From Porpolomopsis calyptriformis (lineage: Eukaryota > Basidiomycota > Agaricomycetes > Agaricales > Hygrophoraceae): a DNA stretch of 64,000 nucleotides. The position numbers and the translations under genes are program-made. The notes under the pieces are model-generated. The model saw only the letters and a program-made list of their open reading frames with translations. It did not search any database and was not told the DNA's origin. Positions 1 through 64,000 of this stretch are shown piece by piece (position 1 is the first letter of the stretch; every line of letters begins with the position of its first letter). The DNA is taken from contig OX621169.1 of the NCBI GenBank assembly GCA_951640195.1, positions 124,001 through 188,000 on the forward strand, given 5' to 3'.

Positions 1-1656
1 TTTATGCAGAACAGATCCCTCTCCAGACGACAAGCACGTTGGATGGAATTCTTAGGCAGATTCGACTTCAAAATCGAGTATTCCCCTGGAGTCAAAAACA
101 AAGCCGATGGACTCTCCCGCCGACCCGACCACCGTCATACAGAAAAAGAAGAATTAGAAGGCCAAGCCCTCCTCCCCCCTGAACGTTTCATCAATGCTAT
201 CATTTCCATGTCCGAACCTTCCTTTATGTCAAGACTTCGCTTCCCCGACTTCAACGAAATCCCAGAGGACATTCGCATCAAGTTATCCGATCCCTCTTCC
301 GGCTACTCCTTCACTGACGGAATTGTGAGAGATGCAGGAGATCGTATTGTCGTGCCAGCAGACGTATTGCTACGCACAGAGATAATTCGATTGACCCACT
401 CCCTGCCCCATGGAGGCCATCCCGGAATCGAGAAGACACGTGAGCTTGTGTTGCGGAACTACACCTGGAGTAGTGCTGCCCCTGACATCCGTGTATTCGT
501 ATCATCCTGTCCGACCTGCCAACAAGTCAAGCTCTATCCTTCAAAGCCTGCAGGTCTCCTGGAACCCATTCCCCCTTCGTCTCGACCTTGGAAAGAAATC
601 ACCGCCAATCTAATCGTGGAACTCCCCCAATCATCTGGCTACGATGCTGTCTTAGTCGTTGTCGACCGCTTCACCAAGCGCGCTCACTTTATTCCGACGA
701 CATCAAATATTTCTGCAGAAGGAGTCGCAAAACTCTTCAGGGACAATGTATGGAAACACCACGGCTGGCCAAAGAAGATCATAACCGATCGAGGAACTCA
801 GTTCGCTTCCAAATTTGCGAAAGCTCTCAACACTCATTTGGGAATCATCTCCGGTCTATCTACCGCTTATCACCCCCAAACTGATGGTCAAACGGAACGT
901 ACCAATCAAGAACTCGAACAATACCTTCGTTTGTATACAAACTTTATGCAAGACGATTGGTCCAACTGGCTATCCTCAGCTGAATTCGCTTACAATAACC
1001 GACAGCACTCCTCGACGAAACACACTCCCTTTTACCTTGATACTGGCCAACATCCCTTCGTCCCACCTGTCCCTACGGCCCCTACTTCCAACCCCGCAGC
1101 AGATACCTTCCACGATCATCTCACAGAAGCCTGTGAAGAAGCCACAAAAGCTCTAGAAACAGCGGCCGAAACCATGAAACGCTTCGCAGATCGCAAACGG
1201 AAAGATACCCAACTCCAAATAGGTCAATTTGTTTATCTTGATACTCGTAACTTAAAAACAGGTCGTCCAACCCTCAAACTTGATGTCCGACGCACCGGAC
1301 CGTTCAAAATTCTAGAAAAGATCGGAAAAGTCTCTTATCGCCTGGCCCTCCCCTTATCATGGAAAATACACGACGTCTTTCACGTTTCACTCCTGAGACC
1401 CGCTAACATTAACTCCGATCTCCACCCAGAGGAAGTAGATGATAATCTCCGTCCACCTCCGGATGTCATTCAAGAGAAAGAAGAATATGAGGTCGAACAA
1501 ATTCTCCAACATCACGGGTCCACCCGACGTCGTACGTATTTGGTCAAATGGGTCGGCTATCCCATTGAAGAAGCAACCTGGGAACCGAAGAAGAATCTCC
1601 TCCATGCGAAAGAACGAATTCTAGAATACGAACAATCAATTCAAACGGCGACCTGA
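1..1656 (+). CDS. TE1 pol, C-terminal part: RNase H end, integrase, chromodomain
   Basis: The frame is open from base 1, so this is the tail of a longer polyprotein. It starts at the end of RNase H (FKIEYSPGVKNKADGLSRRP). Next comes the integrase HHCC zinc-binding region (HPGIEK at about 418, CPTC at about 508), then the integrase core, a GPY/F-type module (about 1270-1400) and a C-terminal chromodomain (1486-1640). The chromodomain has the three aromatic positions expected of a methyl-lysine cage: Y in EYEVE, then W and Y in LVKWVGY. In the core, the second Asp (ITDRGTQF) and the Glu (TDGQTERTNQ) are present, but the first catalytic Asp is Asn (AAT, 607-609). The integrase is therefore probably inactive although the frame is intact. 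Confidence 0.93.
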   Translation, partial: FMQNRSLSRRQARWMEFLGRFDFKIEYSPGVKNKADGLSRRPDHRHTEKEELEGQALLPPERFINAIISMSEPSFMSRLRFPDFNEIPEDIRIKLSDPSSGYSFTDGIVRDAGDRIVVPADVLLRTEIIRLTHSLPHGGHPGIEKTRELVLRNYTWSSAAPDIRVFVSSCPTCQQVKLYPSKPAGLLEPIPPSSRPWKEITANLIVELPQSSGYDAVLVVVDRFTKRAHFIPTTSNISAEGVAKLFRDNVWKHHGWPKKIITDRGTQFASKFAKALNTHLGIISGLSTAYHPQTDGQTERTNQELEQYLRLYTNFMQDDWSNWLSSAEFAYNNRQHSSTKHTPFYLDTGQHPFVPPVPTAPTSNPAADTFHDHLTEACEEATKALETAAETMKRFADRKRKDTQLQIGQFVYLDTRNLKTGRPTLKLDVRRTGPFKILEKIGKVSYRLALPLSWKIHDVFHVSLLRPANINSDLHPEEVDDNLRPPPDVIQEKEEYEVEQILQHHGSTRRRTYLVKWVGYPIEEATWEPKKNLLHAKERILEYEQSIQTAT

Positions 1657-1780
1657 TCACTCTTTCACGGTATCAACTCCCCTCGTTTATATTTTCACTT
1701 TTGTCACCTTTTCCAAACTCCGACTCTTCCTTATAATCTCTTTCGTCTCCGTCTTTCACTCTCAAGAAATCGATCTCGCT

Positions 1781-2359
1781 ATGCCCGCCGAACGCTCACA
1801 TCAAACTGCCCGCAAGTCTACTGGTGGTCGTCCACCCCGCACTCCTCGCATGTCCACTGGAGGGCAACCCCCTCGTCGCGCCCCCCCTCCGCTCGCTTCC
1901 ACCTCCTCCGCTTACGGTGAAGCCGAGCTCGCCGGACAACTCTGGCAGCACAACCGTCGCGCACGAAATCGAGACCTTCCCATATGGCCAGAGGAAATCG
2001 TCGCTCCACCTATCCCGCCCGAGCAGATCATCGAGTCGCTGCAGAAAGATATCGATTATTACAAGAACGAGATCGCAAGACTAAACGAAGAATTGTACAA
2101 CCAAGGAATGAGTTTGGACGGAAAGAGAAGAGCGAGTGAGTACTGGCGGGAGCAGGCCAAACACTGGGAGGCGAAGTACGAGGAAGTCACAAAGGTACTT
2201 CCCCATCTTGATTCTCCAGTTCCCCCTGTTTTCCCGGGTCCACTCATCGTCCCCCCCGGTTCGTCGTCGAACCCCATCACCATCCCCGACGACGGCGATA
2301 TTTCCCCGGTCGACATTATTTCCCTGTCGACCATCGCCTCCAGCAAGGACTCAATCTAG
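1781..2359 (+). CDS. TE1 extra ORF: histone H3-tail-like N-terminus plus coiled coil
   Basis: This 192-codon ORF lies between pol and the 3' LTR, 124 bp after the pol stop. Residues 8-20 read QTARKSTGGRPPR and match histone H3 residues 5-17 (QTARKSTGGKAPR) at 11 of 13 positions, including the ARKS context of H3 lysine 9. Residues 23-32 (RMSTGGQPPR) repeat the block with methionine in the lysine position. A Pro-rich linker follows. A heptad-rich, probably coiled-coil segment covers about residues 82-140, and the Pro/Ser-rich tail contains a GPLIVPPGSSSNPITIP stretch. I see no gag, env or enzyme domain. The first ATG fits the frame and places the H3-like block at the N-terminus as in H3 itself. 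The function is unknown; a role in chromatin targeting or in interfering with silencing is inference. Confidence 0.8.
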   Translation: MPAERSHQTARKSTGGRPPRTPRMSTGGQPPRRAPPPLASTSSAYGEAELAGQLWQHNRRARNRDLPIWPEEIVAPPIPPEQIIESLQKDIDYYKNEIARLNEELYNQGMSLDGKRRASEYWREQAKHWEAKYEEVTKVLPHLDSPVPPVFPGPLIVPPGSSSNPITIPDDGDISPVDIISLSTIASSKDSI

Positions 2360-2439
2360 TCCTTCCCCTCCTCCACACCCTTCAACACTCTCGAAGCCGC
2401 CTCGAATTTCGGGACGAAATTCCTTTTAGTGTGGGTGTA

Positions 2440-2807
2440 TGTCACGGACACTTTTTTCTTTTTCCTTTTAGTCATACTTGATCAGTCTCCATTCCGTTTA
2501 TCCTTCTGCTTTACCATTTTATATATAGACTGATCACATGTACCTTCCTTCCGACTCTTTCACGAGTCACATTCCGTTTCCGCTATTGTTTTCATGACTC
2601 TTCACTAGTCACATTCCGGATTCCACTTTGTAATCGTACATACGACTGACTCATGGCGACTCAGGTAGTTAGTATATAAAGCCTGATCTTTAGTCAGTAG
2701 GATAAGTTCGATTCCTAGTTAGCTCCCCCACTCTTTAGTCGAATTCCATTTCCTCATCAGCCCCTCAAACGCGAGAAGTAAAACCCTTCGACTACCGAAT
2801 CATAACA
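2440..2807 (+). repeat. TE1 3' LTR
   Basis: It begins TGTCACGGACAC and ends CATAACA (368 bp, TG...CA). It contains a TGACTCA site (2647-2653) about 20 bp before a TATATAAAG box (2674). The first 30 bases and the TATA region resemble the TE5 LTR at 59011. Confidence 0.85.
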
Positions 2808-5800
2808 GAATTGGTGCAAACCAATCAAGCAGCTTCAATGCTGTGCATTCCAAAAAAGAATGGCACTCTACGGATGCCAATTGATTGTTGTAAATGCAAT
2901 GACAATACTTTGAAGGACGTTACGCCCTTTCCAGACCAAGACCAGATCAGATATGATGTGGCTGGCAGAATGATAAGGTCAAAAATCGACTTATCAGATG
3001 CCTATAAGCAGGTATGGACAGTACCTGAAGACATGCATAAGAGCGCATTTGCAACTATATATGGTACCTACGTGAGCCATACAATGCAGATAGGAGACTG
3101 CAATGCACCTACTATGTTCCAGCAGGTAATGACAATGATCTTTCGAGATTTTATTAGCATATTCATGCATGCATATCTCAACGATCTATTTATCTATAGT
3201 GCTTCCATCTCAGAGCATGAAAAACACTTGGGTCTCATGTTTGGTAAACTACGAGAATACAAGCTCTACCTCCAAGAGGAGAAGTGTGAACTGTACACTG
3301 ATATTATCGACTGTCTAGGACATAAGATAGATGACAAAGGGCTACACACAGACACTGATAAAATGGCGAGAATACGTGATTGGTGACAACTACACAATTA
3401 CAACAATGTCCAGAAATTTATAGGACTCATACAATATCTGGTGCATTTCCTGCCAGATATCTCAAGCTATACAGGGCCTTTAGCAGCCATGATGTTGAAC
3501 AGGCAACCATTCACATGGAGACCAATCCATGATAAATGCTTTGAAATGATGATGCGATGTGGAGCTGTCTGAGCTCTGGGATCTGCCCTGAGAGATGGTG
3601 GGAGGCACAATAGAAAGGAGCTATCAAAGAAATCGTGAAAATTGAAGAAATAGAAGAAATCGGAAATTCGGAGCACTCTCTAGAGTGCTAGAGGCAGTCA
3701 AAGAGGCTCAAACATGAAGGACTAGACGTGGGACGACGGAATCTATCTTCTTTCTCTATGATACAAACATATCTACAAGTAAATATATCTGTGAAAACAA
3801 AGATCCCTTTATATGCTATATAGTAAAGGGATGAGACTTCTGAACGAAGCCACCAGTGAAAGGGATGATGGAAACGATGGAGAACTACACAATGGACATC
3901 TGGCTATCAGATGCATCCTTTGATATGAGCTGCGATTGGGAATTGAAGGATTGAAGAATTTGAAGAAATTTGCAGAAATCCGAAGAATTTGGAGATAAAT
4001 CGCTGGACAGGAAGCTGAATCGCATAGTCAGGGACATCGTAGCAGTGTAGTAGACATCTGGGGGAACACATAGATATATGAAACATGTCCTCCGGAGCTC
4101 AAGGGACCAAGGGGTCATATCAATGATAAAGCAGATATGCTGCTTGACACCTATACTAGTGCCAATAATACGTCACAAGAAAGATGAACCTATATGGGTC
4201 ACCTGTGATGCCTCAATACATGGCATCAGTGCAATGTATGGACAAGGCCCTACCTGGCAAGCCTGCAGACCAGCAGGATTTATGTCGCAAAAGTTTACGG
4301 ATGCTCAATGAAATTATTGTACATTCAAGTATGAAACGATTGTGATACTTGAAGCCCTCCTTAAATGGGAGGACAAACTGATAGGATATTGGGTTCACGT
4401 TGTGACCAACTATCAAGCTCTTGAGTTTTTCAAGATGCAAAGACACCTGTCTAGCTGACAAGCTTGTTGGATGGAGTACCTATCAAGATTTGACTTTGAT
4501 ATAACATACGTCAAAGGGAAACTGAATAAAGTTGCCAATGCGCTATCACGTTATTATGAAAGTAATACATGGTATGACGCTCATCCTATAAGTGACTATG
4601 TAGATGTAGATATACATCTAGACCCTGAAAAAGATAATCTCCCTTGTAATCGTCTAAATGAAATTAGTACTGGAGCCATTGAAATGAAGGCTATCCAGGT
4701 TGTTGAAGACATTCAACAATGCCAAAGCAATTGTCTCCTTGAAAGAGAAGAAGATAGAGATGCACAAGCAGCAGTGCTCGTGCTAGTTCTAATTCCAGAA
4801 ATGGAACTAATGAAAAAATTAAGATCATCCCCAGACAATCCAATGATATTCCAATCCTGTAAATGGGGAGAGAACTTAAGTGCTCGTATAGAGTATGATG
4901 AATCACTGACAGTAGCAATTCACGGAGGATACAAATCCGACACATTATTCAGCAAGGTTCTCGAAAACCCTGATCACTATAAGGCATTCACTATCCATGA
5001 AGGCCTGATTTGGTCCAAGAATTTGGGGGGAGAGGAAGTACTATGTATCCCATCTGCAAAGATGGGACAAGAATCAATTTTCGGCCTTATCATTGATCAA
5101 GCACATTCAATAGTGGGCCATTTTGGTCCACAACGTACTGCCAACTATGTAAGATGATGGTACTGGTGGCCAAAAATATTTAGTCACATTAAACAATTCT
5201 GCAAGTTGTGTCAGACTTGTCAAACATTGAAAGACAATATGCAGCACCCAACAGGACTGTTACATTCTTTACCCATACCCACAAAACCATGGCAATCAAT
5301 CGGAATGGACTTTATTAGTCCATTTCCCGAAATTGACGGGTACAATTACCTATGGGTAGTCATTTGTCGAATGACATCAATAATCCACCTGATACTGGTG
5401 AATACTAAAATGAAAGCATCAGAGCTTTTGTGGATCTACTTAAAAGAAGTAGTAAGGCTTCATGGCCTTTCTGAAAGTATAGTCTCAGACTGAGACTCAA
5501 AATTTACTTCCAAATGGTGGAGCAAACTTCATAGGCTCTTAGGAGCTAAACTATTGATGTCTACATCTTTCCATCCACAGATGGATGGTGCAACTGAGCA
5601 AGCTAATTGTTCAATAGGTCAAATCCTCTGAGCGACCGTAAGCTCAGATCAACAAGACTGGATTGCAAAGATCCCTATGACCAAATTCATGATTAATACA
5701 AGTATCAGTGAAGCTACAGGCTTCACCCCTTTCAAGCTGAACAGAGCTTATATGCCCACTATGATTAAGTAGGTAGAAAATACCACTGAGACACCACCAG

Positions 5801-6399
5801 GTGTCCAAGCATTTGCTCAACAAGCGCTGAAGAATCTGGCAGCTGCTCACGACACGATCATTGCATATCACATATTTCAAAGACACTATGCTAATCAGCA
5901 TAGAAGGGAAGAACCATCAATAAAAGTAAACAATTTCATGTATTTATCAACCAAGAACCTTAAACTACTGCAAGGTAGAGCAGGGAAACTACTGCCAAGG
6001 TTTGTTGGGCCATACAAAGTCATATGGGCCTTTCCTAATGAATCCAACTATGAGTTGGAACTCCCTGATGAGCTCGCAAAGTGACATATTCATCTGCACT
6101 TTCACATAAATTTGCTGCATCCACACCATCCAAATGATGATGCGTTATTTCCTAACCAAGCGTCAGTAAACACTTATGACTTTGGTGAACCACTTCAAAC
6201 CGAATGGTTAGTTGATGAAATAGTTGGCCATAGGTGGGACGACTGAAAACTCAAGCTGGAGGTTTGTTGGAACCTCAGAGACACAACATGGGAGCCCATC
6301 TCATTGTGTAAAGAGCTTAGTACTCTAGATAAGTATCTAACCCTAATAGGTGTAGATACCCCTCATCAACTGCTGAGATGGCCAGTTAAGAGGCACTGA
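2808..6399 (+). pseudogene. TE2 pol remnant: RT, RNase H, integrase, chromodomain
   Basis: RT motifs are clear, but the YxDD box reads YLND (Asn at 3180-3182). RNase H follows (WVTCDAS region about 4200). The integrase zinc finger is HFGPQRTANYVR with CKLCQTC near 5200. The integrase core (MDFISPFPEIDGYNYLW, about 5310) keeps its first Asp. The chromodomain lies at about 6210-6350. In-frame stops sit at 3384, 4309, 4456, 5155, 5491, 5629, 6082 and 6244 (TGA) and 5770 (TAG). Most TGA codons sit where the family has arginine, which fits CGA to TGA. The frame is 3 before and 1 after the inserted LTR, as expected from a 577-bp insertion. The terminal TGA at 6397 may be the original stop. Confidence 0.85.
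3550..4122 (-). repeat. 573-bp solo LTR-like element inserted in TE2 pol
   Basis: The reverse complement of this block is the same element as 62968-63540: the same length of 573 bp and obvious full-length similarity. The ends are TG...CA, and the copy is flanked by the 4-bp direct repeat ATGA (3546-3549 and 4123-4126). It carries a TATA-like stretch inside a CCCTTTA/TAAAGGG inverted repeat and a short AGCACTCT/AGAGTGCT hairpin. There is no coding capacity. A solo LTR is the simplest reading; a TRIM or small DNA element is possible, since 4 bp is shorter than the usual 5-bp gypsy duplication. Confidence 0.75.
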
Positions 6400-6604
6400 A
6401 TGCTGACCGCACTCAGAGCCTTGAGGCATGCCAACAAGCACACCTTATATGTGCGCTAAACCAAGCGTGACCAATAATTGCCTTGATCGGCAATCAATGG
6501 ACTGGAAATACCTAGTCCAGTGGTGGACTCACCCCAATTGGGGTAATTAGAGGCACCAGAATAATGCCACAAGTCTAAGTGTGACTTGTATAAAAGTACA
6601 ACAA

Positions 6605-6636
6605 ACAAAAAACAATGGTAGAAATTTTTCTACCAT
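6605..6636. repeat. Short perfect hairpin upstream of TE2 second ORF
   Basis: ATGGTAGAAA and TTTCTACCAT form a 10-bp stem with a 2-nt loop. It lies about 15 bp after a TATA-like ataaaag and before the second ORF of TE2, so it may belong to a leader. Confidence 0.4.
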
Positions 6637-6891
6637 GTACAACAATGTTGAATGAAGACAACACGCCCACAAGCATAAGAACAAGCCCCTGCCCCAAAAA
6701 ACTGAAACCACTGGCAATGGTGGAAGATGATGGGGATCAGCTGATGGCTGGTCCCAATGATGTCATTAGATCCCTGCACTAGACATGGCATAGGCCCTCT
6801 TCTGAAGGGGAGAGAGAGCACCACTCTCGACAAAACACAAGTAACTCGTCAGAGTTACCCCTGAAAATATGGGTGTATAACAGCACCATCA

Positions 6892-8744
6892 ATGTCATGA
6901 TACACTCTAGTCACCAGAGGTGTAAAGTCTGCAAAGACTATGTAATGCATGTTATCAAAGACAGCCTCAATGAAGACACCTCATAGAAAGAGGCATTCGA
7001 TAACTGCTGCAAGGCACACCAAGAGGAACTTGTCACCAAGATCTGAAACCTCACTGTCTCGCTTGAGAAGGCTCAAGATGATGGTGACTACTATCGCGCT
7101 CATTATGAAAGAACTCAGGATGAGCTTAATAAAGCCAATCAGCTTATAGCTGAGCTGAATAAATCTAATGACACTAGCGAAGCTGAATCGCTAGGAAAGC
7201 GCAAGCACTCCTGTACTGAGGGATCACATTTGTAATCATCAGAATATACAAGGGTAGCCAGCCCTGTGACCAAGACTTCCTCTGCTCAAGACAAGGGCAA
7301 GGAAAGGGAAACCAATGAGGAGGTTTGATGAAGAGCTGATATGGAACACTTCAATCCATACTTGGATGACAAGTTAGCGGGCTGTAGCCCAATGTTTGAC
7401 AACCTCAACAAGGAGGATAACGCGTACATCAAGAGACACTTCCCCCAACTCATTTGAGAGAACAAGGAACTGAAGGCTCACCTTCAACCTAACTTGTATG
7501 TCAAATTCCCAAACCTCTCAGACCTGGGAGAGAATAATCAATCTGGCCCTAGTAGTGAGATGATCAAACAGTGCAAGAAGCACTCAACTATCACTGCTTG
7601 GCCTAGCATACCTGCTGGGGCCCACTACTCACCTATTGACCAGACTATCCATGTTAGCGCAAGCACTGAAGCAGCACAACAAAATGAAGCATTGGGATTA
7701 CCCCCTCCATGTGGAACTCGATCTGCAGATGACTGTGGATACCCAGTCAATGCACGCCAATGGCACACTCTGTTCATGCAAGCCCAAGAATTGGGCAATA
7801 ACAAGGCTCTCAACCTTGCACAATCATTTGTCACAATAGCGCAGGCGACCCCTTGAGAGAGTAGAATGGACACTCAATGCATCACATTAATCAATTGGAG
7901 AGTTCCCACCTGGGCTTCAGGTGACTCCACCGATGCACCTGTACAGGTGCTAACTTCTTCTGTGCATGGACGGATTAACCTGTCTCAGCTAACCGCCACA
8001 AGCTCCCCAGAAGAGTGGGCTTGTTGGTTTTACATAAACCACCATGCTGCACACCCTGGAGTGCACTTGGAATGAGATGGCAGCATTTCCCTGTGAAGCC
8101 TTCACAGGATGCTCCTAGTTAGTTGACACAGACCAAAGTCACCTAAGACCCATGCTCCCACCAGATCATCGACAGATGCTGACCAGATACAGTCACAATA
8201 CATCAGAGCAGTGGCCCTCCTGTTTGGAATACCCAACCACTATTAATCACTTGTAACAGGATCGAACCTGTCCATTGCAGAACCCCCCAGAGAACCAGCC
8301 TGGTACTCTGGGTCATCTAATGTCATAGAACAATCCCTCATTCCATTCTTTGCCAGACAAGGCATTACATTTGAACAGGCAGACAATACCTTCATATATG
8401 CCTTTCAATGGCTCAAGGATACCCTCCAGGGTAATATCTCAGACTTATCCACCCTCAAGATGTACAGAGAATCTGTGTGTAATACCCTTGAAAGGAATGG
8501 CGTCCCACCATCACTTTGTAACAGAAATGATACCTGGTTCCCTAACAGACATCCCCACAGACATCCCCCATCTCATATCTCATCCACTGATGAGTCTGTC
8601 ACCCCATCCACAGGCCTAATCATGCAAGACGCATTTGATGTGTCTAATTCATTCACTCAGCATGGACAAACCACATACACACTCGCCAAGCGTGGACCAC
8701 CCCATGGCTGGGACTCATCCCACACTTCGCAATGCCATTCTTAG
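6892..8744 (+). pseudogene. TE2 second ORF, degenerate, coiled-coil protein of unknown function
   Basis: One reading frame can be followed for about 620 codons with scattered TGA/TAG stops. Near its start is a Cys pair (CKVCKDY) followed by a heptad-rich segment (EEL..., SLEKAQDDGDYYRAHYERTQDELNKANQLIAELNK spread over 6990-7170), then a KRKHS basic cluster and a Ser/Thr/Pro-rich body. It occupies the same place after pol as the H3-tail ORF of TE1 and shares the coiled-coil-plus-basic layout, but no H3-like motif is visible. The N-terminus is uncertain because the frame upstream of 6892 is broken. I do not recognise a family; it is neither pol nor a CCHC gag. Confidence 0.5.
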
Positions 8745-9040
8745 CACAATTCTTAAGACAGCACTGTGCTGCCAGGCAGCAATACCAAGCAAGTATCACT
8801 TGGCTCACTGATCCCTGAACCTGAGCCAGCTTCACTTCAGGAATGTATTGATAGCACGTTAGAGATACCTGATGTCCCAATGGACTATAGATGAATGTAG
8901 TTGTCACCACAGTTGTATTACTACAGCATTAGTTTTCTGTTTTCCTTAGTTTCTTCTATGTATTATATAGATTGTTTTATGTGTACTCTGCCTGGCTCTC
9001 AGGCTTAACTTACCCCAGCAGTTAAGCTAAAGGGGGAGGA

Positions 9041-9235
9041 TGTAACAGATATATTACATACAGCCACCATGCTGTGTTTGTACTTATTTGTACCAGATAC
9101 CTTAAGTACCAGTTATGCTTAGGTAAACAAGAAGTTTACATCCCACTCCTGCTTATACCAGATTGCCCCAATACATTGGTTCTATGCATATCCTGGTATT
9201 GAGCAAAGTGTGATAACTTATCCCCAACTCTTACA
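9041..9235 (+). repeat. TE2 3' LTR
   Basis: It starts TGTAACAGATAT directly after a purine-rich tract and ends CTTACA (195 bp). The terminal bases are shared with the 211-bp LTRs of TE3, which suggests a common integrase/RT lineage. Confidence 0.75.
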
Positions 9236-9445
9236 GACAGTGGATAATAAATGAGTCAAAACCATTAGTGGAACAGTGGCAGTTGGATATTGGGGGACTT
9301 GATGGGAATACAAGGGGAGAGAGTAAGCCTAATCAATGTTGATATCTGGGGGGTGAAAGTGATCTGGTGGGTGAAGACCTTCAGCACTGGCCAGACAGAG
9401 TAGAGGTTGTATAGTGTGGAGTGAGCAAGAAGGAAGTCTGTATCT

Positions 9446-9882
9446 TGTTAGATGGCAGTCTAGGATTGATCACAAGGTTTTACTTCAGGCTCTAAGTATA
9501 GGGTTTTAAAGGGCTGACAGACTACTGATTGGGGGTGTTAATGAAAGATACAGACTTATCCTAAGTCTATCTAGTGCTGGCTTTATATACTAGCTATGTG
9601 TGAGTCATACTGACTACATGTGAGTCATAGCAACTACATATGAGTCCTAGCTATAGATAAGTCATGATGACTACGTATAAGTCTAAATACAAATGAGTCA
9701 TAGTGACTACAGATGAGTCACATGGAATGTTAAGGAAAGTGATGGTGGGCTAAATATAAGTATGGCTTAGTCACCTTCTATTACTAAGCAGAGCTTGGGT
9801 GGCTAAGCAGTTATTGAGGTAAACTGTCTGATGTAAATAGGAATAGACAAGCAAAGGAAAAAGAAAAAATATATCTCTAACA
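9446..9882 (-). repeat. Reverse-strand gypsy LTR with AP-1/Gcn4-like tandem motif
   Basis: On the minus strand it starts TGTTAGAGATATA and ends CATCTAACA (437 bp). It has the T-rich start typical of the TE1/TE5 LTRs and a TATATAAAG box (plus-strand 9580-9592). The sequence after its end on the minus strand (AGATACAGACTTCC, to about 9433) resembles the TE5 leader (AGAATCAGACTTCC), so it is probably the 5' LTR of a reverse-strand element cut off by TE2. Upstream of the TATA box are 20-bp tandem units (9601-9660) and four TGAGTCA sites (9601, 9621, 9694, 9714). Confidence 0.65.
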
Positions 9883-10121
9883 CTATGTATGATATGTACT
9901 CAACAGATAATGTATTGTTAGCCAAATAGAACAACATGACCCTTTTCTTTTCCTACCTTAGTCATTATCTTATCATCTGAAAACATATCCACATTGAATT
10001 AATAATTAGCAGAGGCAGAAAATGCAAGAAAGCACCTAAGGAGTGCCCAGGTGAGTGCTAAATTTTATATCAATAACTTATATCTAATTTCAACTGCCTT
10101 CTTCCTCAGGTGCCTCTAATA

Positions 10122-11118
10122 CTAGCTAACTAACCCTGCCTATGCACCACCCTAATAAAGGTGCCTGCACCCACTGCAATTGTCAGAAAATCAAGTGCAA
10201 ATACACAAATGAGTCAGCAGGGTGTTAAAGATGTATTGCTACTGGACTTGAAGAATTATGTGTACCTACACAGAACCTAATCTAACCACAAATGAGGAGT
10301 AGTCACCAACCTGGCAGCAAGACTGTATTACCCTCTAAAACAGTTAACACTATTCCAGAGACTTCTCCAGAAGAACTACAGCCTAAGCCTAGTCATTAAC
10401 AATCCACCACCACTCTGAGAAAACACAGTTAATTGAATAGTCATTGTGCTTCTGAATCTGTCTAACCAAAGTCCCAAGCTTCCCTGCTGATATCTTAGCA
10501 GCTAGAAGTGTACTATCCCATTTAACAGTTACCCACTTACTAGCCATCATTGAAGACAATGAAGATGAAAACCTCCCTGAAGAGATAGTTATATCATTCA
10601 TAGAATTTGTATCCATGAAAGCATTAAAAAAATCTTGCAGCAAAGACATGGAGTTTATATCTAAGTCTGGAGAAGATGAAGATAGTATAGGCATAAGTAG
10701 TATGAACAAGGAAAGTGAATTATTGGACTTTAATAAGGATGAGTTTCCCTGGCAATCACAGGTAATCCCTAAGCTAGCCTTCACACATCAAACTAGGAAG
10801 AAGCCTGGACCCAAGCCTTCAAACTTGAAGGGAAGTAACAGCAGGTTTTATAATCCTTCTACCTATGGTGCATTACCAATTCTTACTCCCAAGAACTACT
10901 AGAATAATACATTTCATTCAGATTTCACTATTGCTGCTGCTGTAAAAGATTGTGATAGGAGCAACCTCCCATTCCCCACCTTGTCTTCAATTCAGTTTAC
11001 TGGCCTTCACATACTAGTTGCTGAGAAGCTGCACTGCTTCCCTAGACTCCTCCAACTATGGTATCACCTTGAAAATGATAAGCCAAAGGCTAGCTACTAC
11101 AATGAGTCTCTTTTTTAG
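10122..11118 (+). pseudogene. Decayed coding region with Zn(II)2Cys6-like motif
   Basis: At 10160-10255 one frame reads as a fungal zinc cluster: CTHC, then six residues, QKIKC-KY, then C-stop-RC and a last Cys. The RR usually found after the second Cys is NC here, and a TAA interrupts the motif. A plausible intron precedes it (gtgagtgc at about 10049 to ttcctcag at 10109). Further on, frame 1 encodes an acidic stretch (EDNEDENLPEE) and a basic KKPGPKPSNLKG segment (10615-10902), followed by another readable segment past the stop to about 11118. Frames do not join cleanly. It may be an old host transcription factor or a transposon ORF; I cannot decide. Confidence 0.35.
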
Positions 11119-11521
11119 TTATTATTTCCTTTCTGTGTGCCAATTCTCTTCACTATCATTTTCGATACTGCAATTGTCACGCTGTCACAATGTGACCGTT
11201 ACCCGACCGGTTGAGTCACGGTCACAAGTGTGACATTTGTCACTCCTTCTTATCTTTCTTATCTTATCTTTTACACTCAATCATTACTTAAACAATTGTT
11301 CCATGGATTGATTACATAATCACATATTCAGACTCAGCTAGGGTAAATGTAGGCAGCTCAGAATTGCTTGTACTTCTCTAGGTTGAACCACAACTTGGAC
11401 TTGCCAACTTCCTAGTTTGCATTGGCTAAGACCCACATTGGACCTCTCAGAGTGAAGACCTGAGTCCTGCTTCACACCTAACACTAGTGCAACCTCAATC
11501 TAAACTGAAGACAAGTTCAAA
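11119..11521. repeat. Non-coding stretch with a GTCAC/GTGAC inverted-motif cluster
   Basis: No gene is visible. Between 11175 and 11243 the pentamer GTCAC or its complement GTGAC occurs seven times in 69 bp and includes GTCACAATGTGAC and CACGGTCACAAGTGTGAC palindromes. A smaller cluster of the same type occurs at 26219-26239. Confidence 0.4.
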
Positions 11522-11899
11522 ATCTTCAAGGAATGCATGCAGTCCCTGGTTGTACTACAAAGGCTTGCTAATGGGAAGGTCTCAACTCATATACTGAAAC
11601 CTATTACTATTATTTTTGAAGATGGTGCTAATGAGAGTGTAACGCACTCCCTGCTGACAAATTCCAGCAAAACTACTAGCAAAATGGTACATACTATCTA
11701 CTTGTATTATCACTTGTTCACAGCATTTCTTGCAGAGTAAATGTTCAAATACTACTGACACTGATATATTAGATGAGCAAGTAGACACTAGTTACAATGA
11801 TAGACTCACTGCGATTGTAGAATTACAGAAATATTGGAAATGTGAAGCTCACTCAAAAGGGGGATAAGACACATATTGCTAGCAATCAAGCAGTATCTG
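11522..11899 (+). pseudogene. Short decayed coding fragment, unknown
   Basis: An open stretch (11537-11740) and a second piece ending with LTAIVELQKYWKCEAHSKGG then TGA (about 11800-11865) read like pieces of a protein. The Trp-Lys-Cys-x2-His arrangement recalls a motif common in repeated Agaricomycete hypothetical proteins, but I cannot name the family. It is cut at 11899 by an LTR. Confidence 0.25.
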
Positions 11900-11952
11900 T
11901 GTAAGAGTTCAGACACTTGCCTTACTCAAAACTAGCTGAATATAACTAATAT

Positions 11953-12163
11953 TGTAACAGATATGGCTGTTACAGAGCCTACAGAGGCAGGTGATCAGTG
12001 TTGATAGGTATTTGGCACCTCAGAGTGGTATAGAGGCTGTATTTACCACTATTTACAGTATGTTTTAACCCTTTGCCACCGCTTGTACCAGAGATACCAC
12101 ACCCAATAGATATTGGTCATATTCAATCTGGTCTTAAGCAAGGCAAGAACCAAAACCCTTACA
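11953..12163 (+). repeat. TE3 5' LTR
   Basis: 211 bp, TGTAACAG...CCTTACA, near-identical to 14791-15001 and 20091-20301. Target duplication AATAT precedes it. Confidence 0.88.
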
Positions 12164-12203
12164 ATTTTTTGAATATCCAACATAGACTGTTGGGTTGCCA
12201 AAA

Positions 12204-14591
12204 ATGAGCGCAAACGACATTGTAAAACGTCGTCATTGATTTTTGCACAGCCACCACTAGCAACTCAACCAACACCGACACCGCTACCCCCACACCAAAC
12301 CACTGACATGCAGCAAGATAGCCAACACATCAAGGGTGGTTACAAACCACCATTAGGTGTCACCCTGCAGACCAGCAGGGCCAAAAGCGGCGTCGACAAG
12401 GCACAACGAGTGCCACATCATAACCTGCACCTATCACCGCCACGCTTGCATTTCGCGAGCGCTCACTCCCCTGACCCCCACAGAACTCCAGTGGGGTCTA
12501 GCAAGACCACGGAAGCCTGGAAGGAGGGAAGACGAGGCCAGCAGGAGGTAAGACGGATGCCATGTCATCGATATCAGCTGTCCCCCCATCTACTTCCAGC
12601 GCCTGACCAACTCGATCCAACAGCCACCGACCAGCCCCAGCGACATCCCAACGTTGCCCACCATTCTCGCAACACCGATGCATGATGGAATGAAGGTCAA
12701 TGAGGCCAACGACGAGCACATGAAGTGCCACATCACTGCCCAACAGCAGCCCCAACCTCAAGCACCTACATCCGCGCACTGCGATCCAAGCCCAACAGTT
12801 CTTGCACCTGACCCGGAGGAAGCCCCCAGAGCCCGTCGACAAGATGGCAAACTCGCAGGGTGCCCCCAGAGGTGCCGGAAATGCCAGCAACGATGCCAGT
12901 AGCCCCCCCAGCTACGTCCCATGTCCATGGCCCCCAGGTCGAGCCCAATGGCTCCCACCACTGCCACTGCAACACCCAATGACATCGACGACAGAGAGCG
13001 TCGGGCGACGCTGAAGGTGCATTTTATACACTCCCCGCTCTTGCATGACTGCACCTCACACACAGATCCCCCCAATGACCTTCCCAGAGATCAGGAAGGT
13101 CCAAGTACATTGTCTGAATGATGACAGGTTATGCAGGATCAAGACACAGATCCTGCACCATCTACAGCCCCAATGTCTCATACGTCAGGACAGACACCTA
13201 CCTCCTAGGAGGTAGAGGACTTACAGGCAACTAGGTCGCCCACACCTGACTTTGTACCAGGGAGGTACAGTGCATTCTGCCCATTGGGGCAGAGGCACGA
13301 GAAGCCATTATATAGATGGCACAGTTGGCCCCTTAGCCTGGAAACAGGCTCGGGAGTGAGTGAAACTGAGATGCAAGTTGCACCTCAGCCACGAACTGAG
13401 CCTCAGGGCTCCAGTATTGAAAGGGTGCAGCCCATGCCCCTTAAAGCAAGGATGGAGCATGTAGAGGTGCCCTTGTCGAATCATCAGCTGAGGCCAGCAA
13501 AGGCTAGAAATGCTGAAGAGGATGTCAAGCATCCTCAATACCTGTCAGACACGACAGGTGCAACCTCAAGCAAGAGTTACCATGCTCACGCAAATCAATC
13601 CACCTGCAGCTATGTGGGAGGAAGTAATGGATATGAGCACAAGGCTCATGATGAATACCATCAGCGAAGGACTGAAGGGTCCTAGTCCAATGGAATATGC
13701 AGTCACAGATCTAGTGACTGAGAGGCAACATCATCTCTAAGAAGGGGAAGGTGCAATAAAGATACCCATCCTCATAAGAGATCTCTGTCTTGGGCAGAGG
13801 AGGAATTGATTGTCGAAGCAGTGCTTCGAGCCCAGAAAATGGGCAAGATGGATGGATCAATTGAATCCATTCTGAAAATATATCACAGACTCTCCCAATG
13901 GATGAAGAGATGTGACTTGTACAAGTTGTACAAGGCAGGAGTCGACATTAAGTTGCTCCTCCCATCAGCTGCAGGTGATAGCGATGAGGAAACAGAAGTG
14001 GTACAGACCAGTACTGCTAATGTATATGTCGAGCCTGTTATTAGGGCTTGTGCTATGACCGCAACTGAAGCGTTGCAGTATGCATTGAGACTGCCAACTG
14101 CACCAGAGCAGGCAGTAAGTTGCTACTCACAAGAGACAGTGAGGGTATGTGCCATGTCGGCATCATATAGCGATAACAAGGAAAACTCATTCACTGATGC
14201 TGAGTCAGTTGAAAGAGACAAGTATGTCTCTACGCAACCACTGTGGGGTACCATAGGTACCTTTTTCATTGCGAAAATATCCTCAGACAATGAGGAGGAT
14301 GGTGTTATTGACAATAACTTGTCAGATAAACAAATCACTGAGTATGGTGATTATGCACAGAGTGCTGAGGAATACAGCTCAGCATGTGCTAGTGATGCAG
14401 ATGAGACACAGTCTGTGTATAGTAATGAAGCAGATGAATACATGTCTGCTAGCTATGAAGATGAAGCAGATGAATATGGGTCTGCCAAAGCCAATGATGA
14501 GGCAGATGAGAATACATCTGCTGTTAATGATGATGAGGCTTATACCTCTGACCAGCCTTCAGATGAGGAAGGTGGGTATGAAAGCATGTAG
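12204..14591 (+). pseudogene. TE3 internal ORF(s): unknown protein with acidic repeat tail
   Basis: Frame 3 starts with ATG at 12204 shortly after the LTR and can be traced to 14591. It has several stops (five or so before 13121) and a probable slip near 13500-13800, where frame 1 (13510-13740) reads better. The N-terminal part is Pro/His/Gln-rich. The middle has a helical stretch (SWAEEELIVEAVLRAQKMGK, about 13790-13850). The last 261 codons from 13806 are open and very acidic, ending in about four 12-residue repeats of the type EADEYxSAxxxD. No CCHC knuckle or enzyme motif is seen. A gag-like structural role is possible but unsupported. It may be one protein or two. Confidence 0.45.
14427..14570 (+). 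repeat. 36-bp in-frame tandem repeat, about 4 units
   Basis: Units begin at 14427, 14463, 14499 and 14535, exactly 36 bp apart, each opening GA(A/G)GCAGATGA or a variant. They encode acidic 12-residue repeats at the C-terminus of the TE3 ORF. Confidence 0.75.
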
Positions 14592-14790
14592 AATCATATG
14601 TGCTGCCTTCGAAACCTCTTCTAAGAGGGGAAGGAGTGATATAATGTGGAATAGCATTTTATTTTTGGAATCATACTTGAGTCCGACTCAAGTTGCAGAA
14701 TCAAAACTTGATTCTGGTGTATTTTTCGAAGCCTACATTCTAGGCTGTCATTGTCGATTGTACCTTACAGGTCAATCTGGTAAGGGAGGA

Positions 14791-15001
14791 TGTAACAGAT
14801 ATGGCTGTTACAGAGCCTACAGAGGCAGGTGATCAGTGTTGATAGGTGTTTGGCACCTCAGAGTGGTATAGAGGCTGTATTTACCACTATTTACAGTATG
14901 TTTTAACCCTTTGCCACCGCTTGTACCAGAGATACCGCACCCAATAGATATTGGTCGTATTCAATCTAGTCTTGAGCAAGGCAAGAACCAAAACCCTTAC
15001 A
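14791..15001 (+). repeat. TE3 3' LTR
   Basis: 211 bp. It is directly preceded by the purine tract and followed by the target duplication AATAT (15002-15006). Confidence 0.88.
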
Positions 15002-15172
15002 AATATCTATTGGAGTTGCATAGACCTAGTACAAGTAGTGGCAAGATATAAAAAGAACTACCTAAATAAAGGTAAATACTAACTATATACTCTTTGGTAC
15101 AAATACCAACAAATAAGGATCACATCCTTATAACTGCTCCTGTAATGGCCATATCTATTACAATCTGTTACA

Positions 15173-15585
15173 CACTCACACACAGTAACCTTGGTTTCTG
15201 GGCAGTTGAAATTGTAAGTTTTCATGCAAAACTTCATTGGTAGTCACTCACAACATATTTAGTGTGAGAAGTATCCTACTATCAATACCAAACCTGTTAA
15301 TCTGTACCTCCACAATGCCAAATAATCAGATGGCACTTGATCCTACCTGCAGCTCTCAGCACAGATGCATGGGCCTGAGTCTAAACTGTTAGTATACACC
15401 CCCTATTATTCTACAGAATCTATTCCCTTACTATTACTGTCATGAAATTGGCATTCACTCTCTTAAAATTTCATTCTTTTCCTCTCTTTTCTATGCCTGT
15501 TCTCTTTGGAAGGGGGCTGTCTTTATTAGCAGCAAAGACTGTTTGTACAAAAAAGGGGGAAGTCCATGTCTGACTAATATTTAAA
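15173..15585. other. No gene seen
   Basis: AT-rich sequence between the split LTR and the 3' end of the gene interrupted by TE4. I see no coding frame, RNA or strong repeat. Confidence 0.5.
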
Positions 15586-15942
15586 CTAGTCCATCTTGGC
15601 AATCTCCTGCACCATGCTATCCCTCAAGAACTCTATGAAACTTGAGACTACTTGACTATCTAATGCGGCTAACTTATTCCCCCAATAAATTGCCCCATTA
15701 GTATCACCACTAGAGGCTTGCAACTCAGCAGCCTTCCCTTCGATGAAACTCATTGCTATCTTCCTTGCCTCTTCACCCAACCAATCATTGGTAGGACTCC
15801 ACAATAAACTTGGAAGAACTTCTTCCTCCTCAATCTTAACGTTGGTCAATGACAAGGACAAATCTCTAACTAAAATGATGAGGAGTTAGCAATTACGAAG
15901 AGAGCGAGAGAGTTGAGAGCATTACCACTGGATATAGGACTC

Positions 15943-16290
15943 TGTTATGATGCATCCATGTTTTTTCATTTTATCTTATCGTAACCCATCTAATCTTGTC
16001 TTATCTACCTACCACCTTCCTTTCTTGCTCATTGATTAGAGGGGATTCCACTATTGGTTGGTGATGACACAATCCGCAGTTGCACAGTAATACGCAGCAG
16101 CTGAGTCAGCTGTTCCATGGAACACAGTTGAGTTGTAGAATTCAAACTCAGAGTAGATAAGTAGCGTAGTCAGAGTTTGTATTCCCTAGTTTCAATCTCA
16201 ACAAAGACACCCCCCTCTAACTTTCAGTTGGAGTCTTGGTTCTTTCCGTTGAGCACACTAAGCTGACTGGGAGATCCCTGTGCCTTAACA
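15943..16290 (+). repeat. TE4 5' LTR
   Basis: 348 bp, TGTTATGATGCA...CCTTAACA. It contains GCTGAGTCAGC and the palindrome CTGTTCCATGGAACA. The leader from 16291 begins gaagattgaaactc. Confidence 0.92.
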
Positions 16291-16947
16291 GAAGATTGAA
16301 ACTCTCCTCCCCCTCTGCTTTTCTCCGCAACAGTCCCTGGACAAGATTCATCTGATCGTCTCTGCTACCATGTTAGCCGAGTGATTGCCTTGGAATCCCA
16401 ACTCAGACTCCCCCTGCAAGACCATCCTCTTTCATTTGGAAAACCACGGGTGACTCTGACATCCCCGCATGGTATTCAATTCAACCACCACTCTGGCCTC
16501 GCGCTCTCCATTACTGCCCCTGCCCTACGCCCTCACTAACCCCAAACCCCATCAGGCCTCAGCATCTGAGCTCATTAGCAATGCACGCCTGACTGCCGCT
16601 GCGCATTAGAATTGTCGCCACTCAAGCTCAATTCTTTAACAGAACAGCTCAACCCATTGGCCGACGAATTCCTTGAACCCGATCTTGCCCCATCCCCACC
16701 TTTGTCCCCTTTGTCGTCCTCATCCAAGGAATCATTTGATACTGCCCCGTCCTCCCCGATTGCAGAACCATCTGACCCAGTAACATTCCTTGAAGTAGAG
16801 CCAGTTATCCACCCCTAAGTTCACGTTCATGTCCACCATCCCCATCATCTCACAGAACAAGCCGTTGTCCCCATCATTTTCATTTTTTGATGATATGGAA
16901 CTCAAGATGTATGAGAGGTCCATCTCGTACTCAACCACTGAACCACC

Positions 16948-18354
16948 ATGTCTCGTCCATCGCAAAGACCCTCATACAGTGCATCGGAACCCGAAGAGGA
17001 ACTCGAGTATGAAGACGCGCTAGAAGATCATGAGATCCACTTGCCCTTCTCATCGCAACTCCTTCTGCCTCTTCTACCCTCCATCTCTTTGCTCAAATCT
17101 GGGTCCCCCGCTCTTCCACCCCGAGCTCTGACCTCATTCTCTTTCCTAGGTCTTAGACCTCAATGAACCCCTCCTCCACTAGTTGAATCACCTTTCCCGC
17201 GACCTACCGCCAAGGGAAAGCAGCAGATCGCCTCTGTGGAATTTGGACCTGAACCCGAACCTTCAGACGCACCTCCTTCTGACTCATCTTCTCTCTCCTC
17301 AAGAAAACCAAGCCCTTCTCCTCGAGAGCTACCTGTTCCCCTCCCTGACATAAACCCCGATCCAGATCCGAATCCTCCCTCGTCATCTCCTTCACCTCCA
17401 AACAGTCCCCTACCTGCTCCACCCATGACTACTCCTGTCACAAGCAAGATCAAACTCGCCGAGCCCAGCACCTTCAATGGCGACCCCAAGGCCTATCGAG
17501 ATTGGTACTGCTAAGTCATCATCTTCTTGGCTGGCTGAGGTGTCACCGATGCCACGCAACATGCCCTCGTCACTCTTTCCTACATGAAGGAAGGGACCAC
17601 CGCCATCTGGGCTCAACAGTTTGTCGACGATTTCCTTGACTGAACTGATGCTCAAGGCAACGCTATCCCCTTTCCTTCTTGGGTGAACTTCAAGCTTGGT
17701 CTTGACAGAGCTTTCACGGACACCGCCTCAGAGCAATGTGCACGAGAAGAGATCGAGACCATGATGCAAGGATCATCCCCCATCATGGAGTACCTCGTCA
17801 AGTATGAAATGAAGGCAAAACTTGCTGGCCTCGGCTGCCAGGATAAAGAAAAGATCTGAGTTTTCGAGAAGAACATTCATTGCGACATTGTTCACCAAAT
17901 GTATCTTAGCCCCCCTCTCCCCACAACTTGGTCCGACTACATTGAGAAGGCTGTGGCCATCAGACAACTTCACAAGTGGTTCCATCAACAAGAACAGGCC
18001 CATCATCCCACTGCCCCCCCCTCGCGATTCGTACCCCGAACCTTCCCATCTCATCCTCAGGCTCACCCCACTGAAGATCATCGTGTCCCCACTGGAATTA
18101 TCCATGGCAGTCAGGGGAAGCCTATGGATGTTGACAAGATGCGCCAGGTCCATCGTTGTTTCAACTGTGGAGAGATTGGACATTTCTGATAAGATTGTCC
18201 CAAGGAGAAGGCTGCTGTGAATGTCCACACCCTCTTCTATGACATGACTGTGTTGGAGCTTGATGAGCTGAAGAACCTCCTTTCCGCAGAGGAGCATAGC
18301 TCAGCAAACGATACCCCCGCTCTCGATGACGAATTGGATTTTGTCGACAGTCGA
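16948..18354 (+). pseudogene. TE4 gag remnant
   Basis: Frame 1 reads from MSRPSQRPSYSASEPEEELE through a long Pro/Ser-rich linker and a capsid-like helical part (17520-17900, with YMKEGTTAIWAQQFVDDF) to a zinc knuckle CFNCGEIGHF-stop-stop-DC at 18160-18200. Stops at several points (for example around 17162, 17512, 17537, 17641, 17857, 18187) are TGA or TAA, where Arg or Gln would fit. No frameshift is needed within this part. Confidence 0.75.
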
Positions 18355-18695
18355 TGAAGATGAGTTCCCTTTACTCAACTGGAAGTTGTTTGCTTTAGCA
18401 GAACACTCTCATATTGGACATTTCATTTTTATCTACCATGACAGCATGTACAGTACACAGCATACCTGAATCTAATACCCCCGTCATTCTCCCCCCTTCC
18501 TTGGAACCTGTCCTGCCAGATAAACACACCGAATGCCCCGAAATCCTCACTCCCGAATCATCATCTCTTTCTGTCAATTTGATTGATGTTAACACTCTTT
18601 CAACTCCTCTGGACATCATTAATGCTATTAAAGGCAATGCTAATTCAGCGATTTCCATCCTCCAACACTGGTCTCACCCAGTACGCTCGTGAGAG

Positions 18696-21600
18696 ATGGT
18701 GCAATCCACCATCGATGAAATCACTGCCCTTACCCCAGAGAATGCCATCCAAGCCTTGAATGAACTCAAACAACCTCACGTCTTCATTCATGGCTCTAAG
18801 GGAAACCAACTCATCCTCAAGGCTCACCTTGTCACTTTGGACAATTGTGCAGAGCATACTGCCACTGCTCTCATCAATAGCAGATGTGAAGGCTCTTGTA
18901 TTGATGTCAAGTACATTCGAGATCACGATCTCCATACAACCCCTCTCGCTCGACCCATCCTAGTGCACAACGCTGATGGTCAACCCAATACTGAAGGCCC
19001 TATCTCGGAAATGGTTGCCCTCAAATTGCGAGTTGGAACTCATGTGGAATGAATCAATTTCGGTGTCACCAACCTCGGTAAAGGACAAATTTTCCTTGGA
19101 CATGATTGGCTCAAGACTCACAATCCCTCCGTGGACTGGAAGGCCAGTACCCTCAATTTCAATTGATGTCCCCCGGATTGTCACCCCTGTGTCGATTCCT
19201 TCGATATCAACAACCTCACCCTGGAAGATGATGATTACCTCCTCATGGTTGATCTTGCTCCTGCCATCCAGATTCGGTTGATGACCACCAAGTCGCAGGA
19301 ACTCGCGATCAAGGCTGCTGAGTCCCAGAAGAAGGATCATGATTGGAAGGATATTCATCCCTGGCTATCTCCATGAATTCTCAGACATCTTCACTAAGAA
19401 GGACTTCGATGAGCTACCACTACCTTGCCCTTGGGATTGTGCGATCGAGTTACTCCCCAGAACTGAAGAAAAACTCGACTGCAAGATTTATCCCCTCAGC
19501 ATGGACGAATGCTCGCAACTCGACGAATTTCTCAAAGAGAACCTCCGAACCAGATGAATTCACCCTTCCATCTCCCCCATCACCTCTCCCTTCTTTTTCA
19601 TCAAGAAGAAAGATGGTCATTATGCCCAATTCAAGATTACCAGAAATTGAACGACATGACTATCAAGAACCGCTACCCCCTCCCCTTGATCACCGAACTC
19701 ATCAATACTCTACAGAATGCCCGATATTTCACCAAATTGGACATCCGTTGGGGCTACAACAACATTCGCATCAAGGAGGGCGATGAACACAAAGCTGCAT
19801 TCAGAACCAATGGTGGCTTGTTTGAACCCCTGGTTATGTTTTTTGGACTTACGAACTCGCCTTCCACCTTTCAGACAATGATGAATAACATCTTCCACAT
19901 TCAGATCTATCAAGGTCATGTACTGATTTATATTGACGATATACTGATCTTCAATAAGGATCTCAAGATGCATCATCGGCATGTCCACAAAGTCATGTCT
20001 ACTTCGCGAACACAAGCTTTATCTCAAACCCAATAAATGCAAATTCGACTAAAGGCAAGTGGAATATCTCAGAGTCATTGTCTCTGAAGGTGTAACAGAT
20101 ATGGCTGTTACAGAGCCTACAGAGGCAGGTGATTAGTGTTCATAGGTGTTTGGCACCTCAGAGCAGTATAGAGGCTGTATTTACCACTATTTACAGTATG
20201 TTTTAACCCTTTGCCACTGCTTGTACCAGAGATACCGCACCCAATAGATATTGGTCATATTCAGTCTGGTCTTGAGTAAGGCAAGAACCAAAACCCTTAC
20301 AGAAGGCCAAGTCAAGATGGACCTGATCAAGGTCCAGGGCATCACTGACTGGCCGACCCCCACCTGCAAACGCAATGTTCAATCTTTCTTTGGTTTCTGC
20401 AATTTCTACTGTCATTTCATTCATCATTTTGCTGGCATCGCACACCCTCTTAATATCTTAACTGGAAACACTCCTTTCGAATGGACTAATCAATGCCAGG
20501 ACACCTTTGACATCCTTAAGACTATTATTACCTCCACTCCCGTTCTCTCCATTGCTAACGATTACAATCTACTCCACGTCGAGACTGGTGCTTCTTAATA
20601 TGCTCTGGGCACTATACTCTCACAAAAACAAGAAAATATCTGGAAGCCCATCAGATTCCTCTCAAAATCATTCAGTCCTATAGAGCAAAATTACCAAATC
20701 TACGATTGCGAACTCCTCACAATAATGACTGCCCTACAAGAGTTTTGCAAGCATTTGTTGTCCGCCAAGCAAGTCTTTGAGGTTTGGACTGATCACGCCA
20801 ACCTCCAGTACTTCAAGAAGCCGCAGAAGCTCAATAGGTGTCAAGCTCACTGGCTCATGGAGTTGCAAGACTTCCATTTTACCCTTCATCATGTTGCTGG
20901 TAAGGCCAATCCAAAGGCTGACATCCTGTCGAGGTGACCAGGATTTGAAAGGGGGGTGGATGATAACAATGATACAATTCTCTTGCCTGACACTCTTTTT
21001 TCTGTTCCATCTTACCCTGTCATAGACCTCTGACCAGTTCAATTTGATATCAAACCCGATCACTTTCATTCACACATCAAGGATTCCTACTGGAACAAAG
21101 AAGATTCTATTACACTCTCTCAAAGAAAACAAGAAAATGATTGGAAGACTCAAGATGATGGTATCCTCACCTTCAACAGTTGGATTTACGTCTCAGTCAA
21201 CAAGCCCCTTTGTGGCAAAATTATCTTGCAGTATCATGACAACCCTTTATCAGGACATTACAGCCCCTTCAAGACCGCTGAAACCCTCTGTTGTGATTAC
21301 TGGTGGCCCACTATCCGTCAAGATGTGAAATAGTACATCTCCAGTTGCGAGACCTGCTAATGCACCAAAGCATCTCGTTTGCCTGCGAAGACCCTGCTCC
21401 ACCCTTTCAACCCCCTAGCTTGTCCTTGGGACACGAAGGCAGTCAAGTTCGAACTGACACACATTGAACTCAACTCCGAAGGCTTTGCCAAGATCATCCA
21501 AGACTGCATCATTCGAGATCATGGAATCCCTTGACAAATCATTCACGATTGCGATCCGTGATTCATATCCAAGTACATGACTGACCTCTTTCACCTCCTA

Positions 21601-22407
21601 GGCACTACCCAAAACACTTCCACTGCCTATCACCCACAGACTGATAGCCAATCCGAACAGATGAATCAAACACTCGAACAATATTTACAAGTCTTCATCA
21701 ACCACCATCAGGACAATTGGAAGGAATGGTTAGCACTGGCTGAATTCTCGTACAACAATTCTGTCTATGCCGCCACTACCCAAACTCCTTTCTACATCAA
21801 TTATGGCTAACATCCTTGGTCAGGAAACAATACCTGAAGAGAAGTCTGGAACGAATCGGCTACCCAGTTTACTGAACAAATGAAATGTGTCCATCAGGAA
21901 ACCAAGTCCACCCTCAGACAGGCTAATAAGAAGATGAAGACTAGTCATGACAAATGTTCCCAACCTGCTTATGAGTATTCCCCTGGAGATAAAGTCTGGC
22001 TTGCTACCACAAACATCAAGACCAATCGCGCGATGAAGAAACTTGACAACAAACGTTTTGGACCCTTCAAGGTCATTGAGAAAATTGGTCATTCAGCTTA
22101 CCGACTCAAACTCCCCTATAAATGGATGAGTTTACACCCAGTCTTCAATGAATCTTATCTGTCCCCTTACCGTCTTTCTTCCTTTCTGAACCAAAAGGCT
22201 CCTCCTCCCCCTCCTCCTCTCCAATTGGACAATGAAACTGAATATGTTGTCGAGAAAATCAAGGATTCCTGAATCTACTGAGGGCAGCTCCAGTACCTGG
22301 TGCACTGGGAAGGCTACACCAATGAGGAGAACACTTGGCAGTCCATGTCTGATGTTGTGCATGCCCAAGAGTTGGTCAACAAGTTCCATGCTCTGAACCT
22401 GAAATGA
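18696..22407 (+). pseudogene. TE4 pol remnant: protease to chromodomain
   Basis: The protease active site, normally DSG, reads NSR (Asn 18876-18878, Arg 18882-18884). RT keeps YIDD (about 19930). RNase H runs from about 20320 (after the solo LTR) to LSR at 20937. The integrase zinc-binding region is at about 21230-21360, with both Cys pairs damaged. A deletion after PWDT (about 21430) removes the segment that should carry the first catalytic Asp. The second Asp is seen in IHDCDP and the Glu in TDSQSEQMNQ. A GPY/F-type part (22020-22160) and a chromodomain (22230-22400) end the ORF. Frame changes occur near 19360, 19560, 20010 and 21430. Confidence 0.8.
20091..20301 (+). repeat. Solo TE3-type LTR inside TE4 reverse transcriptase
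   Basis: 211 bp, nearly the same as the TE3 LTRs, with perfect 5-bp duplication GAAGG on both sides (20086-20090 and 20302-20306). The RT reading frame resumes directly after it. Confidence 0.92.
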
Positions 22408-22440
22408 CTAGCCCTGAAGCTTCAAATCCATGTTATACCT

Positions 22441-22758
22441 ATGGACAACTTCTTTGGTATCAGTGATCACCTCTATGATCCTGTTACCAACTTGTATGGT
22501 GAAGACTACAAACTGCTAATGAGGTCTGACAACATTGACATCGTCATCCCACTCACACCCATCGAAGTTGATTGCATCCTGGGTTCCAACTTTGACGCCT
22601 CTATTCTCCTTCCTCACCTCCCCTCTTATGTATGTCGAGCTTGGATCTACAAGGAAGGCCCAGTCAATGCCATCACTCTTGTTATGCGATTAGATGATCA
22701 CAGCCAAGTACTTCATACATACCAGCTCACGCTTCCCCTTTCGGCCCTTGACATCTAA
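22441..22758 (+). CDS. TE4 small extra ORF after the chromodomain
   Basis: This 105-codon open frame lies between the chromodomain stop and the 3' LTR, in line with the extra ORFs of TE1 and TE2. It contains PLTPIEVDCILGSNFDASILLPHLPSYVCR-type hydrophobic sequence (split here over about 22555-22640). No domain is recognised. It may be the tail of a longer decayed ORF, as readable sequence continues past its stop. Confidence 0.4.
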   Translation: MDNFFGISDHLYDPVTNLYGEDYKLLMRSDNIDIVIPLTPIEVDCILGSNFDASILLPHLPSYVCRAWIYKEGPVNAITLVMRLDDHSQVLHTYQLTLPLSALDI

Positions 22759-22884
22759 CAATGATATGGTCATTACCTCCCTGTCATCCCCTGTCACACT
22801 CCCCGCTGGCTTCTACGAGACTGTTCAAGACATCTCCAATGTCTACATTAACCTTGCGCGGATGCGATTCTGAAGGGAGAGTGA

Positions 22885-23232
22885 TGTTATGATGCATCCA
22901 TGTTTTTTTGTTTTATCTTATCACAACCCATCTAATCTTATCTTATCCACCCACCACCTTCCTTTCTTGCTTATTGATTAGAGGGGATTCCACTATTGGT
23001 TGGCGATAACACAATCCACAGTTGTGCAGTAATGCGCAGCAGCTGAGTCAGCTGTTCCATGGAACACAGTTGAGTTATAGAATTCAAACTCAGAGTAGAT
23101 AAGTAGCGTAGTCAGAGTTTGTATTCCCTAGTTTCAATCTCAACAAAGACACCCCCCTCTAACTTTCAGTTGGAGTCTTGGTTCTTTCCATTGAGCACAC
23201 TAAGCTGACTGGGAGATCCCTGCGCCTTAACA
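22885..23232 (+). repeat. TE4 3' LTR
   Basis: 348 bp, matching 15943-16290; followed by the GACTC duplication. Confidence 0.92.
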
Positions 23233-23707
23233 GACTCAATGGACCAGGGGTCCAAGGATGAAAAGGGGGACTAGCAGCCCAGTCGACTGCCTCCTTCTTG
23301 ACAAGAGGAAGAGAGTCAGCCCACTTATCTAACCCCCAATTAACCTGCTCCTCCAAAGGGAGCAGGGAAGTAGGGGGAGGGGCGTTATTATCCCAAGCTA
23401 AGATAGGAAAAGCCTATTATCAATAAACACAGACTAACAAAGACAAAACAAGATACTTACCAAGTGGATCCTCTATCAAGCCACAAGCATGCTGGATTGG
23501 CCAGCGAACATATGGACACTTCTTGACCTTGTGCTTGCCACCGCAAGCAAAGTAAGAGAAAGACAACCAGCAGAGATCAGCATCGGAGGGGATATGCTGA
23601 AGGTAGTAGTGGAATGAATCACAATCAAGGAAGATAGGGGCAGTGCAGTGCACCACCCCAGATTGTTTGAAGAATCAGACATAGTGGCCTTGGTGGGAGG
23701 GAGTCAT

Positions 23708-24205
23708 GATGATGAACGAGGATTGAACTGAAGCATAGGGATATAACTCTACACCTTTTATACATCCACGTACAAAGGGAGGACCAAAAAGAAGTTCCTC
23801 AGTCAAAGAAGAGAAACCCGATATGCTAGACAAGAGATAGAAACAACAGCGATCTTATGACCAGAAGAGCAATAGGAATGAGTCATGAGACAACACAGCC
23901 CTGTACTGTGGAAGGCTATGCCTAACAGAATTGAGTCATCAGAAACACATAGCTTTCTGCAGTATGACTAGGAACAATGGCAAACCTTAAAATGGAGGCT
24001 GTGAACAATAGAAAATGGGGTGACTGCGGAGGCTGACTCATAATGACTCCTATTTTAGAAATACTATATAAACCCTGAGGGCAAAGTGGATCATCACTTC
24101 GTCCTCCTGTGAGATTACTTGTAGTAGCATGAATGCAATCAGAATCATCAGACTTCCTTTCCAACAGAACAAGGAAAGAGAAACACAAACTCAGAACTAT
24201 TGAGC
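23708..24205. other. No gene seen; presumed 5' flank of the split gene
   Basis: It contains the TATA-like element (plus-strand ccttttatac at about 23755-23764) of the reverse-strand split gene. Otherwise it is AT-rich sequence without a convincing frame. Confidence 0.4.
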
Positions 24206-24763
24206 CAGCTGTTCATGCCTATATTCCCTAAACTCTCAGCAGAGGCACGTAATGGATTTAACCCACAATAGAACTTCTTTGTAGAAGTCAAACTTCACTC
24301 CAAAGGAATTATCACCCTTTACAAAGACATTCCTATTTGAACCTTTTTCTACATCCTTTTAGATTTATTAAGCTCCAAAGCCTGCCTTGTGATTAATAAA
24401 AAGACCTGCAACTACAGTTGTGACAATTACCCCCCATATTAACCTCCCATGCTACCTCTTCCACAACATCAAAGTATACATGCGATAGATATGCTGGACA
24501 TTATTTCCTGGTGCCACTACCTTAATAGACACAGCAGCTAGAACCAGGATAACATCAATTTTACTCAATATGGGTACTTACTGAAGGATAAAGGTTTCAT
24601 GTGCATCACCTAACTCACACTAGACTATTTTACCCTAAAGGATATACAGGAGTGGTTAGGTGTTCCAATTGGTAGAGTCATGCTCATCATGCAATATGCA
24701 GCAGAGGATGTTGCAGCCATAAAAGCCAGCCAACTCATTATACCAAGACAATCTAGTCAGTAA
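24206..24763 (+). pseudogene. Decayed ORF, about 185 codons, unknown
   Basis: One frame can be read without frameshift from QLFMPIFPKLSAEARNGF to IIPRQSSQ-stop. It is broken by TAG, TGA, TAA, TAG and TAA codons that all fit C-to-T changes (CAG, CGA, CAA, CAG, CAA). The best preserved part is KDIQEWLGVPIGRVMLIMQY near 24645-24705. I do not recognise the family. Confidence 0.45.
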
Positions 24764-25639
24764 GCTGCTACATTTATTGTTATCTTTGCTTTGCATGTCT
24801 ATCCATAGTTTTCCTATTCAAAATGAGACATTTGATTAATCACACACTCTGTGACACTTGTTAAACTCTTCAATCTCTCCACATTCTTCCTTCTCTACTT
24901 AATATCCATGTCCACACTTGCATTCATTCTGTTAAGCCCATCTTTTGGTGTAACTATATAACTTCCCAGTTCCCTCTGCAGTATCATCACTGCATTCTTC
25001 TGCACCCAATTCTTTTCACTCTCTCTTGCATGCATAATAAAAGTGTTCAATCATTCTCCACCAATTTGTCCTCCCTCGCCCTCATAGCCTCTTGCAATAG
25101 GGGTAATTTAATCCCTGTAAGATGCACTGCAATTAATGATTAACCTTAACCATGTAGATATGAGATCTTTCACAGTTCATGTGATATCTAGTCTATCATG
25201 TTTGTGCTTTGTGTAGAATAATATAATTTTACCTAGTCCAGATTCCTTGAGCACATTATTGTTGATATAATCTATCTTTTTGAGATTTGAGGAAAGTCCT
25301 GCTGAATATCAGTGCTAGTAGTGAGCAGTCCAGAATCAGCTCAAGCCACTGCTAGACCTCCAAAAGATTATTGTTAATGATCAATTTAGAAAGGAAGACC
25401 CTAGATGCAATATATTAGATAGCTGCAGTATTATTATTAAAAAACTTGTAGCAGGTGTACTTGCGAAAGACCTCCATCACTAGCAGTTTGTCTCAGTTGG
25501 CTTAGATATTATCATCTGCTGCAGAGAACATTGAGTTGTGCAATGGGATATTTCCTTATCCACAAACCAGTCTAAGACATCTTCTGCATCTTTGTTTCTC
25601 TTTTTAGGTTATAAAGGTTTCTTTAGTTAAGAATTACCT
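24764..25639. other. AT-rich, no gene identified
   Basis: No frame, RNA or strong repeat is visible. Part may be intron or 3' sequence of the reverse-strand fragment that follows. Confidence 0.35.
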
Positions 25640-25850
25640 CAATTTGTCTATTGAGTTGGATCTTATTTGCTAACAAGGCTAGGTTATATTCAGAGTAAGA
25701 TCTAAGAAATGCTAAGTAGTGCACACCTTATTCCAGGGAAAGTTCACTCAAATCTTGATCAATAAAAGCCTTCCACTTTCACTTCCTCTGAGCCTCGTCA
25801 TCTTCACTATCCTGTCCCAACTTTGGATGTCTTTTGGACTTTGAAGGTGT
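25640..25850 (-). pseudogene. Decayed reverse-strand exon, unknown
   Basis: The minus strand reads PSKSKRHPKLGQDSEDDEAQRK, stop, KWKAFIDQDLSELSLE, stop, GVHYLAFLRSYSEYNLALL..., followed by a possible donor gtaatt near 25640. The stops fit CGA to TGA and CAA to TAA. The basic-then-acidic start looks like a nuclear protein; the family is not recognised. Confidence 0.3.
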
Positions 25851-25862
25851 CAGGACCTGAGC

Positions 25863-26328
25863 TTGTTCAGGTCTCGAGGCCTGACTAAGGATGAACTCAT
25901 TAACAGGGATAACGAATGGATGAGTATGAAAGCTGTTACAATACCAAGTTCAGGTATGCAGATGAGTAAGTTGAAAACTATGGATACAGGGGTAGCTACT
26001 ACTGTGCCTGACTGGGAAACAAGTCACACTGCATTGTGCACAGTGCTGCACATTCGAAATTCCACCAGACATCACATAAATCAGCTAGAAGGTAGACAAA
26101 TGTATGAGGAACATAGTTGTCTGTTTAAAAAAATTTATTGAATAGGAAGAAACTATACTATGAATATTTTGCGACAGAGTGTCAGTTTCGGGGCAAAACC
26201 ATAGAAGTGAGTCAACCAGTGACAGATGTGACTTGTCACACCCTTTGAGACCTCCCATGTTTCCCTTCCCCCCGTGCCCACACTTTCCATACGATTTATA
26301 TCATTTTTGGCCACTCAATTCGCGTTCA
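25863..26328. other. No supported gene; small GTGAC cluster at 26219-26239
   Basis: A 92-codon open frame at 25863-26141 lacks any recognisable motif or splice partner, so I do not call it. The short GTGACAGATGTGACTTGTCAC run echoes the cluster at 11175-11243. Confidence 0.3.
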
Positions 26329-26890
26329 GCAAGGCTTTCCAATGGTCCCCAGTTTAGAGGATTCGGCCCAGTTGTTGAACAAATATTCGCATTTTTCCAT
26401 TTTAGTACAACTGGATGATAATTGAGCGATATCTCCAGATCAACGGCCCATCATCTGTTTATTCTTGGGTCTCGATAAGTCCTTCTTCGTGCCTTCCCAA
26501 TGACCACAATATCACTCAAATTGGCCTACGCGTTGTCGACCAATGACATTATCTTTCTACAGCCCTTATAACATTGTGCCCACTTACTGTGACGTTTCGT
26601 TTTCGTTCAATTTTCCATGTATCGCATTGTTGATTGCACTCTTCCATTCGCCTCATCAAGGGTTTCAAAACAACTGCATGTTTGTAGGATTCCATCAATC
26701 AGTTCCAGAGATATTCATTTTTGTTGTTTTGGGACAGATAGGATAATGATTCAGCCATATCTCTGGATTGACCCTATGTCTTCCCCCATCTTTAGAGGGT
26801 GATAGCACTTCACCCGTGCCTTTCTGACAACCCAGAGATCGTCCACATCCGTCCATGCATTATTGACCTACAACATACCCCTCCCCCTAC
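26329..26890. repeat. Diverged tandem duplication, period about 328 bp
   Basis: Landmarks recur at a constant offset: ATATCTCCAGATCAAC at 26429 against ATATCTCTGGATTGACC at 26757; a segment with TTTCCAATGG...GAGGATTC...CAGTTGTTGA at about 26335 against TTTCAAAACAA...TAGGATTCC...CAGTTCCAGA at about 26663; and CGTGCCTTCCCAATGACC against CCGTGCCTTTCTGACAACC. It is non-coding and of unknown origin. Confidence 0.4.
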
Positions 26891-27347
26891 CCCCTCATTA
26901 CTAGGCAACCTACTTCATGACTCTTTCCTTGACTGTTTCACACCATTAGATCCTTGATCTAGAGCTGTTCTTCGAGCTCTTTATGTCTGCCTTATCCACT
27001 TTCGTCTGCTTCACCTCCCTTATCGTCGCCATTGTTGTTTCGGCTGCTCTAGATTTTAGACACCCATCTAGACCAATCTGCTCATATTCCCCTCATTCCT
27101 TGGCCAATTTCTTTCATCAAGTGCTCATTTTGCATTCTCCATCTTGAATTCTCAGTGTAATTATCATCCCTTGCTTGATTTTCAATCGGTCCTTCCCCAA
27201 TTTCGCTTTTCAGCCATTTACCCCTCATTTGGTTGTATTACTGCCCCTTCCCTCCCTTTACCATCCCTAGGCCCTTTTCTGCCCCCACAGACACCCTTCC
27301 TGCCCTCCTGTGGCACAGTTCTACCCAACCATCAACGTTTTGGCCAC
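26891..27347. other. No gene seen
   Basis: Pyrimidine-rich sequence downstream (in transcription sense) of the reverse-strand transposase. No terminal inverted repeat could be matched by eye. Confidence 0.35.
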
Positions 27348-29556
27348 TCATTGTTCAAACCACCAAGTTGGGACTCGAATACGATGCAACTTGCACAGTG
27401 TACTTTGAGGTGTTAACTGGTGTTTTTTAGAGGGGTATGGCAGTGTGTCATGTGCTGATGGCTGGTTGGGAGGGGTGTAAACCTGTTGGAATCGAGGGCA
27501 TGGATGAGGGTGAGGTTTTGGTGTCAAGGGTAAGTCCATCTCTTGTCCTGTTGAATCTGTATCATCATAGCTGACATTGTCCTCGCTATTAGATGAAATC
27601 TGCTGCCTTACTGCCCTTCTAGCCTGCACCACTGCTCGCTTCCCCCGAACTATCTTCTTCCCCCAAACTATCTTCTTCTTTTTGATTATCTCAAGCTTTT
27701 TGGCCTTGGCAGCTAGTCTCTTCCTTTGCATGGCTTCAGATCTCTGATTCTTCATAAACACCTGCTTCACAGCCTTCTGAGCCTGGAGAATGTGTTTTGC
27801 TGCAAGCAAAAATGCCTGTTTTATCGCCTTGGCTGCCTGCTTCTTTTCCTACTGCTTTCGTTCATCAGCTACCTCTTTCTCATCTCATTTCAGGCCTGTT
27901 TTGATATGCTTGAACTGATCAGCTGCTTCTTTATGAACAGCCGCCATGCTTTCCATCCAGTCTGCCTTCGCAAGTCCCTCAATAGTTTCAGCACTAGTCA
28001 TATGCCGAGCAGCAGTACCTCCATCCCTCCGCCGACTCTTTGTCTTGTTCTTCTCAAACAGGCGAGATCGCAGGCACTCATTCTCAGCATCCATGAGGCA
28101 TTTGAGTGCCAGGTCAGCTTCCATCTGTGCCTTTGCCAGTGCAGTGTACTGGAGCAGTCACTGATTGTGTTGTTGGTAGATTTTCTGGGATGCATTTTGT
28201 TTTATTGGGGATGGAAAGCCAACAAGAATGTATGTCACTGGAATGGCTGATGCTGTGAGATTGGTTGACTCCTGGAGGAGAGAAGGGATAGCAGCGGGTA
28301 CAGGCTGTGCTGCTTGGGTTGTAGTGTTTAGTGCTGGTGCGAACGCATCTTCCTCAATTGCTGTTGGATCAAGAGGCCATATTCCCATCTTTCGGAATGT
28401 ATTCAGGATAGTTGGTGGGGAGAACGCCCTTGTACGAGCTCGATGGTAATGTTCAAGGAGGTTAGATTTTGAAATCTTGATTTCGCGGTGGCTAGCTGCA
28501 TTCACTTCTGATTTCCAGCTTGATGCAAGTGGGCCAAATACTCCAACATCGCAAGGCTGGAGATGATGCATAGTATGGGAAGGTAGGCAGAGAATGAGGA
28601 TCTGGTGCTGTTCACTAAACCTAGTAAAACCATAGGTGCAATGGGAGTTATGCCCATCCAAAATCAGAAGCCGCCACCCATTTGTCTTGTTGCGAGCAGC
28701 TGTCGCAGGCTCAAAATCCTTCTTCAGCCATGCCAACCCAAGCTCCATGTCTGTCCAGCCATTTGGTGAGACTGAAATACTGTTGTTGAATGTTATTTAG
28801 TATGTACATCTTATAGTTCAAGCACACACCTCACATTACATGGGTTGTTTCGACCCCAAGATAGGTCCCGCTGGATTCCTTTGTAGATCACTGAAGGGTG
28901 GAGGGATAATCCATCAGCACACACAGTCTCAATAATAGTAACAAGTTCCTGATCCCCATTTTCTAGTTGCTGAACCCCCTTCTGGTCCCGATCAACTAGA
29001 ACCTTCATGCGTTTTCCAACACCCATTTGCACACCCTTTTCATCCATATTGTAGATGTTCTCAGGGGGATTTTGTACATTAGAATAAGGTCATACAGGAT
29101 ATTGAAGTACTGCGTCACTTGTGTCTTGTTCAAGGCCCTTGCACGACAACACTCTAGACTAGTTGTCCAACATGCTTTCAACTCTGGATGTCGTTCGCAG
29201 AATCTTTGGGCCCAGGATGATGAGAGTGGCTGGTTTAGGATGGTGGAAGCATGTTCGGCGACCACAGTAAGTGACATAGGTATTCCACGTCGGCCCACTT
29301 CCTTTATCTAATCTTTTAGAATATTTTCCTGAGAGGGGGATAGCTTCTGCAGATGAATGTGACCTTCTACAGCTGTTTTTCGGCCATTATAGCATGCTGT
29401 AAGCTTTGAGCGTGAGATGGCAAATTGAATGGCTACTGAGCGAAGTGATAGGTTGGGATTTCCTTTGGCATTGAGACCAGAGGCAAGCACAGTAGCTAGA
29501 GCAACCTGCACCTGCTGTTCAGTAGCAATGGACTGTTCAGTAGCTGTAGGTGGCAT
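27348..29556 (-). pseudogene. pogo/CENP-B-type DDE transposase, broken
   Basis: The reverse strand encodes an N-terminal helix-turn-helix region (about 29556-29310), a CENPB-type HTH part (RRGIPMSLTVVAEHA, SSWAQRFCERHPEL), and a DDE_1 core with acidic residues in NMDEKG (about 29040), LLILDGHNSH (about 28660) and LQPCDVGVFGP (about 28550). A Lys/Arg/Gln-rich C-terminal tail follows. An intron lies at about 28750-28825. Breaks are a TAG near 29308, a one-base loss in a C run near 29070, and TGA/TAG codons near 28152, 27885 and 27843. It is thus inactive. Usual members cut at TA and have inverted repeats; I could not locate these. Confidence 0.82.
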
Positions 29557-31165
29557 TCTGAAAGAGTCGGAGGCCTTGTGTGCGATAAAAAAGAGGTTTT
29601 CTTCAATATATTAGTAATATAAGGAAAATAGTTTCAACAACATTTTTCACTTTATAAGGGATACAAAGAATTAAGAGAAAAATAGCAGCAGTATCCTACT
29701 GCTAAACCTATCTGAATTTAGGCTAGTAGAGAAGAAAACAGTAGGAATGGATGCATACTAGAGTTAACAAGATATACAAGAAATTCTGAAGCAAAAACAC
29801 ATGCTGAAAATGTTTTACAATAGTATAATGGTTGCTGCGATTCAATAAGCAAGAGATTTGAGAATATGATAGGCTAGAAGGAAGAGGCTAGGATGAGATA
29901 AATTTCAAAGCAAATGAATGCCTACATCCTGAAATCGAGGCTATTGAAGTTGGTAAAGCTACTAACAAGCCAAAATTTATGCTAAATTGGGCAACACAAC
30001 AATTTGGCCTGTCTCCACATTTAGCAATTCTCAATACTAAAGCCTGAAAATCAGTATACAATGTCTCCTGATGTGACAGATTAAGATACCTATACTATAA
30101 ATCAAATAGTTGAAGGCTGTAGATAATTAATAGCCTGTTGACTCATATCTAGGGTTGACTTGCGAGGGGTACGCCCACAGTAGTCTTATATAGTAATGGA
30201 TAATTAGGGGTAGTCACATGTACGTAACTGAGTCAGAATGTCTAGGGTGATCAGTCCTGAGACATATATAAGATATAGTAAGCTATCATAAGTCTAAGAT
30301 GTAGTAAGCCATCATGAGACAGATAAGTCTAAGACATGGCAAGTCATTACGAGACAGATAGGTCTAAGACATAGTAAGACAGATAAGTCCTAATAAGGGA
30401 AAAGAGTAGAAGTGGATGGAAATGGTAATCCTGACAGAAGGCCTGCTTTCTTTCATGTATGCATTACTGGATTCACCAGCTGAAGACTCATTGTCAAGGA
30501 GATTTAGATAGCAGGAAAGGATGGTGATGATGAAAGCTTAGAATCAGATCCACTGAAAATATATTGTGTAACTATGAACACTGTTAGTAAGAGTAGTTAG
30601 ATGAAAAGGATAGAACACACTGAGTTGTAGAATTGTAGTTAAATTGCAGGTTATTCTGTAGTGTCCTGTGCATTAGATATAACATGAAAAACACTTATAG
30701 GAATAGCAGGATTATTACAAATACAGTCAGATAATGATCCAGTGGACTGCAGCAGGGATCCTGCTCTCTTTTATTATGGTTGGTGTTGAAAAGCAGTGAG
30801 TTACACTCAAACAGAGGTTATATTGCTACTATCAAAAATTGAAATTTTCATTTTACATTTTTTTGGCCTCAGTCTATACTTCATGCTACTAATTCATAGG
30901 ATCATAACAGTATACTACCAAAGGCAAGACATTGAGTTTTCAGCAAGTTATACCCTTTTCTTTATCTAATTGCCATTTTGGGATGTTTTTCGTGCTCCGT
31001 CAACTTATGAGCGGAGTCTGACTACATCAGCTCAAACCTTGCTTGCAATGGCACTTATGTTTGTTCGAGAGGGAGATTGAGAAATATATTAACATTAGTA
31101 TTCTATAGTATGTATGGATTGTAGCGAAAAGGAAAGAAAGAAAAAAGGTCCAACATCAAAATCAG
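29557..31165. other. AT-rich spacer without genes
   Basis: No frame or RNA gene is visible in 1.6 kb. The only structure I see is the short tandem repeat at 30290-30384. The 5' end of the Helitron should lie near the right end of this stretch, but no clear terminus was found. Confidence 0.4.
30290..30384. repeat. 35-bp tandem repeat, about 2.7 units
   Basis: Units begin AAGTCTAAGA at 30290 and 30325 (35 bp) and AGGTCTAAGA at 30360 (25-bp partial), each ending GAGACAGAT or a variant. The composition recalls the direct repeats in the reverse-strand LTR at 9601, so this may be a worn LTR. Confidence 0.55.
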
Positions 31166-32419
31166 TTATTGCAACCTTAATCTGGTCTCTCGAATGAAAT
31201 CCAGAACATCGAGTCGGCGTTTTTTTGATGGTGATTTTGAAGGCGAGCGTGAAACAATGGTTTTCGGTGCTCTTAATATCGAGATGGAATCGATATCAGT
31301 GTAGAATTGATATCCTTTGGAGAAAACATCGCAGGTCAATGTTATGTGGATTAATACAGTTGCGCCTGCCAGCCTCTTTTTGTATTCTGAAGGCACGATG
31401 GGTTTTCCATTTGTCGTTGTTGCTGGTAAGGGGCTGATGTCATAAAGTCCTTCTTCTTTTATCCTTTCGAGAGCTTCAGTTGCTCTGTTGAATTTGCACA
31501 GCCAGTTATTGATTGAGAACTCTGGGCCAAGGTCAGAGCCTTATTATTATGATAACATGTAAGTTTCTAGTCAAATTATGAAGGGTCAAACCACATACTT
31601 TCATTACTTCCAACCATGGTCTTGTTCTCGCTATCTTCATCATTCACAAGGTCTTTTTCAGACAATGACCAACTTTCTTTGGGCTATTGAGAAAATTAAT
31701 CAATAACTTGCCAATTTCATAGATAACGACGTTACCTGAAATATTGCATGTCTGACTTTGATTTCATTGTCTTGTAAAATGCTAAGTGCTGTCTTCGAGT
31801 TCAATTTCTTCGCCAAAGTCAACAGATGATTGACATTATCGATGCATGTTTTCCAGTCGGCGGCAAACAATGCATGGCCTGGGCATCGAATGTTACCCCT
31901 TGCTTTAGCATTTTCGAATGGCAATGTTCTTTCCCAATCCCCGTGAGGTCCTCTTTCACTATTCCAACTGGCATAAGCATAGAGCCAAAAGTTATTCGGA
32001 TTTATTTCACTGATCCATTGAAGTACAGCCAGTTTGCGTATATTGTTTGCATCGTCATCTTTTTTTGAGATGAGAACATGTTGTCAGCCATGTTCTATCC
32101 ATTCGACATTCCCTAATAGGTTAGGATTTCCCAAGAATATGTCGCTTCGATGTAAGAATTGATTAATATGTTCTAAGTCAGAATTGTTATGTTTGAATGA
32201 CGTTGGCTCAGGAGATGAGGCTGCCGTATTCGATAAGTGAGACAGTGTTTCCGACACTGTTGTAGATGACTGCGACAATGATTGAGGTGTGATCAATGAA
32301 ATTTGAGATGGTGATTCGGAAGAGATGAGGTTCAATAGTTGATCCACAGGTAGATTAGATCTAGAGGCCCCAGCTGGTGATGATAAACGAGGATTCGTCG
32401 ATGGACGTGTCTGTTTCAT
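31166..32419 (-). pseudogene. Helitron companion gene, spliced, unknown function
   Basis: It runs divergently from the Rep-helicase, 219 bp away. Exons are 31736-32419, 31599-31683 and 31166-31539, with introns of 52 and 59 bp. The sum is 1143 nt, exactly 381 codons, supporting the model. The N-terminus is Ser/Pro/Thr-rich (MKQTRPSTNPRLSSPAGASR). The middle has conserved-looking Trp/Cys sequence (NIRCPGHALFAADWKTCIDN). The C-terminus carries an SPSKKRRLD nuclear-localisation-like cluster. One in-frame TGA (32084-32086) breaks it. I do not recognise a domain. Its position suggests a nuclear accessory protein of the element. Confidence 0.5.
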
Positions 32420-32638
32420 TGGGTTATTTGAAGAACCGTATCTATTAGGAAGAGGTGTTGCACATGCCTTTTATACTGTGCGTTTTCTGTTTAACCTTGA
32501 TCCATCGAGAATGTTGTAGAAGAGTCGTGGACATAGTTGAATCAAATACTGCTGACTCATTGATTAGAAAGGCAAAATGTCGAAAGGCTCACAAATTCTG
32601 ACTTAATTGCTAACACACTTTCTCTCTGTACATCATCT

Positions 32639-35600
32639 ATGTTAACAGAAAATTTAACTGTTCTAACTCTTGCAGAAATATGTAAAGAAGTTTGACGTTT
32701 TTGCCATATTCCGTCTCATGTCGTTAAACGCAGACAAGACATATTAAACTTTGTTGAGCAAATCGGCAATAATTCCCTTATATATTCTCTTGAAACTTTG
32801 GCATTAGAAAAAAAGAAGATAAAACAAAGTAACAGAAAACTACAGACGTTGAATAGGAAACAGAAATTCGTTGAAGAACAAAGGGAGCACCAAGTGTTGC
32901 GGAAGCTAGAAGAAAGAGAGGATGATGTGAGGAGCACTGAGCAATATCTCGAATTGCCCAGCCATGAGGAGGTCAATGAGTGCTATCATCGATTTTTCAT
33001 AGCCTCAGGATCTCCTGCCGTTTTGTCAGTAGTCTGCGCTGTTTGTGTGAGGGAGGTCAATGAAAGGCAGGATAAAGTAGTGATTCAATCATTAAATAAC
33101 ATCCCAAATCTGCATCGACTCATTCCTATAAAGAAACTTCCCGCGCATGAAATCTATGGACAAATGTTACTGGAACCTCATGGCGTCATGGGGGACAGAG
33201 TGAATATATGTGGAGATTGTATGAAGGACTTACAAGATGACATTGCAATGCCTCCTCGACTGTCACTTGCTAATAATCTGTGGGTCGGCAAGATTCCCTA
33301 GCAACTCGACCAACTTACATTGCTAGAGCAATTGCTCATTGCGCATCTGTATCCACGAGTTTATGTATTCAAATTGTATCCCAAGGCATTCGTTCGAGGT
33401 TTGGATGGATCCACACTCCAACGAGGTATGCGCGGGAATGTCAGCACCTATAAACTCGATATAGATGGTGTTGCTTCCATGGTCAAAGGTAGTCTGATGC
33501 CTCGACCGCCGTCTATACTTGCCTCAATTATCTCCATCACGTTTGTCGGTATAGGTACTTTGCCAAGCCAACGGATACATAAGATCTTTCATGTTCATCG
33601 AAATGCCATGTTACAGGCTTTACGATGGTTGAAGATTAACAATATGAAGTACTATGGAAAAGTTAATATCGATATAGTTCAATTGAACAGCTTACCAGAG
33701 GATAGTGTACCGCCTGAGATTCTGGCCATCATTCAACAGACGACTGATACAGATGTGATTGATCAAGAAAATGTGGGCTATGTTCGAACAGAAAATGAGC
33801 TCCCTGGTAACAATTGAAATTAATCTCATGAATGACTTACTAATTCTAATCTTGATAGATGACATGCTTCCAGATATACCAGCTGGTGGTCCGATGAATC
33901 CAATGTTGGGGTCAGAAAATGATCTGGGTATTTCATATTATTGTATTTGGATGTTCGAGGAAAAAACTAACGGATTGTATCCAATTAAGCTACTGAGCCA
34001 GATGTCATACCATTGCAGATCTCTGGTAGCGTCAACACTGACCTCACAAAATTAACCACAAATGAAATGATGGCTTGGGGGCTAGCCAATCTGTCCACTG
34101 ATGCCCAAGAAGGACACTACCTCATCAGACATGGACGAAAGCCAGTAAACGATTTTCGTCAACATCAATATGCTCTACCAGAATCTGGTGAACTTACCAA
34201 ATGAGAAAACCTGTTCGAGAAAGCATTTCCGTGTCTCTACCCTTATGGCACAGGTGGAATCGAAGGCGATCAACCTGTCAAGGTTGATTTCAGTCAGCAC
34301 ATACGATGGAGTCTTCAATATTTTGACTGTCGGTTTCGGAAACATGAAATATTCCCGTTTCTGACTTTCAGTATCCTACAAAGACGGCAGGCTTTAGGAT
34401 CCGCTCGGATTCAAATGCGTCGCAAAAATTTTGAAGAGGAAGCCTGTATAATGTCCTCAGTGACTGCGGAAAAGCTTGCAAAAGCTTAAAGAGAAGAAGA
34501 AAAAGGTTTACCTGTATCAGATCCGGCTATTAGGCTATTGAAAAAACACGCACATTCTGGTATTGGTCGTGTTATGGGCTCGGATCAATCTCATTATCAG
34601 CTCTGTAGTCAGATTTGGTCAACTACAATATCAAAAGGCCCTCCATCTTTATGGATCACAATAAATCCTAGCGACATCCATGACCCAATCGCCCAAATTT
34701 TTGTGGGAGAAAACATCGACCTCGATAACTTCATTTCTACCATGGGACCCAATAAAGAACAACAAGCGAAAAACATAGCAGCTGATCCCTATGCAGCTGC
34801 TAAGTTTTTTCATTTTATTATACGACTTATACTCGAAACGCTTTTTCAGGTCAAAGTTATGCAACATAAAGTCAGGAGCAGCAAAGGAATACTCGGTCGC
34901 GTTTCAGCTTACTTTGGAACAGTGGAATCACAAGGCCACGGAACCCTTCATCTCCACTTCTTGGTATGGCTCTGGCACACACCAAGTGCGGATGAATTGT
35001 CTATTCTTCTGAAGACTGAGATATTTTGAGTGCGTGTATTGGCCTACATTTGAGCTAATTTACATGCCTATTTACCAGGATTAGAGTCAGTGGAAAGCGT
35101 AAAAGAAATTCCCAAAGATAACGAAATTGCTTATAATTGACCCCCGCATCCAGAATCGCCAAATTATCAAGAACAACTTAACTATTTTGAACTTCAGTTG
35201 GCTCGAACGGAACAGGTCCATACCTGTAAGCCACGCCGATGTTTGTTTCCAGATAAACATGGCATCTTCAAGTGCAAACATAGGGCTCCATTCAAATGCT
35301 CAGCTGAAGATTTCGTTAGCGAAACGGGAGAATGGGGACTGAAACGCTTGTATCCTTATATCAACGGGTGGATACCTGGAGTCCTTATAAATGCGCGATG
35401 CAACAACGATGGTAAATTATTGACCAACGGAGCAGATACGAAGAACATCACATTCTATGTAACGTCATATGCTGCAAAAAAGCAAGGAAAGATTCACAAT
35501 CTATCCGCTGTTCTCGTGAAGGCTTATGTGTATCACCTCAATCATAACGACTCAAGTAGGTTTGAAAACCTTCGCAAAGAACAGAGACTTCTCATCTTCC

Positions 35601-38600
35601 AAATCATACACGCTATAAATTGAGAACAAGAGCTTGCGGCACCCATGGTTATGTCTTATCTTATGGGCTGGGGAGATGTCTATCGATCGCATTACTATAC
35701 ACCCATTTTCTGGTCATCGTTTGTCAGTACTCTGTTCCAAAAATTCCCTTATCTGAAGCAAACGAACTTGTATGTATCTGAATCTATCTTATTGTTTATA
35801 CTTACCATCTTATATAGTAACAAAACACAATCAAACAACGTCATCGACAAAGGAGAAGTACATGTAGAACATTCAGCTCAGTAAGTTTATTTGTCATGAT
35901 TAATTATGAGTGCGCGTTTATGAAAATACAACTCATGGTTCATCAGCGATGCAATGGATCTACAACATGACAATTACGATCCGTACGCGCAAAACGAACT
36001 GCAAGAAGCTGTTGAAGTGGAGGTATGTAACTTCCAAGCATATCATCACTATCAAATGTACTAAACGTGTATTTGACAGAATAGCAATGATCTCGTAACA
36101 TTAGATGTTGACTCGAGTGGGAAAGTGTTCACAAAGTCGCAAGTAACTGACTACCAGTTTCGTGGAGATGAACTTTCAAAATATAATGTATTGGAGTTTT
36201 TTGTCGATACATATGAAGAAGTTATATCTCTACATGAACACCGCCTTCAAAAACAGAAGTCAAACGAAGGGTATACAGACCCTTCGAACGGTCCTGGTCG
36301 GCCTAAAAACGAACATATCCTGTACCTAGCGAATCATCTGAAACACGAGCTAGTGCAGCATGTTATGCGAACAAAGGATCACAATAATCTACCAAATTTA
36401 ATTGGACACTATTTTCCACAGCGGGATGATCTAGAGACTTACGATTTTTATTGCGCCAGTATGCTTTTACTTCTCAAACCTTGGCGCAATATCCAAACAG
36501 ATCTCAAATCACAAACTCAATCATGGGAGTCTGCTTTCCATGACTTTATGTTCACCACTCCCAAAAATTATCAAAACATACTATCAGGAATTCAGTACAT
36601 TCACAATTGCGAGACAGCTGCTATGGAACAATGTACAGATGAAGATGCGCGATTGGAACATGATTATCAAACTGCGCAAGCACAACATAGTGAAGATGAT
36701 GATTCCAAGATGTCCGAAGATGTAGTGGGGTTAGAAAAAGAGGTCTTCATGGAAGAAGGACTGGAAAATCTAATAGAGTCAGCAACACCATGGAGAGAAG
36801 CTATCCACAGATGATTGGCAGTAGAGACAGCGAAACAGGCACATATCTTTCATAACAATACAATTCCCTGGAGCATAGGACACTCGAATGTGATGAACGC
36901 TACTGGAGACGATTTACAACGGTTACAATTCTGGAAAGCTCAAATGAAAGGAGACATTGCAAGACAAAACATAACGTACGAAGATTCAACTATCAGTGAT
37001 ACTGCAGTCATAACGCAAACAACTTCTATCCAAATGGATCCTAAAATAAAACTAGTTGCAGTAAATGAAGATTTTCCTGAGGATCCGATGTCAGAACCTG
37101 CGTTACCACCAGTTGATGTTTCGCTGCTCACCTCCGATCAATCTCAAGCATATCACATCGTATGTTGGCATCTCGAACAAACTCTGGCAGGAAACGTGCC
37201 ACCTCCTCTTTGCATGATAATGTATGGCGAGGGTGGGACAGGGAAATCGAGAGTTATACAAACAGTGACCGAAAATTTTCAGCAAAAAGCTGTACCATAT
37301 ATACTCTTGAAAGTGGTATATACTGGTATCGCTGCTTCATTGATTAAAGGGAAAACGACTCACTCCATCAGTCAAATTTCCCTCTGGTCCTCTGCCGTCA
37401 TGAGCGATGAAACAAAAAGAAAATTACAACAATTTTGGCGCAACATTTCATACCTGGTCATTGATGAATACTCAATGTTATCGAAAACCTTTCTAGCCTA
37501 GTTGTCTCGTAATATCACTATCGCTGTTGCAGAAACTAGTCAAGAAAGTGAACATTCTTTCGGAGGGATCAATGTTATCTTATGTGGGGACTTACACCAA
37601 TTCCCCCCTGTTGCCTCATCCATCCGAGAAGCTCTGTTTCATCCTGTAGGACCTCTGGACTCCATGGACTCCCAGTTAGGTCACGCCATATATCATGAAT
37701 TCCAAACAGTTATTATTCTGAAAGAACAACATCGTATCATAGACCCTGTTTGGATGGAATTTTTGCGTCATCTTAGGGAAGGGAATGTACAAGAACATCA
37801 CATACATATGCTGAAGAACCAGGTGATAGAGAATCCACAGACACCTACTATGGACTTTGATTCACATCCCTGGAATGAAGCACCGTTAGTGACCCCACAA
37901 CATGTGGTCAGAATACAATGGAATGCAGCTGCTCTTAGAAAATGGTGTCGCGATTTGAACCAGCGATTGTATATTTGTCAAGCTGAAGACACATTCAAAG
38001 GACGACTGCTGTCATTGCCTAAAAGATACGCAGTAGCTATCCAAAAAAAAGATGAAGGATGAAGAAAACGGAGAGACTTACCACAAAGGATCGAATTTGC
38101 TGTTGGCATGCAAGTAATAGTCACCCGTAACATCGAAACAGACCTCGATGTTGCAAACGGAGCGCGTGGTGAAATAGTTGATATTATTTTGCATCCAGAA
38201 GAACTCCCAATAGGAGAAGGACCCATCATAAAACTGACGTACCTCCCAACTTACATCCTCGTGAAATTGACATGCACATGAGCTACCAAACTAGAAGGGC
38301 TTGAGGAAGCTGTCATCCCTGTTGAACCAGCAACTATCAAGTTCCAGATCAAAGTAAAAAAACCAGGAAACAACCAGCTTGTGACTCGAACTATTTCTTG
38401 AAGACAATATCCTATGATGGGAGCATATGCATTTACAGACTATCACTCACAGGGTCAAACCATATCACACGTCATCATTGACATTGCCAAACTGCCGACA
38501 GGATTGCTGACCCTCTTCAACTTATATGTTGCCCTTTCATGAAGTTCCGGCCATTCAACAATTTGTTTACTGTGAGATTTCGATGAAAACATCTTTAAAC

Positions 38601-38721
38601 ATACACATTCGACATCCCTTTTGACAGAAGATGACAGATTAGAGAAACTAAATGCATTCACTATACTTTGGTGGGAGAAGATGATGGACTTAACAGATTC
38701 ATCCACTACAGTCACTCATTA
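32639..38721 (+). pseudogene. Helitron Rep/Pif1-like helicase gene, broken
   Basis: The frame begins MLTENLTVLTLAEICKEV at 32639. A DUF6570-like Cys-rich part follows (32990-33300), then the Helitron-like N-terminal Rep domain with the HUH-type motif HLHFLVWL (about 34955) and a Tyr motif YVTSYAAKKQ (about 35457). A Pif1-family helicase completes it: Walker A GEGGTGKS (37230), Walker B YLVIDEYSM (37450), GDLHQFPPV (37590) and the late motif HSQGQTISHVIIDI (38445). Introns appear at 33809-33858 and near 33930-34015. Stops at 33299, 34202, 35027, 35621, 37499, 38060, 38279, 38399 and 38540 are mostly TGA where Arg fits. Some segments around 34480 and 35030-35140 are also damaged. Confidence 0.85.
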
Positions 38722-38849
38722 GAAACATTCACGTATTGTGTATCTATTTTTAATTATAAAAAGACATGTGATCTAGGAACCATCAAAAAAAAACTCAGAA
38801 TTTGCAACCATTGTCGAAGGCCAGAAACCTTGCAAGCAAGGTAACCTGA

Positions 38850-39383
38850 AAAAGACAATAAGTGATGTGAAAATATTTATATTCTTTTCAGTGATCAAAT
38901 AACCAAGTCACTGCAAAGCAGTGCCTCACTGAAAACTTGTGAGTGCCAGATACAGTGAGTTAGTCACTACTTTTCGGTGCAACAGTGATCAAATCACTAC
39001 TTATCATTGATTTTACTAACTGTAATGAAGTACGGAGACCTCAGAATAACAGTAGGGACAGATAGGCAGCCAATGCAGCCATTAAAGTGCATTCATTTTC
39101 ACCACAAATGTGTTCATTCATAATATTGTTACATGTACGGCAGGAAGCGCGAGAGACTCATATAAAGTGCGGGGTATGAACACTGGCTGTAGAAGATACA
39201 GGATCGGCGAGGCCCAATTAAATCAACTGGAGTGGATCTTCCAGCCCCGATACACCCACTCCTACGCACGACATCGTACAACGAATCACCTGAAAAGGTG
39301 CATGCTAGTGACCATCGAGTGGGAGACACACAAAGGAGCCTTGAGGGGGTCACACTTTAAGAACGATGTTGGTGTCAGCAAGA
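38850..39383. repeat. Spacer with CAGTGATCAAAT/TCACT palindromes
   Basis: No gene is seen. CAGTGATCAAAT...GTCACTG (38891-38916), CACTGCAAAGCAGTG (38912-38926), AGTGAGTTAGTCACT and CAGTGATCAAATCACT (38983-38999) are short inverted repeats packed in about 110 bp just after the Helitron candidate end. They could be the true terminus or part of another element. Confidence 0.4.
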
Positions 39384-39452
39384 TAGAGTGGGCGCCGGCA
39401 AGTGCCATGGAGGGATGTACATCGGTCCATGGCACTTGCCGGCGCCCCTCTA
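39384..39452. repeat. Strong 27-bp hairpin in the SMG6-like gene 3' region
   Basis: Arms 39384-39411 and 39426-39452 pair over 27 positions with a single 1-nt bulge and a 14-nt loop. The core is GGCGCCGGCAAGTGCCATGG. It lies 26 bp after the stop codon of the reverse-strand SMG6-like gene, so it would be in its 3' UTR or mark its end. Confidence 0.75.
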
Positions 39453-39478
39453 TTTTCCTGACAATGGCGTGATACAGA

Positions 39479-42400
39479 TCAAGTACCAGCCGCAAGGATA
39501 GCTGCAAGGTCCTTCTCGCTGGCTGCTGGAAGTTGCCTCGAACGAGCTTTTAAACGTACTGTGACAAGCGTACATCCTTACCTATCAGCACTCCCCAACA
39601 CAGAGCGTTACAAGCTGTCACTCACGATTCCGGTCCAGACTAAGCAAGACCACTTTGACTGCTTTCCCCGTAACATCTACTGCTTTTCCCACACCGTCAG
39701 ACTTGAGCATCGAGGACCGATCAACCCAGTGCTCGTCTTGCCAGATCGCTGCCTTCAAAATCAGATCGTCCATATTCTGATCGCGCGACTGCTCGTCTCG
39801 GAAATCCACCTGCTCGGTTCGTACACTTATTGTCGCTAGGTAGTTGCCCTTTGAGGTTTGCACCTTTAGTGAGGTCGAGTGAGAGCGTATGTGGGAGGAG
39901 ACGTATGCCAGTGCGGCCACCGCGGCTTCACCCAGCTGCGAAGGGTTCGAGGAGAGCCCGTCGAGCTCCATGATGACTGGAAGCGGGATGACTACTGTCC
40001 AGCGAAGACTTTCGACGACGGAGGTAAACATCGGTAGTGATGAGAGGAGGATGTTGGTGTCGATGACGAGAACAGTGTACCCTGGCAAGATGGATAGTGA
40101 AGGAAGCTTTCGCAGTCTTTGCGGCCGCGCTCGACGTGATGGCGGCGAACGTGATAGCGGTGGAGATGCCACAGTGCCACGTTGGACTGACTGCAGCAGA
40201 TTTCGCAGATAACGCCGTCTTGCCTAAATGGGACCTGAGATATTAAAGTAGGACATGTAAAGAGGAAAACATACCTTTAGAGCCCTCACAGCTTCATTGT
40301 CATCTTCGTCATCCTCGCTCTCCTCTTCTGATGTGTTATCGCCCGCACTGTCCTCGTCCACGTCCATCGAATTATCTGCCCATCTTCTTCCCAAGCGCCG
40401 TTTTTCTTCTTCCTCCCGCTCGATTCTATCTTCTTCTCTCCATAACTTCACCTTCGCCTCCAAGGCCCCCTGTACCCTCCACTCCTTCGTCCCATCTATC
40501 CAATCGAACCCTTCAACCATATTCACCATAGTAATACCACATCTCAGCAACCTGACCCATCTCCTTTCATTCTCGCTCTTCCGCCTTCCCTCGGCATTCC
40601 ACCTCTCCCCATCCTCCTCCTCTCCCTCTCCGTCTTCGATGACCCCATCCGTCATCTCCCAAGCCTCACACTTGTCAAGCACCTCAATCTCCGGCTTCCT
40701 CTCTTCTCCACTCTTCCAGAACCCTCTTTCATACACCCTCCGCCCCACCCACTCCATCCCGCGCAAACACCAATCCTCAGGCAACGGCGGCGCACACCCA
40801 CTTGTCAGCATCGCCCACCGCTCACCCTGTACTCTCCCCTGCATCTGCGACGTCATTATGTGTTTTGGTACGGTTGCCAGGAACGCTGCGAGAGACTCCC
40901 ATGGCACACTCCTCTCGAGCACTTCAATCGTGGCAGGGTGCTTGAGCATCGTAGCGAGGAAGGTAAGCAAAACAGTGAGGTATGGGTTGAGACTCCAGCG
41001 CGCGAACTGTGACGCCTTGCGACTGGGGTGTTGTAGAACATGTGTTAGCATGGCAAATGTGAGCTGCAGAGCAAGCTTGAACGACAGTGGGTGTTCGGAC
41101 ATGTCAATAGCATCTGAGAGTGACAGAGCGGGGGATGTTTGCTGGAAGGCTGTAGGCACACCGTCACCATCCACATCCATTTTGTCCTCCTCCACCATTC
41201 GTTTGGCCATTACCCGCATTCCAGGGCCCATCGAGTTCTCCCCTCTCCCCCCCAGGGCGCCACGTTTCTTGAGCACGCCGTTTGGCTTCCCATACTCTAA
41301 CACCGCGCTAATATTAATTACAGCCATCATCACCCACTCGCGTTCTTCAGCGCCTTCGATCTCAAGGCGTTCGACGAACCGAGCAAGCGTAGGTTGAAAA
41401 TCATCCAGTTGGATGTTAGTGAAGAGCATGCCGTGCAAGAGCACAAAGAGCTCTGGGGCGCGTGTGTCCGGAAGCGAGCGCCTCACTTGAGCAGGTGCAG
41501 ACCACAATGGGAGAATGGATTCGCGAGAGGTCATGAACGGATGTAAGGTTGTCATGCTATCAAATGGAAGACGGTGTGACATAGCTAGACTAGAGGGGGA
41601 AAAAAAAGAAAGGTACGAACCTTCTTACGAAATGATAAATCCCACGCAGCTCTTCTCCTTCGACCTCTCGACTCAGCAAGCCTAAATGATGATGCAACTT
41701 CCCTGTTCCAGGTGCATCCACCAACCCTGCTGCGTACCAATCCCGAGCAATCCCTCGCCAACGCTCCTTCTCTGGTTCGACATCCAACAGTCGTGCTGCG
41801 GCGAGTCCCACGCTCGGCGAGTCACCATCAGCAATCCGCGCAGCGGGCACGTCGCTCAAAGATTTAGATCCGCAACTGGACGCTTTCACTTTCGGCTCAT
41901 CCACGGAAGAAAGGGAGGTGGTGGCGGCGGCGGCGGCGGCGGCAGCTTTTGCCACATGCGAGACAGCGTCTGTGGTGAGTGCGGAAGTAGATCTGATGCC
42001 CCCGGTGACCATAGCCGCCACCGCCATCCTATACCTTGCCAAATCGCCCAAGGCTTCTAGCCACCCGCCCTTGAAAGTAGAGAGGGTGGGTTCCTCGAGA
42101 AGTCCGGTGTAAAACGTATATGCATAATAGATAAAGTCCTGGAGATGCTCAAGGGCGAGTGGAGAGGTAAAGGAGGCGCGCCGGAGAGACTCGAGCATCT
42201 TGTGGAATGCGTATGTCCATAAACGAATGATGATGTTGTATTTGGTGGGGATGTTGCGCAAGGAAGCGGGTACACTAGGCGCAAGTGAGATTTCGAGGAG
42301 GTTATGGATAAGTTCCGCCAGCCTAGGTGGGCGTCAACACCGCGATGAAGAAGATGGAATTATAGGGAGACACCTTTTATGATTTTCGATTTGTTTCCTC

Positions 42401-43443
42401 CATTTTTCCCATTCCAAATCGCAGTCAGCAACTTCCTTCCCTTTTAACATGACTCTGTTCTCCTCTGTGCCATCGTCTGCATCTTCTTGTTTCACCTTGT
42501 CTTCCAAGGCTGAAATGGTACGATAGAGTCTCTTGAGTTGGAGAGCAAAGATATTGGTGCTCGACTCCTCGTTGGGTCTGCCCTGTCTCTCAAACAACGC
42601 CGAAGACGCCGAAGAGTCGTCGGTGTTGGAGGAAAGGGTGAAGTTCGAGGACGCGACGGAGTTGGCGTAAGAAGAAGTAGAGGATGCGGAGAGATAGTCC
42701 GCTGAGGACTTTGGTGTGGGGGTGGGCCGACCATGTGGGCGTGCGAGCACGGCGAACCGAACAGGGTCATCTTTGCGATGATCAAATAACTGACGGGAGG
42801 GCACCTCGCGTGAGCCGCCGTTGGGGCCTCTTGGAACGTAGGAGCTGCTGGCAGTGTCAGATATGGATTCCGGTTCTGCTGAATGTCGCATGGGGACGGA
42901 ATCAGTTTCTGGGTTGAAAAGCTTAGGATTGTGCCTCTTGGATGGAGGAGAGGTACGTGGGGTGGGTGATGATGATATTTTGAGGCGGCGGGAAAAGTCG
43001 TCGGGGTCGGCTTCGGCACGAAAAACAGCATGATGTGGGTTGGGGTGATGTTTTCGAGGGGAGGTAGAGGTTAATCGAGTCGGAGAAGTCGGTGGAGATT
43101 GCATTGGTGATTTCTCCTGGGATCGAGTGGGGATAGGCGGGGGGGGAGGCCTTTCTGCTCTCTCCCGAGGACGAGTTGCACTAGAAGAAAATGAAGATGA
43201 TGTAGGATGAGAAAGAACAAGAACGTACGCAGCTGTCCTTCGCTGAAAGGCAATCACTCTCTCCGCAAGGTCGGTTGGGGCGGGTACTCTTTGTTGATCG
43301 CGTTCCTTGGTGGATTTCCTCGGAGGTTTGGTGTGATCGTCGCTGGCAGGGTCAAGATGCATTGCGAAAGAGAAGAAAGAGAGATTGCTGCGGGGATGAA
43401 AGAGTCTGTCTTGCGTCGAGAGTCGAGGCGAATACCGCAGCAA
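39479..43443 (-). CDS. SMG6/EST1-like protein with C-terminal PIN domain
   Basis: Six exons: 43229-43443, 42374-43180, 41621-42322, 40275-41556, 39626-40223 and 39479-39558. They total 3684 nt, 1227 aa in frame. After a Ser/Pro-rich disordered N-terminus comes a helical EST1/SMG-type part (RDWYAAGLVDAPGTGKLHHHLGLLSR, given in two exons; PELFVLLHGMLFTNIQLDDF). An acidic stretch (about residues 970-1000) and a PIN nuclease domain (from about 1048) follow. PIN acidic residues are visible: D1057 in VIDTNIL, E1088 in IMELDG, D1154/D1155 in NMDDLIL. SMG6 proteins cut mRNA in nonsense-mediated decay, and EST1 proteins act at telomeres; which applies here is inference. The start could instead be the Met at 43362. 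An Ala repeat (GCG/GCC run near 41930) is present. Confidence 0.82.
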
Positions 43444-43563
43444 AACTGGTCAACCACTCGAAACCTCTCCTGCTGCGGACAGTCCGACTCCAGCCACCAG
43501 TCGATCATCTAATCACGTTATCATCATGTGATCATGAGAATAAATTGCTATATTCGGTCTTGG

Positions 43564-44473
43564 CTATGTCACTCGCACAAACCAAGGAGTGATTATCCCG
43601 TTCAGTCTCCTGAAAAACAATGCACCAAACCTGATCGGCAGCTCTTTCCCGTTCCACTGATCGACGACCCTTACAATCTTGTCATCATCATCCAAATCCA
43701 CGGTGACGATCGACTCGATCGCCTGTTGAAGGGTGGGTCTGACGGGCGCGCCCAATGACCAATGACAAACATACCTTCTTATACGCGAACAATGCGAAAG
43801 TGTATTCCTGTCTTTGGGAATAAACGAGACGATTCGGAGAGTGCGTGGATGCCATCACTCGACGACTGAGTGTCTCCGACCCGGAAAACAGCTTGGCCTA
43901 AGGGAATGATATAGGGTCAGTGCTGTGAGGTCGTCAACCTGCATCATACCAAAAGAAACCACTGTGTAAAATCAGTACATGAGCGGAGACTGCCTAGATA
44001 TATCACCTTACCTGGGCTACGTATTCGTCAGACCCCTCGCACTTTACCAGAGGGTCCTGCGTGATGATTCTCAGTGAATGGATGGCAAGGATGACGGTGC
44101 AAGACCACCTCACCTCAAATATCGCATCTTTTCTCCACCGCCGTCCAAGGTTTTCGAGCGTCGGTCTGCAACAATACAACTCTTTTAAATCGTCCATTAC
44201 CCGTTCATGATCGGCAGAGAGTTCTGTGTGACTGGAACGCCGCTCGTGAGCGATCCCAGGATGCCTCTGTCTCATCGCCGCCGCCGCAGGATCGGGTTCG
44301 ACGTTCACACTCGAATAATGCGCCGCGCCTGCCACCGATTGTAGCAGGGCTGGTGTGGGCACGGCCAACGGTAAGATGGACGGGTGGTATGTGTGCGAAG
44401 GAGGCGAAGCAGGCCTGTGAATGGTAGGTGAAGCAGAACGCTGACGGTGAGCCATGAGAGCGTTAATTCCCAA
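43564..44473 (-). CDS. NTF2/SnoaL-like fold protein, uncharacterised
   Basis: Exons 44114-44473, 44012-44056, 43950-43961 (12 nt), 43775-43897 and 43564-43722 sum to 699 nt, 232 aa. A low-complexity N-terminus precedes a domain with ERVMDDLKELYCCRPT, WRKDAIFEDPLVKCEG, and IVTVDLDDDDKIVRVVDQWN. That layout (helix pair, then beta strands with a D-x-W-N turn) recalls fungal NTF2-like proteins. The 12-nt exon encodes WFLL and is supported by hydrophobic continuity with the next exon (AKLFSGSETLS). No catalytic residue can be named. The first Met used is the upstream one; a second Met follows six codons later. Confidence 0.55.
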
Positions 44474-44615
44474 ACAAGGCGACCTTGGCTGGAGTGGTGA
44501 ATGACGTCATAAATGGTAACCATTTAAGGTAATAATACACAACACAGATGGACGTGCGAGTTACGAAGAAAAAAATTACTTGGATGCATGGTCAGTACTG
44601 CATGATCCCCATCAT

Positions 44616-45790
44616 CTAATCGGATCCTTGCCACAGGCCATATCTTTTGCCAGGAGTAGTTTGCCAAAGTCGAATCGTACCTGTTTGATAATATTATGGC
44701 TGGAAAAAAAAGGGCGTATCGATCGCACTCACCATCCTCTAAACGAGATCCACGTTAGCGATTTTGCTGGATAAGCGTAAACACGTGACACGTACCACTT
44801 CCACTTGCATACATCTCACCATCGGGACTGAACTCGACACAATGTACCGGGCCATGATGACCCTTTAAGACCTCCATCTCCTCGCCATCCATCCCATGCA
44901 CCCTCACCCACTCATCGCCCAAGCTTCCAGTCACAAATCGGTCTTGGAATATGGGATGGATGGATGCAGAGGATGGGCAATACGGGAGCGTCATAGAATG
45001 TGTACCCGCGCCACCGTTAGGCAGTGATGGGATGAACGCTACCGTTGTCCCTGACGTCACAACGAGTCGATTCGTCGACAGAGAATATTCCATCGAAGTG
45101 ATCGGGTTCGCAAAACCGAGACATGTCGCGATTTTGTGTGTACGTAGGTCCCACCATCTGACAAATGTCGTTAAATTGTTAACCATCACGCGCGAAATTG
45201 CTCACTTGACCAGCCCGTCCTCGCCAGCACTAACACCCGTGTTTTCACCGAGACATACCACACTCTTCACCACCCCCTCGTGGGAGAGAGGGCCAGAGGA
45301 ATCTCGTAAGTAGTTGGGTTCCGCTTCTGGTTTCCCGAGATCGAACACCCTCACTTTCTTTTCTTGTCCACCGGTAAGGAGATGGGATGCGGTGGGTGAT
45401 ATCGCGACGCTGCGAACGATGTGATTGTGTGGGAAGGAGTGCAGGGCGTGTCCTGTATACGTGTCCCAAACTTTTCTAACAAATGCAATGTGTCATCAAA
45501 AAATATATCAGTGACATGAGGCAGGCCACTCACGCAGTGAAATCTGCACTTCCAGACGCGGCTCTCGAGCCATCATGTGAGAGCTTTGTGCTCCAAACGG
45601 CACCCTTGTGCCCGAGAAACGTGCCGATCCAATCTCCAGTCCATTCCCTCAACATCGGATTCCCATCTTTACAGCTTGACACGAGCAAAAACGTGCCGTC
45701 ATCCTGGATGGGCGAAAAGGAGAGGTGGGTGACGGGGCGAGTGTGACCTGGGGCGACGAGAGGTGTAGATTTTGGAGGGGGGGCTGACAT
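44616..45790 (-). CDS. STRAP: STRAP-like WD40 protein
   Basis: Exons 45534-45790, 45206-45475, 44796-45157, 44733-44738 (6 nt) and 44616-44680 give 960 nt, 319 aa. WD repeats are evident: GHTRPVTHLSFSP, GHKGAVWSTKLSHDGSRAAS, VWDTYTGHAL, HNHIVRSVAISP, SHEGVVKSVVCLGEN, WWDLRT, GHHGPVHCVEFSPDGEMYAS, and the C-terminal EDGTIRLWQTTPGKRYGLW typical of STRAP/UNRIP. In animals STRAP associates with the SMN complex in snRNP assembly and with TGF-beta receptors; in fungi the former role is the likelier. The tiny fourth exon restores the conserved Glu-Asp of the last WD strand. Confidence 0.88.
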
Positions 45791-46076
45791 TATTACTAAA
45801 TCTTTAAGTCGTAGAGCGAAAAGGATGGGGTTGGATAGTACAGGCGCACCGCGCACTGGCCTCGAGTAGAGAGAGAAGGAAAACGCAAAGTCACAAAGGA
45901 TTCAATTCGCTGGCACTCTACTTCGGCAGTCTCCGAATTTACCGAGTTCGCGTGTTCGATTCCCGTTCGAGCCAAAAATAAATTAATCAGCAGATCGTGC
46001 CTGAGCACGTCATGGTTGGGCGATATAGCAGTATAAGATCGGAATCCAGCCCGTTCACCGCTGCTTACCTTCCACC

Positions 46077-48804
46077 ATGTCTTCAGCCCTCCGGATTGGC
46101 AAGCGCATCGTTGGCTACTCTGAGCCCACCGCTCAGGTCGTATCCTCGAAAGATTGGGTCTATAAACTTGTGAAGGATCCAAAGCGTCGTGTCCGTCCTT
46201 CCTTTTCTTCCCCACCATGCTCTAATCGCCAGCCTTCTTCAGGTCCTCGATTATTTTATCAATCTATTCCCTATCGTGGGTTGGATCACACGATACAGTC
46301 CGTCTCCTCGATCGTTCTTGACCCTCACTAACACCGTTCACGCCCTCCAGACTTGGGTTGGTTGTGTGGCGATCTTGTCGCCGGCTTAACCGTTGGCATA
46401 GTCCTTGTACCCCAATCCATGTCTTACGCTCAGGTCTTCCCAACCTCTCACACTTTTACTATTCTCCTCACTCACCCTCTAGCTCGCAACTCTTCCCCCT
46501 CAATATGGCTTATATTCTTCATTCATCGGCGCGCTCACTTACTGCGTGGGTTCCTCCCCTCTACATTTACAGCGCAATCACATTTTCCATAGTTCTTTGC
46601 CACTTCTAAAGATGTCTCCATCGGCCCTGTGGCCGTCATGTCTCTCACCGTTTCCCAAATCATCAAGCACGTGGATGATCAGTATCCCAAACTTTGGGGT
46701 GGCCCCCAGATTGCAACCACCATCGCCTTTGTTTGTGGCTTCGTCGTGCTCGCTATCGGTTTACTTCGCCTTGGCTGGATCGTCGACTTCATTCCCGCCC
46801 CAGCTATCAGCGGTTTTATGACAGGCTCTGCTCTCAATATCATCGCAAGCCAAGTTCCAGGCCTCATGGGTATAACGGGTTTCAAGTACGTCCATCTTCC
46901 CCATCGCATTCGTCCACGATCCCGATCGGCTATCGTTTCAGCACAAGGGATGCAACCTTTCATGTCATCGTCAACACTCTCAAAGGACTACCAAACACGC
47001 GAATGGACGCTGCTTTTGGCCTCGTCGGTCTCTTCGTCCTTTACTCGATTCGGGTAGCTTGTGTCTCTCTCTCCAAGCGGTATCCTCGCAGAGGTCAGAT
47101 TCGAGCACCCGATCATTATCTTAGCCATTGATTGTTCTTTAACCAGCTCGCCTTTTCTTCTTCTTCTCCGTATTGAGGAATGCATTTGTCATTCTCATCC
47201 TCACCCTTGCGGCTTGGCTATATACTCGGCATAGCCGTTCCAAGTCTGGGGCATACCCAATCAAAATATTGGGAACAGTCCCTCGTGGATTCCAACACAT
47301 AGGACGACCGACGATTGATCCTAACCTTGTCAAGGCTCTTGCTACCCAATTGCCAGTCGCGACTATTATTCTACTGCTCGAACATATTGCTATCGGAAAA
47401 TGTGAGTTATTATAACTCCTTCCCGCCGATTCAAATTGTCTTATCCCCCTATAGCATTCGGCAGAGTCAACGGTTACAAAATCAACCCGAATCAGGAGCT
47501 AATCGCCGTTGGCGTCACAAACACCATCGGGTCATGCTTTCACGCATATCCTGCAACTGGCTCGTTTTCTCGCACAGCATTACAATCTCAATCTGGAGTC
47601 CGTACTCCGGCTTCTGGAATTATTTCCGCCATTGTCGTCATCTTTGCTCTCTATGGCCTCACCCCTGCCTTCTATTGGATTCCCACCGCTGGCCTTGCGG
47701 CAGTTATCATACACGCGGTTGGTAACCTCATCGCTTCTCCCGCTCAGGTCTACTCCTATTGGCAAGTTTCCCCGCTTGAATTTTTCATTTGGGTCGCTGC
47801 CGTTCTTGTCACGGTCTTCTCCACAATCGAAGACGGCATCTACACCTCTATATGCGCATCCTTGGCCCTTCTTCTCATTCGCGTCGCCCGTCCCCGCGGA
47901 TATTTCCTCGGAAAATTGACTCTACAATCTCAATCACCCGATTCCAAAGCCGGAACAACTCGAGAGATCTTTGTGCCTTTGACGGGTGACGGCGTCACCA
48001 ATCCCGACGTGAAAGTCGGTCCACCGTCGCCAGGGGTGATTGTTTATCGTTTTGAGGAGGGCTACCTATACCCAAACTCATCCATCTCGAATGGTGCTCT
48101 CGTTGACTACGTGAAAGCGAACATGAGGCGGGGCAAGGATATGTCACATGTTAAACCTAGCGATCGTCTATGGAACGACCGCGGCCCAAGTCGATTTGGT
48201 GCAGACGCTGATAGGCTCGAGAATGAGGGAAAGCCTCTGTTGCACGCTATCGTCCTCGACTTTTCGGCTGTGTATGTCTTTTTCTTTTTCTTTTTCTTGC
48301 ATAAATCACCTCAACCTCATCATTGTCATTCAACCCAAAGTCCGCAAATTGACATAACAGCCGTTCAGTCTCTGATCGACACGCGCACTGAAGTCGAGAG
48401 ATGGACAGATCACCCAGTAGAGGTTAGTTCAAACCATCCGCCTTTTTCGACGACAACGATCCTATCTATTCCTTTTGCAGTTCCACTTCGCAAGTATACT
48501 CTCGCCCTGGATCCGACGCGCATTGATTGCCGGTGGTTTTGGTACCGGTATCCCATCGTCCCAGGCACCTACCGAAGTCGCCTCTGTCGTTCCCCCTCAA
48601 CCAAGCATCGAGGAACACTGTCACGTTCCTACGACCAACGATGATCTTGAAGCAACCGAAGTCAAGCATAAAAGTGGGGGGCTGTCAGAAAACCAGTGCC
48701 AGTCCTTGCCGCTCAACGATACACCCTTTTTCCATCTCGATCTTGCCGCAGCTGTCCGTGCCGCAGAAAGCGCATTGGAAAAGAAGCCAGCCGGGGCTGC
48801 GTGA
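46077..48804 (+). CDS. SulP-family sulfate permease with STAS domain
   Basis: A membrane transporter, probably importing sulfate at the plasma membrane. The N-terminus is MSSALRIGKRIVGY. Family signatures are clear: DLVAGLTVGIVLVPQSMSYAQ (46375-46433), PPQYGLYSSFIGALTYC then FFATSKDVSIGPVAVMSL, FMTGSALNIIASQVPGL, and SRTALQSQSGVRTPASGI (47570-47620). About ten hydrophobic segments are spread over the exons. The C-terminal STAS region starts near VLDFSAV (48255) and continues after an intron with ITAVQSLIDT. The first five exons were placed (46077-46190, 46243-46297, 46351-46433, 46483-46545, 46593 onward). Later introns lie near 46890-46990, 47085-47175, 47400-47455, 48270-48350 and 48425-48478. 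The ATG is the first in frame. Confidence 0.87.
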
Positions 48805-49214
48805 TAGACAATACCAGCCAAGGCCACTGCGAATGCAATCGAACATTATCATATGATTCTTCATGACTGTTATTATTCCATTTTTCTGTCACGATCTACT
48901 TTGCATGATGAAGTTTGCCATGAGCATGATATCTCATTTATAATCACCCTTCCCCAGTTTACGATCCGTTAAGATATCCTCAACATCATTCGTTCGTCGC
49001 CACAGTGTTACAAGTGGCGTAAAGAGACAGGCTTTGGTTGCAGGAACAAGACTTCTATTAGAAACTAAGACATGTAAATGCTAAACCGCCCTAGAGACAT
49101 AAGTATATGCGAATGGCTGGGAAAAATACAAAAGGGAATACACATATCATCTTCAACGGTGGCTCGTTCCCTCTTTATTGTTACCGCCGGAAAAAGGGTA
49201 CCTCGATGCTGCAT
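48805..49214. other. Convergent intergenic region
   Basis: It lies between the stop of the permease (+) and the end of the reverse-strand coding segment. AT-rich tracts fit 3' UTRs; no gene seen. Confidence 0.5.
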
Positions 49215-50287
49215 CACGGGCGCTTCGAGGTCGTGAGATTAGAGCTTGGCCGAACAGCACCAAAATTTGATATTAGATTGACGCTGCTCAGGCGTGGCAG
49301 GCGAATCTTAAGAGACGGCGTTGTAGATGATGGTGGTTGGGGAGCTACATGAGCGGGAGAAGAAGTGGGGAGGAGTGGTGCAGGGGTAGAGCTTGGCGTT
49401 GCTGGCTGTTGGCGATTTGGAAGGCAGATCAACTTTTTCTCTCTTCTTTCTTTGTCCGTCGCGGAAACATCCTCCCGTCCCTCTTTATCCGCAACTCCGC
49501 CCTCATCTCTTTCTTTTCGTTTCTTCCCTCTCCCTCGCAGTTCGGTATCTTCCTTCCCAATTTCTTCCGATAGTTTTGATGGCCGGCCGTTGCGCTTCCG
49601 CGGACTGGATGTGGGCTATGGTTCAGGCAATCAGTCAGTCACTAGAGTATTGCAACCATAAATTGATGAATTCACTCTACCTTAACAGGTGGGGGAGATA
49701 AGCTGGGTGCCGTTTCTGACGTGTCCAGACCGTTCAGGGCGATACACCGGATCTCTCTGGTTTCAAGCTACAAGTGAAAGATGTTATTTTCATACGTCAG
49801 TTATACAAGAAACCTTTGGTCGTCTACCTTGGAATTAGTGGGACTGGTCTTAAGTTTGGACGCTGAAGATGGTAATTGGCGGGTTTGTGGCGTTGATCCT
49901 TTTGCCTTCGAGCTCTCTGCGATTTGTCCTTCGGGAGGCTTGGCGAGCTACAAGAGAAGATTATATTGGGAACGAGTTGAATAGTAGTCATGCCAAATCA
50001 CCTCTGGAATACTCCTATTTTTGCTCCTGGATCGCAGATCCCTCGTGGCTTCAGTCTGCGTGGCGCCTGCAGACCTTCTACTCCGAGATGTATGCAACGA
50101 CACTCTGGGTGCCAGAGATGAACCAGAGCCTTCGATATTCGACTCTGGGACTTTCCTTGGACCACCACGCTGTAAGATTTTGTGAGTCGAGGCATTGTAA
50201 AGGGGAAAATGGTACTTTATCATACCCTCTTGTTAGCCTTTTGCTCTTGGTGTGGCGGCTCTGCCTCCGTTTGGACACTTCTATCAA
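49215..50287 (-). CDS. Lys/Arg/Pro/Ser-rich reverse-strand exons, probably 3' part of the Rco1-like gene
   Basis: Consecutive reverse-strand exons with good GT-AG borders read RGGPRKVPESNIEGSG..., LAKPPEGQIAESSKAKG..., LETREIRCIALNGLDTS..., PTSSPRKRNGRPSKLSEEI... and end LTTSKRP-stop at 49215. The compositional bias (basic clusters KKRKERDE, Pro/Ser tail) suits a disordered nuclear protein tail. The block begins only about 10 bp past the stop I read for the Rco1-like ORF. One gene with an unresolved splice near 50300-50400 is likelier than two. An alternative reading of the first exon is RWLIEVSKRRQSRHTK. Confidence 0.5.
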
Positions 50288-50295
50288 CCATCTCT

Positions 50296-52516
50296 CTATG
50301 ACTGCCAGTTGCGGGGGAACTCGTCCTTATCAAATTTCTCAGTCCACAAAGTATCTGAATTTAAGGAAGTTGTCAGATTCAGTATAAGGGGTATGGAAAG
50401 AAACCAGCCTCGGCCGCTTTGACAGCTTCCAAATCGTGAGGAGGCCCGGAATACCCGGGAGTCGTCTCTTCTTGGTCCTCCAAAGAGCTCAAGGACGTCA
50501 GAGGTGACGACATGTCTGATAGTATGTCTGCATCTCTGGTGCTGCGGTCCGGTCAATTTAGTTCGAAGGTGGGCACTCGAGACATACCTGGGACTTGCAT
50601 TCTGTGCCTTACCAACCTTGTTCCAGAAATCCAACACAATGGCTCGCTCAGGAACCCTGTAACGTCGACCATTGATCCATATTTCATCCACTGCAACATT
50701 ATTCTGATGCATGAAAGCTGTTTGAGTACGTGTGACTTCAATGTTACCATTGTTGAATTGGTTCTGCTTCGTTATGACAATCGGAGGTGCATTGTGTTTG
50801 GGTATTCGCCGTTTAGGGCGCTATGGATCAACTGTCAGCGTCGATTTCGAGTCAACACCGACCAGGGAACTTACAAGAAGTTGATCTGCATGATTTGGAC
50901 ACATCCACTTCTTACCAAATGGCGGCATATTTGGAAGAGGGGGGTCAAGACAATCGAGGTGCCAATGTAGAGGACAGTGATCACAGGACACAATACTCTT
51001 CCACACCCCGGTTTCTGCAGAACTCTGAAGGAACTTTGATGGACGGGCTGGTGATTGCTTAGAAGCCGTAAGCCCTCCAGGAAGTGCAGACGTGCCACAT
51101 CGAAAGCATAACACCGGTGCGCCGTTACGATCCCTTAACCGATGAGGATCACGATCTTCCAGCTGGCCATGACGGCTGTGATAACGGTCAGTTTTGATGC
51201 AAGGTGTGTAGGAATGATGTACTTCAGTCGAGGTTGCTTGATTGCCGCTCCATCAACATAAGTGCCTCTTGGACCAGTGACAACTATTTGAAAAACTGGT
51301 TTTATCTCCTGTCGATGATATAAACAGTGGCAATACTCACCATCTTTGAAAAACGTTCGAATGTCTTCTGGAAGTTGATATTCTGCAGGAAGACTGGTGT
51401 GTACGTGATGGATGAGAGGTGATAGAAAGGATGGTGGTGGCCTTGGAGGTGGGTTCTGAGAATAGTAATTAAAATAGAGATGAAAGAGCGAATACTTCAG
51501 ACTTACCTTGCGAATCGTGCAACCGGGACAAAACCATCTACTATCTCCTTCGGGAAGATCTGTAAGTTCCATTGGTGGATCCAGACACCAAAAATGAAAT
51601 GCCCGAGGGCATCCATCACAATACACCAAAGCTCCTTGAGAATGACAGGCCGAACAATGATCTTCGTTGAGCTGGCCAGCCAATGAAGTGAGAATACGAT
51701 TTCCAGAAGCATGAGGGTGGTGGCTGGACAGGCTGAGGGGAGGATCAGGAGAATGTAAAGATATCATTTTGGGCTCTTCTTTGACACAGACAAGGGCGGA
51801 ATCAGTCTCTCTTGCTTTGCCTTTGTCCTTTCTACCATCTTGTGCGTATCCATTAGGCTTGACAAACGTCCCTTCGTTCGAGTTTGGCATAGAATTAGCG
51901 CGAGAGATAGGAAGATCATCCGAGTCCAGCGTTATGATGAGAGGATCTGAATCCACCTGAAAGGACGATACCTGCTCAGCGTCGTTGAAACCCGTCATAT
52001 CTGGGGCGACTGTTGAACCGTTCATATTGCGAGCGGAAGCACGCTGGGCACGACCTGTGACTCGACTGGTTGATGTGGCGGGTACGAGAATACGATATAT
52101 ATAGCGGATCCGGAAGGGCGCAAGAGATTTGGTTGGGTACAATAGTAGCAGAAAAAGGAATCAATATGATTGTATACTTGAAAAGTTTGGGTTGAAGAGA
52201 CTCACCCTCTCTCGACCCTGGCTCGTTTTCTTCTCGGTCCACTGGCTTCCGGTGAACCCAGTGCCCCAGTGATATGCATGGAATAGGTGGATCCTGGATC
52301 GGTTGCAGGCAAATAGGAAAAGAGAGTAGCTGGTTTTCGCGGGTCGTGTTTGGGCCCGGACTGCTGGGTAGAAAACAAGAACGGTGGACCTGGTAGAATC
52401 TCCGTGGCTAGAGCGGGGTCTCCTTCCAGGTGTGGTGGTTGGATTATGGTCACTCCTGGTAACAGATATCTAGGTACGGTAGCCATTCCAGGTGTGCTTT
52501 CCATTCCTCCAGCCAA
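50296..52516 (-). CDS. RCO1: Rco1-like double PHD-finger protein
   Basis: The start is MAGGMESTPGMATVP (52516). An N-terminal basic segment (PRRKRARVERG) is followed, after introns, by PHD finger 1 (about 51535-51675: CSACHSQGALVYCDGCPRAF with the later WCLDPP and WFCPGC). A linker with RGTYVDGAAIKQPRLK follows. PHD finger 2 (about 50895-51110) reads LCFRCG, CDHCPLHWHLDCLDPP, KWMCPNH, and the following segment is KRRIPKHNAPPIV. Two spaced PHD fingers with this linker match Rco1, a subunit of the Rpd3S histone deacetylase complex that acts on H3K36-methylated coding chromatin. The C-terminal border is uncertain. The stop at 50296 is reached through an intron at about 50346-50390, but splicing into the 49215-50287 exons is plausible. 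Confidence 0.7.
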
Positions 52517-52858
52517 GGTTTGGGGCAGTTCAAGGGCGCGGTTGAAAGGTAGAACAAGTTCAGTGAGACAGGATTGCAGTACTTAGTAAACTCAAGCCCA
52601 AATCTATGGCACCGGCTGTCCACTATCCCTACGATATCTCAACATGACAATCCGCTGCCATCCATCACGAAGCTCAGGCTCAGGAGCTGTACAAATCAAA
52701 TATCCAACTAATGCACTTAAGGTAGTGCCACCAGCCAACCACTCTCTAGATGAAAGAGTGCAGGGTACACATGTGGGGGTGACATTATAACTTGATGTGT
52801 TATCAAAAGAAATTACCAAGGAACAAGGAATGTGGATTCATCCTCCTGTGTATGGACC
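52517..52858. other. Intergenic between the Rco1-like gene and VMA1
   Basis: Both genes read on the minus strand, so this holds the VMA1 3' UTR and the Rco1-like promoter. A 71-codon open frame here (52604-52819) has no support. Confidence 0.5.
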
Positions 52859-55251
52859 TCATTCTGCCATCTGACGAAACTTCTCCTGGATCTCGACATA
52901 AAGTCTGTCCAATTTCGATTTGACTTGATCGTTCCCTTGTGATGGTGACTGTGGAACATCAGACAAGTTCTCTCGAGAAACAATGTCCCTACTAACCTCA
53001 AACTTCATCTGTGACAACTTGAATATCAAATCGCTGGCTGAGTCCTTGATCTTGGTAAACGTCAGATCACCTTGAGCCACGGCCTTGAGCGCTGCGTCGT
53101 GGAACCCAACAAAGTTGCGCAACATAGCTGAGGTCTTGTAGAATGGGCAGTATCGGTCGTACTCGCTCATGCCATTCTGCTGCAAAAAATCATCTTTGAG
53201 CATGCGGGCAACCTCCAAAGTGATCTTGTCGCTTTCTCCCAGTGCACTCTTGCCAACAAGTTGAACAATCTCCGCCAGGTCTTCCTCCTTCTGAAGAATC
53301 TCCTTGGTCTTTACTCGCAACTCGACAAAACCAGGTTCAGTCGCCTCGTAATATGGTTCCAAAACTTTGGTGTATTTGGAATACGACAAGTTCCAGTTGA
53401 CCGACGGAAAATGTTTTCTTTGGGCCAACTTCTTATCAAGACCCCAGAACACTTGGACGATTCCAAGAGTGGCAGACGTAACGGGATCTGAAAAGTCACC
53501 TCCTGGAGGCGAGACACTTTGATGGATCCGTAAATCAGCAAAGAAAATACATCGGTCAGCCAGGGTAAATTGTGACACTAACGCTCCCACGATTGAAACC
53601 GTACCCTGTCGCGCGGGGTTTCCAATACAGACAACCTTTCCTGCACGTTCATAGAAACTAGCAAGTTTTGTTCCAAGATAAGCAGGGTAGCCTGAATCGG
53701 CAGGCATCTCTGCCAGGCGACCAGAGATTTCCCGGAGAGCCTCTGCCCAACGTGAAGTTGAGTCCGCCATCATAGCCACGTTGTTGCCCTGATCACGGAA
53801 GTATTCTGATAAAGTGATACCTGTATAGATGGATGCTTCACGAGCAGCAACAGGCATGTTTGATGTGTTCGCAACAAGAGTAGTACGCTTCATGATGGGC
53901 TCTCGACGGTCCCCGATGTCCATAGTCAGTTCGGGGAACTGGAAAGGTATAACTTATGTGTTGGATTGGGCAATGATAAATGCTTACATCCATTAACACT
54001 TCAGCCATCTGCATGTATGGTGAGTGGACGATCCGTGTCATTTGTATAGAACTGTCGTACCTCATTTCCACGCTCCCCGCAGCCGACGTATATAATGATG
54101 TCACTGTTGGAAAATTTGGACAAGGCTTGCGATATAACGGTCTTCCCGCAACCAAATGCGCCTGGAATGGCCGTGGTACCACCTTGTACACATCTAATGT
54201 TGTTTAGATATTCAAACTTCGAATCGGTGCAACAGTCAAGCGTACGGGAAAAGGGCATCTAGAATTCTCTGACCGGTGAGAAGAGGATAGTTAGCCGTCT
54301 GCTTTGCGGCTACTGGACGGGGGGCCCGAACAGGCCATAGTTGCATCATGGCGTGTTTCGTAGTCTTTCCTTCGAATTCAGTTTCTACAACCACGTCCTT
54401 GATATTAAAATTAGATTGTTGAGGGTCAGCCAAATGCCAATTATGCTATTGATACTTACATCTACAGAATAACTGCCTTTCTCGGCGATATGCGTGATCG
54501 TGCCAAGTGCTCGGGGGGACAACATGATCTTGTGATTATTAACCAAGGAATTCTCGTAGACACTTCCAAAAACATCGCCCCCAGTGACATGATCTCCGAT
54601 CTGTGTGTGTGAGATGAATGTGAACGTCCAGACTATCTCACTCGTGTTACTTACCTTCAATGTTGCGGGTGTGAAATCCCATTTCAGTGATCGGTCCAGC
54701 GCTTGGGTGTTAATTCCGCGAGGAATGTATATAGACTTGGATAGTTCTTGGATGGCCTGGAAAGAACTCGATTAATTATCCCAGATAAGTGGGTGTAGCG
54801 CAAGCGTACCCGAAGTGGCCGTTGGATTCCATCGACAATGTTCCCCATCAATCCTATCATCATTAATACAGTAAACAGTAAACTCGAGGACAGCAAAATA
54901 TACCTGGACCTAGCTCCACACTAAGGGGTTTGCCAGTTCGCAAGACGGGGTCACCGACTGTCACACCAGATGTCTCCTCGTAGACCTGTATGGTCACCTT
55001 ATCGGCGTCAATTCGAATGACCTCTAAAATAGTGATGATTAACCGTCAACGGAAAAAATGGAAGGAGGGTGAGTACCTCCAACCAATTCGTCGTGCCCCA
55101 CGCGCACAAGCTCGTACATAGCTGCTCCTGTCATATTCTCCGCGACGACTACAGGGCCCGACACGCCAAATACCTGGCCAAACATGGACTCGCGGTCTTC
55201 ATCACGGATTCTGGCTAGGTGTTTCTTTGCGTTCGGAAGTGCGCCAGCCAT
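52859..55251 (-). CDS. VMA1: V-type proton ATPase catalytic subunit A
   Basis: Eleven exons: 55077-55251, 54904-55023, 54810-54853, 54655-54756, 54460-54600, 54246-54397, 54061-54193, 53988-54008, 53583-53938, 52997-53516 and 52859-52948. They sum to 1854 nt, 617 aa, the usual length of the family. The Walker A GAFGCGKT (K262), [44 protein letters not shown] and PPGGDFSDP are all present. It hydrolyses ATP in the V1 head to drive proton pumping into vacuole and endosomes. No intein interrupts the CGERGNE site as in some yeasts; an ordinary 52-bp intron follows it. It shares a short promoter with RPT1. Confidence 0.96.
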
Positions 55252-55387
55252 ATTTGCCCCTTATGAACTGCAGAAACGACCAAAAAGTAAAGTCGGGATG
55301 AGGTAATTAGCTGTCACGTGCAAAGGAACTGACGCGTACAGCCATCGAAACCATTCGAGCACGTACCACCATCGGATTATAATCAGA
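55252..55387. promoter_or_regulatory. 136-bp bidirectional promoter VMA1/RPT1
   Basis: It is the only space between the divergent start codons of VMA1 (55251) and RPT1 (55388). It contains an E-box in the context GTCACGTG (55313-55320) and no clear TATA box near either start. Co-regulation of the two genes is inference. Confidence 0.65.
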
Positions 55388-57306
<1,919 letters not shown>

Positions 57307-57490
57307 GTCCAGAATGTCAAGGGAAGGATGTAATACAGCTGCCAGTATTTTCTTACAAGCATGAGATATGGTTAAGTAGGAGATGGGTCCATAGATATGC
57401 ATGTTGATATCAGGCGAAAACGACGCGGGGTAACAGCGCCTGACTTGTCCAAACTGCCGGACAATCATCCTCCAGTCACTCATAATATCC

Positions 57491-58989
57491 ATGCTCACAG
57501 CTTGCTTGAGGCTAACAAGCCAAACACCTTTCCATCCTCGTCAATATCACGGCGCACCACCAGAGATTGTTAGTCTGTTAACCCAGTTTGCATCTCACCC
57601 CCCTCGCCCGCTGAATCTGTCTACACTGCTTTCGTTTGGTCGTCCCCTAACTCCCGAGTCTACACTCCGTTCAGCTTCGTATGTTCTTTCTGAGATTCCT
57701 CGCAGGCTGGCGACACGCGTTCGCTCTCTCCAGGGATTGCCCTTTATCGTCGGAATGAATCCATACGTCGCTACCACTCTCCATGCTTACAGAGAAAGTT
57801 TCAAGTGTCTAGCCACATACCCTCCAGTCCAGAGTCTAGAGGAGAATGCACGGTTTGCTACACAGTTGGATGCTCTCGTTCACAATCATGCTAATGACAT
57901 CCCAACCTTGGCAAAAGGGCATGCCATCATTTTTTTCATTGTTCGTCTCCCCGCTCTCATCACTTTCAAAGGTTCCAAGAATGTTCTCGTTACATGACCC
58001 CCACCGAGATCAGCAATTTTCTCGATGGTGCTATTAGAAATCGGATCTCAGTGCGGTTAATTGCAGAACAACACATCGCGCTCTCACAAGCAATAAACAA
58101 CCCTCAACCAGACGATATCCACGTTGGAGTCGTCAACTTGGCATGCTCCCCCTCCAAGATGATCAAGACTTGCGCGTCGTTCGTCAGCGATTTATGCAAT
58201 GCAACCTTAGGCGCGAGTCCCTCCGTCGTGATAGATGGGCATGCCGATGCTACCTTTGCGTACGTTCAATCCTCTCCACTCCCGTCTGTCATCTGATCTA
58301 GACCGGATCTTCCTTAGATATGTTCCAGTCCATCTCGAATATATTCTCACAGAAATCCTGAAAAACTCATTCCGGGCAACAGCAGAGGCTCATCACAAAC
58401 TTCACAAATCGAACCATGATCTTCCTCCGGTGATGATCACGATTTCTCCCCCTCACCCCGGTGTAGATCACAACGGCGCAAGTCCCAAGTTTTTATCAAT
58501 GAGAGTGCGAGATCAAGGAGGCGGGGTATCACGAAGCAATATGATGCGTATATTTTCGTATGCTTTTACAACTGCCGATCAGGGACGTGTCGATGATGAC
58601 AAACATACCGCCATGCCGTGTGCCAGCGAACATACCGGAGAGGACCCGACTATCGGTTTGGGCTGTATTAGTGAAGGAAGTCTGTTCAGTGAGATTACAA
58701 GAAAGGGGCTACAGTCCAGCATTGGGACTATTGCTGGCTTGGGCTATGGGCTCCCTATGAGTAGATTATATGCCAAGTAAGTCATGCCAGTATTGTTGTT
58801 ATGTTAAGCCCAAATCTTCTAACATCTATAAGGTATTTCAGGGGTTCACTGGATCTTGTTTCATTGGATGGATGGGGTAAACAACTTGGTGGGAATCTGA
58901 TCTATTTTTTACTGATAAGTGTTTTTTCAGGTAGTGATGTTTTTGTAAAGCTGAGATGCCTAGATGAAGCTGGTGATGCAAAGATTTAA
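57491..58989 (+). CDS. Mitochondrial pyruvate dehydrogenase kinase family protein
   Basis: Exons 57491-57918, 57972-58259, 58318-58776, 58833-58876 and 58931-58989 sum to 1278 nt, 425 aa. The N-terminus (MLTACLRLTSQTPFHPRQYHG) looks like a mitochondrial presequence. The BCDHK/PDK helical domain includes LPFIVGMNPYVA and YMTPTEISNFLDGAIRNRIS. The GHKL ATPase part has the N-box EILKNSFRA (E251, N255), the G1 motif DQGGG and the G2 motif GLGYGLPMSRLY. These kinases phosphorylate the E1 subunit of pyruvate or branched-chain dehydrogenases. The first intron (57919-57971) uses a GC donor, required by frame. The gene ends 21 bp before the TE5 LTR. Confidence 0.9.
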
Positions 58990-59010
58990 ACTTGTTCTAT
59001 GTTGGAAATT

Positions 59011-59411
59011 TGTCATGGTTGTAATTTTCTTTTCTTTCCTTTGTCTTATTGTATGCAAACCTGTATCTTATCTTGGGAATCCTCACATTCTTTCATTGGG
59101 ATTCCCCATTGCCTTTCTCTGGGATTCCCCACTACTTTACCTATATGTGGACATACTTCATTTCTGTCTTTGTTTCAACCCCTTATGATTCGTCATTGAT
59201 CATGATGACTCATCCCTTATCTCTTACACATGTTATGTCACACTGACTCACACAGATAAGTAGTTAGTATATAAAGAGTACCTTTGTACATATCAGACCT
59301 TAAGTCTGATTCCTCATTAGCTACTTATAACAAGGACTTGGAACCATACCCTATATCTCTTGGGACAGAACATCCGAAGTAAAACGCATTCCGAACAACC
59401 GGTTTATAACA
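59011..59411 (+). repeat. TE5 5' LTR and leader
   Basis: It runs from TGTCATGG to TTATAACA (401 bp). Two TGACTCA sites (59206-59212, 59244-59250) precede TATATAAAG (59268). The following leader (59412-59858) starts AGAATCAGACTTCC, like the reverse-strand copy near 9433, and is Thr/Pro-codon rich before gag. Confidence 0.82.
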
Positions 59412-59858
59412 AGAATCAGACTTCCTTCTGGTTCTCTCCCACTTGCTTATCCAAACCCCACTCCACTATTGTAATCATCGACATCACATCTCTTACTCCT
59501 ACCCACTCTCATCCTGGCTTCTACCAACAACTCAGACGCTGAACAGTACGAAGATCCTCTCTTGAGATCAACCTTCTCAGCTACTATCCGAGATCAGGAA
59601 CCCTCCTTTTCCTCTGATCTTGAAGAAACTTTAGCTGCTCCTACTCCTACTCCTGCTCCTGTTCCCTTAGGACCATGAACTCGATCAAGAACAAGAGGAC
59701 TCTTCTCTTCATCTTCAGCTCCAACAACAAGACCAGTTCATCAACGAACTGCTACACCACCAGGATGATATGGTTCTCTCTACTCCCAACTTTCTTCTGC
59801 GACACCAACACCAACACCAACAGCTCCAACAACTCCACAACAACTGACATCTACCCAC

Positions 59859-61010
59859 ATGTCAGGAATGTCTACCAATGCCCCTGCCAACCCCACCATG
59901 GATCTCACTACCTTGATGGCTACTGTTCGTCAGCTTGAACAAACCATCACCCAACAAACACAGCTAATTGCTCAACTTCAACAACAACAACAACCTCAAC
60001 AACCTCAACCTCCTCAACCCCCTCAACAACCTCCTTTGCCTCAACAACCTACTCCTCCCCCCATCAAGATTGCAAAACCCGATGAATATGACGGGTCTGC
60101 AGCCAAATGTCTCAATTTTATCCAGGCTTGTTGTCTAGTCCTTGACAACAGCCAATGGTCTGACAGACAAAAGATTACCTACGTCTTGTCATTCATGAAG
60201 ATCGGTGTCGCCCAATCATGGGCTCAACAGCAGACTCAAGAATTTAATCGTACCCAATGGGTCAGAGCCGACTACAAGGATTTTATGGAAGAAATCGAGG
60301 ATTGTTTTGGAGATGTGGATGCGAAGGCGACAGCACAGGTCAAGATCCAAAAGGTAACACAAGGACTTTCAACTGTGGACAATTATAATGTATAATTTGG
60401 AGCTCTCGCAGATAAAACTGGTTTCAACGACGACGTGCTCAAAGTTTTCTACCAAAATGGCCTCAATCCCAGAATCCTTGAAAAGATTTATGCCCTCGAT
60501 CCCATCCCTGCCACCCTTAACGCTTGGAAACGAAAAGCTTCCACCTTCGATCGACAATGTCTTGAACTCGCACTTGAGCGTCGTGCCGCTCCCCAGAGTA
60601 ACTACTACACTCCCAGGGAAACCATGGCTCGAACAATGACCTGAACTCCCTCCTCTGCTCCTGTCAAATAGGAGACAACTTCCTCTTCATCAATATCACG
60701 CATTCTGTGAGGCAACTGCTATCACTGCAGAGAACCAGGTCATTGGGTGAACAAGTGTCCCAATTCCCCTCTCGCCTCTTCTTCGTCAGTGCACCCATCG
60801 AGTAGTGCCCCTGCCAGACGACGAGGAAGACCAAACACAGGGTGAGGTTGAGGATGAAGTATATGAGGTGTTGAGACAGAACAAATCGACGAGGTGGTTT
60901 CCCCAGCTATTATGGAGGAAACTATTCGAGTGGTGGACAACTGCAGGATTGATCGCTGGCTGAAAGAGAGAAAAGCTCAGCTCATCAAGGAATTGAAAGA
61001 ACAGGGTTTT
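59859..61010 (+). pseudogene. TE5 gag remnant
   Basis: From MSGMSTNAPANPTMDLTTLM the frame has a coiled-coil/polyQ-Pro segment (CAA-rich, 59980-60060) and a capsid-like part (DEYDGSAAKCLNFIQACC, WAQQQTQEF). It ends with TAA at 60393-60395. A frame change then gives the continuation FYQNGLNPRILEKIYALDP, a stop-riddled linker, the zinc knuckle CYHCREPGHWVNKC (about 60717-60758) and a Lys/Glu-rich tail. It is broken by at least one frameshift and several TGA/TAG/TAA codons. Confidence 0.72.
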
Positions 61011-61099
61011 TAAGGAGTCCGAACATTTCACCTGCTGTTACAGACATATCTACTCAAGAATGTACCATCACTCCATGCAATCTATTTTGAATTCTTGGT

Positions 61100-64000
61100 A
61101 CTCTTGAAGAAGGCAATCTCAGACTCATTTTAGATGTTTGGATTGAAGCTACCGACACTGGTCAATGTGTTCTGGCCACTGCTCTGGTTGATAGCGGAGC
61201 CTCTGGAAATTTCATAGACGAATCTTTTGCAACTCACCACAATTTTACTCTAACACAATTGGAAACCCCAATCCCCATATGGAATGCCGATGGATCTAAA
61301 AACTGAGGTGGACCCATCGAGAACGATATTGATATTTAGTTAGAGGCTCCCGGAGGACACAATGAATGGATCCAATTAGAAGTGACTAATCTCGGATCTA
61401 AGACAGATATTATCCTCAGGTTCCCATGGCTCAAAAGGCACAACCCCAACATTGATTGGAAAGAGGCAACACTGGCTCTGGATAGCAAAGAAATCCCTCT
61501 TCCATGATGGGTAGTCAGCGATACGGAGTCACCAGGAATGGAATCGGTTATGCTGGCCATGAATCGACGCATATCGAAGTCAGATGAATCCCGAGCCAGC
61601 ACAGTGGAAGAAGATATGTGAAAATTTGTACCAGAAGTATACTGGAAAGACTACTCTAACGTCTTTGCCAAAGAATCCTTCAACCGCCTTCTACTGCATT
61701 TGGAATTCGACCACGCTATAGAACTGGACGAAACCTTCAAACCAGTCAAAGGTGCGAAATACACAATGTCCCCTCTTGAGATGGATCACCTATACCAATT
61801 CATTGATGAAAACCTGTCTACTGGACAAATACAAACTTCCAAATCAAAACAAGTCTCTCTGTTCTTCTTTGGGAAGAAAGCTGAATCAGTGAACGCTAAA
61901 GGTAAAAGCGCTGGTTTACGCCCTATCGAAGATTATCGCTATCTTAATGAACACATGGTCCCTGACCACTATCCCCTCCCCCTTCTCCACCAAATACTCC
62001 AACAACCTCAACTCCTAACAGCATCTCTGTTCACAGTCATGGATATCCGATGGGGATTCAACAATGTCAGGATCAAAGAGGGCGACGAATGGAAAGCTGC
62101 TTTCATCACTGAAGCAGGCGCCTTCGAACCCACCATTATGTTCTTTGGTTTACAAAACTCCCCAGCCACCTTTCAACAGATGATCGACACAAGATTCAAA
62201 GAAGTCCTAGACTCTGGAAATGTTTTTATCTATATTGACAACGTGCTTGTTTGTAGAGATGATTTACAAGAATTGCAATACTGGACCTTCAAAACCCTAG
62301 ATATCATGAAGAAACATGGACTCTCATGCAAACCCATCAAATGCCAGTTTGAGAAGGAAGAAGTCATCTATCTTGGAGTTGTTCTATCCAAAGGACGAAT
62401 TACCACCAATCCAAAGAAGGTCAATGCTATCATGTCTTGGCCTATCCCTGAAATGGTGAAACAACTCCAATCCTTCTTGGGCAGTGTGAACTTTTAGTAA
62501 AGATACATCAAAGGTTTCTCCAAGGTTGCTACCCCTCTCTATGAACTCTTGCACAATGAAACTGTGTGGGAATGGACTCCTTGAAGACAAGAAGCCTTTG
62601 ACAACATCAAATCCCTCTTGATGAATGCACCCATCCTTCATATTCCTGATCACGATCTCCCTTATTGCTTGGAAACTGATGCTTCTATTGTTGGAATCGC
62701 AGGAATACTCTCTCAACTCCATGATGGACACTGGAAACCTGTTGGCTATTATTCGAGATCTACCTCCCCCACCGAAAAGAACTACCCCACTCACGATCTG
62801 GAGCTCCTGGCGATTATTGACTCCTTTAAGCAATGGCGCCATCTCCTTGAAGGAGTGAGACATGATATCCTTATCAGGACGGACAGTCTGGCCTTGCAAT
62901 ATTTCTCCAAGAATCTTTGTTTGTCCAATCGCCAGACCCATTGGTCTGAATATCTGTCCAGATTTGGTAATACGACCCCTTGGTCCTCTGAGGTCCAGAG
63001 GACATGTTCCATATATCTATGTGATCCCCCAGACATCCACTACACTGCTACGATGTCCCCAACTATGCGATTCAGCTTCCTGTCTAGCGATTCATCTCCA
63101 AATTCTCCAAATTTCTGCGAATTTCTTCGAATTCTCTGATCCTTTGATTCGTGATCGCAGCTCATATCAAAGGATGCATCTGATAGCCAGATGTCCATTG
63201 TGTAGATCTTCATCGTTTCCATTGACCCTTTCACTGGTGGCTTCATTCAGAAGTCTCATCCCTTTACTATATAGCATATAAAGGGATCCTTGTTTTCACA
63301 GATATATTTACTTGTAGATATGTTTGTATCATAGAGAAGGAAGATAGATTCCATCATCCCACGTCTAGTCCTTCATGTTTGAGCCTCTTTGACCACCTCT
63401 AGCACTCTAGAGAGTGCTCCAATTTTCCAATTTCTTCTATTTCTTTGATTTTTATGATTTCTTTGATAGCTCCTTTCTATTGTGCCTCCCACCATCTCTC
63501 AGGGCAGAACCCAGAGCTCAGACAGCTCCACATCGCATCATCAGGTTCAAAATTGAGTATGTTCCAGGGAGGAAGAACAAAGCCGACAGTCTGTCCAGGC
63601 GCCCAGATTACTTGCCTAGCATCGAAGCCGATGTGGAGAACGAAGTTCTGATAGCGCATGACTGATGGATCAATTCGATCATCAAGTTGTCAAATTCAAG
63701 TCTTCTTTCTAGATTACGTTTCAAAATTCCACTCCCATAGAAGATCCAAGATAAACTTGAGGATGCCTCACTTGCTTGGACCCAAGCAGATAGGCTCGTA
63801 CGTGATGTTGAAGGTCGAATAGTGGTGCCGGAGGAAGTATCTTTGCGCACAGACATTATATGACTGTCCCACGCCTACCCCCATGCTAGCCACCCTGGTA
63901 TTGAGAAGATGAAGGAACTCGTACTTCATAACTTTATTTGGGATGGTGCCCCACAAGACATCACCAACTACATCTGATCCTGTCCAGCTTGTCAACAAAA
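61100..64000 (+). pseudogene. TE5 protease-RT-RNase H-integrase remnant
   Basis: The protease site is intact (LVDSGASGNFID, about 61185). RT is open for 265 codons (61700-62497), with the DIRWGFNN and FFGLQNSPATF motifs, but its YxDD box is YIDN (Asn 62240-62242). RNase H (LETDASIVGIAGILSQL, about 62670) is open to the inserted LTR. It resumes at 63541 with FKIEYVPGRKNKADSLSRRP, then the integrase N-terminal zinc region to the end of the window. Stops occur at 61303, 61336, 61505, 61619, 62495, 62498, 62582, 63661 and others. The window edge cuts it. Confidence 0.82.
62968..63540 (+). repeat. 573-bp solo LTR-like element inserted in TE5 RNase H
   Basis: Same element as 3550-4122 in opposite orientation and of equal length. 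Here the first bases are TAATACGACCCC against TGATATGACCCC predicted from the other copy. The flanks (tttgg before, tcagg after) are only a weak match, so a target duplication has decayed or is absent. The coding sequence on both sides joins as SRF and FKIEYVPG. Confidence 0.75.

What the first reader, a model, noticed from the sequence alone, without database searches (positions are those of the whole stretch)
1781..1880. Retrotransposon ORF begins with a near copy of the histone H3 lysine-9 tail
Residues 8-20 of the TE1 extra ORF (QTARKSTGGRPPR, bases 1802-1840) match H3 residues 5-17 at 11 of 13 positions, with QTARKSTGG exact. The block is N-terminal as in H3, and no histone fold follows; instead there is a Pro-rich linker and a coiled coil. 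Histone mimics with ARKS/ARKT contexts are known for host and some viral proteins. I do not recall one carried as a separate ORF on a fungal chromovirus. It could be methylated by the host H3K9 methyltransferase and recruit or titrate silencing proteins.
Basis: partly seen in the sequence, partly recalled or inferred. Interest (0 to 1): 0.88.

Follow-up and report, generated by a model that had tools for sequence, protein, structure and literature searches.

The report
Retrotransposon protein with histone-H3-like tail
A fungal retrotransposon carries an extra protein gene whose start copies the part of histone H3 around lysine 9, a silencing switch; that part is kept by selection while its surroundings drift, so the element probably uses it to engage the silencing machinery.

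Summary
A 192-residue ORF (1781-2359, +) between a chromodomain-bearing pol and the 3' LTR starts MPAERSHQTARKSTGGRPPR; QTARKSTGG equals H3 5-13. The genome holds 102 listed places of this ORF. In the 80 aligned copies K and S of ARKS never change although their codons do; 64 of 80 keep all nine residues. On internal branches the motif has 2 amino-acid-changing and 17 silent changes (omega 0.05), while residues on either side are near neutral over all branches (one search agrees, more weakly in stop-free copies). So it is a selected, H3-Lys9-sized module, not a chance match. Two other extra ORFs in the same genome lack it: it is one family's trait. The kept block drops K4 and K14; the element's own chromodomain keeps its Y/W/Y cage (58 of 59 copies), and one Pre-SET match lies beside a SET match in the genome. 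Best reading: a methylatable H3K9 decoy or adaptor on a helical scaffold. Methylation, binding, expression and spread to other species are untested. Verdict: real and selected; mechanism inferred.

The parts
1..1656 (+). 3' part of pol: integrase zinc finger, rve core, SH3_Tf2-1, chromodomain (the element starts upstream of the window)
   Evidence: Pfam PF17921, PF00665, PF24626, PF00385 over cut-off; probable 5' LTR at G000:C7:120120-120496
1480..1653 (+). integrase C-terminal chromodomain with Y/W/Y aromatic cage
   Evidence: best PDB relatives Oxpecker, CDYL, HP1; cage kept in 58 of 59 copies with a chromodomain match, out of 60 copies looked at
1657..1780 (+). pyrimidine-rich spacer before the extra ORF; a leader or promoter role is inference
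   Evidence: pyrimidine fraction mean 0.72 over the last 120 nt before ATG in 60 copies
1781..2359 (+). extra ORF, 192 aa, H3-tail mimic protein
   Evidence: dN 0.145, dS 0.958 against a subfamily copy with 76% aa identity
1802..1828 (+). QTARKSTGG block, identical to H3 5-13, the constrained module
1829..1879 (+). RPPRTPR and second partial copy STGGQPPRR, not constrained over all branches
   Evidence: omega 1.15 (residues 17-23) and 0.87 (24-33) over all branches
2018..2209 (+). helical, coiled-coil-like part (residues 80-143), similar to the extra ORF of another element
   Evidence: omega 0.33 for residues 81-143 over all branches
2431..2808 (+). 3' LTR
   Evidence: 99% match to C7:120120-120496; read directly

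Best explanation
The ORF is an accessory protein of a Ty3/gypsy chromovirus. Its unstructured N-terminus presents an H3 Lys9 module (Q5 to G13 of H3) and its helical part probably multimerises it. Shown: the module exists, is kept by purifying selection on its amino acids, and belongs to one family in this genome. Inferred: the host SUV39/Clr4-type enzyme methylates the lysine (K12 of the ORF) and HP1-type chromodomains bind it, so that the protein acts as a decoy or adaptor in H3K9 silencing to the element's benefit. Whether the main partner is a host protein or the element's own integrase chromodomain is open; I lean to host proteins.
For: 80 of 80 aligned copies keep K and S, with AAG/AAA and TCT/TCA/TCC codons. 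Motif N:S on internal branches 2:17 (omega 0.05; without the CpG-rich Arg codon 0:16), against 216:286 in the rest (omega 0.36), with residues 2-7 and 17-33 near neutral over all branches. With the tree built without the motif: internal 1:17, Fisher against flanks p=0.00048; all branches 18:43, p=3.4e-8 against flanks and 0.0025 against the rest. The kept block covers the H3 Lys9 reader/writer site (residues 5-10 for HP1 chromodomains, recalled) and excludes K4 and K14. A diverged subfamily has in-frame extra residues just before the motif (MPAERIQHHS) yet keeps QTARKSTGGRPPR. One Pre-SET match lies beside a SET match on the same strand (C14:898851-899870). CpG C-to-T changes are about three times as frequent as other C-to-T changes at fourfold sites, as expected of methylated, silenced copies.
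Against: No methylation, binding, localisation or expression data. The Arg8 equivalent, needed by SUV39-type enzymes (recalled), is His or Cys in 7 of 58 stop-free copies. HP1 was not found by the chromo-shadow model (it rang in no control, so uninformative). Other extra ORFs do without the motif. On internal branches the flanks too are below neutrality (omega 0.34 for residues 2-7, 0.38 for 17-23). Contrast with the rest of the ORF is weak on two cuts: stop-free copies, internal branches, 1:12 against 102:195, p=0.067; all copies, terminal branches, 17:26 against 620:553, p=0.09. Other windows of the ORF are as constrained: rank 7 of 182 by omega; in stop-free copies 9 of 182 windows have fewer internal amino-acid changes.
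Confidence: 0.55

Rival explanations
1. Self-pairing: the methylated tail is a ligand for the element's own integrase chromodomain, holding or steering the integrase (assembly or target choice) rather than acting on host proteins.
For: Chromodomain with intact Y/W/Y cage encoded about 125 bp upstream; 80 of 82 integrase rows of the family are followed by the ORF. MAGGY's chromodomain binds H3K9me2/3 (stated in PMC3350952, passages).
Against: Family B has a 66-67% identical integrase-chromodomain region and, in the one copy read, an extra ORF without the motif. In the chimeric copies the ORF is open while the neighbouring pol remnant is frameshifted.
Confidence: 0.2
2. The basic N-terminus is a nuclear import or nucleic-acid-binding signal that happens to resemble the H3 tail.
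For: The N-terminus is Arg/Pro-rich; the H3 tail is itself an import signal, and K14R had only a minor effect on import (PMC5677370, passages).
Against: In the Kap123 structure H3 residues 12-17 and 21-26 are ordered and K14 and K23 fill the pockets. Here the K14 position is R in 64 of 80 copies and C, H or Y in 16, and residues 17-23 are near neutral over all branches. A plain basic signal does not need Q, T, K, S and T fixed.
Confidence: 0.12
3. The conserved target is another H3-tail enzyme: a Ser10/Thr11 kinase, or an acetyltransferase acting on K9, so the mimic diverts mitotic or transcriptional marks rather than methylation.
For: S and T after K are invariant in 80 of 80 aligned copies.
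Against: K14, the usual Gcn5 site (recalled), is not kept. No direct test.
Confidence: 0.08
4. Passenger: a captured or chance H3-like stretch without function.
For: Codons are close to host H3 (25 of 26 bases between some copies and the C5:691281 H3 gene), and in the C2:3412913 H3 gene this block seems bounded by an intron on each side.
Against: Constraint against an empirical CpG-aware neutral model: P=1e-7 internal, 2.7e-11 all branches.
Confidence: 0.05

Closest known systems
Histone mimics with ARKS-type motifs (G9a/EHMT targets such as WIZ and LIG1; SARS-CoV-2 ORF8 ARKS; adenovirus protein VII AKKRS)
   Same: A short H3-like linear motif in a non-histone protein (PMC10611923 and PMC10208167, passages)
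   Different: Here nine residues are exact, N-terminal, on a transposon-encoded protein, with codon-level evidence of selection; the viral ORF8 case is disputed (PMC10833455, passages)
Chromoviruses such as MAGGY
   [quoted passage not shown] gypsy-type pol
   Different: LTR elements are described as usually encoding two ORFs, gag and pol (PMC3248453, passages); here a further ORF carries a ligand-like tail
Additional ORFs of LTR retrotransposons (bdelloid ORF3; orchid m6A demethylase domain; 'add. ORF' in a figure legend of the survey of Tcn1-like elements)
   Same: Extra coding sequence besides gag and pol; in bdelloids shared between unrelated elements (PMC5408684 and PMC2864245, passages; the orchid paper only in search listings)
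   Different: The passages seen describe no histone tail
EZHIP, an H3 K27M-like inhibitor of PRC2
   Same: Non-histone protein that copies an H3 lysine context (start of abstract in a listing, PMC6513997)
   Different: EZHIP works like a K-to-M mutant; here the lysine is kept in all 80 aligned copies, so substrate or ligand is more likely

Membership tests
Ty3/gypsy chromovirus | integrase with C-terminal chromodomain | tested here: met
   PF17921, PF00665, PF00385 over cut-off; PDB relatives
Ty3/gypsy chromovirus | paired LTRs, TG...CA type | tested here: met
   3' LTR 2431-2808 read directly; 99% partner in the same orientation at C7:120120-120496, 6.7 kb span
Ty3/gypsy chromovirus | gag, protease, RT, RNase H upstream in order | not tested
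Open frames of 1214 aa (window copy) and 1273 aa (several others) are reported around the integrase
Group I (HP1-like) chromodomain | aromatic cage residues Y24, W45, Y48 | tested here: met
   Y/W/Y in 58 of 59 copies; one has a stop at W; 1 of 60 copies gave no chromodomain match; definition in PMC3350952 (passages)
Group I (HP1-like) chromodomain | binds H3K9me2/3 | not testable with these tools
   needs peptide binding; the single-sequence fold was too poor to use (pLDDT 52.3)
Histone H3 | histone fold after the tail | tested here: not met
   no histone match in Pfam; model of low confidence shows separate helices
H3K9 mimic | H3 Lys9 sequence context in a non-histone protein | tested here: met
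   QTARKSTGG exact in 64 of 80 aligned copies
H3K9 mimic | motif kept by selection on its residues | tested here: met
   two weaker cuts (p=0.067 and 0.09 against the rest of the ORF)
H3K9 mimic | lysine methylated and read by chromodomain proteins | not testable with these tools
   host Pre-SET and SET matches found; HP1 search uninformative

The most novel reading that the evidence does not exclude
The element carries both halves of a silencing signal: a methylatable H3 Lys9 tail on its accessory protein and a cage-intact reader on its integrase. It thus uses the host H3K9 methyltransferase as a switch to control its own integrase or to blunt heterochromatin on its copies, and the tail module has been passed on inside a second retroelement.
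Probability: 0.25. Interest if true: 0.92.

Novelty: new variant of a known kind. Interest (0 to 1): 0.76.

Why it matters
Transposons are main targets of H3K9 silencing. An element that encodes a selected copy of the very peptide that is methylated and read would be a transposon-borne counter-silencing or targeting factor, testable at one residue (K12) in peptide assays and yeast. The searches aimed at mimicry (listings of 20, 15, 0, 15 and 10 papers, titles and starts of abstracts) showed no report of an H3-tail mimic on a retrotransposon, nor did those on extra ORFs and chromodomains. The library holds open-licence papers only, and longer hit lists were not read to the end.

Tried and rejected
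Cross-species search: the ORF had 165 word-sharing candidates and none at E<=10 in about 5.8 billion proteins. The family B extra ORF had 2958 candidates and none at E<=1. The integrase part has 6786 relatives at E<=1e-20 among 7996 scored, the best full-length ones at about 67% identity. So kin of pol are held there but no kin of the ORF was found; that database gives no genomic context, so I cannot say which relatives lack the ORF. Viral contigs: the DNA pattern gave 3 loci; two read QTASKS and QTASKT in the frames listed and the third no H3-like frame, and the listed frames show no pol beside them. ORF and integrase scans there gave no relative.

Frameshift fusion of pol and ORF: the ORF frame is open upstream (244 aa in the window copy) and overlaps the end of pol, but in the family B copy read it does not reach pol's end, so I do not propose it. 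Promoter: CAAG within 40 nt of the start is in only 18 of 60 copies.

Origin: capture of H3 exon sequence against convergence is unresolved. For capture: near-identical codons and, in one host H3 gene, apparent introns on both sides of this block. For convergence: family B's ORF shares the start MPAxRS and a basic stretch QVAIRRAGR at about the same place. A to B similarity is weak (E 0.009 for one pair).

Integration-site clustering: 18 of 82 integrase rows have a neighbour within 20 kb, against 7.6 expected from uniform placement (15 of 2000 simulations reach it). One copy is split into two rows and clustering has many causes, so I give it no weight.

Rows dropped: of 102 listed ORF places the selection test used 80 that were held and start at residue 1 (77 unique); 22 were left out, fragments and mostly the most decayed copies. 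Three of those 22 have the exact DNA pattern. The chromodomain fold was too poor to use, and no fold search was run.

Full report
Observation. The ORF at 1781-2359 (+) encodes MPAERSHQTARKSTGGRPPRTPRMSTGGQPPRR.... Bases 1802-1828 encode QTARKSTGG, identical to H3 5-13; to base 1840 the match is 11 of 13. H3 tail peptides head the PDB list for the first 40 residues (E 0.007, short match). Pfam finds no histone domain in the ORF. A single-sequence AlphaFold model (mean pLDDT 55.7) leaves the N-terminus unstructured and gives helices 47-62, 80-107, 112-143.

Setting. Upstream, 1-1656 is the end of pol with zinc finger, integrase core, SH3_Tf2-1 and chromodomain. The 3' LTR is 2431-2808 and its probable 5' partner (99%) lies at C7:120120-120496, so the element spans about 6.7 kb, more than half of it left of the window. 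The window is part of C7 of an unnamed 33.5 Mb genome in 17 contigs.

Copies. The ORF protein finds 128 matching stretches in the genome. 18 of them are a distant relative (30-35% identity over the coiled-coil part); the rest fall into 102 listed places of this ORF, fragments included. The exact degenerate pattern of QTARKSTGG occurs 70 times (reversed control 0): 67 in ORF places and 3 in host H3 genes. Of 82 integrase rows of the same family (77% identity or more; one copy gives two rows), 80 are followed by the ORF: 75 at 119-148 bp, one at 280 bp, four at distances not printed. Of 31 rows of a second family (66-67%), none is followed by it within 3 kb. Only 112 of 1003 candidates were scored, so both counts are lower bounds.

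Other extra ORFs lack the motif. One copy of the second family (B) was read: it has its own ORF after pol, MPATRSPSPQVAIRRAGRIP..., 245 aa, without QTARKS; similarity to the ORF is weak (E 0.009). The distant relative (C), MSTPYSAEAQRQW..., aligns in the coiled coil (33% over 88 columns, pairwise E 6e-10) and has no H3 tail. It follows a frame that I take for an integrase end by eye; Pfam gives only a sub-threshold SH3_Tf2-1 match. So a coiled-coil ORF is wider than the tail, and the tail is a trait of one family here.

Selection. 80 copies starting at residue 1 were aligned by codon (77 unique; 22 of the 80 have stops). K12 and S13 are invariant in 80 of 80, with two and three codons respectively; Q8, T9 and T14 are also invariant; A10 is T in 2; R11 is R in 67, H in 8, C in 5; G15 is S in 1 and G16 in 3. 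49 of 58 stop-free and 15 of 22 broken copies have the exact nine residues. Against a neutral model with rates from fourfold sites including CpG, the motif has N=2, S=17 on internal branches (expected N:S 2.36; omega 0.05; P=1e-7) and N=17, S=43 on all (omega 0.17; P=2.7e-11). Over all branches residues 2-7 have omega 0.73, 17-23 1.15, the second STGG copy 0.87, residues 81-143 0.33; on internal branches the rest of the ORF has 0.36, residues 2-7 0.34 and 17-23 0.38. With a tree built without the motif: internal 1:17 against flanks 26:23 (p=0.00048) and rest 200:286 (p=0.0022); all branches 18:43 against flanks 148:64 (p=3.4e-8) and rest 820:839 (p=0.0025); terminal 17:26 against flanks 122:41 (p=3.5e-5) and rest 620:553 (p=0.09). 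With stop-free copies only: internal 1:12 against rest 102:195 (p=0.067) and flanks 14:16 (p=0.017); all 8:31 against rest 502:559 (p=0.0009). The motif is among the most constrained windows but not alone: rank 7 of 182 by omega, and in stop-free copies 9 of 182 windows have fewer internal amino-acid changes. Gene conversion between copies could blur the tree, but should not by itself remove only amino-acid-changing events. The whole ORF is constrained: dN 0.145, dS 0.958 between the window copy and the diverged subfamily.

What the boundaries say. The constrained block is H3 5-13. HP1 chromodomains contact about residues 5-10 and SUV39-type enzymes need the ARKS context (recalled). Importin Kap123 orders residues 12-17 and 21-26 and uses K14 and K23 (PMC5677370, passages); those lysines are not present here. 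So the kept part looks like the K9 writer/reader site rather than the import signal; K4 and K14 are dropped.

Partners. The integrase chromodomain aligns with Oxpecker, CDYL and HP1 and keeps Y/W/Y in 58 of 59 copies. MAGGY's chromodomain binds H3K9me2/3 (PMC3350952, passages). The host has one Pre-SET match next to a SET match, both minus strand on C14, in the order of a SUV39/Clr4-type gene; the SET stretch is read across stops, probably an intron. DNA methylase matches exist (6 stretches). The chromo-shadow search found nothing and rang in no control, so HP1 is not assessed.

Host H3 and origin. In the host H3 gene at C2:3412913 an intron seems to sit before Q5 and another within codon G13, so a 25-base exon would encode this same block; the two C5 H3 genes have only the second intron (splice sites read by eye). 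Codons of some copies differ from a C5 gene at one of 26 bases. This suggests capture, but family B's similar basic start leaves convergence open.

A second carrier. In L031 (C1) and L052 (C4) a 1.2 kb piece of this element (window 1335-2529: end of pol, spacer, ORF, start of the LTR) sits beside other retroelement sequence; at C1 the further read (L081, the same place as L031) shows the family C ORF downstream. C1 and C4 are 99.93% identical over the 3026 bases held, and C5 (L109) equals C1 over the 619 bases held. The ORF is open there while the pol remnant is frameshifted. The ORF with its tail has thus probably been copied along within another element.

Mechanism. I commit to an H3 Lys9 decoy or adaptor: methylated by the host enzyme, bound by chromodomain proteins, multivalent through the helical part. 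The selected motif is shown; methylation, partners and benefit are inferred. Self-pairing with the integrase chromodomain is the most interesting rival; family B and the chimera argue mildly for a host-directed role.

Literature. Histone mimicry is known (PMC10611923, PMC10208167, passages), sometimes disputed (PMC10833455, passages). Extra ORFs on LTR elements are known (PMC5408684, PMC2864245, passages). The listings showed no H3-tail mimic on a retrotransposon. Hence a new variant of a known kind.

Noticed in passing
L031:1036-2229, L052 (reverse); L081 is the same C1 place as L031: A 1.2 kb 3' piece of this element (chromodomain end, ORF, LTR start) sits beside other retroelement sequence in near-identical copies at C1 and C4 (ORF alone also read at C5); the ORF is open, the pol remnant frameshifted.
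   Followed up: partly
L047:1501-1525 (G000:C2:3412913): Host H3 gene with an apparent 25-base exon encoding QTARKSTG(G), with splice-site-like borders on both sides (by eye).
   Followed up: partly
L116:273-1007: Second chromovirus family has its own extra ORF after pol (245 aa), no Pfam match over cut-off and no protein-database match at E<=1.
   Followed up: partly
L002:1501-2957 (G000:C2:2684494-2688069): A near-identical element copy appears inserted into the extra ORF of a diverged copy, so the family seems to nest in itself.
   Followed up: no
L091 and L092 (G000:C5:682300-683000, 691150-692000): Two host H3 genes read KAPRKQLAAKSSAGRKTS and KAPRKQLAAKSSAARKTA, unlike the C2 gene (KAPRKQLATKAARKTAQ); possible H3 variants (exons by eye).
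   Followed up: no
window 2811-5493: Broken frames that look by eye like gypsy reverse transcriptase and integrase pieces lie just after the LTR, apparently an older element.
   Followed up: no
ORF copies, fourfold sites: CpG C-to-T changes are about three times as frequent as other C-to-T changes (0.138 against 0.048), a sign of cytosine methylation of the copies.
   Followed up: partly
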